A DNA stretch of 64,000 nucleotides, taken from contig LS997563.1 in the NCBI GenBank assembly GCA_000469685.2, positions 34,192,468-34,256,467 on the forward strand, given 5' to 3'. This DNA is from Haemonchus contortus (lineage: Eukaryota; Nematoda; Chromadorea; Rhabditida; Trichostrongylidae). A program made the position numbers and the translations under genes. Under the pieces are notes generated by a model. That model ran no database searches. It saw nothing but the letters and a program-made list of their open reading frames with translations, and was not told the DNA's origin. Shown here piece by piece: positions 1-64,000 of the stretch (its first letter is position 1; the number at the start of each line of letters is the position of its first letter).

Positions 1-190
1 TTCCTGTGTCCCCTCGAACGCTCCCCACAACTCGCGTTTTCTCCTGCTCAGCTTCGAAGCAAGGTTGCTCATCATGCTGAGATCCCGAAACATCTCTGAG
101 TAAGTAACTTGGTTGCCCAAGGCTTCAATTACCGCTTCATTCTCGATCACGTGGCCTCGAAGAGATTTCGGCAGAAATGACAGGCGCCTG
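1..190 (-). mobile_element. RTE-type LINE fragment (reverse-transcriptase part, runs off left edge)
   Basis: The minus strand reads as a degraded piece of an RTE-clade reverse transcriptase, in the region after the YADD motif. A stretch reading about LSRRKRELWGAF aligns with the 'APELSRRKRAAWGAF' block typical of nematode RTE elements. There is no long open frame and the left part lies outside the window. The call rests on recall of the family's sequence pattern, not on a search. Confidence 0.5.
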
Positions 191-600
191 TCAGTTTTTT
201 CTCAGTCACTCGGATGAGAACTTTTGGCTTGGCTCATGAGCACGAAACCATTCGCACCCGTGATTTCGTGATTTCTAATCCTCGATTTACTCTCTTGTTC
301 ACCACCTGGGATCGCATCACATCGTCTCGTTACGGAGCGGTCAGAGATCCTTCAGCAATAGGGAAATCTCAAGGGACAAAACTTTTATACTCGAGATCCT
401 CTTCTATATATGTAGTGGTGCATCCGCCTCCTGGCTACTGTAGAGGAAAAAATCAGTCACGTGAAAGCTATGTACGGGTCTGAATCCCTGTGGGACTGAG
501 TGTTTTGGCCATAACTCACCCATCTTATGACATGTATGATCATAATCATAATCATGATCATCACCATCTTTCTTTCAAAAAAAGTACGTGGACTAAAGTT
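191..600. other. No gene seen
   Basis: No coding signal is convincing here. A short ATC/ATG-rich simple repeat lies near 536-570. The open frame at 214-483 has no supporting splice sites or recognisable product. Confidence 0.5.
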
Positions 601-3600
601 AATGATAGAGGAAAGGAGCGCTGCTGTAGAGCGAAGGCAGAAAAATAGGTGAAGGGCAGAGATTGAGCCAGTACAGGTTTAGACAGTTGACAAAACATAT
701 GGCTCAACAAAGGCGGACATCACGGGGAAAGAAATGGAATACGATCAGAGTATGGGTTGAAGTATCAGCAGCAGGAAGTAGAAAAGCGATAATGTCAATG
801 AGAAAAACGGAGAGGAACGGAGGGAGAAAAGCGTCATGATTTTGGTGAAAATTTGCAAAACGAAATGCTGTAGTAAAATCTTTGGTGACTTTAAACCCAG
901 CCGTTCAAAAATGTGTTTTTTTCAACAAAGTATTATAAAAAAGCAGAAGACATCGACGATACACTCACGCGCAATTGTAGTTGTGTATGTTTTCGGGATT
1001 TCCACCAGCTTTGATCAACCACTCCATCACAGCTTTCAAATTCAATCAGTAGATTCTGAAGGGAAATTTTGTATTCACTATGCACATCTTAGAATTTGAC
1101 GCGCGTGAACTGAATAACATTGTACATTAACACATCCTTGTATGACTGAAATAATGAAATAGCAAAGCAGATCACAAACATTGTATAATCACTTATTGAT
1201 CTTGAAAGACAGCTCGCGATGAAATGATTTCTCAGATTTTTGCTCAGAAGGATCTTTGCCTTCTAAGGATAACACATGGGGCATTGTCCGGCTTAACAGC
1301 GACCTCGATAAGAGTAATAAGGGCCTTCAGCAGACGTACACACCCAGAAGTGGACGTGTTATGACGGCCTGCACCATTCACAATGAAGCGTTAGGACATT
1401 GACAAATAGTATGCTTATGTGAGAGACATCCAGACGGTCACAGACGCATGATGTCGTACGACCCCTTTTTCCTACTACTTTCTTAGAGTCTTATACATTT
1501 CAAACTTCGGACTTTCGCGCTTTCTCCGTCATTTTCAAATTGTTCCGTACCATAACTTCCATTACTCTACCTAAGCCAGATACTTCAGAATTATCGGCAA
1601 CTGTGCTTTTGAGTGTGAGTGACGTATGGATGAAAGCGGGTGAAGTCACGTGGTTCACTACCATTAGTATTGTCCGGAAACGAGGTCTTGAACTTGTATG
1701 AGTTGTACCAGTTGAGATTTCCATGATTGGTCACTTGATTTGTTCTAGAATTTTGTGGAAGGACAAGAATGAACGTCGAATGTTCTAGGGTTGACCATTG
1801 CCGAGAGATTCTACTTTTTACCTTCGACATTCACTCCCTTTTCTACATTCACTTCTCAAGTATTTTTAGCATTAAGCCTTAGAAAGAGCGACAATGGTTT
1901 ATAGGTGATTCTGTCAGCTTCTATTCGGTGATGTTGAACATAGAGCCATTACTGAGGCCTTACGTGAAACTTTACTTCTTCTATGAACTGCTGACGTCGA
2001 TGTCCTTCTGAAAATGCCTTGATAACGAAGAGACCATGGTTTTTCAGCAACTGATTCAATTGTTGAGCTCAGAGCTTGGAAAGGAAACGTGCTCGTTGGT
2101 CAGGGTATGCTAAAGCTCTGGATAAGCTGTTTTAGATACAGAGTCTTCTTGACTACGGTATTGCTTCCCATTGGAGAAACGCACCTGTGTACATAAATCT
2201 CCCAAGGGTCCGAATTCCTACACTCGATGTATCGGATAACCTTGAAAAGTAAAACAGAAGTTTTCCAATTCGAATGCCCTCTGTCTTTATATTGAGTAGT
2301 CAAAGGGCTGCGAAATAAGGAAGTTCGTTTTCTGCTGATGGACGAGGTAAGAATACTCCAGCACTTTGACTTGAAACTTTCAAATTGCAGCATAAATTCA
2401 AGTTCATTCAATTCAATTCAATTCAGGCACTTCAAGGAAAAATTTGATCAATATCGTTTCGTTGACTAATACAGTTGCTTGTTTACGGCTCCCGAACCCT
2501 CTCGTTTCGGACATCTCATAACTGAAGCAATATCCCATTTTCACTTTTTTGCTTATGTTCTGTTAAATCCACATTACAGACCGGCGGTTAGCGAAGTGTT
2601 GGTCTGTTGCGGACTGTCCGTAAGATTTTAGAATCAGAAGAAACATGGGGTATCACCGGGGAGACGAAATTGTCAAGCAATACTTGAGTCAACTGTAATA
2701 ATCGTTCTTTGAACATAGTATCACAGCCGGTGCTCAAATTTCGGAGTTCGAATTATATTTCAAGGAAAAGTTCTTCAGGCACAGGTGCTCTGTGTTCTTC
2801 AGGTGCTTATGACAATTAATGAAGGGGATGCCCTTTTGTAAAGGATTGGTACCTGATGCTCCTTTCACGCAACACGGAATGAATATCGCTAGATGCTATA
2901 GCTAAGTATAGTTGAGTCGAGAAGTCAAAATAATGAGCAACCTAGTTCCGGAGCTAAGGTAAGCAAAAGGAAACGCGATGCGTGAGGAATATACCGATAG
3001 ATTATCTGAGACTGAGAATGTCCGAAGTTCTGAACTACGCCAAGAAATAGGCCTTAACTTACAACGAAAAGAAAAGACGTTCAAACGAATTCCAGGAATT
3101 ACTAGCTATTAGACTTGAAATACCACATAATGAAGATAGGGTGATACCATTTCGTTCGAACCACAACGATATGGTCCGGAAAATAGGACAGCTTCATGTT
3201 CACTGTGGAGTGAAGTTACTCTCAACAATCACCGGAAGGAGCGTGATGTTGTGATGACGGCAATATCATCTAGTGAAACAAAATAGGATTTTTCCTTCTA
3301 TAAATTGAGTGTGGGCGGTACTTAATAATATGGCACACATATACCCACAGCATTTCCCACAACGGCTCAAATGAGGTTGATCTGTTCTCGCTGAACTTTA
3401 TGTCTGGCTTGAAATTGAAAAACAAAGTAATGCATGATATCGCTCGAACCCTTCCAAGATTAGATCTGAATCAGAGCATCAGAACTGATGCGAAAGTTCA
3501 TCTCAGATTGTTTCATCAGTGGTTTTCTCCTTTTCCTACAGTAAAGGTCTTTATACTGCATGAACAGGACATGAGCAAGTCCAAAACGAAGCGAAAGTGT

Positions 3601-4288
3601 CGGAATGGGCGTCATGCAAGTCAAGAACATATTTGACAACCATAGTCGAGCGGTTTTTACAAGCTTCATTCGAAAAGGTCAAAAGGCATAATTCTTGGGA
3701 AATTACAAATTATGTATAACGAAAGACGATCGTTTGGATGCCACAAAAGTGTGAATGAAACTTGGTTTCGTAGCATTCTGAAAAAACAATTAAAATAAGG
3801 ATAAACATTTTAGTTGACACCAGTACATATCATAGACGTATGCATGTATAAATTGACTGCTAATTAATAGCTGTGACATCAGTAGAATTCAAATGTTGTT
3901 TTGCCCACACAATACTGTAATTACAAGCTTGTCGAGGTTTGATAGTTTGCTTTGCATGAGGAATAAATAATCAGGAGTTCTGTACAGACCTTCCTTTTTC
4001 TGTTTTACCCTGAAAATTATTTTCATGCGGAACAAAATATTATGTTTATCCAGACACCTGAGAAATATTTCATGTGGGACAAATTGTGATGTTTATCCAG
4101 ATACCTGAGAAACCTCATCTTTGATTTTTGAGCAGAGTCTTCGTGCGACTGCAATGATGGAAAAAAAAAAGAAATTCCCAGCACTTCTAGGTAATCAAAT
4201 GACAGAATTGAAAGCGTAAACAAGTATTTCTGAAATTCTACCGCTTTTTGGCCAACCATAGATCAGGCGATGCTTTAAACGAATTCGA
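600..4288. repeat. Copy 1 of a ~3.6-kb direct duplication
   Basis: This block is colinear, at a visibly diverged level, with 31390-34860 in the same orientation. Anchor pairs include 836-1095 with 31463-31760, 1840-2040 with 32250-32460, 3120-3700 with 33270-33960, and 3980-4285 with 34610-34860. Short indels are common and no frame is conserved between the copies, so it is probably non-coding: an old segmental duplication or two copies of an unrecognised long repeat. The CR1 LINE begins where the similarity to copy 2 stops. A TTCAA microsatellite lies at about 2404-2425. Confidence 0.7.
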
Positions 4289-4552
4289 CAAGTGCGGCGG
4301 CCAGTGCGGCGGCGTTTTCTTTGTTCTCGTTATATTCTCAATCCTTCTTGGATATACTTCAATTCCCTTTCGTTTCATCTTTCTCTGCGTGACTCATTTA
4401 CCCCATTATTGTTGTCTTAGATATTGCTGTTGTGATAACTTGATAAAGTACTATCTTTATCAGTTTCACTTTGCTTATTTATATCCGGGGTGGTCTCTTT
4501 GGTGTCGTTGTTGGTTTCGATCGATTGTGTTGCGCGGCCTGTTTAATTGATC

Positions 4553-5257
4553 ATGGCGCCAAAGGTAGACCGTGTTAGCAAGAGAAAGGAAACTATGAGT
4601 AAATCCAGTGAATCTGAGCAAGCTAAACAAGTGGAGTCTAGCCAAAGCCCAAGTGCGGATATGTCGGATGTGGATTACGGTAAGCTATCAGCTAGTCAGC
4701 TCATCAGAGTAGTTTTGGAGCACAACAAGGATCCTCTTATCGAGAGAATGCTGCTGGTGCTTGCCGAGAAAATTTCAAAGGATGTGGCTGAGTTTGTAGA
4801 AGCCGATAAGCGGTCAAAAAGTATTGTTATTAGTGGTGTTGAGGAGGCCCCCTCCGGGATGCGCCCATCTGATAGGCAGAAAGACTTGGAGGTTAAAGTC
4901 ACCAACATACTTGATGCGCTCAACGTGGAGTGTCGTCCCGTTGAACTGTACCGTTTGGGGAAGGAAGACCCCGCACGTCCCAGATTAGTTAAGGTCCTCC
5001 TCCCCTCACGTTCCTTTTGGAGGACGGCGCTTTCTAATGCAAAGCTGTTGAGGTCAGCTGGTTTTCCAAACATTTATGTCAGGAGAAGTATGACTCAAGA
5101 CGAGCGGAAGCGCGACTATGAGCTAAGACAGCAAGCTAAAGAACGTAATAAAGGTAAACCTACTCGTGAATGGGTGGTCTACAGGGGCGAGCTTAGATCT
5201 ATTTCTGAGCTTAGAGCTATAAATTCGGGAAACGCACAGCGAAGCATGGTCCTGTAA
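4553..5257 (+). CDS. CR1 LINE ORF1 protein
   Basis: This is a 234-residue protein, presumed to be the nucleic-acid-binding ORF1 product that packages element RNA. The start is the ATG at 4553; an upstream TTG would add only two residues. The N-terminal 60 residues are Ser/Lys/Glu-rich and disordered-looking. The middle, with IVISGVEEA followed by a region predicted to be beta-alpha, and then YRLGK and RPRLVKV, resembles the RRM-like fold of LINE ORF1 proteins. The C-terminus is basic (RRSMTQDERKRDYELRQQAKER). The degraded copy near 45567 begins with nearly the same residues, showing that this start belongs to the family. The reading frame is intact. Confidence 0.8.
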   Translation: MAPKVDRVSKRKETMSKSSESEQAKQVESSQSPSADMSDVDYGKLSASQLIRVVLEHNKDPLIERMLLVLAEKISKDVAEFVEADKRSKSIVISGVEEAPSGMRPSDRQKDLEVKVTNILDALNVECRPVELYRLGKEDPARPRLVKVLLPSRSFWRTALSNAKLLRSAGFPNIYVRRSMTQDERKRDYELRQQAKERNKGKPTREWVVYRGELRSISELRAINSGNAQRSMVL

Positions 5258-6884
5258 ACGGTAACGCCTTTAATTGTTTCCTCTTTAATGCACGTAGTTT
5301 AGTGAAAAAAATCCACCATTTACATTTATTTTTGAGTACTTTCAAGCCAGATGTTGTTGTAATTACCGAGACATGGCTAAAATCAAATGTAACTGATTCC
5401 GAATTGACTGCCAACCTTCCGTACAATGTCTACAGGCATGACCGCAAAGGTAGACGTGGGGGTGGGATATGCTGTCTAGTCAGCTCTTTTATAATTTGCA
5501 AAGAGGTAAATGTTCGTATAGAACTTATGCCTGATGTTATTTGCGTTGAGTTCCTTAACGGGCTATTTCCTAGTTCCTTAAGACTAGTTGCTGTCTACCG
5601 CCCACCAAATATTTCTCCTGGTGATGATGCCTCTTTCATTGAGTTCCTTTCGGATATATGTTCGTCCTCAAGTCATACCTTGCTGATTGGTGATTTTAAT
5701 CTTAGTATTGACTGGCCTTCTAAGATGCCACGGAATCATTCCTCCGGCCTGTATCTCCAGTTTTTTGACAACTACGGGTTCGTGCAATACGTGACTCACC
5801 CTACTCTCGGGTCCAACATTTTAGACCTAGTATTGTGCTCCGCACCACTCGTCACTGATGTGTCCATACTTCCCCCCTTCTCTAATGCCGATCATAATGT
5901 AGTGACATTCAAGGTTATCCAAACGATTCCTTCACATCTCCCTATACCTGTCCCGGATTTCGTCAATCTTGACTATAGGAAGTTGGATGCCTTCTTGCAC
6001 TGCATTGACTGGTGGGCGGTTTTCGACAACTATACTTCTATCAATGATGTTTACAAGCGATTCTGTTTGGTGATTTATTCTGCTCTCTCTTACTTCGTTG
6101 CATTCAAGCTTCCACCTCAGCCACATCCCACATACCCTCCACATATTGTAAACTTATTGGCCCAAAAGCAACGTCTTTTTCGTTCACGCTCAGATCCTGT
6201 GAATGACGAGTTATTCCAGAAAGTTAGTAAAGATCTTGATATTCATGTTAGGAAATTCATGGAGAATCGAGTAAAGCGGCTCTCAACTAAGTCTAACTTC
6301 AAAGGTCTTTTTCGCTTTATTAAGCACAGAGTTAGGCCTTCTTCAGGATTACCCGTGCTTTCCGATCCCTATGGTTCTTTCTTCATCTCTGATGTTGAGA
6401 AAGCCGAGGCTCTAGGAAACTACTTCTCTAGTGTTTTCTCACATGATGATTCTAACGACGGTTTCGAAATGAATAGTCAAATCCGAATCAATCACCGTCT
6501 GGAGCATATGTTCTTCCACCCTCAGGATGTTTACAAGGTGCTGGTGCACCTTAAGCCCTCTATGGCTGAGCCCTATGATGGCATCCCTCAGATTCTTTAT
6601 CGTAAATGTGCGAGCTCACTCTGTCAGCCTTTGACGCATATTTTCAACTTATCTATGCTTCTCGAAGAAGTTCCTGACATTTGGAAAGAATCAATAGTTA
6701 CAGCGATTCCTAAGAAATCCGACAGTAAATTTTTATCCGATTTCCGGCCCATCAGTATCACTCCCACAGCTTCCAAGGTCATGGAGAAACTTATTAGAAA
6801 TAGGATGCTTGGCTGGCTTCTGAAATTTAATGTCATTCCGGAGGAACAACACGGCTTCCTGAGCGGGGCCTCCACTGCATCTAA
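5215..6884 (+). pseudogene. CR1 LINE ORF2, 5' part: endonuclease and start of reverse transcriptase
   Basis: The frame is open from 5215 to the insertion. It encodes an APE-type endonuclease, with FNARSL near 5284, ITETWL near 5359, YRPPN, GDFN near 5690, ILDLVL, and a closing ADHN. The first reverse-transcriptase blocks follow (AIPKKSD, FRPIS, EEQHGF). The protein is cut at 6884 by the TA-flanked fold-back; beyond it the frame continues at 8454 in the same phase. No ATG occurs in this frame upstream of 5527, which lies beyond the first catalytic motifs, so translation must begin by frameshift, reinitiation or a non-AUG codon. The ORF1 stop (5255-5257) lies inside the open frame. As it stands the gene is broken. 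Confidence 0.8.
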
Positions 6885-7319
6885 TACAGTGTGTTTCAAA
6901 AGTATGTGCACACCCAACATTTTGTTTTTTTTGGATTACCATTGCTTTTTGTAACCTGTGACCTTCACCATTCAATTCCTTGTGTGCGATCACCTTCGAA
7001 CACTTATTCTGAGAGAACATCGTAGCTGCTAACATAATTTTTTATTAAAGAAAATTTTCTCCTTTGTTTCAAAAGTATGTGCACACTTAGCAAAAAACAA
7101 AAATATAACCGAGATCAGGAATCAATAGGGTCACCCAAATTTCTGTAGAGGTTATCGACTACGAGAAATCGTTTGAGAATGGTTTCGCTACGGTAGGTTC
7201 TTCAGTTTCCTTTAAAATGAAAAATTTCGAGTGTGCACATACTTTTGGAGTGGCAACTGGGCCGCTCTTTTTCATAGATTGCTTGATTCATTCAAGACCC
7301 TGGCAGCTATTGCTCACAA

Positions 7320-7788
7320 CCTATTCCTGGCCGTCCGCGTATTCTGACTGCTCAGGACAACAGAAGGATAGCCCGTCTTGTGGCGAACACTTCTTTGTCT
7401 GTGAGTCAGGTCCGAGCTCAGATGGGTTTATCAGCCTCGCGTACGACCGTTTGGCGCCCTATCCGCTCTGATGAGTATATCACACGAGAGACCATGAAGA
7501 AGGCTACTCGATTCAGTACTCGCCACAAGCTGACAAGGCTGGAGTTTGCTCGTAGGAACATGGCATCATCATGGGTTAAGGTACGGTTGTTCGAGAATTT
7601 TCAGGATTTTCCTATTTTTAGAACAAACAATGTGTTGTACCCATTTTGCTCTTGAGTGATCTTTTCTGATGAAAAGAAGCACCATATCGATGGGCCGGAT
7701 GGATTTTGTCTTTACTGAAGGTACCTTCGTCGAGAGCAACTCGTGTTTTCAAGAAGGAATTTCGGAAAAGGCCCTTTGATGGTCTGCG
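7320..7788 (+). pseudogene. Tc1-family transposase, N-terminal part with first catalytic motif
   Basis: The frame shows a GRPR motif (about 7327-7340), then a helix-turn-helix-like stretch (LSVSQVRAQMG), then RHKLTRLEFAR as in Tc1/Tc3 DNA-binding domains. After WVK at about 7578 an intron-like gap (GT...AG) leads to IFSDEKKHHIDGPDGF (from about 7660), which carries the first DDE aspartate. The frame then meets a stop where Trp is expected and ends at the palindrome switch point, 7788. The second and third catalytic residues are absent, so it is inactive. Confidence 0.75.
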
Positions 7789-8022
7789 CGAGCAAACTCC
7801 AGCCTTGTCAGCTTGTGGCGAGTACTGAATCGAGTAGCCTTCTTCATGGTCTCTCGTGTGATATACTCATCAGAGCGGATAGGGCGCCAAACGGTCGTAC
7901 GCGAGGCTGATAAACCCATCTGAGCTCGGACCTGACTCACAGACAAAGAAGTATTCGCCACAAGACGGGCTATCCTTCTGTTGTCCTGAGCAGTCAGAAT
8001 ACGCGGACGGCCAGGAATAGGT
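7789..8022 (-). pseudogene. Inverted second copy of the Tc1 transposase N-terminus
   Basis: This is the mirror-arm copy of the same HTH/GRPR-encoding segment. It breaks off after LEFAR, exactly where the palindrome arm ends (7789). Because only the 5' half is repeated, the structure looks like a transposon joined to an inverted copy of its own 5' end, not two separate elements. Confidence 0.75.
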
Positions 8023-8453
8023 TGTGAGCAATAGCTGCCAGGGTCTTAAATGAATCAAGCAATCTATGAAAAAGAGCGGCCCAGTTGCCGCTTCAAAAGT
8101 ATGTGCACACTCGAAATTTTTCATTTTAAAGGAAACTGAAGAACCTACCGTAGCGAAACCATTCTCAAACGATTTCTCGTAGTCGATAACCTCTACAGAA
8201 ATTTGGGTGACCCTATTGATTCCTGATCTCGGTTATATTTTTGTTTTTTGCTAAGTGTGCACATACTTTTGAAACAAAGGAGAAAATTTTCTTCAATAAA
8301 AAATTATGTTAGCAGCTACGATGTTCTCTCAGAATAAGTGTTCGAAGGTTATCGCACACAAGGAATTGAATGGGAAGGTCACAGGCTACAAAAAGCAATG
8401 GTAATCCAAAAAAAACAAAATGTTGGGTGTGCACATACTTTTGAAACACACTG

Positions 8454-9648
8454 TATGCTTGATTCAGTTTTCGACTGGACCACAGCCCTTAACAGTGGTG
8501 AAGCTGTTGATGTGATCTTCATAGATCTGTCTAAAGCTTTCGATAAAGTCTGTCATTCGAAGCTCCTCATGAAGCTGGATAGCCTTGGAATCTGTGGGCA
8601 GTTGTACGGTTGGTTCAAGTCTTACTTTAGTTGCAGGTACATGACTGTAAGAGTGGGTCGATCCTTTTCAAAACGGCATGTCTGTCGCAGTGGTGTACCG
8701 CAAGGGAGTGTGCTATCACCCTTGCTATTTCTTATCTATACCATTGATCTCCCAGCTTACATTAAGGCCTCGAGTTTCGTTAAAACCCAAATTTATGCTG
8801 ACGACATCAAGCTATATGCGTCTTATAGTTCTTTGAATACCAATGAAGTTCAACTCGCTCTCAAGCACTCTGTTGAAAGGCTGACAGAATGGGCAGCTTT
8901 GTGGAGCCTCCCTGTTAATCTGAATAAATGCTTCGTTCTGCATCTCGGGGGTGGCCTCCCTTGGAGGTGCTCTATCAACGGAACTGAGTTCGCATGTGTT
9001 CCCTCTGTGAAGGACTTGGGCATACTACTCAGCTCAGATCTTAAGTTCTCTGCTCATATAGATAGGGTCGTTAACAAGGCGTTTGCTGCTTTATTTTTAA
9101 TTTTGCGGAATGTACTGTGCAATGATCATAGAATCCTAGTGCGACTCTACAAGGCCTATGTTCTTCCACACCTAGAGTATTGTTCTCAGGTGTGGAGCCC
9201 ATGGCAAAAGAAGGATATATGCAAACTGGAAAAAGTTCAACAAACTTTCACTAGGATATTACTTCTTCGATCCTTTCCCAAAACCGAGTATAAGTCTATT
9301 CCTCGCTATGAGGAGCGCTTGAAAATGTTTGGCTTGACGAGTCTTAGACAAAGGCGTGTAGTAAGTGATCTCGTCTTTTGTTTCCGCATCATCCGAAAGG
9401 AAGTTAAGCTTAGAGCCAGCAAGTACTGGACCTTTCGTCCGAATAGTGCCAGGTCTAATGGGTTCATTCTCCAAAGTAGGAGAATACGCAGGTTTCGTTA
9501 TACGCAGACATTCAATTCGTTTTTCTTCCGTACGACGAGATGGCTTGAGAAGCTTCCTCGTGAGGTACTGCAATCGCCAAATGGTGAGTCCTTTAGAAGA
9601 AAATTGAGGAAAATCGATTTGATAGAGTTACTTGGCTTGGATAATTGA
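8454..9648 (+). pseudogene. CR1 LINE ORF2, 3' part: reverse transcriptase core and C-terminal domain
   Basis: This continues the reverse transcriptase after the insertion. It has IDLSKAFDK (block A), SGVPQGSVLSPLLF (block B), and YADDIKL (catalytic YADD, near 8792). Thumb and CR1-type C-terminal blocks follow, including LPHLEYCSQVWSP, and it ends near FRRKLRKIDLIELLG. It is open to the stop at 9646-9648. The phase matches that of 6884, since the inserted segment plus one TA is 1569 bp, a multiple of three. Together the two parts span about 925 codons from 5302, the usual length for CR1 ORF2. Confidence 0.83.
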
Positions 9649-10041
9649 GCTCATTTCATCGTGTATTTGCAGGCTTTCTACAGGCTCTCTATTTTCCATT
9701 TCGTGCTTCCAGTCTCGTCAGCTTGTTGTGGTGTGAACTAACGTGTAGTATAAGGATAACGGATACTGCAGCGGACGGTGTTTGTTGGCTTTTCCTGTGC
9801 ATGGCATTGATGAGTTGCTCCTCGGTTTGATTGAGCTAACAATGTTCGTCTACATTGTTCTGTGTTCTTTCTAACTGGTTCTAACTGTCGCTTTGCATAT
9901 GGTGCTGTCTCTTGTTTTGTTGTTATTAGTTTTACCTTTTTGTTTGTTTGTTTGTTTTTCTCATTTCTCAGTTGCTGGGTTGTTATGGTCTAGCTTTTAC
10001 CTTAAGCCCCGTTTTTCCTTTTAGGGTGCACTCTGTGAGTG

Positions 10042-10072
10042 TATAAATAAATAAATAAATAAATAAATAAAT
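10042..10072 (+). repeat. (AAAT)n tail of the CR1 LINE
   Basis: About seven AAAT units follow the LINE 3' UTR. They mark its 3' end, as expected for a short-repeat CR1 tail. Confidence 0.85.
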
Positions 10073-10775
10073 GTCCCAAGTTAGTTGAAAAGAGGACTTA
10101 CGGGTATCCCTCCTCCCGCTAGTGAGCAAGCTAGATGAATATTGAATTTTCGGCTTTATCCAACTTTTCGGTCCTAATTTCACGAAAAATGAAGATCAGG
10201 TTCCTATGTACTCCAGCTGCTACCTGCGGATATGAAAGCATTGTGAATAATTCATTTCAATAGAAATTCTCCTATTATTTCAAAATCCACGTATGGCATT
10301 ATGTTCATGGCGAGCCTAAGAAGTTTTTTAATTTGACTTTAAATTGATGCCTTTTATGATGAAATTTCATCAAATTCTACAGAAATCAGTGATTTTACGG
10401 GTAAATTAAGTATATTCCACTCTTATACAGGGATTATATGCGAAACTACGTAGCGTTCAGGAGCTCGATACAGTTCATTAGTTCAAATTTCCTAGTAATT
10501 TTCAAATCAATCTAATAAATGAGGTGATTCCCTGATGCCCCAGGGTTTGTTGAATGTCTAAGGATAAGTGTAATTGGGAATAAGAACAAAGTGAGCAGTA
10601 TTTCGTAAGTGTAGTAGGGTGGGTAGAGGGAAAGGGGACCTCTGCGCGGTGCTGCTGAGAAATGTAAGAAAGAGTCCCCCCTGAAATGCTATCATAATCG
10701 CGGCTGATTGAAGTTAGGAGTAATGAGTTACTCATCTCACGTAGCAAAAGAGTTGTTTTGCTCAGCCCGTTACCT
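10073..10775. other. AT-rich stretch without a recognised gene
   Basis: No domain, repeat family or splice-supported exon is seen. The ORFs are short and appear random. Confidence 0.5.
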
Positions 10776-10783
10776 CCTAGCTA

Positions 10784-10971
10784 CACAGAAAAGAAAATTC
10801 AGTCCGACACTCGGCCCTTACAGTAACCCTCTGGATTGCCCACATCCCAACCCCCTGTCCTTGCCGCAGGCCCTTTTCGACGCGTCGTATATGTGACGGG
10901 TGAAAATTTGCGTTTTAACACGTGTCGGATTACTGTAAGAGCCGAGTGCCGGACTGAATTTTCGTTTCTGT
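10784..10971. mobile_element. 188-bp hAT-like fold-back MITE
   Basis: Inverted ends of about 45 bp (left starts ACAGAAAAGAAAATTCAG, right mirrors ACAGAAACGAAAATTCAG) surround a 90-bp centre. The element is flanked by the perfect 8-bp direct repeat CCTAGCTA at 10776-10783 and 10972-10979. An 8-bp duplication with CAG-like ends is the signature of hAT elements. It has no coding capacity. Confidence 0.85.
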
Positions 10972-10979
10972 CCTAGCTA

Positions 10980-12535
10980 CTGCTACCATCGAGTGCCTCC
11001 GAGAGGTTTTTCCTGTGAGCAGAATTCCTTTCAAAGATTGCATGCACATTGGAGCATTACCATAACCCCTTATTTTGATGTGGTGTTCACGAGTTTAATC
11101 AGTCTACTTGAAAAACCCTCAACTATTCATAAGGTTCGTTGCTTGATCTCTGACCTGCTGCCCCCTTGCTGTCAACGTACGCACGCGGAGAACAAGGGTG
11201 GCGCCGCCCTGCGGAAGTGGCCCGACTAGCTGCAAGCCGGAATTCGACCACGCGCTGTCAAATATCACTTGTGGTTCTGAGGGGACCGTCTGCTTTCGCA
11301 ACTCCACGGGACCAGATATTCCCCTCAACGTCTGTTTGTCCAGGAAGTCATTGACTGCTCGAGCGATGATAAACCTGACATCTCAGTCTGATTAGAGGAG
11401 CAACTAGGTGTGAACCCACGTGGAACGGTCCAGCTTGACGTGTGGTGCGGAAAGTTTACCGTTCATTGCGCTTTTGATTAAACAGTGTATGGGAACACCT
11501 TTTGAAGCTATTATGCCAATATTAATCCATAAATCACAATTCGTTTTCATTCGAAACTATGTAGCACATTAGCATTTTTCCGAACCAACCTTGCCCATAT
11601 TTGTGAATTAGTTTCAGAGTCTCAGAATAAAGTATTTTCATTGAGTAAATTGGTTCATCAATAGCACATGAACAGACTGATAGAGCGCATTGAATTTCAT
11701 ATCGAATTATACGAGGTAGGTTCAAATTTTTGTCGGTGAGGAATTTAGAAAACTTCGCACAAGCAGAATAGTACATCAATTGGTCTCAAACATCGGGATC
11801 ATTGGGATACTGTGAAAAGTAGTATGCTATACCTTGCTCAAGATGTTACAAGGTCTAGACCTATATCGGAGTGGAATCGTAGTTATTATTTAAAAAATTC
11901 CAATTTGTTCCTCTTTTAATGGGGGGTCCCAGGGGCCCTTGCTCTTGTTTTGTGACGCGCAGTTTTTCCTTCCTCGTTACTCCTACACGTAAATGAGCCG
12001 CGAATACGATAACACTCCAGGAGGGCTTCTCTTACACCTCTCTGCAACACGGCGCATCCGATCCCTCCCCTTCTTCTCACTCCACTTTTGAAGTGATAAA
12101 TCAGAATAAATCTTTTAGCAAAGGATTGAACTTCAAAGAAAGAGAGAAAAGAAATGAAAAGAACGCTCTTATTACATCATGCATCGAGAAGCTCCAGTTT
12201 CACTCGACTGGGGTGAATCTCGGTATCTGGGAGAAGCGCAGCTGATGTTCTTCTTAACTTTTATGTACAGCAGACAAAAAGTAAATATGCACAAGCACAA
12301 GCTGCACAAGCTATACACATATAAGAGGGGAACTATGGAAAAAAAAATTTGAAATTTGAATGATGCACTATGCTGATCAACAGACATACATAATACACAC
12401 ACTGCTCAAGATTCAAAACCTCTACACTGAAATTTTCAAAAAATGAAAACTTTACTGAATGTCGTTCTATAAACAATGAAGTATACTGAAACGGTCAACT
12501 GTTGACATTCCTCCATTAATGATTATTCATCCTCT
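10980..12535. other. Region downstream of srt gene A, no gene seen
   Basis: GC-richer segments near 11150-11330 hold short overlapping ORFs on both strands with no recognisable product. The rest is AT-rich. The 3' UTR of srt gene A should lie just below 12536, but I see no clear AATAAA on the minus strand. Confidence 0.45.
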
Positions 12536-15500
12536 TCAAGCAGCATCAGAAGTAGCCACTGACTTAGACTGGACGGCAAGGCTTGGGCTTACGAGATTGC
12601 GACTTTTGCGAAGTCCCAGTACTAGAAGCGCCTCACGCTGAATTGTTCGGTTCAAAAGTAGGTAGACGATTGCAGGGAAGCCTGAAATATCACTTCAATA
12701 GATTTTGCTGAATTGTACTAGAAAACCTTGATCAGGGCAGCAAAACTGCGCAGGTCTGCACACTACTCTATTTTTACTGTCATGGTTCTCTCGGGTAAGG
12801 GTACTTCTTCCCGATTGCGGCATTCTCCCCTGCGGCATACGGCAAATGTCACTGCAATTACCGTACTCACCCCGCCCCCCGCCAATCGATATGACGCAAT
12901 ATTTTTCGTTGATTGCCTTGCTTTTTTATTGGATTTAATCGTTTTTTCTCATGTTTCTTTTTCGTTTTCATGTTTACGAGAGTTGATCAATTAGAATGAC
13001 TCCACCTATATAAACGACGATCAATATTGCATTGGAATTGAAGGGAGCGGCCAGCCAATTCAAATAATCAAAGGACTCCCTACCTCGCAAATTGCGCGCT
13101 CCAGTCTTCTATCGCAATACTGCGATACGCAGCGCCGTCGTCGGGGAGATGTTCCCGGACCCTGGTTCTCTCGCACAACAAGAGAGATAAAGAAGAACGA
13201 TTATGAATTGTAGAATAAATATAGGAATATTCTATGGAACCAAGCAATATCTGAGCTGTTTTTAACGCAGTATGAGGAAGAATCTCGACTCTTCTTTCTC
13301 TTAAGTAATCTGCATCAGGTCTGACCGTAAACTAATGGAATCTCAGGTTGTGGCGAATACGGAGGGGTTGATGCTTCACTGGGTTTCCCTACTCACCGAA
13401 GACCGCAATACACAATAATGACTTGAGCATACCTATCACCTATGAACTGCAGACTCATAGAATAATTTAGGATTAATTTCTCTTCTACTGGAGGGAAAAA
13501 ATTGCCATCCAAAATTTCGATTTCCTCCGCGCTAGCGGGTATGATATCTATGATATGATAGCTCTAGAGCTGAAGAACAGTTGAAGAACTTCAGAGTGAA
13601 AGTGTCTCATGCACTGAAATTGTATTTGTCCTGCGTGGATTGAGAGTTGTCCCGAATGTAACAACACGTCTAACATGGATCATGTGGGTGCGCGCAATCC
13701 CTACTGTAGCTTTTGTTGAGAGAACCCTGAGCAGCTTATACATAGTTGTAGAGGCCATTCGAGCGACATATGATCGTCGTCAAAATGAAGGCTTCTTTAG
13801 ATGATTGAGTCAAAGTGTCTTTAGTAATCAACTTCTTTGACAGAACTGCCATTGATGAAGAAGGAAACACGGGGGCACTTTATTTCTTGGGTCAAACTGC
13901 TGCAATGCTTTCGATTTTTCTCCTGATGAGTGACGATCAAGGTCCATAGCCAAAATGCCAGGTATTTACGTCGATGTGACCTTGAAGAGATAGCAATCTT
14001 GATTAGGTCTTGAAAAGGATGTAGCTTGTTTTTGAAATGCGGTATTCAACTTTCATTCAGAAGCTTAGAGGGGTTTTGAAAGCGGAGGTGGCTTATACAA
14101 TGATTCGTTCGTGGTAAACAGACACTGTTCAAGTCAGTGTAATTATGCTCCCAGACGAGTTTGATATCAACTAAACAGCTTACTGATACAAGGAATGGAA
14201 AGTAGGGAGCTCGTCTCGTGTCGTTCCAAAATTCGATCCCTGGCATAAGAAACTGTGCTATTATCACTGCACCCGCTCTCCCCTGACCTGCTCCATAACG
14301 CATCTTTTTCGAAGTGTGATTTTTCTAGGGCAAGGAGAAAAAGAACTGTATGTCGAAAGAAGAAAATAATAATTTTCACTGGCAAAGTTCCAAATTTACC
14401 AACAAGGGTACCGACCACACAGCTTGAAACCTCAACGCATGAGCCTTTCGGTAACTGACGATTCTCTCCGGTTTGTCATTTCCAATTAAGTTATGTGAAT
14501 TTTGATAGAATGAAGCTCATTGATGTGGTTGGTATACTGCCAAGTATAACTTATGTACTTAATGAGAAAGTCTTCAATCAATCCCATTTTGAGATGAGGC
14601 TCTGCATTCGACTTCCACTTGAACTCGCAAAGGCGATTCAAATGCGTATATGGGCTACAAAATGACTTGCGTTGGCTAGCCGATGTACAAGCCAGTACTT
14701 TTGTCTTCCGTGAAGATTTATGTATCAATCACCCGATCACAAAGGAATGGAATACTTGGGTCACTGGTCGACTGTGTATCAAGGATTTGAACCACGGACA
14801 ATTCTTGTTGGTAGCGCGCTACTTGTCACTTCACCATATCGCCTCGACCTTACTCGAATTCAAAGTACGACGTATCATTCTGTGGAGCTCACCTTCGCAG
14901 ATGTCACTCAAGACTTGTTATGTATGGATCTATTTCTATGCATTACCGGACGCGGATTCCGCACCTTATACTCGCAATACATCAGAGCAGAATGAATAAT
15001 CCCAAAATAAACACCTTCCTACTTCTCACATTCTGCCACTTTACCCTTCACTCATGAAAATCAACTTCTAGCCGACTTTGATTGAATTTTTATCAGAATG
15101 ACGACTCTACCGTGTCCGAGCTGCCAGCAAATATGACCAATAAGGACGAAATATGATGGCGTTGGGAAGAACTGCATATACACATAGATCAGAGCAGCAA
15201 CCAAGTTCGCCATACAGATTGATGACGATTGTAAGAAAAACTGAAAAGACTTTAGGTATGAATGAAGTTTTCCTGAAAGAAAAATTGAAGTTGTATCTGA
15301 CGACTTACCGATTTCTGTGCCCAGGACAGCCCTCTGTCTCCTCTGGAGTGCTTCAGAAGTACCCTTGAGTATTGAACATACAGTAAGCAAGTGAGTACAA
15401 CTATGAGCAGGTTGTTAGCCGTGTGAGGATAGTTGAAAAACTGAAAACAGGTATGAATGAAAATAGGGTTTATATGACGAAAGTTAACTCCATTATTTCT

Positions 15501-18500
15501 TTCCCATTTACTCCTTCATTATTCACACCTATTTCTTACTCAGCTGTTCTTTATTCGTCCCACTTCTTTAGGGAGAAGTACACTCCTATCATACTGTTCC
15601 AAAACAATATCTATGCTTAACGGCTTTCTTAGTTCGCTTTCAGGCTCTCTGAGGATATGAATCTGTTTTTATCGATGTAGTGGTGTAGTGGCAATCGATG
15701 CAATATGACACAGTATTAAGATTGCGTCCTTGGAAAATCAAGCCTTCCATCCCTTCTGGCTCGATTGATTGGTACCAGATTCGTTTAGTATGGTATAGGT
15801 TCAGTGGGTGGGTAGGCTACGCAAGCTGAACTCATATGCTCCTCAGCAGCGAGAATTTGTGAGTAAAAATTTCAAAGCATGGAAGTCACCGTTTTGATCA
15901 AGTAACAATCTCCGAATCAAAACGAAGGATGGTGCTCAAGATATCAGTATCTGTTCTTATAGAAACCTGGGACTATATAGAAGTATAGAACGAGTTGCAA
16001 AAACTAGAATGTATAAGCCGGAAAGATGATCTAACCTCGCCAATGTTATTTTTCTCCACGAATGGGCTAAAAAACCATGCAGTATGATCCGAATTGAAAA
16101 ACAGAGGTTCAGTGAAAAAGGTGAAGTATATACTGTAGCAGAATGGAATCAGCAGGACAACGTAGGTGCGATTGTCTTTGAACAACTGAAATGGAATCAA
16201 AGCAGATTTGTTCGAACTGTTCTATGGATTTCTCTGTCATTCGAAAGAAAATTGCGACCACGGATCTTATGAGGAATGTTCTTTCCGCGCTCACGTCGTA
16301 CAGTAGCGCTCAAAAGTCTTCGGTGAAATGGGTTTTCAGCGGTATTTTCAGTCGTAACTCCTTACCTAGTGAATCTAATCATGCAAAATTTCTATATTTG
16401 GAGCGTGGGTGTATTGTAAATATTTGCCACTATTGACCTGCAATCTGACCGTGTTCCAGATATTCCAAAGAGCATGGACTCGAAATCGACTTAAAATACA
16501 GATGATGGTCCTTCTAGAATCTCTTTCCTTTTTGTCATGTCTAAAGTGTATGAGCGGTAATGCCGAACACAATAGGTGAGAAAAACGTACATAAGGTGCG
16601 AATAAATGCAGACGCCAACAACTTTGCTTTTAGCGAAATCTGCTGTCGCAACAAACATATGGCTCTACCTGTGGATATTGCAGCTTTGCAGTCAAATAGT
16701 GTTTACTAGGGTGAAATATGCTCTAGTTAAACATATCCAAATTCCGCGCGATTTGGTCTACTGAGAAAAAAGTCATGAACAAAAAAGCGTCAAAGCATTT
16801 GACCGAAGACTTTTGAGCGCTACTGTAGTTGGGTTACCCCGCCCACTTTGTGCACGGCGCAGCCCACTGTGGCCTCAAGATGACATTACAGTGCACTAAG
16901 TGTCAGTGGGGCGAACGATTTGCACTAGTCCGTGTTATCTTCCCTTTGAGCTGTCTACCGTGGACCGAGCGCAAATCGTATGCCCCACTGGCTGCTTTCA
17001 TAGTCCGCCGGCGTGCCGGCGTGCCGGCGCGCGTGCCGGTCGGCCGGCGTGCCGGCGGAGGCAGTGCTAGGGGGGAGGAGGGAGGCAGACAGATAGGCAA
17101 ACAGTCCACGCCCCTTCGAGGGGTTGGGAACAAACAACCTTCGAAGGGACGTGGACTGTTTGCCTTACACTGTCTGCCTCCCTCCTCCCCCCTAGCACTG
17201 CCTCCGCCGGCACGCGCGCCGGCCGGCCGGCGGACTATGAAAGCAGCCACTGACAACTGCGACTACCGTCATTTACCGCGGGCTGGCGCGCCGTGCGGGA
17301 CGGCTGCGGCGTGACCTAGTTCCTACACGGAGTGCAGAACGAAGCGCACCTGGATCTTCTACTGCCCCATCAGTTTAGTAACGTGTTTATTTCTTGGTTT
17401 ATAGGTGACTGCGCACTTTAAACGTGCCAACGGTCTTTCGGGCAGATGCTCTGACGGCTACTGGCTTCTATAGCACGACAGAATACCCGCGGGCTCGCAA
17501 GAAGGTCGTTCGTGGGTCATTGTCAAGAGGGAGATCTACATCATCCAGTAGGTACATCTATGAAGGAAGTTCTAACGACTTTTCGTGGCCCATGGCAACT
17601 GTAAACGGCAGTTTCGGACAAATTTGTCTCGATGTAGTCAGCTCTTTGCACAACGACGGCTGCTTAATTCCGAATACAACTCCCATGCCATTTTCGTAAT
17701 GGTAGCATCGTCCCAACTACATTTGAGGAGCCCTATTTTTCCAAAGTTGGCAGACGTTTTGCTCTCTTCACCCGATGCACTATTCTCAACAAACACCTAA
17801 GCTTTTTGATTTAAAAAGGCACATAAAGTTAGAGTGAACTGTGTCCTCAAGGGTAAGCCATCGGTTGATTACGAGAACGAAGCAAATCATGCATGCGCCA
17901 GCCACCTCAGTCTTGGAATAGAAAACCCGGTCTCTTCGCTTTCAAAGAGAATTAGGCGATAGTATAGGTATAAAAGCACAGTGCCGTCTGAAGCCAAAGT
18001 TTGGTCCATAACTCGCAAACTTTGTGAGACAAGTTTTTATGGGTCTGAATCCCTTTATTTTTTTATTACAAATGCCACCATTACAGAGGCTCCGAGTTTG
18101 AGATGTTTTATAAAGAGATCATTGAATTAGAAGTTGATATTACCAGTTCCATCATCTGTTTATCCCAAAGATCAAGCAATCGATTGATTACCAGAACGAA
18201 GCAAATCATACATGCGCCACACCACAATCCTGGAATGGGAACCGAGGTCTTTTTGCTTTTATACAACGGTAAATGCTGAACACGTTCTGGCATCATCATC
18301 GATCCAGCAATTTGATGTGTTAACTAACTTCGTGATTTTTTTTGAGATCAAGATTATACAGAGTGATGTTTACTGTGCTCAAATTGTGCGCTTTATCAAA
18401 GCTCGAAACTGCGTCGATGCATGCGGTCCCCTTATGACAACGATTAGTCGACTAGTAGCGGGTCTCCAGTGCTATATAGAAACGGATTTCGGGGCTGGAC

Positions 18501-21500
18501 AACTGAAGATTAGACCCTATGGTGGAGGAACGTCGATTTCTTCGATCGATGTAGACATTTAGCTCAAGTGCTTGAAATTGTTGTTCTTTGATCTTTGTAA
18601 ACGTTTTCATTTCTTTAAAGAACGCCATTGTTTAGGGATACCTTTGATCCGATAAGGGCTTCATGTTTCGTTCATGCTCAAGTTCCCAACGCTTATCTGT
18701 CTCAGATCGCAAAGTAAATGCCAACGCGCCTCCGAATCCGTTGGCATGCGCTATGTTTCATTCTACTCTTCCTACCATCGGCGCACCTCCTGTGTTACTG
18801 TGCCGTACTCTCATCTTCTTCTTCTTATTCTTTAGCGTTTGTCCCGCTTATAAGCGGGGTCCGCTTTTCTGATATGTTGACGCCACTTCTCCCGGTTGAA
18901 CGCTTGATCGGGGTGGATGTTAACCGCTTTAAGATCTTCGTGCAACGTATCGAGCCACCGCTGCTTTGGACGTCCTCTAGGCCGCTTTCCGGACACATCA
19001 AGGTTGAGACTGATCTTACGGACACTGTCGTTCTTTGCGCGAAGGGTATGACCATACCATCGTAGACGAGCTTCGCGCATTTTATCGACAATGGGCGCAA
19101 CACCGAATCGCTCCCTGATGGCGTCATTACTTATACGGTCTAAGCGTGTTACTCCGGCTGTCCAGCGCAGCATTTTGGTCTCCATCACGCTGAGACGGGC
19201 TTCAACCTCTTTCGTTGCAGGCCAGCATTCAGCGCCATATATCGCGACTGGCCGGATGACGGTTCTGTAGATCTTGGACTTAAGACGCTCAGGGATGTTC
19301 TTATCGCAGAGTACGCCAGTCATTGAGCGCCACTTCAACCACGCTGCATTCACGCGAGAATTCGTTTCAAAACCCAGGCTGCCGTCAGACGCAATTGCCG
19401 ATCCAAGGTACTTGAAGGTTGTTGTCCGTGTGAGCTCAGTGCCATTGATCTTGATAGAGCCTGGCTCGCTCGAATCAGTGGTCAAGTACTCAGTCTTTTT
19501 GACGTTTAACCTGAGCCCGAACATAGCCAGACGGTCGGACCAGGTCTGCACCTGTGACTCGAGCTCGCTTTTGTCTTCGCTGGCGAGCATCACATCATCG
19601 GCATAAAGAAGCGTCCACGGAGCCGGCTTCTGGAGGTCTTTTGTGATGGTATCCATGACGACAACAAAAAGCAGTGGGGATAGCGCAGAGCCTTGGTGTA
19701 CTCCGACGGAAATGGGAAATTCCGCCGATGTGCCCGCTGCCGTTTGCACTCGACTCTTTGGGCTAGTGTAAAGGATGCGCACCCACTCAATGAGCTCTTC
19801 GGGTACGCCATGCTGTCGTAAGGCATACCATATAACGTCACGTGGAACGCGGTCGAAAGCCTTCTCTAAGTCTAGAAAGGCAAGATGTACCGGTCTACGT
19901 TTCTCGCGATGCTTTTCTAGAAGGAGGCGAGCGGCGTGTATGGCGTCGATGGTGCTACAACCAGCTACAAAACCACACTGATTAGTGGTCAGCTCGACGA
20001 TATCCCGGATACGACTGTCTACAATCCGCTCAAAGATTTTCATGCTGTGCGAAAGCAAGCGAATCGGACGGTAGCAAGTGCAGTCCCCAAGGCTGCCCTT
20101 TTTCTTCCAGATAGGAATCGTCGTGCTCTGTTGCCAGCTCTCAGGCACCTTCTTCTCTGCAACGACCTGGTTAAAGAATTCCGTCAACCATCCTGCAGGA
20201 TTCCAGCCTTTCGATTTCCACAAGTCCGCTGCTACGTCGTCAGGACCACTTGCTTTGCCTGACTTCATCTTCTTCAAAGCCGTAATGGTCTCATTCACGG
20301 TTATTCTCTGAACGGGACCGTGTACTGGCGGAGCGCAGGGGATGGCGGGACGAGCGAATTCGTCTGTTGAGATGTTTGCGAAGTACTCTCGCCATCGTTT
20401 CAGTACTTGCCTGCGGTCCGTTAAGAGGCGACCGTTCTCGTCATTTATGCCGAAGAACTTTTCTATATCCTCGGTCTGGCGGTTGCGGGTTTTTGCGAGT
20501 CGGTAAACGTACCGTTCACCATCCCGAGACTCGAGTTTCTTATTAAGATCGGCATAATGAGCTGCCTTCTGAGAAGCAACAGCCTTCTTCGCCTCTTTCT
20601 TCGCTATCTGATAGCGTTGCCAGTTGTCCGCCGTCTTTTCGATAAGAAATTCGTGGTACTGCTTTTTCTTCTCATGGACTTTATCCCTGACATGGTCGGT
20701 CCACAGCCATGTTTGCTTATCGAGCTTCCGCCGTCCAGGCTTGGTCACGCCGAGCTTCGACCGTGCGACCCGGGTTATCGCTTCCGCAGCTCCCTTCCAA
20801 GTTTCGTCGACAGTCGTTACCGCTGGTAACAAAATGCTGGAAACGACGGCCTCTTCTTTCTCCTTCAGTCGCCACCACTTGATTCTCGCAGGCCCGCACC
20901 TTTCTGCTACTTTCGGTTTCGGCGGGGCGATCTTGAACGTACAAATCAGTGGTCGGTGTTGTGTTGCGACCGTTTCATAGGGAACTGTCTTTGCGTCTGT
21001 TACGAGCCCCTGGTCGCGGTGCCTGACAAGGACAAAATCAATTTGCGTTCTGTTCTCACCGCTATAGAAGGTGATGAGATGAGAGTCACGTTTGCGAAAT
21101 CTCGTGTTTACAATGGCGAGATTATGCGAGTCCGCATATTCGAGAATTCGCTCGCCATCAGTGTTACGTGACCCATATCCGAAACCCCCATGGCAGCTAT
21201 GACCGTCTTTCGTAGCGCCCACGTGACCGTTGAGGTCACCTGCGACAACTATGGCTTCTTGTAACGGTACTTCAGCTGTCTTCTCATCTAGCAGGTTCCA
21301 GAACTTGTCCTTGGTCTGCTCGGAGCATCCAGTCTGCGGAGCATAAGCTGAGAAGAGATGGTATTTTTGGCGTTCGATGACTACCACGATCTTCATTAGG
21401 CGGTCATCGAAGCGTTCCACGCTTACTATCGAGTCACGGAACCGTTCAGAGACTATTATCCCGACGCCGTTGGTGGTTTTTGGGCCACCACAAAGAACGG

Positions 21501-24500
21501 CTTTGAAGCCGAGGCCAATGTCCCTGGACTTGCAGCAGGACCACCTCGTTTCCTGCACGGCACAGAAATCAATTCGTCGACGCTCTAGAGCTTCTGCCAG
21601 CTCGTACAAGCGTCCCGTTAATGTGCCAACATTTAAGGTCGCAACGCGGGTCTTCCATACGTTGCGTAGCTTTCGGACTAGCTTAGTTGCCCCCCGATGC
21701 CGTCCTTGCATCGGAGACCCTCGCATACTTTTCACACTCACCGGGCCTTGCGAGTGCGCGTCGGCTCCCGCGGACGCCGTAGCATTACATCGAACTTCTT
21801 CAAGTGACATTAACATTTTTGATGTGACTGGGGTGTTCGTAGGCCGGCCTGTCACGGGGCCTGTCGCCTGCATTCGAATGTCCGTGGTCAGCTCAGCCCA
21901 CAGAGTGGGCAGTTTCCAGTGGCACCCCTTGGAGGAACGGACTTCGCCACCTGTGCCGTACTCTCATACTCGAATAAATCTTATTTGCCGTCTAACCCCG
22001 TATTGGAATCGAAGCACCGGCTGTCGGGAAGTCTTTCTCTGGTGCATCGGCGGGGAAGGCCAACAATCAACAGTAGCAGTCCTATCGAAGAGATAAATAA
22101 AGGAAATCAACATCCAGGTGCTCACGGCTATGACAAAATTGCATTCTTCTCTGGATGCAGCTTCGGTCATCTTGGAACGCGATAGACGTGAGGCGCCAGC
22201 TGTAAACCTTAACGGAGGGATATAACGCGATGGACGATCTCGAAGGAGCGGAACGCGCACTTATCATCCATGGTGGGGCGTTCCCTCATAGTCGCCTGTG
22301 CCGGAGGGCATAGTCGTGCACGATCAAATAAGAGTCGCAATCCAGGAGAATTTTTTGAACAACTTGGGTAGAGGAGGCAAAAGCTGGCGAAGATGAAAGG
22401 AGTCACAAGAAACTTACGAGAGCGCCTGCGATAACAGGACGCCAACATGCGACAGTAGATCGGAGAGGAAATTCAGCAGCTTCAACGAGTCTGCACTGAT
22501 CTTCTTCAAATCATAGATGATCTATGCGACCTTCGTACCTGTCCACCAAACAGATATGGCTATGGAGCAATTAGAAATGGGAGAGAACGATTTATCCGCT
22601 CTGCCTTGTGCAGAGCAAACGGCAGACATTACTCGGACTCGTATGACGAATTCCCCTCTGTGTTTGTGCGTCGTTGAATGATTAAAGACGGGGGAAGGTG
22701 CTTGAGTGCATTGGATTTTATCGCAGGCAGAGATAAGAGGCTTGTAAGAATACTGTGAGCGCTGCCACCATTGCGGCGAATGCGGCCATCAAACCGCTTC
22801 GTGTAAGCTTTCAGATCGCGGAGACACTGATTCGTGCGTGGCATGGTCTCGTTAAAACAACGGAGCGAATCAACAAGTTGGAGCGCGACCATCAAATCTT
22901 TTAGGACTAGAAGATCGGTAGCTAGGAGTATTGCAGGAGAACCGCGGTTTCTTTGATATATTTAGGCACTTTGGTTTAAGTGCTTGATATTATTACTCTT
23001 TGATCTTTGTCAACGTCTTTATTTCTTTGAGGAATGACATTGGTCGGGGATTCCTTTGGTCTGATAAGGGCTTCGCGTTCTATTTATGCTCAAGTTCCCA
23101 ACGCTTATCTGTGTCATATCGAAAAGCAAATGACAAAGCGCCTACAAATCTAACGGCATGCGCTATGTTTCATTATACTCTTCCTACTATCGGCGCAGCT
23201 CCTCTGTCAGTGCGCCGTGCCTTCATGCTCAAATAGATCTTATTTGCGCTGTATTCGTGTATCGAAATTGAGCTAACGGCTGTCGGGATGTCTTTTTAGA
23301 TCCCCACTGCTACTATGCGATGTCTCGTCTCAAAAGCACGATATTAGCAGCTCTAATTGAGCCCTCGCCCGCTGATTTATTTACTTTCTTCTCGGTAGTT
23401 ATAGAACGCATACTATAAAGAATAAGTCTCTCTTTCTAACACAAATAGTGAAAACTAACCGAGTCCGATTGCTCCCGCGACGTACATTAGTAACGGCATT
23501 AGACAATAGTTCGCACCAACCAACCAAAAGTATCCAGTGAGCAAAGAGTTCACTCCGATCGCACACATGTCGTATAATCCTGATATAGTCTGAGTTTTAA
23601 CAAATCTTGGAGGACATTGATAACATATTCTCATATCAGTGACCGCGATGTGGCCCATCCTTGTAGATGGTGCACACATGGAGAGGAAACTACAGGGAAG
23701 ATGAGGAAAATTCTTCTACAGCAATTCATTTAGGATTTTTTATCCTGTGTGAATCTTTCTGTACAGTATCCATGTGGGACGTATCAGTAACCTCTTTATG
23801 AATGCAGAACAGTGAGAAATGATTGTACCTGACATTTCTTCTCTCTAGCGTTGATCCTGAACCGCCGCAGGGTCCGCTAATCTTGTCGATTCTGCGGCAT
23901 TTTCTGCCTTACCTGCACCTTCGTCGGGTCCTTCTTGTTCACGTGCTGCCACCTCCATTTCAGCAGAGTGAAGCGGTCTTTCGTGATTTTTACGAACGCG
24001 CTAGCTTCTGCTGCCGTCGAGCCTCACCGCTGTCCGATGCCCCTTCTTCGGCGTCTTGTAGCACGATGAATACCAGTGGACTAGCTCGATTACATCCATG
24101 CCTGTTTATTTGGACTTTCACAGCCTGGTCCACGCTGCCCTTAACAACTAAGTCTCTTTCTAGATGTCGGATTTCCTATAAACTTTCGATGGCCGGGTTC
24201 GTCTACGATTGACTCCGTGCAATATTCGAAGCCAAAGAATTTGGTCTTCTTCACGTTCAGCCAGAGCTCATACGCCAGCCCTTTCTGCAGCTTGTACTGA
24301 GGTTCTTTTTTGCTCTCCTCTATAATGTGAAAGTGTCAAGGAGAGGCTTTAGTGGTCCATTCAGGAGTTCGTTTGTGATGAAATGCTCTGTCAGGGGAAC
24401 ACTCACAGGTTTAGAGCTGATCCCTGGTGTATCCCAACCCGTGACTTCTTTTGTTGTGGCTAGGTCTTGCGGAGTTGGTATTGCTGTTGTGGACCTATCG

Positions 24501-26915
24501 TGAAGAAATCGATGCTTCGAGCGTTCCTCTCTCGGAGCGTGCTCCAGAAGAGTATCGCGGGAGACTTTTCAGATTGAGGGAAGCTGGATAGCAGGGATCA
24601 GCTCTAAACCTGTGAGTGTTCCCCTGACAGAGCATTTCATCACAAACGAACTCCTGAATGGACCACTGAAGCCTCTCGTTTTTCTCAGTACTTCTCAGTT
24701 ACCTCTCTGGCCATGAATACTGTGTAGACCTTTGTAGCATGAAGCCGAATTGCTCCTGGTAGATTTGGACGAGTTCCTACAATGTTCAGTTGCGAAAAGG
24801 CTTCACAGTTTCATCGTGTGAGCAGTCAGCTTGATTCCCCGGTAGTTGGAAAATTCCATCGCGTCCCGTTTTACTTGAATATTGGAATATGCATAGTTCA
24901 CAACAGTAAATGTCTATATTCAAGGCATAATACGATCAATGCAACAGACTAACTTCAGCAAGCTATCACTAAGAGGTTACTTTCTCTTATCAATTTTACT
25001 TCTTTAGTCTATCCATGGCTAGGAGTATAATTGATATTTCTACTTTTACATTTTTCGTACAATATTTCAGCAAATAGAAGCCCGGTTTTATCTGACCCTA
25101 CTGAAATTATTTTACGAATGTTGAACATACCTAAGACAAGCATTATTTTGTAGCAGGACAATCGACGATATTGCTTTCGTGCGATAACGTGCAATACCAA
25201 TATGTACATTAGCTGAAATCCATGAATTGAGGCGAGAATTGATTTACCATAAATCTAAGCAGTACAATCCATTAACTATGCTGAAATACTATTTGTCGAT
25301 GACTATCCTTCAATATTGTTGCTGCTTTTTCAATATGCATGTCGAATGGGCGGATTGATTTTTCCAGTAACTTTTACTCGGTGAACGTCATTCTAGCAAA
25401 CACGTTCAACCAGCTTTTTGCTTGGAACCATAGATTGCATGTGTTTTGATAAAGATCAGGTTACGTAGTTGTTCCAAGCCGCTATTTGTAATGAATTTCG
25501 TGAGGGGAAAGCTCGTAGTACTGCTCCATCTGCTCAGGTAAACAGCACGAAAGAACCAGGAACCCACCCTCGCCAAAGCATATCTCACCTTACTTCCGGT
25601 ATCGAAAGAATTTCGAATTACATCTAACCCAGGACACTTCCATAGCCATAATTTCAATCAAGTTAGCTATTAAACATTACCCAAAAGTTATTTGTTATGG
25701 AATAAAGAACAAAGGATAAAGTCTTGAGGCGTGATTCGCGAGATAAACCCCGCATTCGACTTTCGTTCAAGATCGTAGTTGCCTATTGAAGGCGCATCTG
25801 ACCTTTGCAGTGACTTGCGATCGCCAGCCAATGTACAAGCCAGTGCTTTTATCGTGTATGACAAGTCAAGGTACCAATAAACCGATCCCTGAAGGATGAA
25901 AGAACGCGTGCATCACACGCCAACAACCGCTTCTCTAACAACAAGGTTTGTTAGGGAATCACTTGAACAGAATTGCTAGACTTCCTATTTCATTGCTGTT
26001 CGGCTGCTTTCGGAATCCCACAATTCATCCGACCGCCCGTCCGTTGAACGCGTGCGCGACGGCGGTCGCTTGTGTGCTGCGACCGCGGCGCCTGACTGTT
26101 GTTGACAACACTGGATCACGTGCCAGAGCTGCCAACACTGCTCTAGCGCCGCCGTCGCAGCACGCAAGTGATGGCCGTCGTGCACGCGTTGAACGGACAG
26201 ACGGACGGACGGTCGTCGAAGTCTGAAAGCGACCTTCCCTGGTCGCACCTTCGTGACATTTCACACTCGTCATTGCGCGTACGTGAATTTTTGCGGACGG
26301 ACGCACAAACCGACATACAAGCAGACACACAAAGTTAGCGCTCTATATACTATATAGAGTTGTATTGTATCGTACTAATCAAATAAATCATGTATCAGTG
26401 ATGGTGCACCAACTGTTTGATTGGTAACTTGTTAGTGCTGAGATGCAAGGTGGGGTAACTGATTGATCGAATTGCTTATCCTTTATAGTATGTGACCACT
26501 CCTTTTATCATCACTCCAGGGTCAATCTTACGTATCCTGCAGGTAATCGGAAATTAGTGTAGATATAAACGTTTGAGTATCCGACTTCTCGAATTTCTAA
26601 AAGTCGACGCAAATGTTTGCGCTGCTAATATGTTTCTGCTCGTGTGGAACAAATTCTAACTAAACTGCCTGATGTCAGCTGCAGCGGCGGTGGATTTTAT
26701 TCGAATTGACGAGTTAATCTTGCCTCTGAAGGGGGCGATTACGTCAATACATTAGCACTTTGAATAAATAAATGATCACTCGGAAAGCTCGCACATGAAT
26801 TGTGTTTTACGATGATGATAGCTTTAGAGCAAATCGTACCTCAGCAAGAACCCCGTAGATGATGAAGCAGACACCAATGAAATAGTCCACATTGCCTTGT
26901 CGTGGTGTGGTGCCT
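12536..26915 (-). CDS. Srt-family serpentine chemoreceptor, gene A (exons 2-9)
   Basis: Predicted seven-transmembrane G-protein-coupled receptor, probably a sensory chemoreceptor in the plasma membrane. Exons in transcript order are 26840-26915, 25131-25212, 23460-23579, 18144-18229, 16036-16185, 15309-15440, 15111-15240 and 12536-12681. All have GT-AG junctions and compatible phases, and give about 306 residues with no internal stop. Family features seen are SCYKIML after TM1, NSLLTGYFWLVGANYC, GLWCGACM with VINRLLDLW (the DRY-equivalent region), LFKDNRTYVVLLIP, FNYPHTANN, LQSSSICMAN, GHICWQLGHGFPA, and a final YLLLNRTIQ tail. A first exon of about 20 residues is expected upstream but was not found. 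Introns reach 5.2 kb and are swollen by transposons. The assignment to Srt is from recalled family motifs. Confidence 0.87.
14075..14305 (-). mobile_element. tRNA-derived SINE, diverged copy
   Basis: The order and words of the SINE at 55321-55621 are recognisable on the minus strand: a tail-side CTTATACAATGA block, then CAAGTCAGTG, and a TTCGATCCC B-box-like head. It is strongly diverged and lies in the last intron of srt gene A. Confidence 0.5.
14560..14850 (-). mobile_element. tRNA-derived SINE
   Basis: The body matches the SINE family (ATGACTTGCGTTGGCTAGCC and GTACAAGCCAGTACTTTTGT), and the diverged tRNA-like head (about 14780-14850) contains TTTGAACC as the degraded B box. It lies in the last intron of srt gene A, antisense to the plus-strand copies. 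Confidence 0.7.
15660..15800 (+). mobile_element. tRNA-derived SINE, head portion
   Basis: It has GTAGTGGTGTAGTGGCAATC (A-box region), then CAAGCCTTCCATCC and GATTGGTACCAGATTCG, as in the full copy at 55321. The B box is degraded and the 3' half is missing. It is intronic in srt gene A. Confidence 0.65.
16301..16825. mobile_element. 525-bp TA-flanked MITE, copy 1
   Basis: Terminal inverted repeats of about 25 bp (CAGTAGCGCTCAAAAGTCTT...) are flanked by TA at 16299-16300 and 16826-16827. The interior is the reverse complement of that in 36196-36719. The TA duplication and CAGT ends suggest a Tc1/mariner-superfamily non-autonomous element. It has no transposase and lies in an intron of srt gene A. 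Confidence 0.88.
16840..16985. repeat. Diverged dispersed repeat, also at ~29700-29840
   Basis: Both places share CCCACT..., AGCCCACGG/TGG, ACATTACAGT and GTATTATCTTC-TTTGAGCTG words in the same order and orientation. Inside this copy GGGGCGAACGATTTGC (from about 16910) and GCAAATCGTATGCCCC (from about 16972) form an imperfect inverted repeat. The family is not recognised. Confidence 0.55.
16990..17248. mobile_element. GC-rich fold-back MITE family, copy 1 (full)
   Basis: The termini GGCTGCTTTCATAGTCCGCC and the complement bound a nearly complete palindrome with CCGGC-rich arms and a shared GGCAGTGCTAGGGG block. It is flanked by the 3-bp repeat ACT (16987-16989 and 17249-17251). Related copies lie at 31024-31295 and 38898-39022. 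Its much higher GC than its surroundings makes random-looking ORFs on both strands. Confidence 0.87.
17866..17935 (-). pseudogene. Decayed duplicate of the srt gene A 'LWCGACM' exon
   Basis: The segment GAACGAAGCAAATCATGCAT (plus strand) and its flanks repeat the real exon at 18144-18229 only about 300 bp away. The acceptor is changed from CAG to AAG and the frame around GLWC is disrupted, so it should not splice. It looks like an old tandem duplication inside the intron. Confidence 0.7.
18540..18797. repeat. Left part of a ~350-bp repeat split by the RTE insertion
   Basis: This sequence continues at 21968-22080 on the other side of the RTE. The combined unit is colinear with the uninterrupted copy at 22960-23310 (shared words include TTTGATCTTTGT, CTGATAAGGGCTTC, CTCAAGTTCCCAACGCTTAT, GGCATGCGCTATGTTTCATT). 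No coding frame is conserved. Confidence 0.8.
18815..21950 (-). mobile_element. Complete RTE-type LINE with perfect 17-bp target-site duplication
   Basis: The element is flanked by CTGTGCCGTACTCTCAT at 18798-18814 and 21951-21967. The related repeat at 22960-23310 has the corresponding site once, diverged, as an empty site. It has a 77-bp 5' leader, one intact ORF (18832-21873), and a 17-bp 3' tail of AAG/AATAAG triplet-like repeats. The short UTRs, single ORF and simple tail fit the RTE clade. The perfect duplication and intact ORF indicate recent insertion and possible activity. It lies in an intron of srt gene A in the same orientation as the gene. Confidence 0.95.
18832..21873 (-). CDS. 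RTE LINE polyprotein: APE endonuclease plus reverse transcriptase, intact
   Basis: This 1013-residue protein nicks target DNA and copies element RNA onto it. The endonuclease spans residues about 75-315, and all expected catalytic positions are visible: Asn81 (TLNVGTL), Glu108 (QETRW), Asp213 and Asn215 (GDLNGH), Asp279 (QIDFVL), His306 (QHRPLI). The reverse transcriptase spans residues about 520-800: ASGPDDVAADLWK, IPIWKKKG, FLDLEKAFDRV with Asp668, VGVHQGSALSPLLF, and the YADD aspartates 759-760. The C-terminal domain has LRWYGHTLR and a basic GKRPRGRPKQRW run near the end. The ATG at 21871-21873 gives the typical RTE length. No stop or frameshift is seen. Confidence 0.95.
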   Translation of the reverse strand: MQATGPVTGRPTNTPVTSKMLMSLEEVRCNATASAGADAHSQGPVSVKSMRGSPMQGRHRGATKLVRKLRNVWKTRVATLNVGTLTGRLYELAEALERRRIDFCAVQETRWSCCKSRDIGLGFKAVLCGGPKTTNGVGIIVSERFRDSIVSVERFDDRLMKIVVVIERQKYHLFSAYAPQTGCSEQTKDKFWNLLDEKTAEVPLQEAIVVAGDLNGHVGATKDGHSCHGGFGYGSRNTDGERILEYADSHNLAIVNTRFRKRDSHLITFYSGENRTQIDFVLVRHRDQGLVTDAKTVPYETVATQHRPLICTFKIAPPKPKVAERCGPARIKWWRLKEKEEAVVSSILLPAVTTVDETWKGAAEAITRVARSKLGVTKPGRRKLDKQTWLWTDHVRDKVHEKKKQYHEFLIEKTADNWQRYQIAKKEAKKAVASQKAAHYADLNKKLESRDGERYVYRLAKTRNRQTEDIEKFFGINDENGRLLTDRRQVLKRWREYFANISTDEFARPAIPCAPPVHGPVQRITVNETITALKKMKSGKASGPDDVAADLWKSKGWNPAGWLTEFFNQVVAEKKVPESWQQSTTIPIWKKKGSLGDCTCYRPIRLLSHSMKIFERIVDSRIRDIVELTTNQCGFVAGCSTIDAIHAARLLLEKHREKRRPVHLAFLDLEKAFDRVPRDVIWYALRQHGVPEELIEWVRILYTSPKSRVQTAAGTSAEFPISVGVHQGSALSPLLFVVVMDTITKDLQKPAPWTLLYADDVMLASEDKSELESQVQTWSDRLAMFGLRLNVKKTEYLTTDSSEPGSIKINGTELTRTTTFKYLGSAIASDGSLGFETNSRVNAAWLKWRSMTGVLCDKNIPERLKSKIYRTVIRPVAIYGAECWPATKEVEARLSVMETKMLRWTAGVTRLDRISNDAIRERFGVAPIVDKMREARLRWYGHTLRAKNDSVRKISLNLDVSGKRPRGRPKQRWLDTLHEDLKAVNIHPDQAFNREKWRQHIRKADPAYKRDKR
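21968..22959. other. Rest of split repeat, then intron sequence of srt gene A
   Basis: Positions 21968-22080 finish the repeat interrupted by the RTE. From 22081 to 22959 I see no recognisable element or exon; the short ORFs overlap on both strands. Confidence 0.5.
22960..23310. repeat. Uninterrupted copy of the ~350-bp repeat (RTE empty-site homologue)
   Basis: It is colinear with 18540-18797 plus 21968-22080. At about 23205-23230 it has a single GCGCCGTGCCTTCATGCTC-type site where the other copy has the RTE between two identical 17-bp repeats. Confidence 0.8.
23840..24580 (-). mobile_element. Decayed RTE LINE fragment
   Basis: Minus-strand frames show VGIHQGSAL (reverse-transcriptase block B), then LQKGLAY.LWLNVKKTKFFGFE and, after frameshifts, VKGSVDQAVKVQINRAWM, all in the order expected for an RTE reverse transcriptase. 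The YADD region is deleted and several stops and shifts are present. It lies in an intron of srt gene A. Confidence 0.75.
24341..24677. repeat. 86-bp inverted repeat inside the RTE fragment
   Basis: The plus-strand segment 24341-24426 recurs as its reverse complement at 24592-24677 with about one mismatch, separated by 165 bp. It looks like a recent local inverted duplication of part of the RTE fragment. Confidence 0.88.
25711..25900 (-). mobile_element. tRNA-derived SINE, truncated
   Basis: Tail-side words GGATAAAGTCTTGAGGCGTG and CCCCGCATTCGAC, and body words CCAATGTACAAGCCAGTGCT and GGTACCAATAAACCGATCCC, match the SINE family on the minus strand. The tRNA-like head is missing. It is intronic in srt gene A. 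Confidence 0.7.
26029..26216. repeat. GC-rich palindrome (fold-back) with ~65-bp arms
   Basis: The arms at about 26029-26092 and 26146-26216 (sharing GTCCGTTGAACGCGTGC, then GACGGC, then GTGCTGCGAC) are inverted around a 53-bp loop. This makes random ORFs on both strands. It is probably a non-autonomous fold-back element; no clean target-site duplication was found. Confidence 0.7.
26240..26345. repeat. Dispersed repeat with CGCACAAACCGACATACAA core
   Basis: CACACTCGTCATTGCGC, CGCACAAACCGACATACAA, GCGCT.TATATA and a small TATATAGTATATAG palindrome recur in the same order at about 44715-44800. The family is not recognised. Confidence 0.6.
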
Positions 26916-27703
26916 CTGTAAAACATTCACCATTTACATGTTAGCATTTCAGCCACACAATCTGTTAGGTTGGCAATAAACAACTGCTTGATTTCAAATA
27001 AATATGATTACCTTTTAATTGTAAAAAAAGTCGTAAATATTGACCATAGAATTGTATCATATTGCCTAGTGGGAGCCATTATCGTCTCTATTCTCCCTGT
27101 AGCGAGGAGACGAGTGGATCGTCCCTACTCAAAGAACTCGAGTCATCACATTCCTTCCACTCTCTATGGAGAAGCTTCACCATCGCGCTGATAGTCGTTC
27201 TGATGTGTCTCTAACACCCCGTAAAAAACGCAATACTGTAAATAACCGCTGTAGTCCAGCGGTCATCATGATATCGCATAACGTGGTCAGCTCACATAAT
27301 ATCCTATTCCTTGGTGTAAGCATCGACAACGCTAACCTTCGTTATTGACGGACCTCGAGATTCTTCTCTCCTCTTTCGTGTATAGAGATATTCCGAGCAT
27401 CGTTCTTTCCACAGCCTGTTCAGTGACTGACTGCATGCTCATCCTGCTTTCGTAGAGTCCAAGTTTCTGAGGCGAATGACAAAATAGGAAGGATCGCAGT
27501 GTCGAAGTGGTGAGCGCGGAGCCTGATGCTATTCTTCACTACTACTATTCGCGCGTTCCCATCCGCTCAGCTACGGAGCTGGGTCATTTATCATGTTAAC
27601 TTTACAACTTAGATACACGTATCTAGAGCATACAGAGACGCTCTTCCCTCTCAGCGTGAAAAGAATAACGGAGACCAATCCATCTCTCATAAACATCGTC
27701 TTA

Positions 27704-29127
27704 CAAGGGAAGGATCCCAAGTCGAAGTGGCCATTGGAAATGAGACCTGCACTGCTAGGCTTATTTTTTGATGCTGATTTCGAATCTGCATTCAAAATCT
27801 GCCAAACGATTCTCTGAACGAAGTTATGGAGGTGGTATCCAGAGAGCGTTCAACAGGGGGAAAGCACGTAAGACATGGCCGCAGGCCTGCACGGAGCGGC
27901 GGAGTGGAGTCGAGGTAAGCGTGACGCTTCATAGGCATGGGACCAGGGATCGGGTTTGGTGAGCGATGGCGTTTTTGCATTTTGAAAGACTTTTTCCTCC
28001 GGGTTGTAAGAACCTTTCCATACTAGTTTTACCGCCTTTGCCGACTTTTCGAATGCTCGAGGTGAGTCAGGTTCTACTACAGTCATCTGACATTTACTCC
28101 AACAACCAATATGACAGCAACTCTATCCTTGTACATTTCAAATTCACAGTGGGATAACTTTTACCCATTATAAGCAGATGTGATAATCTAGCACGGAAAG
28201 TTTAGAACACAGAAATTTTCACAGTGAAAGCAGCGAATGAAAAAGATTCCACCGCAGGCTGTTTTTTCACACTCACTTATCACTTCTTAAACCTAGGAGC
28301 ACAGTACTGGAAGTGCACAAGTGATAGTAACTTTTTCGAAACTTCCGCATGAGCAAACAACAACGACCCTCTAGATGTGCCTGCTGTTTCCTCTTCATCA
28401 TCGGGTTCTTACAGTAGATCGGCCTCCTCGTTCTCAATCACGCAGTCTTCTTCGCACTTAATATTAAAGTTTTCGTAAGTTGCATCTCGCAAGATAGAGG
28501 AAAAACTGGCTATCAACTTCTGCTGCTTCTAGGGGCGTGTTCAAAATCACGGGAACCGAAGATCTTCTACAGATGCAACATTACCAACTCTGGGCAGAAC
28601 AAACTCCTTCTCCTTTGGTGTTACGTCTATCCATATCTACCATACTTCGCCGCGTTTGCCACGATGCAACCCTTGCCTTTTTTTAAAACTGATCACAAGC
28701 TCCACTTATTTCAAAAACTGATCGATATCATTGCGGAGAGGAAGCCTGTTTGGGCAGGAACTGCTTCATCTCGGGCATTCGAAAAGTCATCAAAGGCGGT
28801 GAAATTAGTATGGAAAGGTCCCTACAACCCGGAGGAAAAAGTCTTTCAAAATGCAAAAACACCGTCGCTCACCAAACCCGATCCCTGGTCCCATGCCTAT
28901 GAAGCGTCACGCTTACCTCGACTCCAAATCGCCGCTCCGTGCAGTAGCGCGGCCATGTCTTATGTGCTTTCCCCCTGTTGAACGCTCTCCGGAGACCACC
29001 ACCATAACTTCGTTCAGAGGATCGTTTGGCAGATTTTGAATGCAGATTCGAGATCAGCATCAAAAAATACGTCTAGCAGTGCAGGTCTCATTTCAAATGG
29101 CCACTTCGACTTGGGATCCTTCCCTTG
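27704..29127. mobile_element. 1424-bp fold-back element with TTA duplication (Harbinger-like)
   Basis: The ends CAAGGGAAGGATCCCAAGTC and the complement are flanked by TTA on both sides (27701-27703 and 29128-29130). The arms of about 370-380 bp (27704 to about 28080, about 28745-29127) are clearly similar, and the centre of about 660 bp is unique. The RTE reading continues across the empty site (...FADDIVLI to the right, KTMFMRDG to the left). The 3-bp TTA duplication suggests the PIF/Harbinger superfamily; no transposase is present. A related sequence lies near 63310-63390. Confidence 0.88.
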
Positions 29128-29649
29128 TTAGTTATACTCACCACGTTCGAGCCTATCCCCTACAAGCGCTGTCGTATTCAGCAACATTTGTTAAACCTGT
29201 TCGCTGTTCGGAGTATGAGCACAATGTCGTCTGCAAAGCGGAAATGGTCTTAGTAGCGGTTGTCACACTTCACTAGCATGCTTTCCCAACCCATATCACG
29301 CATGATGTTCTCGAGAGCAGACTGAAGAACATGGATGAGGTGTTGCCCTTCCCAACCCCTATCTTCACATTGACAACAAGTAATGGCACCCTTCACCCTC
29401 ACATTGGTTCACTTTGTATTGTGACAGTGTGGAACGATTGAGCGTACTAAACTCTCCCTAAATCATGCAGCAAATTGCATGCAAGCCTATACTTCTACTA
29501 TGCCGCCAACCTTGTTGAGGATGATTCAGTGGAAGTGTGTTGGTTACCGATAGCAGGGCACTTGAGCAGTAGTTGCCGGTATCTTTTGATTCTCCCTTCT
29601 TATTCAACAACTTAATGTCTTGCTAGTTTCCACAATTTAAGCATTTTGG

Positions 29650-30100
29650 TTTTAGACAGATGCAGCGTGCAGACAGGGAGAACATCTGTTCCGCGCGTCC
29701 GTCAAAGCTATGTCACCGTGCCCACTTCAAGCGGGACACAGCCCACGGCAATTTCGAGGTTACATTACAGTACCACTCAGCCTCAATGGAGCGGATGATC
29801 TGCACTGATTCGTATTATCTTCTCTTTGAGCTGACTGGACTCTCCTCATATGTCCACAAGCAACAGCAAAATCCGTTTAGGATCGCGAACTGAGGCAAAG
29901 CGTTCGACGGCTGCGACCTAACTTCGACGAACGCGCTGAAAAGAGCGCACTCTAGAAGGCTATTCATACGTTTTGGTTCCATCCTATCGGGATGGAGTCT
30001 TCATCGACGTGATATCGCATTTTAGAAAAGAGAACAGAAGAAGCGACATATCCTTCTGTTCTCTTTTCCAAAATACGACATGTTGCTGAGCTGATAGATA
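29650..30100. repeat. Inserted non-RTE segment with dispersed repeat and hairpin
   Basis: Positions 29700-29840 match the repeat at 16840-16985. A 26-bp-arm imperfect hairpin (TCGCATTTTAGAAAAGAGAAC... paired with GTTCTCTTTTCCAAAATACGA) lies at 30014-30078. Confidence 0.55.
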
Positions 30101-31023
30101 GGCGGGTAAATGTGCCTGTCAACCAGACCTAAGTAGATGTCATCGATGAGTTTTCCCACTGCCTTTTGGAATGTAGTAACAGCAGAAAAGCCTAAAAGCA
30201 TCGATGCGTGCTTAAAATGAGTGAAGAATTATAATTTTGGCCGAAGTTGAGATGTTTTTCTAGTGACGAGAGTGACTGTTCCATCAGAGCGACCAATAAA
30301 GGTCATTTTCGTCTTTTAATCGGCGAAGCTCCAACAGGCATCGCGAATTTTCTTTCCAGTCTGCTTAGGCCAGACCTACTGCTCTTTTGCCTGTCAGATC
30401 TTCCTTTATCGTTTCTCTGCATTCAGACAGCCTTTCACTCAACTCATTACAATCCGTTTGATGGGTGCCGATGTGGAGTTCTTAAGCGGTTCGTCTGAGG
30501 CCAGCCTCAGTGTTCAAATCACCGACGAAGACTCTGAAGATTGTGAGCTTCTCTCGAGCGCTGTCCCAAGTCGAATGCTTCTAGCTCCTCTTCTTCTTAG
30601 TTAGCAGTATGTTGGCGTGTACGCAAAAAATATCGTTAAAGCTAGAGTTAAGCCACACTTTTTCAATCGCAGAAGTCCAGTATAAGTTTTCGTAGGGATC
30701 GATATTCATAGCTATGTGTGTATTGGCAGCACACTTACACCACCGACACTTTTGCATGTCCCAAGAAACATTTCTTCTCGAGCCTCGATAGCGTTGTGCG
30801 GTGGGCGATGCTTTCTTGTCTCGGTCAATCCAACGAATTCCTTCCTGCATCATCATATCTTTAATACACGCCTCCGATGTAAGCTTTCGTGCCCCGAAAG
30901 GCCAGATTGTCATCCTACGATCAGTCCTTTTCCTTTTGTACAGTCTGTAATGACTCTGAGATATTAGCAGCGTCTCTCAAGCAGCCTTACCCAACGCTGC
31001 CATAATGAGAGTTCTCCCAAGTT

Positions 31024-31295
31024 GGCTGCTTTCATAGTCCGCCGGTCGGCGTGCCACGAGGGAGTGCTAGGGGGAAGGAGGGCGGCAGACGGTCGGTGAG
31101 CCCCTCGAAGGGCTGTAAATAAGGAGAGACAAGATCAAAAACCATTTGTACTAGCCTTTGGTTGTTTAGTTTTTGATCTTGTTCTTCTTTGTTTTCGTCC
31201 CTTCGACCGACCGTCTGCTGCCCTCCTCCCCCCTAGCACTGCCTCGTGACTCGCCGGCTCGCCGGCTCGCCGGCCGGCGGACTATGAAAGCAGCC
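31024..31295. mobile_element. GC-rich fold-back MITE family, copy 2
   Basis: It has the same GGCTGCTTTCATAGTCCGCC ends and AGTGCTAGGGGG block as copy 1 but a different centre: a local palindrome around AAAACTAAACAACCAAAGGC (about 31120-31185) with AGATCAAAAACC and GTTTTTGATCTT arms. The flanking triplets GTT and GTA are not identical. Confidence 0.85.
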
Positions 31296-31389
31296 GTACG
31301 AAGGGAAGAAAAGGTGAAAGGCATATATCAAGCAAATACAGGTCAAGACAATCTAGAATGCATATGGGTAACGTAGCCAAGTATCTCGA

Positions 31390-34300
31390 AGAGAACGGAA
31401 AAAAAGAGTAGGACATGGCTCAAAGCTAGTAGAAAAACGAGAATGGAAATGAAAGAAAATATAGAGGACCTGAGTGAGAAAAGCGTTGTGCTTCTGCTTA
31501 CCACATCCAAAACTGAACGCTGCTATCACGTCTTTAGTAAACTTAGTAAACTTGAACCCAATCATTCAAAAATGGGGTCTATTTCTAATAGTATAATAGT
31601 GAAGTAGGTGCAAATTTACGATTCACTCACGCGCACCTGTAGTTGGGCACATTTTGGGGATCTCCACCGGCTCTGATCAGCCACTCCATCACTGGTTCCG
31701 TACTCGTTCAGCAGATTCTGAATGAAATTTTCGTAATCACCGCATTCTTCACCATCTTGAAGGTGACGCGAGTATGAGCTGAACAATGTTTTGGGCTAAT
31801 GCATTCTCGTGGAATTGAAATAATGAATCAACAGGAAAAATTATTCAACTGATCACTTTTTATCAATGATCGACACGATATAATCAATGCGAGGAGCTCG
31901 TGAATGAAAGTGTGTCGAGTCAGGTGGCGCGCTGTCATCCTATTCAAAAACCAAGTCTCGGAATGGTAGACGTCAAACCTGCTAGACGTTCCCTTCCCAC
32001 AGAGTCGTTTGATTGGCACTAGGCTTGTATGGAAGGGCAAAGAATCGAAGGCAAATGGGTGAGGATCGATCACTCCTGAGCGATTCTACTCTTCAATTCG
32101 ATTTGCTCGCAGGCGTTGCATCTGATCGTTTTCAAAAGACGGCACCGATGTGTTTGAAATGATTAGATAATAACAATTTTATGGAACCCAATCCTCTTTG
32201 TAAATGAGAAGTTTAACATGGAATCGGCAAGCGACAATGCCTTTCGACATTCACTTCTCAAGTATTCTTAACATTAAACCTCAGAAAGGGCAACAATTTT
32301 TTATAGGCGATTCTTACAGTTTCTATTTGCCGTTACGATGAATTTACGACCTCTACTAAATTCTACACGAAATTCGGTTTCTTCTGTGAATTGCTGACGT
32401 CGATGCTCTTTTCAGAATGCCACGATAATGAAGAGACCAAAGATGTTCTGCGACTGAATCGATTGTGGAGCCCAGAGTTGGTGAAGAAACGTCTCAATAG
32501 TCAGTGTATGGTGGAGCTTATCACCGTTTCAGAAAACCAGAGGGCTCTGGTTAAGCTGTTCTGGCTATAAAAAACTTTTAGGACATTTTGCTTCCAATTG
32601 GAGAAACGCACCTGTATAGATCTCCCAAAGCTCCGAATTTCAATACTCAATGTACCGAATTACTTTGAAATTTGAAATAGAGAGCTTCTTCATTCAAATT
32701 TATTTTGCCAAGAACTCCAGAATTAGATGAGCCGGACAAGCCATGCGACTTCGTGGTGACCGCTGGGCCATGGCGGCTTTGCAGTGGATCCACATAGACG
32801 TCGAATGAATCCCAGGACAGAAGTTAGAACGATGGTTACTCATCTTCATCTGGTGGCTATAAACTGAATGAATGCTTCACAGCCTCGTGTTCTTCGGTCC
32901 GTGGCGATCACAGGGCTACTCTATCTCGCTACAGGGCAGATTTAGACGTCACTGGCATCAACTCAAGGATATCGTTGATGAACAACAGTGATCCATTAGG
33001 CCTAACATTACCCTTCAAGGATCCCTTTACTTGCTTTGGTGAAATGAGTACCATCAAGTATGCCTTACCATTTCATCAATTTTAAACAAAGTTTCGACAA
33101 TATTATGACCACCGTAGAGCATTTATTGTACGATAAATGCTCAAAAAGCCGCCGTCTTCCCAAACTATCGCAGCAATATCCTTGTTGAACATTTTTGGAT
33201 CGCCGCCATGGTTTCAAAATGTTCATGAATGGTTTCTTGGGAGTCTGAACTAGTCTAGAATACTAGGCTTTTGATCAAAATACCACAACTGAAATGGAGG
33301 GGATACCATACTGTTTAAACCATAGCGATATTTGCAGAGAACATAAGACAGCTACATTTTTAGCGAGTTTTCAACGAAGTAACGAGAGTGGTGTTGGGAT
33401 GACGGAAGTATCATCTTGTGAAGCAGAACAGGATCTCCTCTTCTATAAATTGCGTATGGGCGGCACCCAACAATGACATATCGCTAGAGCATTTCCAACA
33501 ACGGCTCAGATGATGTTCCCAATTGTGAGCTAATCTGTTCTCGGCTAGACCTTATGACAGGCTTAAAATTGAAAAGACAAAGCAATACTATGATATCACC
33601 TAAACCCATTCCAAAATTAGAGCTGTAGTTGAGTCTAATCATAGCCGAAGCGGAAGCTCATCAGCTTTATCAGCGATTCCTCATTTTCCTACAGTCAAGG
33701 ACTTATAATGCATGGACCGGGCATGAGCCTGACCATATCCAAAACGAAGCGAGTAATGAGTCGGACTGGGGGTCATGCAGGTCAAGAACATAAGTTTACC
33801 AACCTTCGTCGCGCAGTCTTACAAGGTCTATTCGAGAAGGTGAAAAGGCATATCTATACGTTGGAGAACAACGCGTTTGCTATAGGAACTGCGAAAGAAT
33901 TGTGTTTGGAAGGCACGGTAGGTTTGTGGTTGCAAGACGTCCCAGTGGCATTCTCAAAAACAGATAGGACAAGGCTAAACATTACAGGTAGCATCAGTGC
34001 ATAACATAGAGGTGTAGAAGTATAAATGGATAAATTTTTGGGCGTTAATCAATCCCGTCTGAGGGATGCACCCCGCACTTAACTTCCATTCAGAATCGTG
34101 TGGCGTAATGAATGCGTATTTGGCCTATACAATGACTTGTGATGGTCAGCCGATGTACAAGTCAGTGCTTTTATCCTCCTTCTGAACGGATCTGGTACCA
34201 ATTAACCGACCCCGGAGGGATAGAAGGCTTGGTTGGCCTTGAAGGATATCGATCCCGCGACTGTGCGTGTGCGAAAGTGCGCCAGTTGCCACTACACACC

Positions 34301-34860
34301 TCCGCTTAACATAGAAGTGTGCATGTATTGTATAATATAAATTGAGTGCCAATTGGCTGTGACAACAGAAGAATTTAGACTTTGTTTTACCAACAAAATA
34401 CTGTTACCATAGGTTCATCGTGGTTGGGTGTGAGTACTTTACCCCAAAAAGGCTGGTGGGAGGATATGGTATCCACCGCGAAACCGCTGCCGCTTACCGT
34501 GGGAATTTGGGGAGGAGTACCTCCAACCATCGTGGTTTGATAGTTTGCTTTGCAAAGAAAGAGGAAAGGAAAAGGAAGGGAAAGAAGAATAAATAATCAG
34601 TTAAGACCTTTCCTTTTTTTGTTTTCATCAAAGATTATTTTGTGCGGGACGAATTGTTGTGTTTTCTCAGACACCTGAGAAACCTCATCTTTGATTTTTG
34701 AGCAGATCTCCGTGCGAATGAAAAGATGGAGGAAAAGAGTTTTTCAGCACTTCTAGATAATCAAAAAATTGACAGTATTGAAGTGTAAACAATTGTTTTC
34801 GATGTTCTACTGCTTTTAGGTAACCATAGATCAGGTGATGCTCTAATCGAATAACTTTAC
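31390..34860. repeat. Copy 2 of the ~3.6-kb direct duplication
   Basis: It is colinear with 600-4288. Relative to copy 1 it has gained a SINE at 34016-34307 and an extra segment at about 34420-34530. That segment is a small fold-back-like piece between two copies of a CATCGTGGTTTG/CATCGTGGTTGG motif. No shared open frame is seen. Confidence 0.7.
34016..34307 (-). mobile_element. tRNA-derived SINE with 13-bp target-site duplication
   Basis: This is a full-length minus-strand copy of the SINE family, flanked by AACATAGAGGTGT (34003-34015) and AACATAGAAGTGT (34308-34320), 12 of 13 matching. It is absent from the duplicated block at 600-4288, so it inserted after that duplication. Confidence 0.87.
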
Positions 34861-35116
34861 AGGCTAGAAAAGCCGTGAGGGGCTGTGGACTTGTAGCTAC
34901 AAGAGGGGAATGAATTTCTAGTGTAAGGGTGAAATCGCAATCGCAAAAAAAGAAGGGAAAACTGAAAACAAAAATGTAAAGACAAATTACATTTCATCTA
35001 ATTCATCCTTCAAGAGGACGCATAGTCGACGTAGTCCTCTTTGCACGGTCCTTCCTTACTTTTTCAGGAGTTTTTTTTAAGCCTTTTTTCTTGTCAATGT
35101 ACCAACTGCAATTCAG

Positions 35117-35273
35117 TGCTCTGGGGCGCAAACGATGAGTTTTTGAAACTAAGAGCATCGAGACCCGAAAGTGAAAATGTCACTCTGGATGGATTCGGAT
35201 GTGACTTGAATAGTGCATATTACTATGATTTCAATGAATGCCCTTTCTTGTTAGAAGCCATTCATGCTTCTTG
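35117..35273 (+). CDS. Candidate exon, unrecognised protein
   Basis: An open segment of 157 nt lies between an acceptor (CAATTCAG) and a strong donor (TTG followed by GTAAGG). It reads LWGANDEFLKL...ENVTLDGFGCDLNSAYYYDF..., with two cysteines and one N-glycosylation sequon, so an extracellular segment is possible. No partner exon is identified. The nearby ATTCATGCTT words at 35260 and 35580 hint at local repetition. It could equally be chance. Confidence 0.25.
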
Positions 35274-35279
35274 GTAAGG

Positions 35280-36195
35280 TGCTGCGAAGTACTGCAGCAA
35301 AGCACCCCTTGGGATGAGATTTAGGCTTGCTTCCAGCTTGAGCAAGAGTTCATTGAAAGGTTCAAAGAACTAGTCTAGGCTTAACGTGTGGGATAGGAAG
35401 AGCAGCTATTCGACACTACTCTGAGCTATTCTATTTTAAGCTTTTACATCTCTTACAAGATTTCAGCTTTTCTAAAAATTAGTGGACTAGGGTTTTTTTT
35501 AGTCAACTACAGACTTTCCTGAGCATCGATTATCAGCGTTGGAATCGGCGCAAAATCACCACACTACGTATGTCCAAGCCATTCATGCTTATTAGTGGAG
35601 TACTGTGACGAATCGTGTTCAGTCTAGGTTCCACATTCCAGCGAAAGACATCTCAAAGTGCCGGAACGATCCGCCACTGGATAACCTTTACGAAAATGCA
35701 CCAAATGAGTTGCAAGAGAGATCAACGAGTATCCTTTGTCCCTGCCAATGGGCAATCTAGATGAATCTTTATGCTTCTACAACAATATGACTTGTGATCG
35801 AACCCAGGTCCAAGGGAGTCAAGTGCGTGGCTCACTTCAAAAAGCGGGTCATTGCTTCCAATTCCGAATTTTACTTCAACCAATCGATCTTTTTCTGCCA
35901 TCCGAGAGAGCAGGTGAGATGTTCTACATGAACCCTAAGCATGATGAGTTGTGATGAGTACGAAATTGCGGCAACCCACCATTTAATAACAAGTGGTATT
36001 CGCACACAATGGTGATTTTCTGGCAAAACTAATCAATAGTAAATTTTTTCGTAAAAATCTCTTCTTACTGTAATCAATTTATATCTGTGGGATGACTACA
36101 TCTATCCTGCCTGGAACGAATTTGGTATATGCAGGTACATGGGTAAACTCGAAGAATAAGTCAGTTGTTCTAAACATATAGACCTCCTGCATATA
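35280..36195. other. AT-rich stretch without a recognised gene
   Basis: I see only short ORFs without splice support and no recognised repeat family. Confidence 0.45.
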
Positions 36196-36719
36196 CAGTA
36201 GCGCTCAAAAGTCTTCGGTGAATTGCTTCGACGCTTGTTCGTTCATAACTTTTTTTAGTAGACCAAATCGCGTAAAAATTAGATATGTTTAACTAGAGCA
36301 TATTTCACCCTACCCAACACTATTTGACTGTTAAGCTGCAATGTCCACAGGTAGAGCAAGGTGTTTGTTGCGGTAGTAGATTTTGCTAAAACTAAAGTTG
36401 TTGACGTCTGCACTTACTCGCACCTTATCTGCGTTTTTCTCATCTATTGTGTTCGGCGTTACCGCTCGTACACTTTAGATATGACAAAAAGGAATGAGAT
36501 TCAAGAAGGACCATCATCTCTAATTTTAGTCGATTTTGAGTTCATGCTCTTTGGAACATCTGGAACGTGATCAGATTGCAGGTTAATAGTGGTAAATATT
36601 CACAATACCCCCACGCTCCAAATATAGAAAATTCGCATGATTAGATCCAGTAGAAAAGGAGCTACGACTGAAAAGTATGGCTGAAGAACCATTTCACCGA
36701 AGACTTTTGAGCGCTACTG
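36196..36719. mobile_element. 524-bp TA-flanked MITE, copy 2 (opposite orientation)
   Basis: It has the same terminal repeats as 16301-16825 (CAGTAGCGCTCAAAAGTCTT) and TA at 36194-36195 and 36720-36721. The interior is the reverse complement of copy 1 at moderate divergence. No coding capacity. Confidence 0.88.
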
Positions 36720-36721
36720 TA

Positions 36722-37519
36722 TGTAGATGGATGAGAAAGTGCTCAATCCAATACGGGAATCCTGTTGTGAGTTTTTTTGCAGTGAACTTTGCTCACGATA
36801 TTTATCATACCACTTATGCTTTGAGATCGAAGCCCATCGGAAAGCTGCTATACTGTATTGCCCTGAACTGTCTTTTCGTTGGAGAATTTTTTGAAGATGT
36901 GAGCTATCGACTGGACCGAGATCAGCAGATTATTTTCCTCATGGTTAAATTTTATGAAAAATAGTCATCGAGGAAACATTGGGAAAGATATTTTTGTGCA
37001 TATCGCTCCGGGTAACGGAACTTCTCCCCAGATTCCCTTGGCCTACGGCAGTTGTTCCGCGGCATCTCCGCATCCTTCCATTGGGAAATCAAATCTTTCC
37101 CTACGAAGTGCGCGATCGCGTGCGGCGAGTGCGACACGCCGTTTGGGGAGATATCGCTCCAGACGACATTGAAATTAATTCTAACGGCCTGAATGTTTTC
37201 TAATTAAACATTGCCTCTGCCTAACAGCCTGCTCTTCACATTGAACGATCAGTTTGAAACGTCGTATGATTGAAATTATCAAGTATCGTAGTTTGTAATT
37301 TGTATAACCTCTTGAGCAGTCATGCTGAAGTGACATCAACAGGTATGTTGGGATCAGTCGGATTAGTGTTTTTGTTTACTGTGACGGAGACAACGTGTGT
37401 ATTGTTAATTGTTAGTGAAGGCGTAAGCAACCTTTATGCGATGTCTAACAATAGTTGTAACGCATTTATCCTATAATCCCTTCTCACGGTAAAAGCTTCT
37501 TTTGTATTCACCACTCACA
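36722..37519. other. Unassigned; GC-richer ORF segment at ~37000-37170
   Basis: A GC-rich patch gives overlapping ORFs on both strands; the frame ending EVRDRVRRVRHAVWGDIAPDDI is the most protein-like. No acceptor, donor or family supports a call. Confidence 0.35.
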
Positions 37520-38556
37520 ATGATGACTACTCCTCGTCAACGAGAAATTAGTAATGCGCTGCTTAAAGCTCGATATTTCTGGAGATGGGAGACAATATGC
37601 ACAGGTAAGCAGCAAATTGTGGTCGTTATTTGTTCGAAGATCACTACTTGTTAGAAAGCATTTTGTAGGCTTCCAAAGGCAAAACCCATGACAAGCATGT
37701 AGTTTCTTCTGTGGGCCCTTTTTTGACTCATAGACAGGTGTTTACATCTGAAACAGATAAAACAAATAAACAAACAGCAAACATAACATTGATTATAGAT
37801 GACAAGTAAAAGCAAAATAAATAGAACATATGGGTGATAAGTTCATATTGCAGCTGGATGATAAAGTCTAAAGGATGAAGTTTTGGGGCGTTAATCACTT
37901 CATAACGGTGAACTGAATGCGTATGTGGCCTATACAATGTCTTGAAGCGGTCAGCCGATGTAATAGTCAGTACTTTTATCCTACCAGACAAGTATGGTGC
38001 CAATTAATCAGCCAGCCCCCTAGGATTGGATGGCGTGGTGGGCTCAGGCGAATACCAATCCGGGATTCGAACCTGCGAACATGCATGTGAAATAGTGCGC
38101 CACTTGCCCCTGCACCACCATCTCCACGATACCTCGATTGTTCCGATGTTTCCAACATTGAAACAATCGAGTTATCGTGGAGATGGTGGCCAGGGGCAAG
38201 TGGGCTAGTTACATGGGGCCACTACCTTTGCAAACTGTGAAAAAACATCTTGTAAATTACACTAACCATGCTGGGATGTTGTGTTTCATACAGATGAAGA
38301 TTTCGTGTTCTAACAAGCGGAGGACGTGATTACTACCTATCAATGAAGCAAAAAATGATTCTTCCACCTAATGAAGTGTTTTATCAATTCAAGAAGAGGA
38401 TCACTCTTTTAGATCTTAGACGCGTTCTTTTTTTAATCATTTTCAGCGGGTGATTTATTTCATTCAAAGAGGAAGAGACCATTCAAATGTCCACATAACC
38501 CAGCTTTTGATAAGATGGCAACGTCAGACACTTTAGCTGAGTCACCTATGCACTGA
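37520..38556 (+). CDS. Candidate two-exon small basic protein, unrecognised
   Basis: The possible exons are 37520-37604 (ATG start, MMTTPRQREISNALLKARYF..., ending at CAG before GTAAGC) and 38447-38556 (acceptor CATTTTCAG, phase compatible, ending TGA). Joined they would give about 65 residues, with a basic patch (SKRKRPFKC) and two cysteines. A SINE and a hairpin lie in the 842-bp intron. I do not recognise the product, and a chance combination of ORFs and splice-like sites cannot be excluded. Confidence 0.3.
37862..38115 (-). mobile_element. tRNA-derived SINE
   Basis: The minus-strand copy shows GGGATTCGAACCTG (B box) near 38071, the ATTGGTGCCAATTAATC-type body, and the GGATGAAGTTTTGGGGCGTT tail. 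Its tRNA-like head borders the hairpin at 38101-38203. Confidence 0.82.
38101..38203. repeat. Hairpin made from an inverted duplicate of the SINE head
   Basis: The arms of about 41 bp (38101-38142 and 38163-38203; CACTTGCCCCTGCACCACCA and its near complement) are separated by 20 bp. One arm overlaps the 5' end of the SINE. Confidence 0.87.
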
Positions 38557-38647
38557 AACTTAATCGTGGCTGAAGTTTTCTACATTGAAGTATCGCCACG
38601 AGAGAGGCAAATTGAAATTCATTCGATGTTAATAGGCTGATTTTCAG

Positions 38648-39249
38648 AGTAAACTTTCACAATCAGCGCGGTTTGACATTTGGATTCATCACGGGTGCGA
38701 TGTTGGAGAAAGAGGAATGCTAATTGGATCTGCTGCTCGAATCGGCAATTACAATGTAAGAGATTTTAGGTGAGTCCCAGTCAGTGGTCCCAAGAGGAGC
38801 TCAGTAAAAACCCAAAATCTTCGTTGCCTCTATCGCCCTCTACCTAGAATCCAAGGGCCGGTATTAGAATGTCATCGTTTGACGCACTGCATATATTGGC
38901 TGCTTTCATAGTCCGTCGCGTCGGCCGGCCGGCGTGCCGGCGGAGGCAGTGCTAGGGGAGAGGAGGGAGGCAGACAGTGTTAGGCAAACAGTCCACGCCC
39001 CCGGCGGACTATGAAAGCAGCCATTCCGATGAATGGTTCATTATAAAGTCTACGCAGTTTGAAATAGACGAGGGTTTTCGGAATCTGCAAGGAAGAAGTT
39101 TAACTTCACGAATCACGTTGCTTAGATTCCGAGATAGCTGCTGCGAATGGGTATATGGTACCACACCACCGTTGGAGGAAGCGCAGCAATACGCAGGGAA
39201 TTATCCGTCTTACGAAACCACTAGTATGTCTTCTTTTCATCTCCGATAA
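38648..39249 (+). CDS. Candidate terminal exons of an unrecognised gene, intron hosting a MITE
   Basis: Exon 38648-38755 (acceptor GATTTTCAG, donor AAT followed by GTAAGAG, 36 codons) and exon 39058-39249 (acceptor ACGCAG, stop TAA) are both phase 0 and give about 99 C-terminal residues. They include FDIWIHHGCDVGERGML and DEGFRNLQGRSLTSR, and end in SYETTSMSSFHLR. The intron contains GC-rich fold-back copy 3. Upstream exons were not found and I do not recognise the family. The possibility that 38648 belongs to another frame was considered. Confidence 0.3.
38898..39022. mobile_element. GC-rich fold-back MITE family, copy 3 (internally deleted)
   Basis: The left end matches copy 1 through GGCAGTGCTAGGGGAGAGG and CAAACAGTCCACGCC, then jumps straight to the right terminus (CCGGCGGACTATGAAAGCAG). 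It is flanked by ATT at 38895-38897 and 39023-39025. The deletion removes most of the right arm and centre. Confidence 0.87.
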
Positions 39250-40530
39250 AGTCAGCACTGCAAAGCATTTACAGAGCTGAGCTGCAAGGTGTTGTTTAAT
39301 TGGTGGGCATTCCCAACAGCAACATTATGCGGTAGCTGATTCAAAACCGGCTCTACGATAAACAGTGCTTGACGAACGACTGTGTCACATATCTCAATGA
39401 GAAAACAGGTAATTACGCACTTGTGGGCTTGATTCACCGGCTAAAATGCCGGCCATGTAGATGAATTGATATCGGTGAGGCATGACGACAACTAGCTATA
39501 CGTGTGAGAGTGACATCTAGCCTGTATTACCGCTTTGAAGCTGTAAAGGTCTCCGCCATTGCCACTGTGGATTAGGCGGGATACATATGTCGTTACCACT
39601 TGCCGTAGCTCGTTTCAGTTGAGTTGAAAGGCCGTCCATCATTCTTTGTTCACAGGAGTGTACTCCACTATAATAAAAAGTTTGTATTAGTGGGCAAATG
39701 TGTTTTGAGTGAGGCAGTATCATTGTGCGCCGCTTCAATCAAGTTGAAGTAGTTAGCATTTGTATTAGAAGCTTGGTGGTAGAGGTCGCTAGGATTAACA
39801 CTTTGTCTCGTTTTGTTGGAGCTTCCGCTCTGACGCAACAAAGGAGAGCGGATTTACAGAATTCCATAAATGGGTCAGAACTTCCCTACCATGCCAATGT
39901 AATAAAGGTTGTTTCAAAAATATGAGCACTCATTCATTGTAATGTATTTCAAGATTCTCAGCTGAAAATGGCACTGAAGTCTACTTTAACTGCCATTCTC
40001 ATTACATAGTGTACGACAACAGACTACAATCAAATTCCGAAAGATCCTTCGCGGATACAGGCTTCAAGTCCATTCTTATAACACGCATAATTCAATTCTC
40101 CCGTAGTCATGTATAATACTTACACAAACTGGAAGTGAACGCTTGGTACGACACTCAGAGAGTGGAAAATGTGGAGCACAATTTATGCTTTGGACGCAGA
40201 CTCAACGACAGAAGAGCACACAAGTTTTATGTTGAATAGATAAGATGCAGAATACGGTGATCATTACAAGAAGGAAGCGTGAAGTACCGCCTAGCCCAGC
40301 CCATGTTTGAATATCGTCAAAACAAGGCTTGCAAGCTGTTCATGTTGGAGCGCCACCACAGAAAATCAGAGACTCCTCCAAGAGCCTGGCAGTTTCCTCA
40401 ACTGTTGACGAGAGGAACGTTTTTATCACACTGCCCAAAAAAGAATACATAAACTGTCAACTAAAGAAGCACTTTAACACTGCACACTTAGTATGTTCTG
40501 TGATAAACCATACTAATCCAAACAAAACAG
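39250..40530. other. No convincing feature
   Basis: AT-rich sequence with short ORFs only. The frame at 40329-40649 is open but runs against the better-supported frame of the exon at 40531-41035. Confidence 0.4.
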
Positions 40531-41499
40531 TCACGCCAACAATACCAGTGATTTCGTCAACGGCAACAGCAATGGTAGGATCTACAAGACAGCCCGACAC
40601 AGGAAAAGAGAAGCAACCGAAAGCACAGCTCAAGCGCAACCTATCATAAATAACAGCTTCTTAACAAAAACAATAATAATAATAATAACAGTAAACAGTA
40701 ACAATAATAGACGCGGTTCATCCCACAGTTGCGTAATCGCTTCGAACGTGGCCCTTCATAGCAATTCAATATCTGCTGCCAAGCCATCCAAACTGGAGCG
40801 ACACTCATGCTGTAAAAGCAGCATATCTGCAAAAACCAGGAGCATCAGCTTCGACCCTGTTAGCGACGAAGATGATGACAATGGTGAACTGGATCCTGAC
40901 AACGACACGAGACAGGGACTTTTGAGTGGAAACATTCCGACCTTATTCGGGCTCCCAGATAATCCAGAACAGGATAAAGGAGAGGACCTGTCACCTTCTG
41001 TGAGAGTAAACGCAACGAAGATGGGTGAGGTCCAAGTGAGGGTATTTTCGACTCATTCAAATATAACAGTGAAACTGCTCATGAGGGTTCTGGGTGCTTC
41101 AGATAAAGTCAGTTTGTGACAAACTAAGAGCAGAACCAATAAAACCTCGCGAAGTTTGTGGTAGTCAAACATATGCCAAGGTTCCACTACCAAGTGAACC
41201 GTGACTCAGATTTCCTGAATTATTCGTCACTAAACAGTTTTCGCGAAACAATATTGATTTTTTAGAGCTAACACGATTAAAACGCAAACGAACTTCCCGA
41301 ATCTTTCGAACAATCAAAGATTCACTTTGTTGACTTCTGTTGTTAACCTTGTAACAATAGTTTTGATAGGAAGAGCTGCTGTTGAATTCAGGTAGGAGAG
41401 GATGAGCCACAATCTCGAATTGTGGATGCCAATTCCCGTCGTAGAAAGAAATCCAAGGAAAGCCTGTCTGTTGAAAAGCTGCTGGCGAAGCTCCTCTGA
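40531..41499 (+). CDS. Candidate exon pair of a Ser/Asn-rich acidic protein, unrecognised
   Basis: One frame is open from 40517 to past 41035, longer than expected by chance and compositionally protein-like. It has an (Ile)n/Asn stretch over an AAT microsatellite (about 40670-40690), then KTRSISFDPVSDEDDDNGELD, then LFGLPDNPEQDKGEDL. A donor at 41035 (CAA followed by GTGAGG) joins in phase to 41392-41499 (acceptor GAATTCAG), which ends with RRRKKSKESLSVEKLLAKLL and a stop. The 5' boundary is uncertain (a weak acceptor near 40530). Alternatively the ORF ends unspliced at 41119, where an AATAAA follows at about 41137. Function unknown. Confidence 0.35.
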
Positions 41500-42477
41500 C
41501 TGACTTTGATGTCAAGCTCTCTGATGGCTACTTTCAAGATAACAAAAAAGCGTAACACACCAAAACCTTATAGATTATTATTGTAAGGAAAGGTACCCAA
41601 CTAGGGATTACGTTTCGTGTTTAAACAGAGCCGCCACGTGCTTCTAATTATGGTATACCTTAGCAATCTATCAAGAATCCAGGTTTCTAGGAATTGGCAA
41701 AGAACTACATGCTTACCCTCGATATCAGGATGTTGTGCAACAGTCAGGAAAAGGGTAATGACACTATAGAGAAATCTTTAGCTATGTCATTCTAATCGTT
41801 TCCTTTTGTGCCTTTGACTGATCAGTCGGTACAACCTACTCTTTCAGGAAGTACGGTCGAATAATAACGGTCGTGGTATTAAGCCGATTCAAAGATCACA
41901 AGCTTTTCATGCAATCCATGACGTACAGATTAGTCAAAAGTATTGCAGGCAACCCACAACAAAACAAAAAAATGGTATCGCACCAAAAAACAAACAATGG
42001 GTGATACGGCGAAGAGATTTCGGAAAAACGTACCCAAATTGAGAGCTTCGAAGTAACAGAAAACAATGCAACTATTGCTTGCTAGACAACAAGAAATCGA
42101 GAATCGGTAGTCGACTCTCACGCACAGATAAGGCAAAAAAGGGGAGCTTAGCGGGGTTGATGCTATAAGGTTCTCTTCTCCTCACGGGAAAGGCGGCGGG
42201 CTTCCTGTCGGTTTTGTGAAGCGTCAACTGCCCCAATTGGCAGGTGGCAGGTTGTTTTCGCTCACGGCGTCACTTTCTCGCGCAGTTTCTGCAATAGATT
42301 ATTGATGGGACAAATAGTGCTTACTTGACTCCCCTCCTGACAGATCGCCTTGTTAAATCATAGTTCGAATCTTATCATCCTTACATCGAATTCGGCTATT
42401 CTCCCAAAATGCAGACGAACGGCTTGAAAAAAGACGTTGTATTGCTTCACGGAAATATGGAACGGAAACAGAACAGT
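41500..42477. other. No convincing feature
   Basis: AT-rich sequence without recognised repeats or splice-supported exons. Confidence 0.4.
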
Positions 42478-42479
42478 TA

Positions 42480-43722
42480 CGATGGTTGCCTTTTATATTT
42501 CGGAATTTGGAAACACTAGTGTAGCAATCTAGCAACTGACACCACTATCGTAAAGTTTGACTATTTTGAGGTTCCGTTGCGAAATTTGAGCGCGATTTGT
42601 GTTGTTTACACTAAGTTATGGGATTTTGTTTAGGCCAAGTTATGGAGTTGAACAGTGAGCATTTTCGCGCGATTATCTCCTACAACTCTCGACGTGGACT
42701 AACTCAACAGCAATGAAAATAAACCTGGTTCAATTTTTGGTGATGAAGCTTCATCCAGGACCAGTGTTTATCGATGGTAGTGAGTTCACCCGAGGTCGTA
42801 CTTCACTCAAAGATGAATTTCGTGAAGGTCGTCCAAAATCTATTGTCGTTCCGGAAACGGTTGATGCTGTGCACAAGCTAATACTGCATGATCGTCATGT
42901 GACCTATCGTGAGATTGGGGCAATCTTAGGCATTAGTGGGACTAGCTTACATTCAATTTTGCATGAACATTCGACTGTAAAAAAAACTGTTTTTTAAATT
43001 TGTCAATCCCAAAAAAAGGGACTCGTGTCGATTGGTCGAAAGAAATACTCAAAAAATACGATCGCGATGCTTCGAAACACGTCTATGACATCGGGACAGG
43101 TGATGGATCATGGGTTTATGCGTATGAGCCCGAAAGGAAACAGCAGTCGACCGTATGGGTATTTCAATATGAGCCAAATCCAACAAAAGCAGTCCGGGCC
43201 CTTCCGAGCAATTGATCTCCTGTTTTTGAAAAAAAGTGGACATGTCGCAACCGTACCACTAGAATAAGCAGAACAGTCAGTTCTGAGTGGAATGCAACCA
43301 TTTGTTTGCCAGTTGACTTCCAAAAAATCAGGAAAACCAACTGCTGAAGACGGATCACTCTTCACCACGACAATGCAAGCTCCCACACATTGGCTCAAAC
43401 AACTACATTTTTGAGCACTGAAAACAACGATTTGACAGGTCATCAGCCATGTAGTCTCCGGCTGACTTTTTCTTACCCCGTACGTAAAAAATAAAATGAG
43501 AGGTCAACGTTTTTCGACACCTGAAGAGGCCGTTGATGCGCTCAGAATCCATGTTTTAGAGTTACCTTAGTCAGAGTGGCAAAAGTGCTTCGAAAATCGG
43601 TTCGAGCCCATGCAAAAGTTTATAGATGTTAATGAGGAAAATTTTGAAAGGCAGTTAAGCGATTTTCAATAAATAGTATTTGCTTCTGTTTTCAAATCCC
43701 GAAATATAAAAGGCAACCCATG
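42480..43722 (+). mobile_element. Mariner transposon, copy 1, defective
   Basis: The terminal repeats share GGTTGCCTTTTATATTTCGG and are flanked by TA at 42478-42479 and 43723-43724. The 1243-bp length is near the usual 1.3 kb. The transposase is broken by a frameshift and stops. It is the same family as 57667-58848. Confidence 0.9.
42636..43670 (+). pseudogene. Mariner transposase (SETMAR-like family), frameshifted
   Basis: Recognisable pieces in order are FRGRTSLKDEFREGRPKS-like linker sequence, VTYREIGAILGISGTSLHSILHEH (helix-turn-helix), then TGDGSWVYAYEPERKQQS (first catalytic Asp), then HHDNASSHT (second catalytic Asp), and RGQRFSTPEEAVDA near the C-terminus. At least one frameshift occurs near 42995 and others follow 43210. 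The usual Glu after TGD is Gly in both local copies. Confidence 0.85.
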
Positions 43723-44127
43723 TATGTTCAAGAGCGGTTCATCTGAAATAACAGTTCACTCGTTGTATAACTGAGATACAGGCCTCATAGAAAGCTAAAC
43801 GACAGAAGAACATAAGCAACAAAATGGTATGGTCGCTTCTAAAAAGAGGCGATTCTCCGGTGAGCGCTGGAGCATTTCCCTTTAGACTAGAACACTAGAT
43901 CATCCCACTTTACTAATACAACTTTTTATAGCTTCTATACCTTAAGCTCATTTCATCATATGTTACGCTAAGCCACTTTTACGTCCTTTAGTTGGTCATG
44001 ACCTAGTACCTCTGAAATGTGATTTAGTTAGTCAAGTCTCAGTTTTCACTGAATCCCACGTGCGGTCATCAAATTTGGTTTCGAAAATTATGCGTGCCAT
44101 GGTATTTGGATGCAAACTCTCCTTAAC

Positions 44128-44223
44128 TTCATCTAAAAGGAATCTGAATATCCATCCAGGTAGTGATAAATACATAGTCGATATTACAAATTGAAATCCT
44201 TCTGTTGGTAAGTCGGCAGGATA
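44128..44223 (-). CDS. Candidate exon with one hydrophobic segment
   Basis: A 96-nt, phase-0 segment lies between an acceptor (TTTTTTTCCAG) and a donor (GAA followed by GTTAAG). It reads PADLPTEGFQFVISTMYLSLPGW, resembling a first transmembrane helix of a nematode receptor. No flanking exons were identified, so it may be a receptor relic or chance. Confidence 0.25.
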
Positions 44224-44358
44224 CTGGAAAAAAATGAAGATTGGCAAGTAATTTATCGGTGGGTTACTCATTTTACAGCAGTCCATTGCCAGATTTACTT
44301 ATCGTGAATATTGGAAAATCCGTCTCTTATTCAAATTATTGTACAAACTACAAAATAC

Positions 44359-44565
44359 ATGTATAAATTGCAAGCTGGCTCTCTGTTGATTTTCACATCG
44401 AGCATTATGCTGTTGGCGATATTATGCTCATCGCTGAAGAGTAATCAGTCGGAAACCGCATCGAGGCTAGCTATAACTAACCATGGACTTGAGAACAGAA
44501 CAAATCTAGCAACCATTTGCATTGTTAATCAACTCGAAGATGCAAATAGAAGTTATATGTATTGA
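44359..44565 (+). CDS. Candidate small secreted peptide (68 residues)
   Basis: The ATG at 44359 is followed by a typical signal peptide: MYKLQ, a hydrophobic core LLIFTSSIMLLAILC, then polar SSLKSNQSE. The remaining 40 residues are polar with one cysteine and two Asn-glycosylation sequons (ENRTN and ANRSY). The stop is followed 8 bp later by AATAAA (44574-44579), a well-placed poly-A signal. No known family. It could instead be the last exon of a larger gene, since the frame is open upstream to about 44311. Confidence 0.4.
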   Translation: MYKLQAGSLLIFTSSIMLLAILCSSLKSNQSETASRLAITNHGLENRTNLATICIVNQLEDANRSYMY

Positions 44566-44714
44566 ATTTTTGAAATAAACGGCGCTATGAAGTTACTATC
44601 TATTTGTGGTATTGGACCAGTTGGGCTACACACGCTAACTCGTGCATCACATGATCCGTAGACTTCCTATTACATAAATAATTCCTCACCGCGTCCATGT
44701 TACAGTTCACACTC

Positions 44715-44800
44715 TTCATCGTGCTTACTTAACTTTTCGCCGTCGAACGCACAAACCGACATACAAACACTATAGGCGCTTTATATAGTAGTACAGTAAT
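44715..44800. repeat. Second copy of the CGCACAAACCGACATACAA repeat
   Basis: It matches 26240-26345 in order (CACTCTTCATCGTGC, CGCACAAACCGACATACAA, GGCGCTTTATATAG). It lacks the adjacent GC-rich palindrome. Confidence 0.6.
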
Positions 44801-45147
44801 TTTTTGTGTACCTCAAATTTGGTAAATGAACCAAGTGTCAAGTGCATTTTATAAAGAGTAACACGATAAAAATTGGAGGTGAAGGAAAGGGCGTTCGAAG
44901 GCTATCTCAAAGTTATTAACGCTGCCTAAAATGAGAGGAACGCCTTGAGCGCTCTGATGAAGACATTCCCCATGAATATGAACGTCTTGGTTAGTAACTA
45001 TTTTCTGCAAGCTGTGAATATGCACAGAGACTTAGTATAGTTCTTTGAAAAGTTCTTCCGGAAGCAGTAACTGCCTGTAAGCTACAAATTATTCAAAATA
45101 TTCAAACTATCTGGTCTTCCAGGATTTTCAGTCACTATGGAGTGAGT

Positions 45148-48100
45148 GCGGCTGCTTTTCTCCTAGTCACAATCTTCCCAACATTTCGTGCATATATTTC
45201 GTTTCATTGCCTTTCTTGCAACTTCTTCTAGACTCATTTACTTCCATTCTTGGTGCCACTGGTTTTGCTGTTGTGAGAATTCTTTATCAGAGTCTCTCAC
45301 GAGGAAGGTCTTCAGGGCGTGGGACGCTTTTCGAAAATGGTTTTTTGCATGGTATAGGGGCATAAGCACTGCATATATAAAACTATGGCCCATTTCCGCT
45401 GAATGGCCTTCTGAATGCCAAAAAAGGGAAGAAAAATTTTTGTCAAAAATTGCCGTTCTAACCCACTAAGCGTCGTTTGTCGTTGTCAGCAGCATAATAA
45501 TTCCACTGTTTGCTTGTTTTCAGTAGGGGTTCCGATCGACTTTTTGCAATTTCTGATCGATTGGTAATGGCGCCAAAGGTAGATCATCTCCGTCGAAGGA
45601 AGGAAACTATGGATAAATCCAGTGAATCTGTGTCAGCGAATCAAGTGAATTTCGACCAAGGTTCAAATGCGGGTTCGTCAGATGTGGATTGTGGTATGCT
45701 TTCCACTTGTACAGTAGCTCCAGAGCACAACAACGGCACACCTATCGAGAGGATACTGCTTTCCTTATCGGAAGCTCAAAAACATGTGACTGGGTTTGAA
45801 GGAGCCAATAAGCGTTCCAAGACTATTGCTCACAGCGATTTTCATGAAGCTGCATCCGATGCGCACATGGCTGAATCAAATCAAAGGTAATAATCGATTC
45901 CAAATGGACCGCACGTGCCCAATGTAATATGCGTTTAGTTTTTTAGCGGTCTACTTCCGTCTTCTTTGGGACTAGTTGCTATCGCTTATCGAATACTTCC
46001 CCCTATTGATAATGATTCTTTTATAGAGTTTTTTTTACCGTGCTGGTTAGTGATTTCGACTTAAGTATTGATTGGCTTACTAAGGTGCCACGAAATATTC
46101 CTCGGCACTGTACCTTCAGTTTTGCGGCAACTACGAGATCATTCAATACGCCACCTCTCCTACTCTGGGACAACATCCTAGTTTTATGCTCCTCATCATT
46201 CTTCCCTGTCTCCATACTTATTTCCTTCTCTAATGCCGGTCATAGTGGTGTGGGTTCGAAGTCATCCAAACGAACCTTTTCTGTCCTCTTATGCCTGTTC
46301 CGGACATTGTGAATCTTGTTTATGGGAGGCTGGATACATTCTTCCACAGCATTGTAGATGTATACAGGCGATTCTCCTTGGCAATTTATTCTTTCGTTGC
46401 ATTTGAGCTTCCGCCTCAGCCATATCCCAAGTACTATTCACACATCGTGAAATTGTTGGCCCAAAAGCCCCATCTTTCTCGAGGGCCCTCTGATCCTTCG
46501 AATGATGAGTTGTTTGGGGAAGTTTGCGTGGATCCTGATATTCATATCGAGAAATTTATGAGAAATATAGCGATTTGGGATTCCATGAAGAGTAGAGTAA
46601 AGCGGCTTTCAACCAAGTCATACTTTCGCTCTTAAAGAATGCTTTCGCTTCATCACACAGAGCAAAATATTTATAAGGATTACCTAAGCTTTCCGATTCC
46701 ACTTGTTCCCTCTTCCTCTCGGAGCCGGGCTCTTGGTAACGACCTCGCTAGCATTTTCTCTCGCAGTAATTCTAGCAATGAATTTTCAGTGAGCAGTCAC
46801 ATCCGGATTGACCACCACCGGAGCGTACTATCATCAGCCCTCACGCTGTTTTCCAAGTACGGTGGAACTCTAGCCTTCGATGACTGAACCCTATGTTGGG
46901 ATCCCACAAATTCTTTTCTGTAAGTAAGCGAGCTCGCTCTGTCAGCCTTTGACGCATATTTTTAACTTATCCAAGCTCCTTGAAGAATCCCGTGACATCA
47001 GGAAGGAATCAATAGTTTCAGCTATTCTAAGAAATCGACAGTAGATTGCCGTCTGTTTTTCGGCCAATCAGCATCACTCTTAGTGCTTGCAAGCTTATTG
47101 AGATACCTGATTGGTCTCAAACATACAATGCCATCCCGGATGAGTAACATTGCTTTCTGTGTGGGGTCTCCACTACTTCCAATCTCGTTAGTGCGTGTTT
47201 TGACTTGACCATAACTCTTATCAAGGGAGAAAAGGCTGATGTGATTTTTATAGACCTGCCCGAAGCTCTTGTTAGGACCTGTCTATCCGAACTCTCTCAT
47301 GAAGGTTAATAGCTTTGGCATCAATGATCAGATGCATGGCTGATTTAGATCCTACTGTGGTCATAGGCATGCGACTGTAAGACTGGGTCTAACCTTCTTG
47401 AAACGACATGTCTGCCCCAGTGTATTACCGCAAAGCATTGTGCTGCCATCCTAGTTTCTCATTTATACCACTGATCTCCTACCCTTCATTAAGAGTTCTA
47501 GTCTTGTTAAGACTCAGTTTATGCTGACGACATCAAAATTTGCGCCTAAACTATTTTATGTGGCCTCTCTTGAAAATGCCCTATCATTGGAGCTGTGTTC
47601 GCCTGGGTTCCTATGTTGAAGTCTTGGGTGCACTATTCAATTCGGATCTGAAGTTGCATGCTTATCTAGACGATGTTGCTAATAAGGCAATTGCTGCTCG
47701 ATTTCGTATTCGTCAAATGGTCGTCGTAACGTCAAACGCTATGTAGTTGTCATAGGTTGCGAATTTACATGACTTTGAGTAATGCTCCCAAGGGTGTAAC
47801 CCATCTCGGAAGAAGGATATTTCCGAATCATCAACACTGGATATTTGCAAATCAGCAGACTCATTAGGTTATTGTTTCCTAGATATTTTCCCAGAACCGA
47901 ATACATACTCATTACTTGCTAGGATGGAGGCACAGAGAATGGTGCCAGATCTAGTGGGTTCATGCTACAAAATAAGAGGATGCAGAGGTTTCGTCACACG
48001 CATACATTAAATTCGTTATCTTTCCATAAGACGATATGGCTTGAAAGCTTTCTCCCTAAGTGCTGCAATCGTCAAATGGTAAGTCTTCCCAAAGAAAATT

Positions 48101-48775
48101 GAGGAACATGCATTTGTTGAGTTGCTTGGCTTGGATAGATGAGTTCATTTCATATTTTCACCTAGAGGCTATTTATTATTTATTGATCCTTCGTGTTGCC
48201 GATCTCATCGGTATGCTGTGGTTTGGCTATTGATCCTTCGTGTTGCCAATCTCATCGGTATGCTGTGGCCTGACTTTTGTTGGACGGATGACACCACCTC
48301 ATCTTACTTCAAGTATCTCTTCACCTGCTCCTTCGGTCTATATCTACTACCATAATGTCGCTATGGAACGTCTTTGGCTCCTCTTTGAGCATGTGGCTAA
48401 TGAATTGCTTCCTCGGTTGCGATACTTTGTTGTTCATTCAAATAGGTTCCAATTGCCCTGTGCCTTGTTTCGTTGCTTCTTACCTTTTTGTCGTGTTTGT
48501 CTAGTTGCTTGTATCCTGAGTTCGAGTGTATAGTATTAGCTGCTGCTTTCATTTCTTCTATGCAAACATTGATACTTCCTTTCTTGCTTTGTTCCGTGCT
48601 GCCTGGGCTATATTCATGTTCATATCTCTAGTCTCTTCTTTCCATATAGGTATGTAATCCAGCAGACTGCTTTTCGACTCAAATCGGATTCAGTTTGTTT
48701 TGGTCTAGTTTGGTTTTATTCCCTGATCACAACCTTTTGTGGCGCACTCTGTGTGTGTATCAATGAATAAATACT
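45148..48775 (+). mobile_element. Degraded second copy of the CR1 LINE
   Basis: The same family as 4289-10072 runs in the same order. The 5' UTR lies at about 45148-45566. An ORF1 start at 45567 matches the first copy for about 110 codons, then stops at 45890. Endonuclease scraps near 46000-46300 follow (VSDFDLSIDWL, SNAGHSGV), then the linker (VKRLSTKS near 46600), reverse-transcriptase scraps at 46940-47560, and a C-terminal piece and 3' UTR ending in GCGCACTCTGTGTGTGTATC. Many stops, frameshifts and deletions show an old insertion. Confidence 0.85.
45567..45890 (+). pseudogene. CR1 ORF1 remnant
   Basis: It begins MAPKVDHLRRRKETMDKSSES, closely matching ORF1 at 4553. It loses the frame after the ANKRSKT block and ends at a stop at about residue 107, against 234 in the intact copy. 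Confidence 0.8.
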
Positions 48776-50859
48776 AATATATTTCTCTTGAACTCAGACA
48801 TGACCCTATAAACTGGGGAAAGAGTTCTCTACACTGTAGTAGGTGTTGGTGTTACTAACTGGGGATAGGTATCGCCTCATACTCGCTAATCCAAAAGCTA
48901 GTCAACTAGTCAATGATCGAAATCACCTTTGAACCTCTATTTCCCGGATGAAGCCGGTGGCAAAATTATCGGGAACACTGCCTAGAAGTGGTCTTTGGAA
49001 GCAAGAGATGGACTCAAACTGGATGCAAGAATAGGATCTAATGGTGTTATATTTGTCAAGTATAGCTACGCTACTCAAGTAGTACGGTACGATTAGAATT
49101 ATCTTTCTTAGCTTTCACAACATTTCCTCTTATCTTCGTAACTGGTCTCATGAGAAACTTTTCTAGCCTATGATATATTTCATTCCTTATGCCGCCGCCA
49201 AGGTAACCACCGTATAAAAAGAAAGTCATGGCGGATTGTACACATCATCTTCGCGCAATAAACCTCTCAATAACCTGCTCTTCACTCAATAGCCGACCTC
49301 CGCTGTGCAACAACGTATTCACTTATCTCAATAAACGTTATAAAGAAACCCGCGGGGCACATCAAAACGAATCTGCAACAAGGAGTTTATTCAAAGACAT
49401 CGACTTTGACTGCATCTGGAAATCCATGGAAGCATTCCAAAGCGGAATCGAGATCAGATGAATCGGCTGACCCTCATGTCAATTATACTCCTTTCCCAGG
49501 CAAGTGTACCAGGCATGTTGATTGCTATGTATTATAGTTTGTAGAACTTTGTTCCGGTCAGTTTATTGCCTTTGCCGTCTACGGAAGGAATGAGGAAAGG
49601 GATGTTTGTATTGCTTCTGGAACATCAAAATGAATTCAAACACAAAACTATCGAAAGCTGAAAGTTGTTTCATGCTTTGGAACAATTTACCTAACTCGTC
49701 CGCACCCTGAAGTTTAATCTGGGATGATGGACAGTTGTGACTCATTGAGGATAATCACCCACACATGGGTGGACGCTACACTGTCAATGACATGATCATT
49801 TAAATGATTGGGAAAGATACTACAGAAGCCATGTTATTATGGTTATGAAATGAAAGGTATTTAATGTGGAGTATAAGAAATACTATCGATTGGAATGAAT
49901 CTTCAGGCCATGTATCCGCTTACTAGGCACCCACAGGGTCAATAAAATTTTGAAGTAAATATGCGGGAATGCGTAGTTGCTACGATTGAGTTTTATAGCC
50001 ATAAAAGTCTTCCAGCTTGTGGGAGTTTTCTCACTAATGGGATGTTCTGAATGGCACAAACTGAGCACTAGTGCAACTTTTCAGGGACATTTGTGAGATT
50101 CTGTAGTGGTGCGAAATGAATGAAAAGCGAAGATAGAGCTTATTGTTGCTCGGAAGAAGTTACACGACACTGCTACCAGATGCGATGGCCGAGCAGAAAA
50201 TGGTTCACATCGCATTTGCATAGTCAGTAGGCCAGGTTTTGGGAAGCCTAACAAGACTGCTATCACTCAGTTGATATCGAATTTCCTCAGTAATAAGCAC
50301 TTCTCAAAAGCTTCGGTGCTCGAAAATTGGCTTGATTTGCTCGAAAGTTCGACTGATTGAATATATTTTATACATAAAATAACATTACAGCACCTTTACT
50401 CGATGTTTCATAGCTAGCTGAGTTTGAGAAAATTACTGATGAGCCTAACTAACGCGCTTTATTGGACTTCTAGGAAGAATGATTGAATTGAAAATGGCTC
50501 AAGTAATGCGCTTCGTTTCTGTAAAACGTTAGCTTCTGATATCCCCAGTCCCCTAGGCGACGTTCTTCCTCAGCCGCCTCACCATCTGTCACGTAGACGA
50601 CATTGCGGTCTGCACGTGGAAGACAGTTCTTTTATTCAATCAAGCAATACTCCCTTTTTTGGTATATTTTCCTTTCTGAGCATTGAATCAGACTGATATG
50701 GAGTTACATATATGCTGCGAATTCAAAAAAAAAGCTTTCATTTGCAGAACCTAGTTTCCAGAAGTTTTCAACTATACCTGTGCAACTGGAAAGACTACAC
50801 TGCTTGAAGTGAATTTTACCTATGAAAAGACCACTGAATTCCTCTGTCTTGGTAGGCCT
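48776..50859. other. No convincing feature
   Basis: AT-rich with short ORFs. The 77-codon frame at 49228-49461 (ending SLFKDIDFDCIWKSMEAFQS) is the most protein-like but has no supporting signals. Confidence 0.4.
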
Positions 50860-50861
50860 TA

Positions 50862-52093
50862 CAGGGTGGGCCAAAGTTGTGATGACAGCGCGTGCTAAGG
50901 CTCATACCAAATTTTTTCCGGGCGTATAACATTTCGTTCGGTATCTTTCATTTCACAGAGTACGTACATTACATTATTTCCTTCGTAGTTATACTGAACT
51001 TTTAGCAGATTTTGAAAATAATGTAAGCGTCACAACCCAGTGAAACAATAATCGCTTTGCATTTACAAGCACTTTTTTCACGGTACATTTACAGACGACT
51101 TGATGTAACAAAACAGGTGTTGCATTCAACCACAAGACGCTTTCGAAAAATGGGAGCAATCGCAGACAGGAGGGGTAAACTTAGGAGGCCTGCGTTTATA
51201 TCTGAAGGAAGTGTTAAGGAAGCATGCGAAGATCTGCGTAGCAGCGGAGTTCACTCTAAGCCCAAAATGGCTGAATGAGAGGGAATCTCATGAAGTTTAC
51301 CGCCCAAAATCGTGAAGCATTATCTGTACACTAAAAAGGTTGAATGATGATCCTTATACTTATAAAAACAGGCAGTGATTTCCCCGGTGAGCAGAGTAAA
51401 GAGAAGAGAAAGGTTGGCTCACAAAAGCTGCCCTTCCGTTTTCGAAAGCCGTACGGAATTCCTGTTCACCGACGAAAAGATGTTCACTGGAAGTGATACA
51501 GCGTTGGGCTCACTGGCGTTCTGCTATGGCTTTTGCGAGCATAACCGCCGAGGCAAGAACACTGATTATTTTTGTGAGTTAAGGAGCGAAAGTTCATTTG
51601 GAGATCTGTTCGATCTCTTCGTGCGCAAGAGGACACTTTGGCAACTCAAACCGGACATATTGTCAAGATGATGCTCCTGACCGCAGATCAGGAATTGTCT
51701 GAAAATTTGAAAAGGAGTTTCCTGACTTCATAACCTTCGATCAGTGGCCACTTAGGAGCCCTGACTTAGATCTCATAGGTGTTTCAGTGTGGTCGGGCTC
51801 GTAAATAGAAGCAGCATTAGCTCAAATAAGAACTGAGATAATATTGAAAATGATGCCCCTCGCAAAAAACCGGGATCAACTCGTTGATCGCACCCTAGAT
51901 GCGTGCCACCTTAGATGCCGTCTATCATCGCATCTGGGGTTGCGTGAGAGCAGGAGCAAGAGATATCAACTGCTATGTACTATTTCAGTAAAGGGTTAGT
52001 GAGAAACACTTTCTTGGAATCGGTTTACTTTCTTAGCTTTCTATTTGTTTTGGGGATGGGATATCTGTGTAATTATAGTATTGGCCCTCCCTG
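50862..52093 (+). mobile_element. Tc1/mariner-superfamily transposon, defective
   Basis: Ends CAGGGTGGGCC and GGCCCTCCCTG are flanked by TA at 50860-50861 and 52094-52095, giving 1232 bp. The interior carries a decayed transposase. The right terminal repeat is diverged, as expected for an old copy. Confidence 0.8.
51090..51930 (+). pseudogene. Tc1/mariner-superfamily (ITm-like) transposase remnant
   Basis: Pieces in order are FRKMGAIADRRGKLRRP (linker with a GRPR-like position), KPKM.., EFLFTDEKMFT (first catalytic Asp, about 51450), then after frameshifts FPDFITFDQWPLRSPDLD (second catalytic region, about 51720) and a tail reading AKNRDQLVDRTLDAC. Several stops and shifts make it inactive. 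TDEK and W.P.SPDLNP spacing suits IS630/ITm-type mariner relatives. Confidence 0.78.
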
Positions 52094-52302
52094 TACAGTG
52101 CTTCATGCAGCGTTCTTTGAAAACGCAAAAAAGGGCATTCCGAGAGGACGGGTCAGCATCTTCTTCAGTATCTATTTCATGCAAAGCCCATGAAAGATCC
52201 TCGAATTCTGGAGGTCATCATTGAGCTCATGATTGAATGATCAAGAAATGCTATGGTAGAATCCATACATGGACACAAAAATATAATATAACCTTATTGA
52301 GC

Positions 52303-52380
52303 CATGAAGCCCACATGTGGGCTGCAGTCGCGTGTGGGAAAAAAAGCAAAGGGCTCTTCGCGATTCTTCCTTTTTTGTCG
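52303..52380. repeat. Palindrome-led repeat (CCCACATGTGGGCTGCAG), copy 1
   Basis: CATGAAGCCCACATGTGGGC followed by TGCAGTCGCGTGTGGG recurs, with GTCCACATGTGGAC in the centre, at 61270-61300, and in part at about 60757-60825. Confidence 0.6.
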
Positions 52381-52670
52381 CAAGTGCAATTTTCGTCGTT
52401 ATTTTGATAGTCATACCCAGAGGACCATTTGCTCTTTCACCTTACGATCTGTTCTCATTCCAGGTAATCCAGGTTGCTCTCTGACCTTCGAGCACAAGTA
52501 TCATAGAAGACTTGTCACTCAGACTAATCTCATAATCTGCCGCAAGGAGCATAAATAGGTTGAATGATAAGTTCTCTATTCAAATCTCTATCAGCAGCAC
52601 TTATCCCGGTCAATGATGCAGTCAGACTGTTTAACCGCCCACTTTTCTATTGACTATCAAATAAAGCGGA

Positions 52671-52707
52671 AATCAAAGATTACAACTGTTAGATGTAATC
52701 TTTGATT
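52671..52707. repeat. Perfect 14-bp-arm hairpin
   Basis: AATCAAAGATTACA and its complement flank a 9-bp loop. No neighbouring gene gives it a role. Confidence 0.8.
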
Positions 52708-52835
52708 GTTGTCTGTTAGATGTACAGCATTGCATATTACCATCAATTGCCAGAATTCAGAAGCAATTAGGCGATAATGCTCTTTTTTTAAACCCAAATT
52801 ATTCAAGGAAATGACCGAGGTTAGGAAGTTTATGT

Positions 52836-53330
52836 TTATGTTTATTATGCGCTAAGACAACGCAGTAGAAGACAACCTTCTGAAATCAACATAATAGCCC
52901 ATCCAAAACTGAAGATAAAAGCAGTAGACAAAGCAAACTAAGAGAAAACCACAACACATAATGGTACATCAACCCAGAGATGAGACAAAGACACAAGTAT
53001 GGAGTCAATTGATCAATCTCAGAAAACTAGGGAAGCTCATGCCTGGTTAGAACCACTGTCATATTACGCTTGAACCTATTCAAAGCCAAGGGAGCGATCA
53101 GATTTTTGGTTACTTTTATGTACAGACTACCAGCTCTGAAGGTAAAGCCCCTGGCTCTTAAATGTGTTCTAGCCCCATGAAGAATAATTTTAGACTGCCT
53201 ACCTCATGTTCGAGAATTGGGGTTAGCACCTTAGAGTGTCTAAAGAGGACGGATCTAGAAAATCAAGTCGCTATTACGAGTGTGACTCTTCAAACCTGAG
53301 CAGCGCTTGGTCGAACCGGCCCTACGCTCG
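52836..53330 (-). mobile_element. 3' fragment of another CR1-like LINE
   Basis: On the minus strand, reverse-transcriptase C-terminal scraps (RLDFLDPSSLDT, LRARGFTFRAGSLYIKV, LNRFKRN) lead into an AT-rich 3' UTR. That ends with a short ATAAACATAAACATAAACTT tail at 52836-52856. The tail differs from the (AAAT)n of the other family. It is 5'-truncated, as usual for LINEs. Confidence 0.7.
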
Positions 53331-55309
53331 TCTCATCAACCATCCGAAACTGTGTGAACTATGTAGCTTGTGTAGCTGACAAGAAGGAGGATTGCGTAAG
53401 ATCTGCGGTGGTTTCCAGGATCGCTTGCTGTGGATGTGGATATATATCACTGTGTTAGCGAAGATCAAGCACATAGATTATATGAATCGACTAAAAGAGC
53501 CTACTACCTGAGTAGCCCATCTCGTACAAGCCATTATGAAGGCGTTTTTGAAGTCACCGTGCGGGTTTCGGAGTCGCAAACACGAACTCGCAGGACCCTT
53601 CTGGCATTTTGTATAGTGGCCAAATCCAAAGGTGAACCATAGAGAAAAATACCTCACAGTAACACGGGGGAACCACGCCCTAGTGTGAAGTTGACCTTCC
53701 TGATATCGGTAAATACCATGCCCAGTTTGTACTGCTTCCACTATGACCTGGGCGATTTCGAGCTACGGTGAATGACCTCCTTAAATTACGTGCTTGCCTT
53801 GGAGCTACTCGAGCATCAGTGGGAATGTGGAGACCTTTGATCAGATTTTCACAACAATCAGTCCTAACACTGGAAGGAGCTCATGGGTGATCACTGGGGA
53901 ATTTACATGGGCAAACTTTTATTGACCGCGCTCCCGATCATTTCAGGTAAACAGCTGTAGATGGCCAGAAAACAGCTACAGTTAGAGCGGCCGAAGCTAA
54001 CTCTCTTTTACTTTCATTTTCCCTATTCCGTATTTCCCATTTCTGTTATCCTTGGGTCGTACACGACCCCCATCTGCTCAGAAAGTCTTCATTTTCGATC
54101 TCCATGTTACCGAGAATGCTGCCGCAAAAGCAAGAACTGATAGAGTTTTGAGAAGTTGAGGCTAGCGTCAAGCGTCAAGAGCCGCACAGTGATGATAGTC
54201 TTAAGCAATGTCTCAGGTTTAAGGTCAGAAGAGCACACCGCCTTGTAGCTGATAGCAGGAAAAGCTTGCATACTTATAGGCTCAAAAATGGTACAGACTA
54301 CTATGAGACGCAGCTCTAGGTGAAGGAAGCTGATATGCTCATTAGTGGCGCGACTTCTTTCTTGGACCCTGTCTTCAAAAAGACTACAAATGCTGAAGAT
54401 AATCTGAATAAATATGGAGCATCTCGTAGAGGGTGGTTGCAAGCCCAATGGTGACCTCTGAAAAATAATCATAAAAAAAGTTAGGGCAGCAAGAAAAATT
54501 CAGAACTATCAATCCTACGAACTGGTTATCACTGTGCACTATAGTTCCTCATATTACAGCTGATGATGGAACTTTTTTTTACGAAGAAGCAATCAAATTA
54601 TAGCTGGAAACACCTTTTGATGTGGATTTAATTTCCGGGAAATCTTTGTTGAAATAACATCACAAAGTTGAGTTTTGCCTGAAAAGGAAATCAATCACGC
54701 TACAAACCTTTCAAAAGGAGCGTGTGAATTATTATACGTTCAAAGTACAGCCATCGCTTTCATGATTCACTTGGGAACGTCGAACCGTCTGAGCGGAAAG
54801 AATTCGAGCAATAATTTCTTGTCTAACATTTGTCTAGCAGAATAATCTCCTACATCATTGTGATTCATCAGAATAAGTTCAGTGAGATGAAAGTAATAGA
54901 TGTTTCCCAAGAGTCTTTGTAGTTCTGATCAAAATCATATCCGAGAAGTTATGAACCGTGCAAGGAAGGCCAAGGTAATTTCTTAAGTCCTGCAGCTGCC
55001 ATATCGAGTTGTTGTACAGCAGCGAGTGCAACGGCGTATTTACTCACAACAATAGAACACACCAAACAACTATTGCAAAGAACTGAATCCGAAGGGCAAT
55101 AAGTAAAAGGCTTACGGGATTCTTCATCTTGGGGTTTCGTATAGGCAAAGCTTCTACGGAATTCTTCAGTCTAATTGGATATCAGTAATTTACTCCATCA
55201 ACAGACACTGTTATGTATTGAAGATTGCAGTTCTTGCGAGAGGAGAAAGGTCCTTCCTAAATTTTTCAGGTTTTCAGCCATTTGCATACATGTCAGTCTT
55301 TATTTCAGG
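53331..55309. other. No convincing feature
   Basis: AT-rich; the 121-codon minus-strand frame at 54107-54472 has no recognisable domain. I see no splice-supported exon. Confidence 0.4.
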
Positions 55310-55320
55310 TATCAAGTGAC

Positions 55321-55621
55321 CTGGGTGGAGGTCGTGTAGTGGCAAGTGACGCACTATATCACACGCACGGTCAGGGGTTCGAATCCCGGATCGATGCCCG
55401 CCTAGGCCAACCAAGCCTTCCATCCTTCCGGGGTCGGTGAATTGGTACCAGACTCGCTGGGAGGATAAAAGTACTGACTTGTACATCGGCTGGTCACTGC
55501 AAGTCATTGTATAGACCACATACACACTCATTACGCCACTACGATTCTGAATGGAAGTCGAGTGCGGGGCGCATCCCCCAGACAGGATTGATTAACGTCA
55601 AAAACTTTATCCTTCATCCTT
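55321..55621 (+). mobile_element. Full-length tRNA-derived SINE with 11-bp duplication
   Basis: It is flanked by TATCAAGTGAC at 55310-55320 and 55622-55632. The tRNA-like head has an A box (TAGTGGCAAGTG, 55337-55348) and a B box (GGTTCGAATCC, 55376-55386), the internal RNA polymerase III promoter. The body includes CCTTCCGGGGTCGGTGAATT, and the tail ends GATTGATTAACG...TTTATCCTTCATCC. This is the best copy of the family in the window. It has no protein-coding capacity. Confidence 0.92.
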
Positions 55622-55632
55622 TATCAAGTGAC

Positions 55633-55713
55633 AATACTAGGCTCCAGGCCAACCAAGTCTTCATCCCTCAGACGGGATTGATTAACGCCTCAAGACTTTA
55701 TCCTTCATCAAGT
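55633..55713 (+). mobile_element. Partial SINE (tail portion) in tandem with the full copy
   Basis: It repeats GGCCAACCAAG.CTTCATCC joined to CAGACGGGATTGATTAACGC, then ends before a third ATCAAGTGAT. The middle of the SINE is deleted. Confidence 0.75.
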
Positions 55714-55721
55714 GATAATGA

Positions 55722-56930
55722 AGAGCTCTGGTGGAACTACAAACGTATTTAATGAGTTCCTTATTCGAGAAAAGCATTATAAAGAGCAAGAGCAATATCT
55801 CCCGAGTTGTGAAGCTTGGTTACTTCCGCTTTCAAACTTCCCACATCTTGTGAAAGAGCATGAGTGATCATTGCTTTCAAAACAGTATGCGTACGTACCC
55901 TTTATAGAGAGTTGATCCTCAACTCCTTTGCAACCTTCAGAAAATGCCTTTTCGCCTTCTCACATCGATTTTTATTCTGTGGACCATAATTTGGTTGGTA
56001 CCACTTATCAATTTCGAAGAACAGGTCTGTTCGTCAAAGTCTTTCTCGTTCAATTCAGATTATACCTTCTAACTTTCAATATCGAGTTCTCGATAATCTA
56101 TTGACCAATACCTCTCATTTTTCCGCTAACGAATAGAAGGTGGAAAAGGGCATTAGGTCATGTATGTAATGATTAAAAAACTCTACAATTACTAGTAAAC
56201 GATTATGAAAGAAAAAGTGTCACTACAATAAACCTTACAAGTTTGCCTTCCATCTTAGGAACACCAAATTGATTTTACTTTATATTTTACTCAGCTATAT
56301 ATTGCACACGTTTTAATTGAAGTGTCTCAGAAAACTCGACGCCACATTACACGCCGTTTACGCAGCAGTAGTGTGGTTTATATCCCGTAAAGCTCCCATG
56401 ATCATGCTCTGTTTACAGGTTTGGAAGAGGTGCACTCGCTAATTGACTCAAGGTTGAGAATATCTTCCCCTCAGGATTCTGCCAGTTTTTTAGCTGCTTG
56501 TTGGCAGGTATCTGCAGGGTGATAGAAAAGGTCAACCGACAGAACAAGCAGGCTTGACGGCGCTACTTGTTGGCTTCCTGTCGGAACGCTCTGTGAGTAC
56601 CTCCACTTTTCTGTGATGACCGTCACGTAATGATGGAGTCATCGGGATCCGATCTCAAGCCGCAAAGAATTGACTCCGAATACCATCATACATATTTACC
56701 GACCGGTGCCACGATATGCCTGATTTTGATCCTTGAAGAATAATACCGCATTTACTTCTAACGGGTACTCTTCCTGACTTCATCCTCCACTTCTCGTTGC
56801 ATCCAGAATGGGAGGGCGCCGCTGATGTTTTCTGCCACGCCTCCTTTTTCTTTCAAGCCTCTCCCACAGATGCCACTTACACATCACGTCAGACGGGCAC
56901 TGATAATAGCAGTGTATTCAGGTTTCGTTC
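55722..56930. other. Upstream region of srt gene B
   Basis: No repeat family or ORF is recognised. The gene B promoter should lie here, but no motif can be named from sequence alone. Confidence 0.4.
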
Positions 56931-59900
56931 ATGGACTGGTTAATTAGAGCCGGAGGAAATGCTGAAAGTATTTCAGATTATGACTGCCGGTTAGTGAATC
57001 AGTGAGATATCAATCATTCCCCGTTTTTCTTTTAGACACTTGTACTTGATAGAGACATAAAAATCAACAATATAGAGATCTTAAGAAAGACTCTAATTAA
57101 AGTATTCAACGATGATGGCCATAAGAATTGTATTTGGAAAAGTTTATCTGAATGTCTTAACTCGTCTCGCTCGAAAATTTCAATGTTGGATATTTATATC
57201 ATTTCTATCTCCAGAACTCTTCTGAAGCGAATCTGACTGCTACCAAGTAATCTAATCAGAATAGAACTCTGAAACACCCGAGCTCTAGAACTATAGGTTT
57301 TACGCCCTATCATTTCAGTCAGACACGCGTGATAATACGTTTTAAACGCCAACTGACCTTTTCTTCCTCAGAATGGCGCTAATTGAAGCAAGCTAGCCTA
57401 TTAGTACAAAACTATTGACTTGTACCCAGGCTGGTTCTGCAACTCATGAAGGCTAGATACGATTTCAAAGTTCTGAGTTCTAATAACCATTCCCTCGAAA
57501 GAAACTTAACATATTCCGTTATTCTTGTGTGAGTGGACAAGTGAAGGAGCAGCCGGTTTCAGGTGGCTGTGCTGGAATAATTTTGCGTATGCACGCACAA
57601 CACACTTCCAGCAGTTCACCCGGCAATCTTTGCTAATTCTTTCTATTGACATATGGACTACACATACGAGGGTTGCCTTTTATATTTTGAGATTTGGCAA
57701 CACTAGTGTAGCAGTCTAGCAACTGACACCACTGTCGTTTAGTTTAACTATTTTGAGGACATGCTGCGAAATTTGAGCGCGATTTGTGTTGTTTACACTA
57801 AGTTATAAGATTTTGTTTAGGCCAAGTTATGGGGTTGAATCGTGAGCATTTTTGCGCGATTATTTTCTACAACTTTCGATGTGGACTAACTCAACCGCAA
57901 TGCATGGATGAACTTAGTTCAATTTTTGGTGATGAAGCTCCATCCAGGGCCAGTGTTTATCGATGGTCCGGAAACCGTTGATGCTGTGCACAAACTAATA
58001 TTGCAAGACCGTCATGTGACCTATCGTGAGATTGGGACAACCTCAGGCATTAGTGGGACCAGCATACATTCAATATTGCATGAACATTTGACTGTAAAAA
58101 AATTGTTTTCGAAACTTTTGTCAATCCCCCAAAAAAGGGCCTCGTGTCGATTGGTCGAAAGAAATGCTCAAAAAATACGATCGCGGTGCTTCGCAACACG
58201 TCTATGACATCGGGACAGGTGATGGATCATGTATTTATGCCTATGAGCCCGAAAGGAAACAGCAGTCGACCGTATGGGTTTTTCAAGATGAGCCAAATCC
58301 AACAAGAGCTGTCCGCGCACCGAGCACTTCCGAGCAATTGATCTCCTGTTTTTTCGGAAAAACTGAACATGTCGCAACCGTACCACTAGAACAAGCAGAA
58401 CAGTCAATTCTAAGTAGTTTACCACCATTTGTTTGCCAATTGACTTCCAAAAAAGTCAGGAAAACCAACTGCTGACGACGGATCACTCTTCGCCACACAA
58501 TGCGAGCTCCCACACATCGGCTCAAACAACTGCATTTTTGAGCACTCAAAACAACGATTTGACAGGTCATCAGCCATGTAGACCCCGGTTGACTTCTTCT
58601 CATCCCGTACGTAAAAAAGAAAATGAGAGGTCAACGTTTTTGGACACCTGAAGAAGCTGTTGATGCGTTCAGAATCCATGTTTTAGAGTTACCTACATCA
58701 GAGTGGCAAAAGTTCTTCGAAAATTGGTTCGGCCCATGCAAAAGTGTTTAGATCTTAATGTGGAGAATTTTGAGTGGCAGTAAAGCGATTTTCAAAAAGT
58801 AGTATTTGTTTCTGTTCCCGAATCTCAAAATATAAAAGGCAACCTACGTATGACAGGGTTGGCCACTAACTGGCTATAAACCGACACTGGATTCCTTCCT
58901 TTAAATTATATTACGTGGTGATCGAGTACTTACCTCCAAAAAGTTTCCATTTTCTCTCTTGTTCAAATCACAAAGTTGTTTGAGTCGCAAACTGCTGCTT
59001 TAAAGAACATCCTCTGTTCTTGTAACTCAGAAGAAGTTCTAATTTTTTAGGGGTACGGTACCACAACATGGAAATGGGAAGATCTATCTCGGAATCTGGT
59101 CCCTCGTATACGGAATCACAGCTGAGGTTTGCATTGTGTTAAATATTTAGGACATGAACACACTACCTACTCCCTTTGTTGCTCTGATGGCCTCGCTCAA
59201 TTTCTTAATTTTTTCTTTTCATTTTTATTTAAAGTCACGTTCACGATAAAAATGGCGACTGAGTTCTTCCCTTAGGAATATCAGTGTCCCCCATGGGTGG
59301 TAGAAGGGATCCTCTAGCTCCCAAAATCTCGACGATCAGGGCATAGCGGATGCCCTGTTCCCGGCTCGCGCGGCCTTCCCGCCCTTCGATCGATGTCACT
59401 TCAGACGAGTGTTGAGGCGATAAAGATTGCAATTATTCGTTCTAGGACCCACACACAATCAGCTGATCGCTGAGTGATGAAGCGATGTTTTTCTCCCATT
59501 CTTTTCCCCTCTGCTATTCTTTTTGCTGCCACGATCCCTTATTTAATTTCCTACTCTTAGAGGCTGGGAAAGGTGGGCTATTTTCGCTGTGACTAGGGGT
59601 TTTTTGTTAACATTGCTTATCAATGTATAAATTTTTGCCTAACGCATTCAGTTATCTGGACCAGGACCCACATTTACGCAATCACCCACATTGTACATAT
59701 AGCTCGTCCAAATGTCCCATTCTTCTTCATTTTCTGGGTTCCCTCTCGTCCATCCCCCATTTCAACAATTCACGATTCATGATTAAACAACAAAGTGTTA
59801 CTGATCATATCGCTTTTTCCACTTGCACTCACTCCTCATTGGCAGCCACAGAAAGATATCCATCAAATAACCCTTAAGCATTATTGTTCCTACGCGCCAA

Positions 59901-62900
59901 CTTCATTACTGTAAAAGCAGTGGCAACTAAGAGCAGGCCGACCTTGAAAAGCCTTAAATGCGGTAGACTTCTAATTTAGAAGTTTTGTTTTGAGATGTCC
60001 TATATGAACTGATGAAGATTTAGTTCATCTACGCCATAGTTTTGGTGGTCATGCTACGGAATCAACATCGTCGCATGTCTTGCTACAAGATCATGATCAT
60101 ATTAGGTAACGTTTTTTACCTCCATTGAATAATTCGACTGTTAAATATGTAGGGTTGTAGCTACAAACAGTAGAGGATTCGTTTTTCGACTAATCAGAGG
60201 GCCTCTACCTAACCTAAAGGTACCTGAGGCATAAGCCGTTCGAGCTAGCATGTGCTCCAACCAGAAACAGGGTTATGGAAGAAGGGTTGGCACTGATCTT
60301 TTCAAGATAAATTGCGAAAGTAACAACGATTGTTTGTATGGCCGATGAGCAAGGTTGTTAAGCAGCTGTACCCAAAAAGAGGACATCCAAAATGAACATT
60401 CTTTCTTCTTTACGCTCCTTGGAAGCAGATGGGGTAGTGGTCTAACTGTTTCATATGGCAAAGTCCCCTGGCTGGCCAGAAAACACCACTGAAATGTGCA
60501 CTAGAAAAACGATGTTCAACACATCATCACCTCAGCAGGTATTGGCTTCTTCTTCCCCTTTGGCGACACGCGATTTCACTCAACTACGGCAGTGAATTTA
60601 ATCAGTGACGGTAATGATTTCCATCCAAGTTGTGACTGCGAATCACGAAATCACTATCACAATACTTTATCTCTTGTGTTGACATTTTCTATGTGGAATG
60701 ATCTTTTGTGTGAAACGTTCACTGGTTTGATTAACTCATTGACGACCATGCAGTCCACAAGTGGACTGCACTTTTTCGGCCATGTGAGAACATGCAGTCC
60801 ACATGTGGACTGCAGTTGTATTTTTTTGTTTTATTTATCTATATTTCCTTTTTTTTACAATTTTTCTTCTGAAAACATTACGTCAAGCTTAAGTGAAGCT
60901 ACATACAGCGTGGTCCTAAAAAATCTTCTAATCTTACAATTGTGAAGGTGTTTTTTCGAAGGAGTACATTACCTTGGTGAATTCTTCGTTCGTTGAACAA
61001 CTTCAAAAAATAAGATATTTCTAGAAGAGATCGTCATTAGCATTTTCGCTTTCATCAACCAAACGCAAAGCTCCCAACGCAACGCAAATAAAAGTACCCC
61101 GAAACGATTTCTGGCATGATTTACATAATTGAATGACCACTAGAACGAAAGGCGTTTCTATAATAAAGATCAACAATCACTCAATGTGGTCATTCTTACT
61201 GAATCCATTTGAAGGAACATTCCTAAAGACTTATAATTTTCTCTTAGAAACTTCAAAAAATGGTCATGCTGGACCATGAAGTCCACATGTGGACTGCACT
61301 CGCGGGTGGACGAAAAGCGCGCTGGTCCCTCGCGGCGTTTTCCCGCAAAATGTCGTGGTCGTCAATGGGTTAATTTTTATCAGTGATTTTTCGAAGCTCA
61401 AAATTGTTAATATCGTCAAGCATGTATGACTTTGAGGTATTAACGACATGTGTGCAATATCGTTGAATTCGATTCTGAGTGGATATTTATGGTTGATCGG
61501 AGCTAATTATTGCACAAATCCGAACCTCATCTTTGTTACAGGATCTATAGCACTTGGTGAGTATACACTTGGTGAACAGATGCACTGCACCGGGTTCAAA
61601 AGATACAACTTTATGTAGAAGTCATATAAGATATTACATTGGAGCACTCCTATGTAGTGCTCGGCAGTTGCTAATGTGCCCTTTAAATGAATCTGCAACG
61701 CAACATTTCAGGCTTGTGGTGCTGTGCCTGTATGAACTGTTTGGTGTTAGTTATCAATAGATTACTAGATCTTTGGAGTAAAATTGCTATGCAAAGGGTG
61801 AGCCTTTCGAGCTTTTTTGCTTTGTTATTCCTCGTACCCCTTTGTATCAGGTAACCAAAAAAGTTCCTGCGGTTTTGCAAAATCTGGTGAATACTGAGGG
61901 TGAGACAGAATCTTCCATTGTGAACGTGCTAGAATATCCCGCGTGATTCGCTGTGTGCGGTCTGTCGTTGTCCTGGTAGAATTGTTGTTGAACTTAAAAC
62001 GCACTACTTAAACTTATGAGATGCACTGAATGATTTTGCATAAAAAAGCTTCAAAGCATGTGCGATGTTACCCTCCTACCAAAATCAGCTTTTTTAATAC
62101 ATTGCATAGAAATAATCAATTTAAAAAAAGCGCACGAACTTATTTGGTTGCATCATATATGAGGTGTGGGCAACATTCTAACCAATGACGGGTTCTTGCA
62201 AACAGGGTTGGAGATGTTCTGTGAGCTATCATGCTCTTTTGTTATAAGAGTGACAGAAAAATGAAGTTTTCATGAACAGGTAGTAAGGCTAGATATGTGA
62301 AATGCCCATTTCATATGACCACCTACAATAAGACGACATCCACACTCAGTGGTTGTCATTTCGGCTTCGGCTACCGCGGTTTCTGTCTGCGCGACTTTTT
62401 CGTCTCACACCTGAAAACTACTGCTGACGTTTTTCCAAGCAACTTCGTGGAAATGCTATTTCTCCTATCATAGACACCTTTCGATAATCAGCAGCTCCAA
62501 TGACTGTGTTGATGAAAACATAAAGTACATTCGCTCAAGACACTGTAACAACGACTTACACATAGCGGACAACTCAGAAAGTTTACCTGACTTAAATGTA
62601 AAGGAAGCATGCGAGATGAATGGCATGGAAATTGTTCAACAAGAAGTGGTGTTTAACCAGTCAGTGCTCGAAGCTCTTCCCCGGGAACCAGCCCGCCTTC
62701 TTCTCTCAACGAGCATTTCAACGTCGTCGAGATCCAGAAAGCAGCACGTTCAGCAGCTGTTGTTTTACAGCTAGCTGAGGAAGTGTCTGCTTAACATCCC
62801 TCAGAGAATCTCATACAGGAATTTTTCCTATTATGTGTAGTATGCGCACTTATAGCGTGTGAAGTAATGTTTTTATTCAGCTGTTCAAAGGCAACCGTAC

Positions 62901-63030
62901 ATATTGCGTTCTGCTGATTCCATTTTTGTATATGCTCTATTTCACGTTTTTCACTCCTCCACTAATATTTAATTCGGATCGTATGGCATGGTTCTTCGCT
63001 ACATTCGCTGATGGTCATGACTCTGAAAAG
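56931..63030 (+). CDS. Srt-family serpentine chemoreceptor, gene B (first six exons; 3' end outside window)
   Basis: This is a paralogue of gene A, a predicted seven-transmembrane chemoreceptor. Exons are 56931-56989 (ATG start, ending ISDYDC), 59051-59126, 60024-60105, 61437-61556, 61712-61797 and 62881-63030, all with GT-AG junctions and 191 codons without a stop. Matching family blocks are HRRMSCYKIM, NSILSGYLWLIGANYC, LGLWCCACMN with VINRLLDLW, and LFKGNRTYCVLLIP through WFFATFADGHDSEK. Exons 2-6 have exactly the lengths and phases of the gene A exons. Later exons (FNYPH... onward) lie beyond 64000. Intron 1 carries a mariner. Nothing in the visible part is broken. Confidence 0.87.
57380..57460 (+). 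mobile_element. SINE fragment
   Basis: TTGACTTGTACCCAGGCTGG and TCTGCAACTCATGAAGGCTAGA match the SINE body (ACTTGTACATCGGCTGGTCACTGCAAGTCATTGTATAGACC). It lies in intron 1 of srt gene B. Confidence 0.5.
57667..58848 (+). mobile_element. Mariner transposon, copy 2, defective
   Basis: Terminal repeats (GGTTGCCTTTTATATTTTGA) are flanked by TA at 57665-57666 and 58849-58850; length 1182 bp. It is inserted in intron 1 of srt gene B in the same orientation. Confidence 0.9.
57815..58790 (+). pseudogene. Mariner transposase, second decayed copy
   Basis: This is the same protein as in copy 1, with pieces HVTYREIGTTSGISGTSIHS, then TGDGSCIYAYEPERKQQS, then QTTAFLSTQNND. A deletion of about 60 bp after IDG removes the linker present in copy 1, and the HHDN catalytic region is frameshifted. 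It is inactive. Confidence 0.83.
59230..59440. other. GC-rich island in intron 2 of srt gene B
   Basis: A GC-rich block with a small palindrome (GGGCATAGCGGATGCCC, near 59338) sits in AT-rich intron sequence. It looks like a dispersed repeat, but no second copy is in this window. Confidence 0.4.
60757..60825. repeat. Tandem palindromes GCAGTCCACATGTGGACTGC
   Basis: Two copies of CATGCAGTCCACA.GTGGACTGCA occur 40 bp apart. The second contains a perfect 20-bp palindrome. Related sequences lie at 61270-61300 and 52303-52380. Confidence 0.75.
61264..61380. repeat. Palindrome-led repeat, copy 2
   Basis: GTCCACATGTGGACTGCA followed by CTCGCGGGTGG and a GGTCCCTCGCGGCGTTTTCC block corresponds to 52303-52380 (GGGCTCTTCGCGATTCTTCC). 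Confidence 0.6.
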
Positions 63031-63224
63031 GTGATATTTTTTGAAAGGTGATCTGGTGACTTTGTAGCATCTGATTTCATATCAATCCCCACGCTGCGTC
63101 TTTTCACTGAAAATACGATTTTTTAGTGTGTGACCAACTAGCTTGAATGCAAATCAGTGGGGTGAAAGAACAAAATGAAGGGATATAAACAATGAAATAA
63201 AAGTAATAATGTGGGGTGAAAATG

Positions 63225-63440
63225 CATTTGGGGGGGGGGGGGGAGGCACCAATCCAATGGTTAGTATATCAAGAAATGAGCTCGATCCCACCTGTTAATC
63301 CTTATTAGATTAGCATTCCAAACGCTGATCTCAAGTCTGTGTTTCAAATCTGCTGAACGAATCTGGGAACAAAGTTACGGGACCAGTCCTGTGTTATATC
63401 ACTGCACTGAACGGATCGCTGAGCCGAGCAAAGCTTTTGG
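63225..63440. repeat. G13-15 run and relative of the 27704-29127 fold-back arm
   Basis: A run of about 15 G lies at 63229-63243. Then AACGCTGATCTCAAGTCTGT...ATCTGCTGAACGAATCT..GAACAAAGTTACGG (63320-63385) parallels the arm sequence at 27770-27830 (GATTTCGAATCTGC, CTGAACGAAGTTATGG). Confidence 0.6.
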
Positions 63441-63444
63441 CTGT

Positions 63445-63640
63445 GCAACGGTGGCCTAGCGGCTAGCGTGGTGGACTGGTAGGCATGACATCAAGATTCG
63501 GTTCCTTGGTGCATGCGCTCGTTTTGCTTTCCCATAAAATGTGTCCTAAACGCTTGCAAGACGTTTTTGGGCTCAACATTGGCCATCTGAGGTGGGAACT
63601 CACATTGTACGACTCCCGAAAATAATAAACCAATAAAATT
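63445..63640 (+). repeat. Possible tRNA-derived repeat
   Basis: GTGGCCTAGCGGCTAGCGTG resembles a tRNA D-arm/A box, and AAGATTCGGTTCC lies where a degraded B box would be. The segment ends in an AATAATAAACCAATAAAATT A-rich tail. There is no acceptor stem, so it is not a functional tRNA. Confidence 0.35.
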
Positions 63641-64000
63641 TTTTACCTCAACTGACCGAATATATACGCCTCTCTACCCCAAACAGTCAAGATGGTGTTT
63701 CGAAATCTTTGGCAGCTCGCTGCCTTACGGTAGACGACGGTCTAATCCGGCCGCAGTCCTCTTTGATAGGGATACGGTCCATACATTCTACTAATACCGT
63801 CCCTTTCGAGGCGGTGGTACCAGTTGACTGGCATTGTTGAAGAAATACTGTAGAACAATAGTTTATCGCTTTGTGTGCACGTATGATTATCCACTAATTT
63901 TTGAGATGAACGCCTTTTCAAGAAGCCCTTCCATGAGGTACACAGGTAGTGCGGTAGGACATGATATCACGGCTGTACTCAAAACCCTGAATCCGCCCAC
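63641..64000. other. No recognised feature
   Basis: It probably lies in an intron of srt gene B, whose next exon is beyond the window. No ORF or repeat is recognised. Confidence 0.4.

Follow-up and report, generated by a model that had tools for sequence, protein, structure and literature searches.

Arms that evolve together in a family of palindromic Tc3-like transposons, one copy of which interrupts a LINE of Haemonchus contortus

In the Haemonchus contortus genome, the two arms of palindromic Tc3-like transposons resemble each other more closely within a copy than left and right arms do between different copies, and occasional arm-to-arm gene conversion would best fit this pattern. One such copy lies in the window, the whole stretch of 64,000 nucleotides that was analysed (contig C2, 34192468-34256467), where it interrupts ORF2 of a LINE. 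We regard as very probable the account as a whole, namely that a Tc3-like palindrome descended from one founder, that it hit the LINE, and that its arms convert each other between jumps. The insertion itself is ordinary and elements of this kind are known; the homogenisation of the arms is unusually measurable.

The 1567-bp palindrome corresponds to a net insertion of 1569 bp (Table 1). Its inverted repeats were 99% alike, both in the arms proper (585 nt; 6968-7552 and 7789-8373) and in the outer segments (83 nt; 6884-6966 and 8374-8456), and comparison of the complete left and right arms, TA included (6885-7552 and 7789-8455), showed that 7 of 667 aligned bases differ. The tip motif, with up to 3 mismatches allowed, was found twice in the 64-kb window, both times at an end of the element, and 0 times in 100 shuffles. 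Dispersed copies of the motif number three per arm, and the second of these is likely an inner transposase-binding site. Tandem Repeats Finder, run at score 30 on 6885-8455, returned 0 arrays.

Table 1. Coordinates of the palindromic element, its parts and the host LINE in the window
Feature	Position	Strand	Basis
LINE copy extent, palindrome and (TAAA)n tail included	4285..10072	+	alignment to L069
LINE ORF1, 236 aa stop to stop	4547..5257	+	
LINE ORF2 before insertion: endonuclease and first part of reverse transcriptase	5215..6884	+	
TA target-site duplication, left copy	6885..6886	.	sequence; single TA in closest empty LINE copies
Palindromic non-autonomous Tc3-like element, 1567 bp	6887..8453	+	inverted repeat, tips, family
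Left arm	6887..7552	+	
Terminal motif (tip), left	6887..6913	+	
Arm segment matching right end of L087/L091	6885..7130	+	87-91% identity, 246 bp
Second tip-motif copy, left arm, 173 bp inward	7065..7086	+	
Arm segment matching left end of L087/L091, inverted	7143..7247	-	85-87%, 105 bp
Third tip-motif copy, inverted, outermost bases lost	7231..7252	-	
Transposase-gene segment matching L087/L091	7252..7786	+	90-91%, about 535 bp
Loop, 236 bp, more transposase-derived sequence to fold-back joint 7788/7789	7553..7788	+	
Right arm, inverted copy of left arm	7789..8453	-	
Terminal motif (tip), right	8427..8453	-	
TA target-site duplication, right copy	8454..8455	.	sequence; single TA in closest empty LINE copies
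LINE ORF2 after insertion: remaining reverse transcriptase	8456..9648	+	

Many related copies exist. We searched the H. contortus genome (283,439,308 bases in 7 contigs; one assembly) with a 33-base tip pattern, allowing up to 3 mismatches, and found 156 occurrences on each strand, while the reversed-pattern control gave 0. Sixty family copies were fetched, comprising the 40 best-scoring loop matches (the best 40 scored of 197 first-look candidates) and 20 hand-picked tip pairs drawn from the exact-tip places listed, which are part of the 312; the sample is not random. Both exact tip words were present in 46 of the 60 copies, and all 46 had TA on both sides. Arm statistics were calculated for 55 copies, leaving out L031, whose left end was unalignable, the rearranged L045 and L048, and L050 and L064, which contain long inserts. 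The fold-back joint was ungapped in 52 of these 55, with a mean identity of 96%, which points to a single founder. Copies L010 (C4) and L011 (C3) differ at 3 of 1570 bases and their flanks have no detectable similarity; near-identical copies at such loci show that transposition has been recent. The flanks of L010 and L035 are 84-85% alike on both sides, so that these two copies occupy one position of a repeated host sequence. Despite sharing this host-repeat position with L035, L010 has a palindrome near-identical to that of L011 elsewhere.

If there was one founder, the split between left and right arms precedes the split between copies, and the arms of one copy are expected to be no closer to each other than left and right arms taken from different copies. 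In contrast to this expectation, mean divergence was 6.4% within copies and 9.3% between left and right arms of different copies (n=55), and the own-arm distance fell below the mean left-right distance to other copies in 52 copies (not in the other 3). The same minor allele occurred in both arms of a copy 677 times, as compared to a permutation mean of 155 and a maximum of 296 (5000 permutations); with the window copy and one member of each of three near-identical pairs removed, the count was 622, against a mean of 146 and a maximum of 243 (2000 permutations). Alleles exclusive to both arms of one copy numbered 60 over the 55 own pairs, versus 188 doubletons over 5940 cross pairs. In a tree of the 110 arms, 20 of 40 cherries joined a left to a right arm, and 19 of these 20 paired the arms of a single copy (support of 0.8 or more in 16 cases); the other 20 cherries were left-left or right-right. 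Sharing was slight or absent in many copies, and in L029 and L041, zero non-majority bases were common to both arms.

Palindromes are hard to correct in long reads, and arm likeness could in principle be an assembly artefact, produced when long-read correction or polishing mixed the arms. All 55 copies do come from one PacBio-based assembly, as the assembly is described in PMC7652881. We consider this explanation unlikely, however, since identical arm differences were preserved at independent loci. The near-identical pairs at separate loci share 30 (L010/L011), 29 (L022/L025) and 48 (L016/L017) arm differences; for L010 and L011, the 30 are shared of 32 and 31, respectively. In addition, 8 of 83 four-carrier alleles were confined to two separate copies, occupying both arms of each (permutation maximum 2; 2000 permutations), two of the eight coming from the near-identical pair L022/L025, which points to a homogenised state that was inherited.

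Arm likeness would instead date the last jump if one arm were copied by snap-back at each transposition, yielding a perfect palindrome. Whole-arm homogeneity in some copies (L009, L052, L047, L051 and the window copy) is consistent with such copying, but the same three near-identical pairs kept their 30, 29 and 48 arm differences through a jump. Because recent jumps keep arm differences, homogenisation is separate from the jump, and jumping does not renew the palindrome. Homogenisation in tracts also argues against snap-back copying, which we regard as highly unlikely: identical runs were longer than random placement would give at p<0.05 in 18 of the 55 copies and at p<0.01 in 12, the remaining 37 being not significant. 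The 7 arm differences of the window copy showed no unusual run (p 0.63).

The clearest tract is seen in L063 when it is set beside its relative L059. The arms of L059 differ at 45 sites in alignment columns 158-535, and at 42 of these the arms of its relative L063 are equal, with the right-arm base of L059 at all 42. The arms of L063 still differ inside the tract at columns 189, 250 and 336; thus, the tract perhaps reflects more than one event. Beyond column 535, arm differences were kept in both L059 and L063 at 10 of 12 L059 sites, and before column 158 at 3 of 11. Along the arm eighths, the ratio of within-copy to between-copy divergence was 0.54-0.66 in eighths two to six, 0.82 at the tip, and 0.79 and 0.88 towards the fold. 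Hairpin copying outwards from the fold is disfavoured by this ratio being lowest in mid-arm, a pattern that an edge effect explains equally.

It is very improbable that the arms of the window copy are near-identical simply through youth and proximity to the founder of the family, with conversion unneeded. Its arm divergence of 1.05% is the lowest of the 55 and the frames of its host LINE are intact, both of which agree with youth, but its arms lie 5.1% and 5.3% from the family majority, and the average arm 5.1%. Its arms carry 34 and 35 departures from that majority, 31 of which are common to both, where 1.8 would be expected. Youth alone therefore cannot explain the neat palindrome. Arm-to-arm overwriting, on the other hand, would account for a near-perfect palindrome in a copy that is as far from the majority as the average arm.

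Occasional arm-to-arm gene conversion is thus the cause that we infer as the best fit to the observed pattern: between jumps, one arm would now and then be rewritten from the other, in tracts that can reach several hundred bases. Less probably, a transposase cut might lead to repair of the broken arm from the opposite arm, a self-mending that could leave a non-coding transposon with two working ends and let its mobility long outlast the founder. If so, arm conversion would result from damage done in transposition and would in turn help palindromic transposons to persist. Long palindromes are considered unstable, and the family bears on why palindromic transposons nevertheless persist. If the likeness of the arms does not tell when an element inserted, it is unsafe to call elements of this kind "young" from near-perfect arms. 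The family offers a natural experiment: dozens of palindromes of probably one origin lie at separate loci of the H. contortus genome, their loops and flanks serve as controls, and it can be measured how fast arm-to-arm conversion proceeds, how long its tracts are and what triggers it.

Judged from its sequence, the element is a non-autonomous Tc3-like derivative of the Tc1/mariner superfamily, with a TA duplication, a transposase fragment, and tips common to the coding relative L091. The peptide encoded in arm and loop (7332-7568) matched residues 57-135 of the C. elegans Tc3 transposase 1u78 (E 2.4e-10), the sole PDB match at E up to 1, and the element encodes this fragment rather than a complete transposase. 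Compared with L087 and L091, each arm is chimeric, made of the right end, the inverted left end and the transposase fragment, followed by the fold-back; the inverted 105-bp match to their left end suggests that the third tip-motif copy is a relic of the parent's other (left) end. L087 and L091 were the only full-length relatives found, and no intact source of the transposase came to light. L091 has the exact tip at both ends and L087 has small changes in both tips. The Tc3-like transposase gene is apparently broken in both, their coding sequence being spread over frames, through either introns or frameshifts, and a residue that, judged by motif, would be expected in the catalytic site is absent. 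As coding partners, L050 and L064 were rejected as members of the palindrome family with other inserted material; judged by eye from its motifs, L050 presumably holds a nested mariner-like transposase relic inside a family copy. The coding candidates L088, L089 and L090 were rejected as palindromes too.

A Tc3-like element would first have been rearranged into a right end, an inverted left end and part of the transposase gene, and the rearranged sequence would next have been extended by its own inverted copy, starting at one fixed joint. The chimeric structure is observed, and we infer the single founder and the order of these steps. The shared tips would presumably be recognised by a Tc3-like transposase, which would move the element in trans.

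The first-pass annotation had correctly recognised a 1567-bp palindrome bounded by TA, with arms that proved 99% alike around a 236-bp loop, but its term "fold-back transposon", where this means membership of the Foldback group, gives way to that of a Tc3-like Tc1/mariner derivative. That the element is of the Foldback type of the Mutator group is scarcely credible, as the long inverted arms and small middle fit it but the 2-bp TA duplication, the Tc3 transposase remains and the lack of a tandem array in the element do not. The 55 full copies measure 1551-1606 bp with both TAs included, a length that rules out a strict MITE; MITEs are generally below 600 bp, with few exceptions, according to the description in PMC4877112.

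Several known systems resemble this family in part. In C. elegans, Tc7 has been titled a Tc1 hitch-hiking transposon. Tc7 is palindromic and non-coding, has a TA target, and has tips in common with a coding Tc1/mariner element. The H. contortus element is likewise a palindrome over its whole length, with a TA target and tips common to a coding element, but it is related to Tc3 and not to Tc1; its arms contain both parent ends and a transposase fragment, and the homogenisation of these arms was measured. With C. elegans Tc3 it shares the TA target and the matching transposase residues, whereas it differs in being palindromic and non-autonomous, with only a partial transposase. Tetris, a Foldback element, similarly has long inverted arms around a middle, and homogenisation of the terminal repeats is described as possible in two of its three complete copies; in contrast to the TA and Tc3 remains of the H. 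contortus element, Tetris has duplications of 8-10 bp and is assigned to the Mutator group (as reported in PMC4079207).

Arm homogenisation has also been described outside transposons of this form. In Caenorhabditis inverted repeats, arm identity is reported to be actively maintained and gene conversion is proposed (PMC1803023). As in these repeats and in the Y-chromosome palindromes cited in the same report, the arms of the H. contortus element are closer within a locus than between lineages, but the systems treated in PMC1803023 are gene pairs and intergenic sequence, whereas the 55 mobile copies in one genome make statistics possible. In bacterial insertion sequences, one terminal repeat is likewise overwritten by the other, although conversion is tied there, in the account of PMC3004938, to inversion of the transposase gene. 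The 2013 H. contortus genome paper (PMC4054779) names, in its text, Mariner-like, MuDR, and Tc1- and Tc4-related elements. Among the titles and abstract openings listed in searches of an open-licence library, we saw neither a palindromic Tc3-like family of H. contortus nor arm conversion in one.

The host LINE of the window copy, a putative CR1 element in the first-pass annotation, was recognised by ORF1, Exo_endo_phos and RVT_1 only. Its relatives were sought with the downstream flank (best 40 scored of 87 first-look candidates; 45 matches), and 18 places were fetched. In fourteen of the 18 the alignment runs through the joined flanks and lacks the palindrome, and the other four (L075, L077, L079 and L080) start downstream of the insertion site and so are uninformative on emptiness. 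The closest relatives fetched, L069-L074, are 96.5-99.0% identical and have one TA in otherwise the same sequence. The context TCTAATATGCTTG is identical in 7 of the 14 empty copies (L069-L074 and L078), a diverged context, TCTAATCT, stands at the empty site of L076, L082, L083 and L084, L085 and L086 are more diverged there, and L081 has small deletions at the site. In two of the 18 relatives, L077 and L084, a diverged palindrome of this family (82-84%) occupies another position, in L084 roughly 90 bases from the one matching the insertion site.

These alignments show that the element jumped into a TA within ORF2 of a LINE that was full-length and had its frames intact. The first-pass annotation had proposed that the LINE was intact when hit and that the insertion was recent; the joined flanks indeed give an ORF2 of 954 codons without a stop, and the palindrome, rather than lying inside most LINE copies, was absent at the site in all 14 relatives that cover it, with continuity across the join wherever the relative did not start downstream. 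Its statement that the frame was left undisturbed is misleading, as ORF2 is stopped by an in-frame stop that the insert brings at 6952-6954, about 22 codons in. The flanking frames are in the same phase across 1569 bp, as it had noted, but this is an uninformative one-in-three coincidence: whatever the insert, the frame of the empty site is unaltered if the target duplication is clean, and all three phases are represented among the net insert lengths of 55 sister copies (remainder 0 on division by 3 in 19, 1 in 23 and 2 in 13).

In comparison with L069-L072, the window LINE shows private substitutions at 22 of 4114 sites, some of which may have arisen on the relatives' side. The corresponding counts are 1 for L069 and 0 for L070, which are near-identical to each other (4 mismatches in 4227), 12 in 1868 for L071, which covers only part, and 24 in 4079 for L072. 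The ORFs hold 19 of the 22; 11 of these 19 are silent, and two of the eight others fall in one codon; the silent share expected from the ORF2 codons without constraint is 22-28% (p 0.0008-0.006). This excess of silent changes suggests that most arose while the LINE lineage was still working, in keeping with an intact LINE at the time of the hit, and the insertion is thus likely younger than most of the private changes and probably recent, as proposed.

Along the LINE ORFs, the private substitutions up to 6705 comprised 9 silent and 1 replacing, and those from 6788 on 2 silent and 7 replacing (Fisher p 0.005, with the split chosen post hoc); the first two changes on the replacing-rich side still lie before the insertion. 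Elsewhere in the window, a second LINE at 18832-21963, on the minus strand, has a 1043-aa ORF, uninterrupted from stop to stop, that includes endonuclease and reverse-transcriptase domains. Two diverged fragments resembling the host LINE in its downstream part were found at about 47198-47536 and 47937-48150 (72% and 80% identity, respectively). Just downstream of the host LINE, at 10785-10971, lies a 45-nt inverted repeat, 91% complementary, with its arms 97 nt apart.
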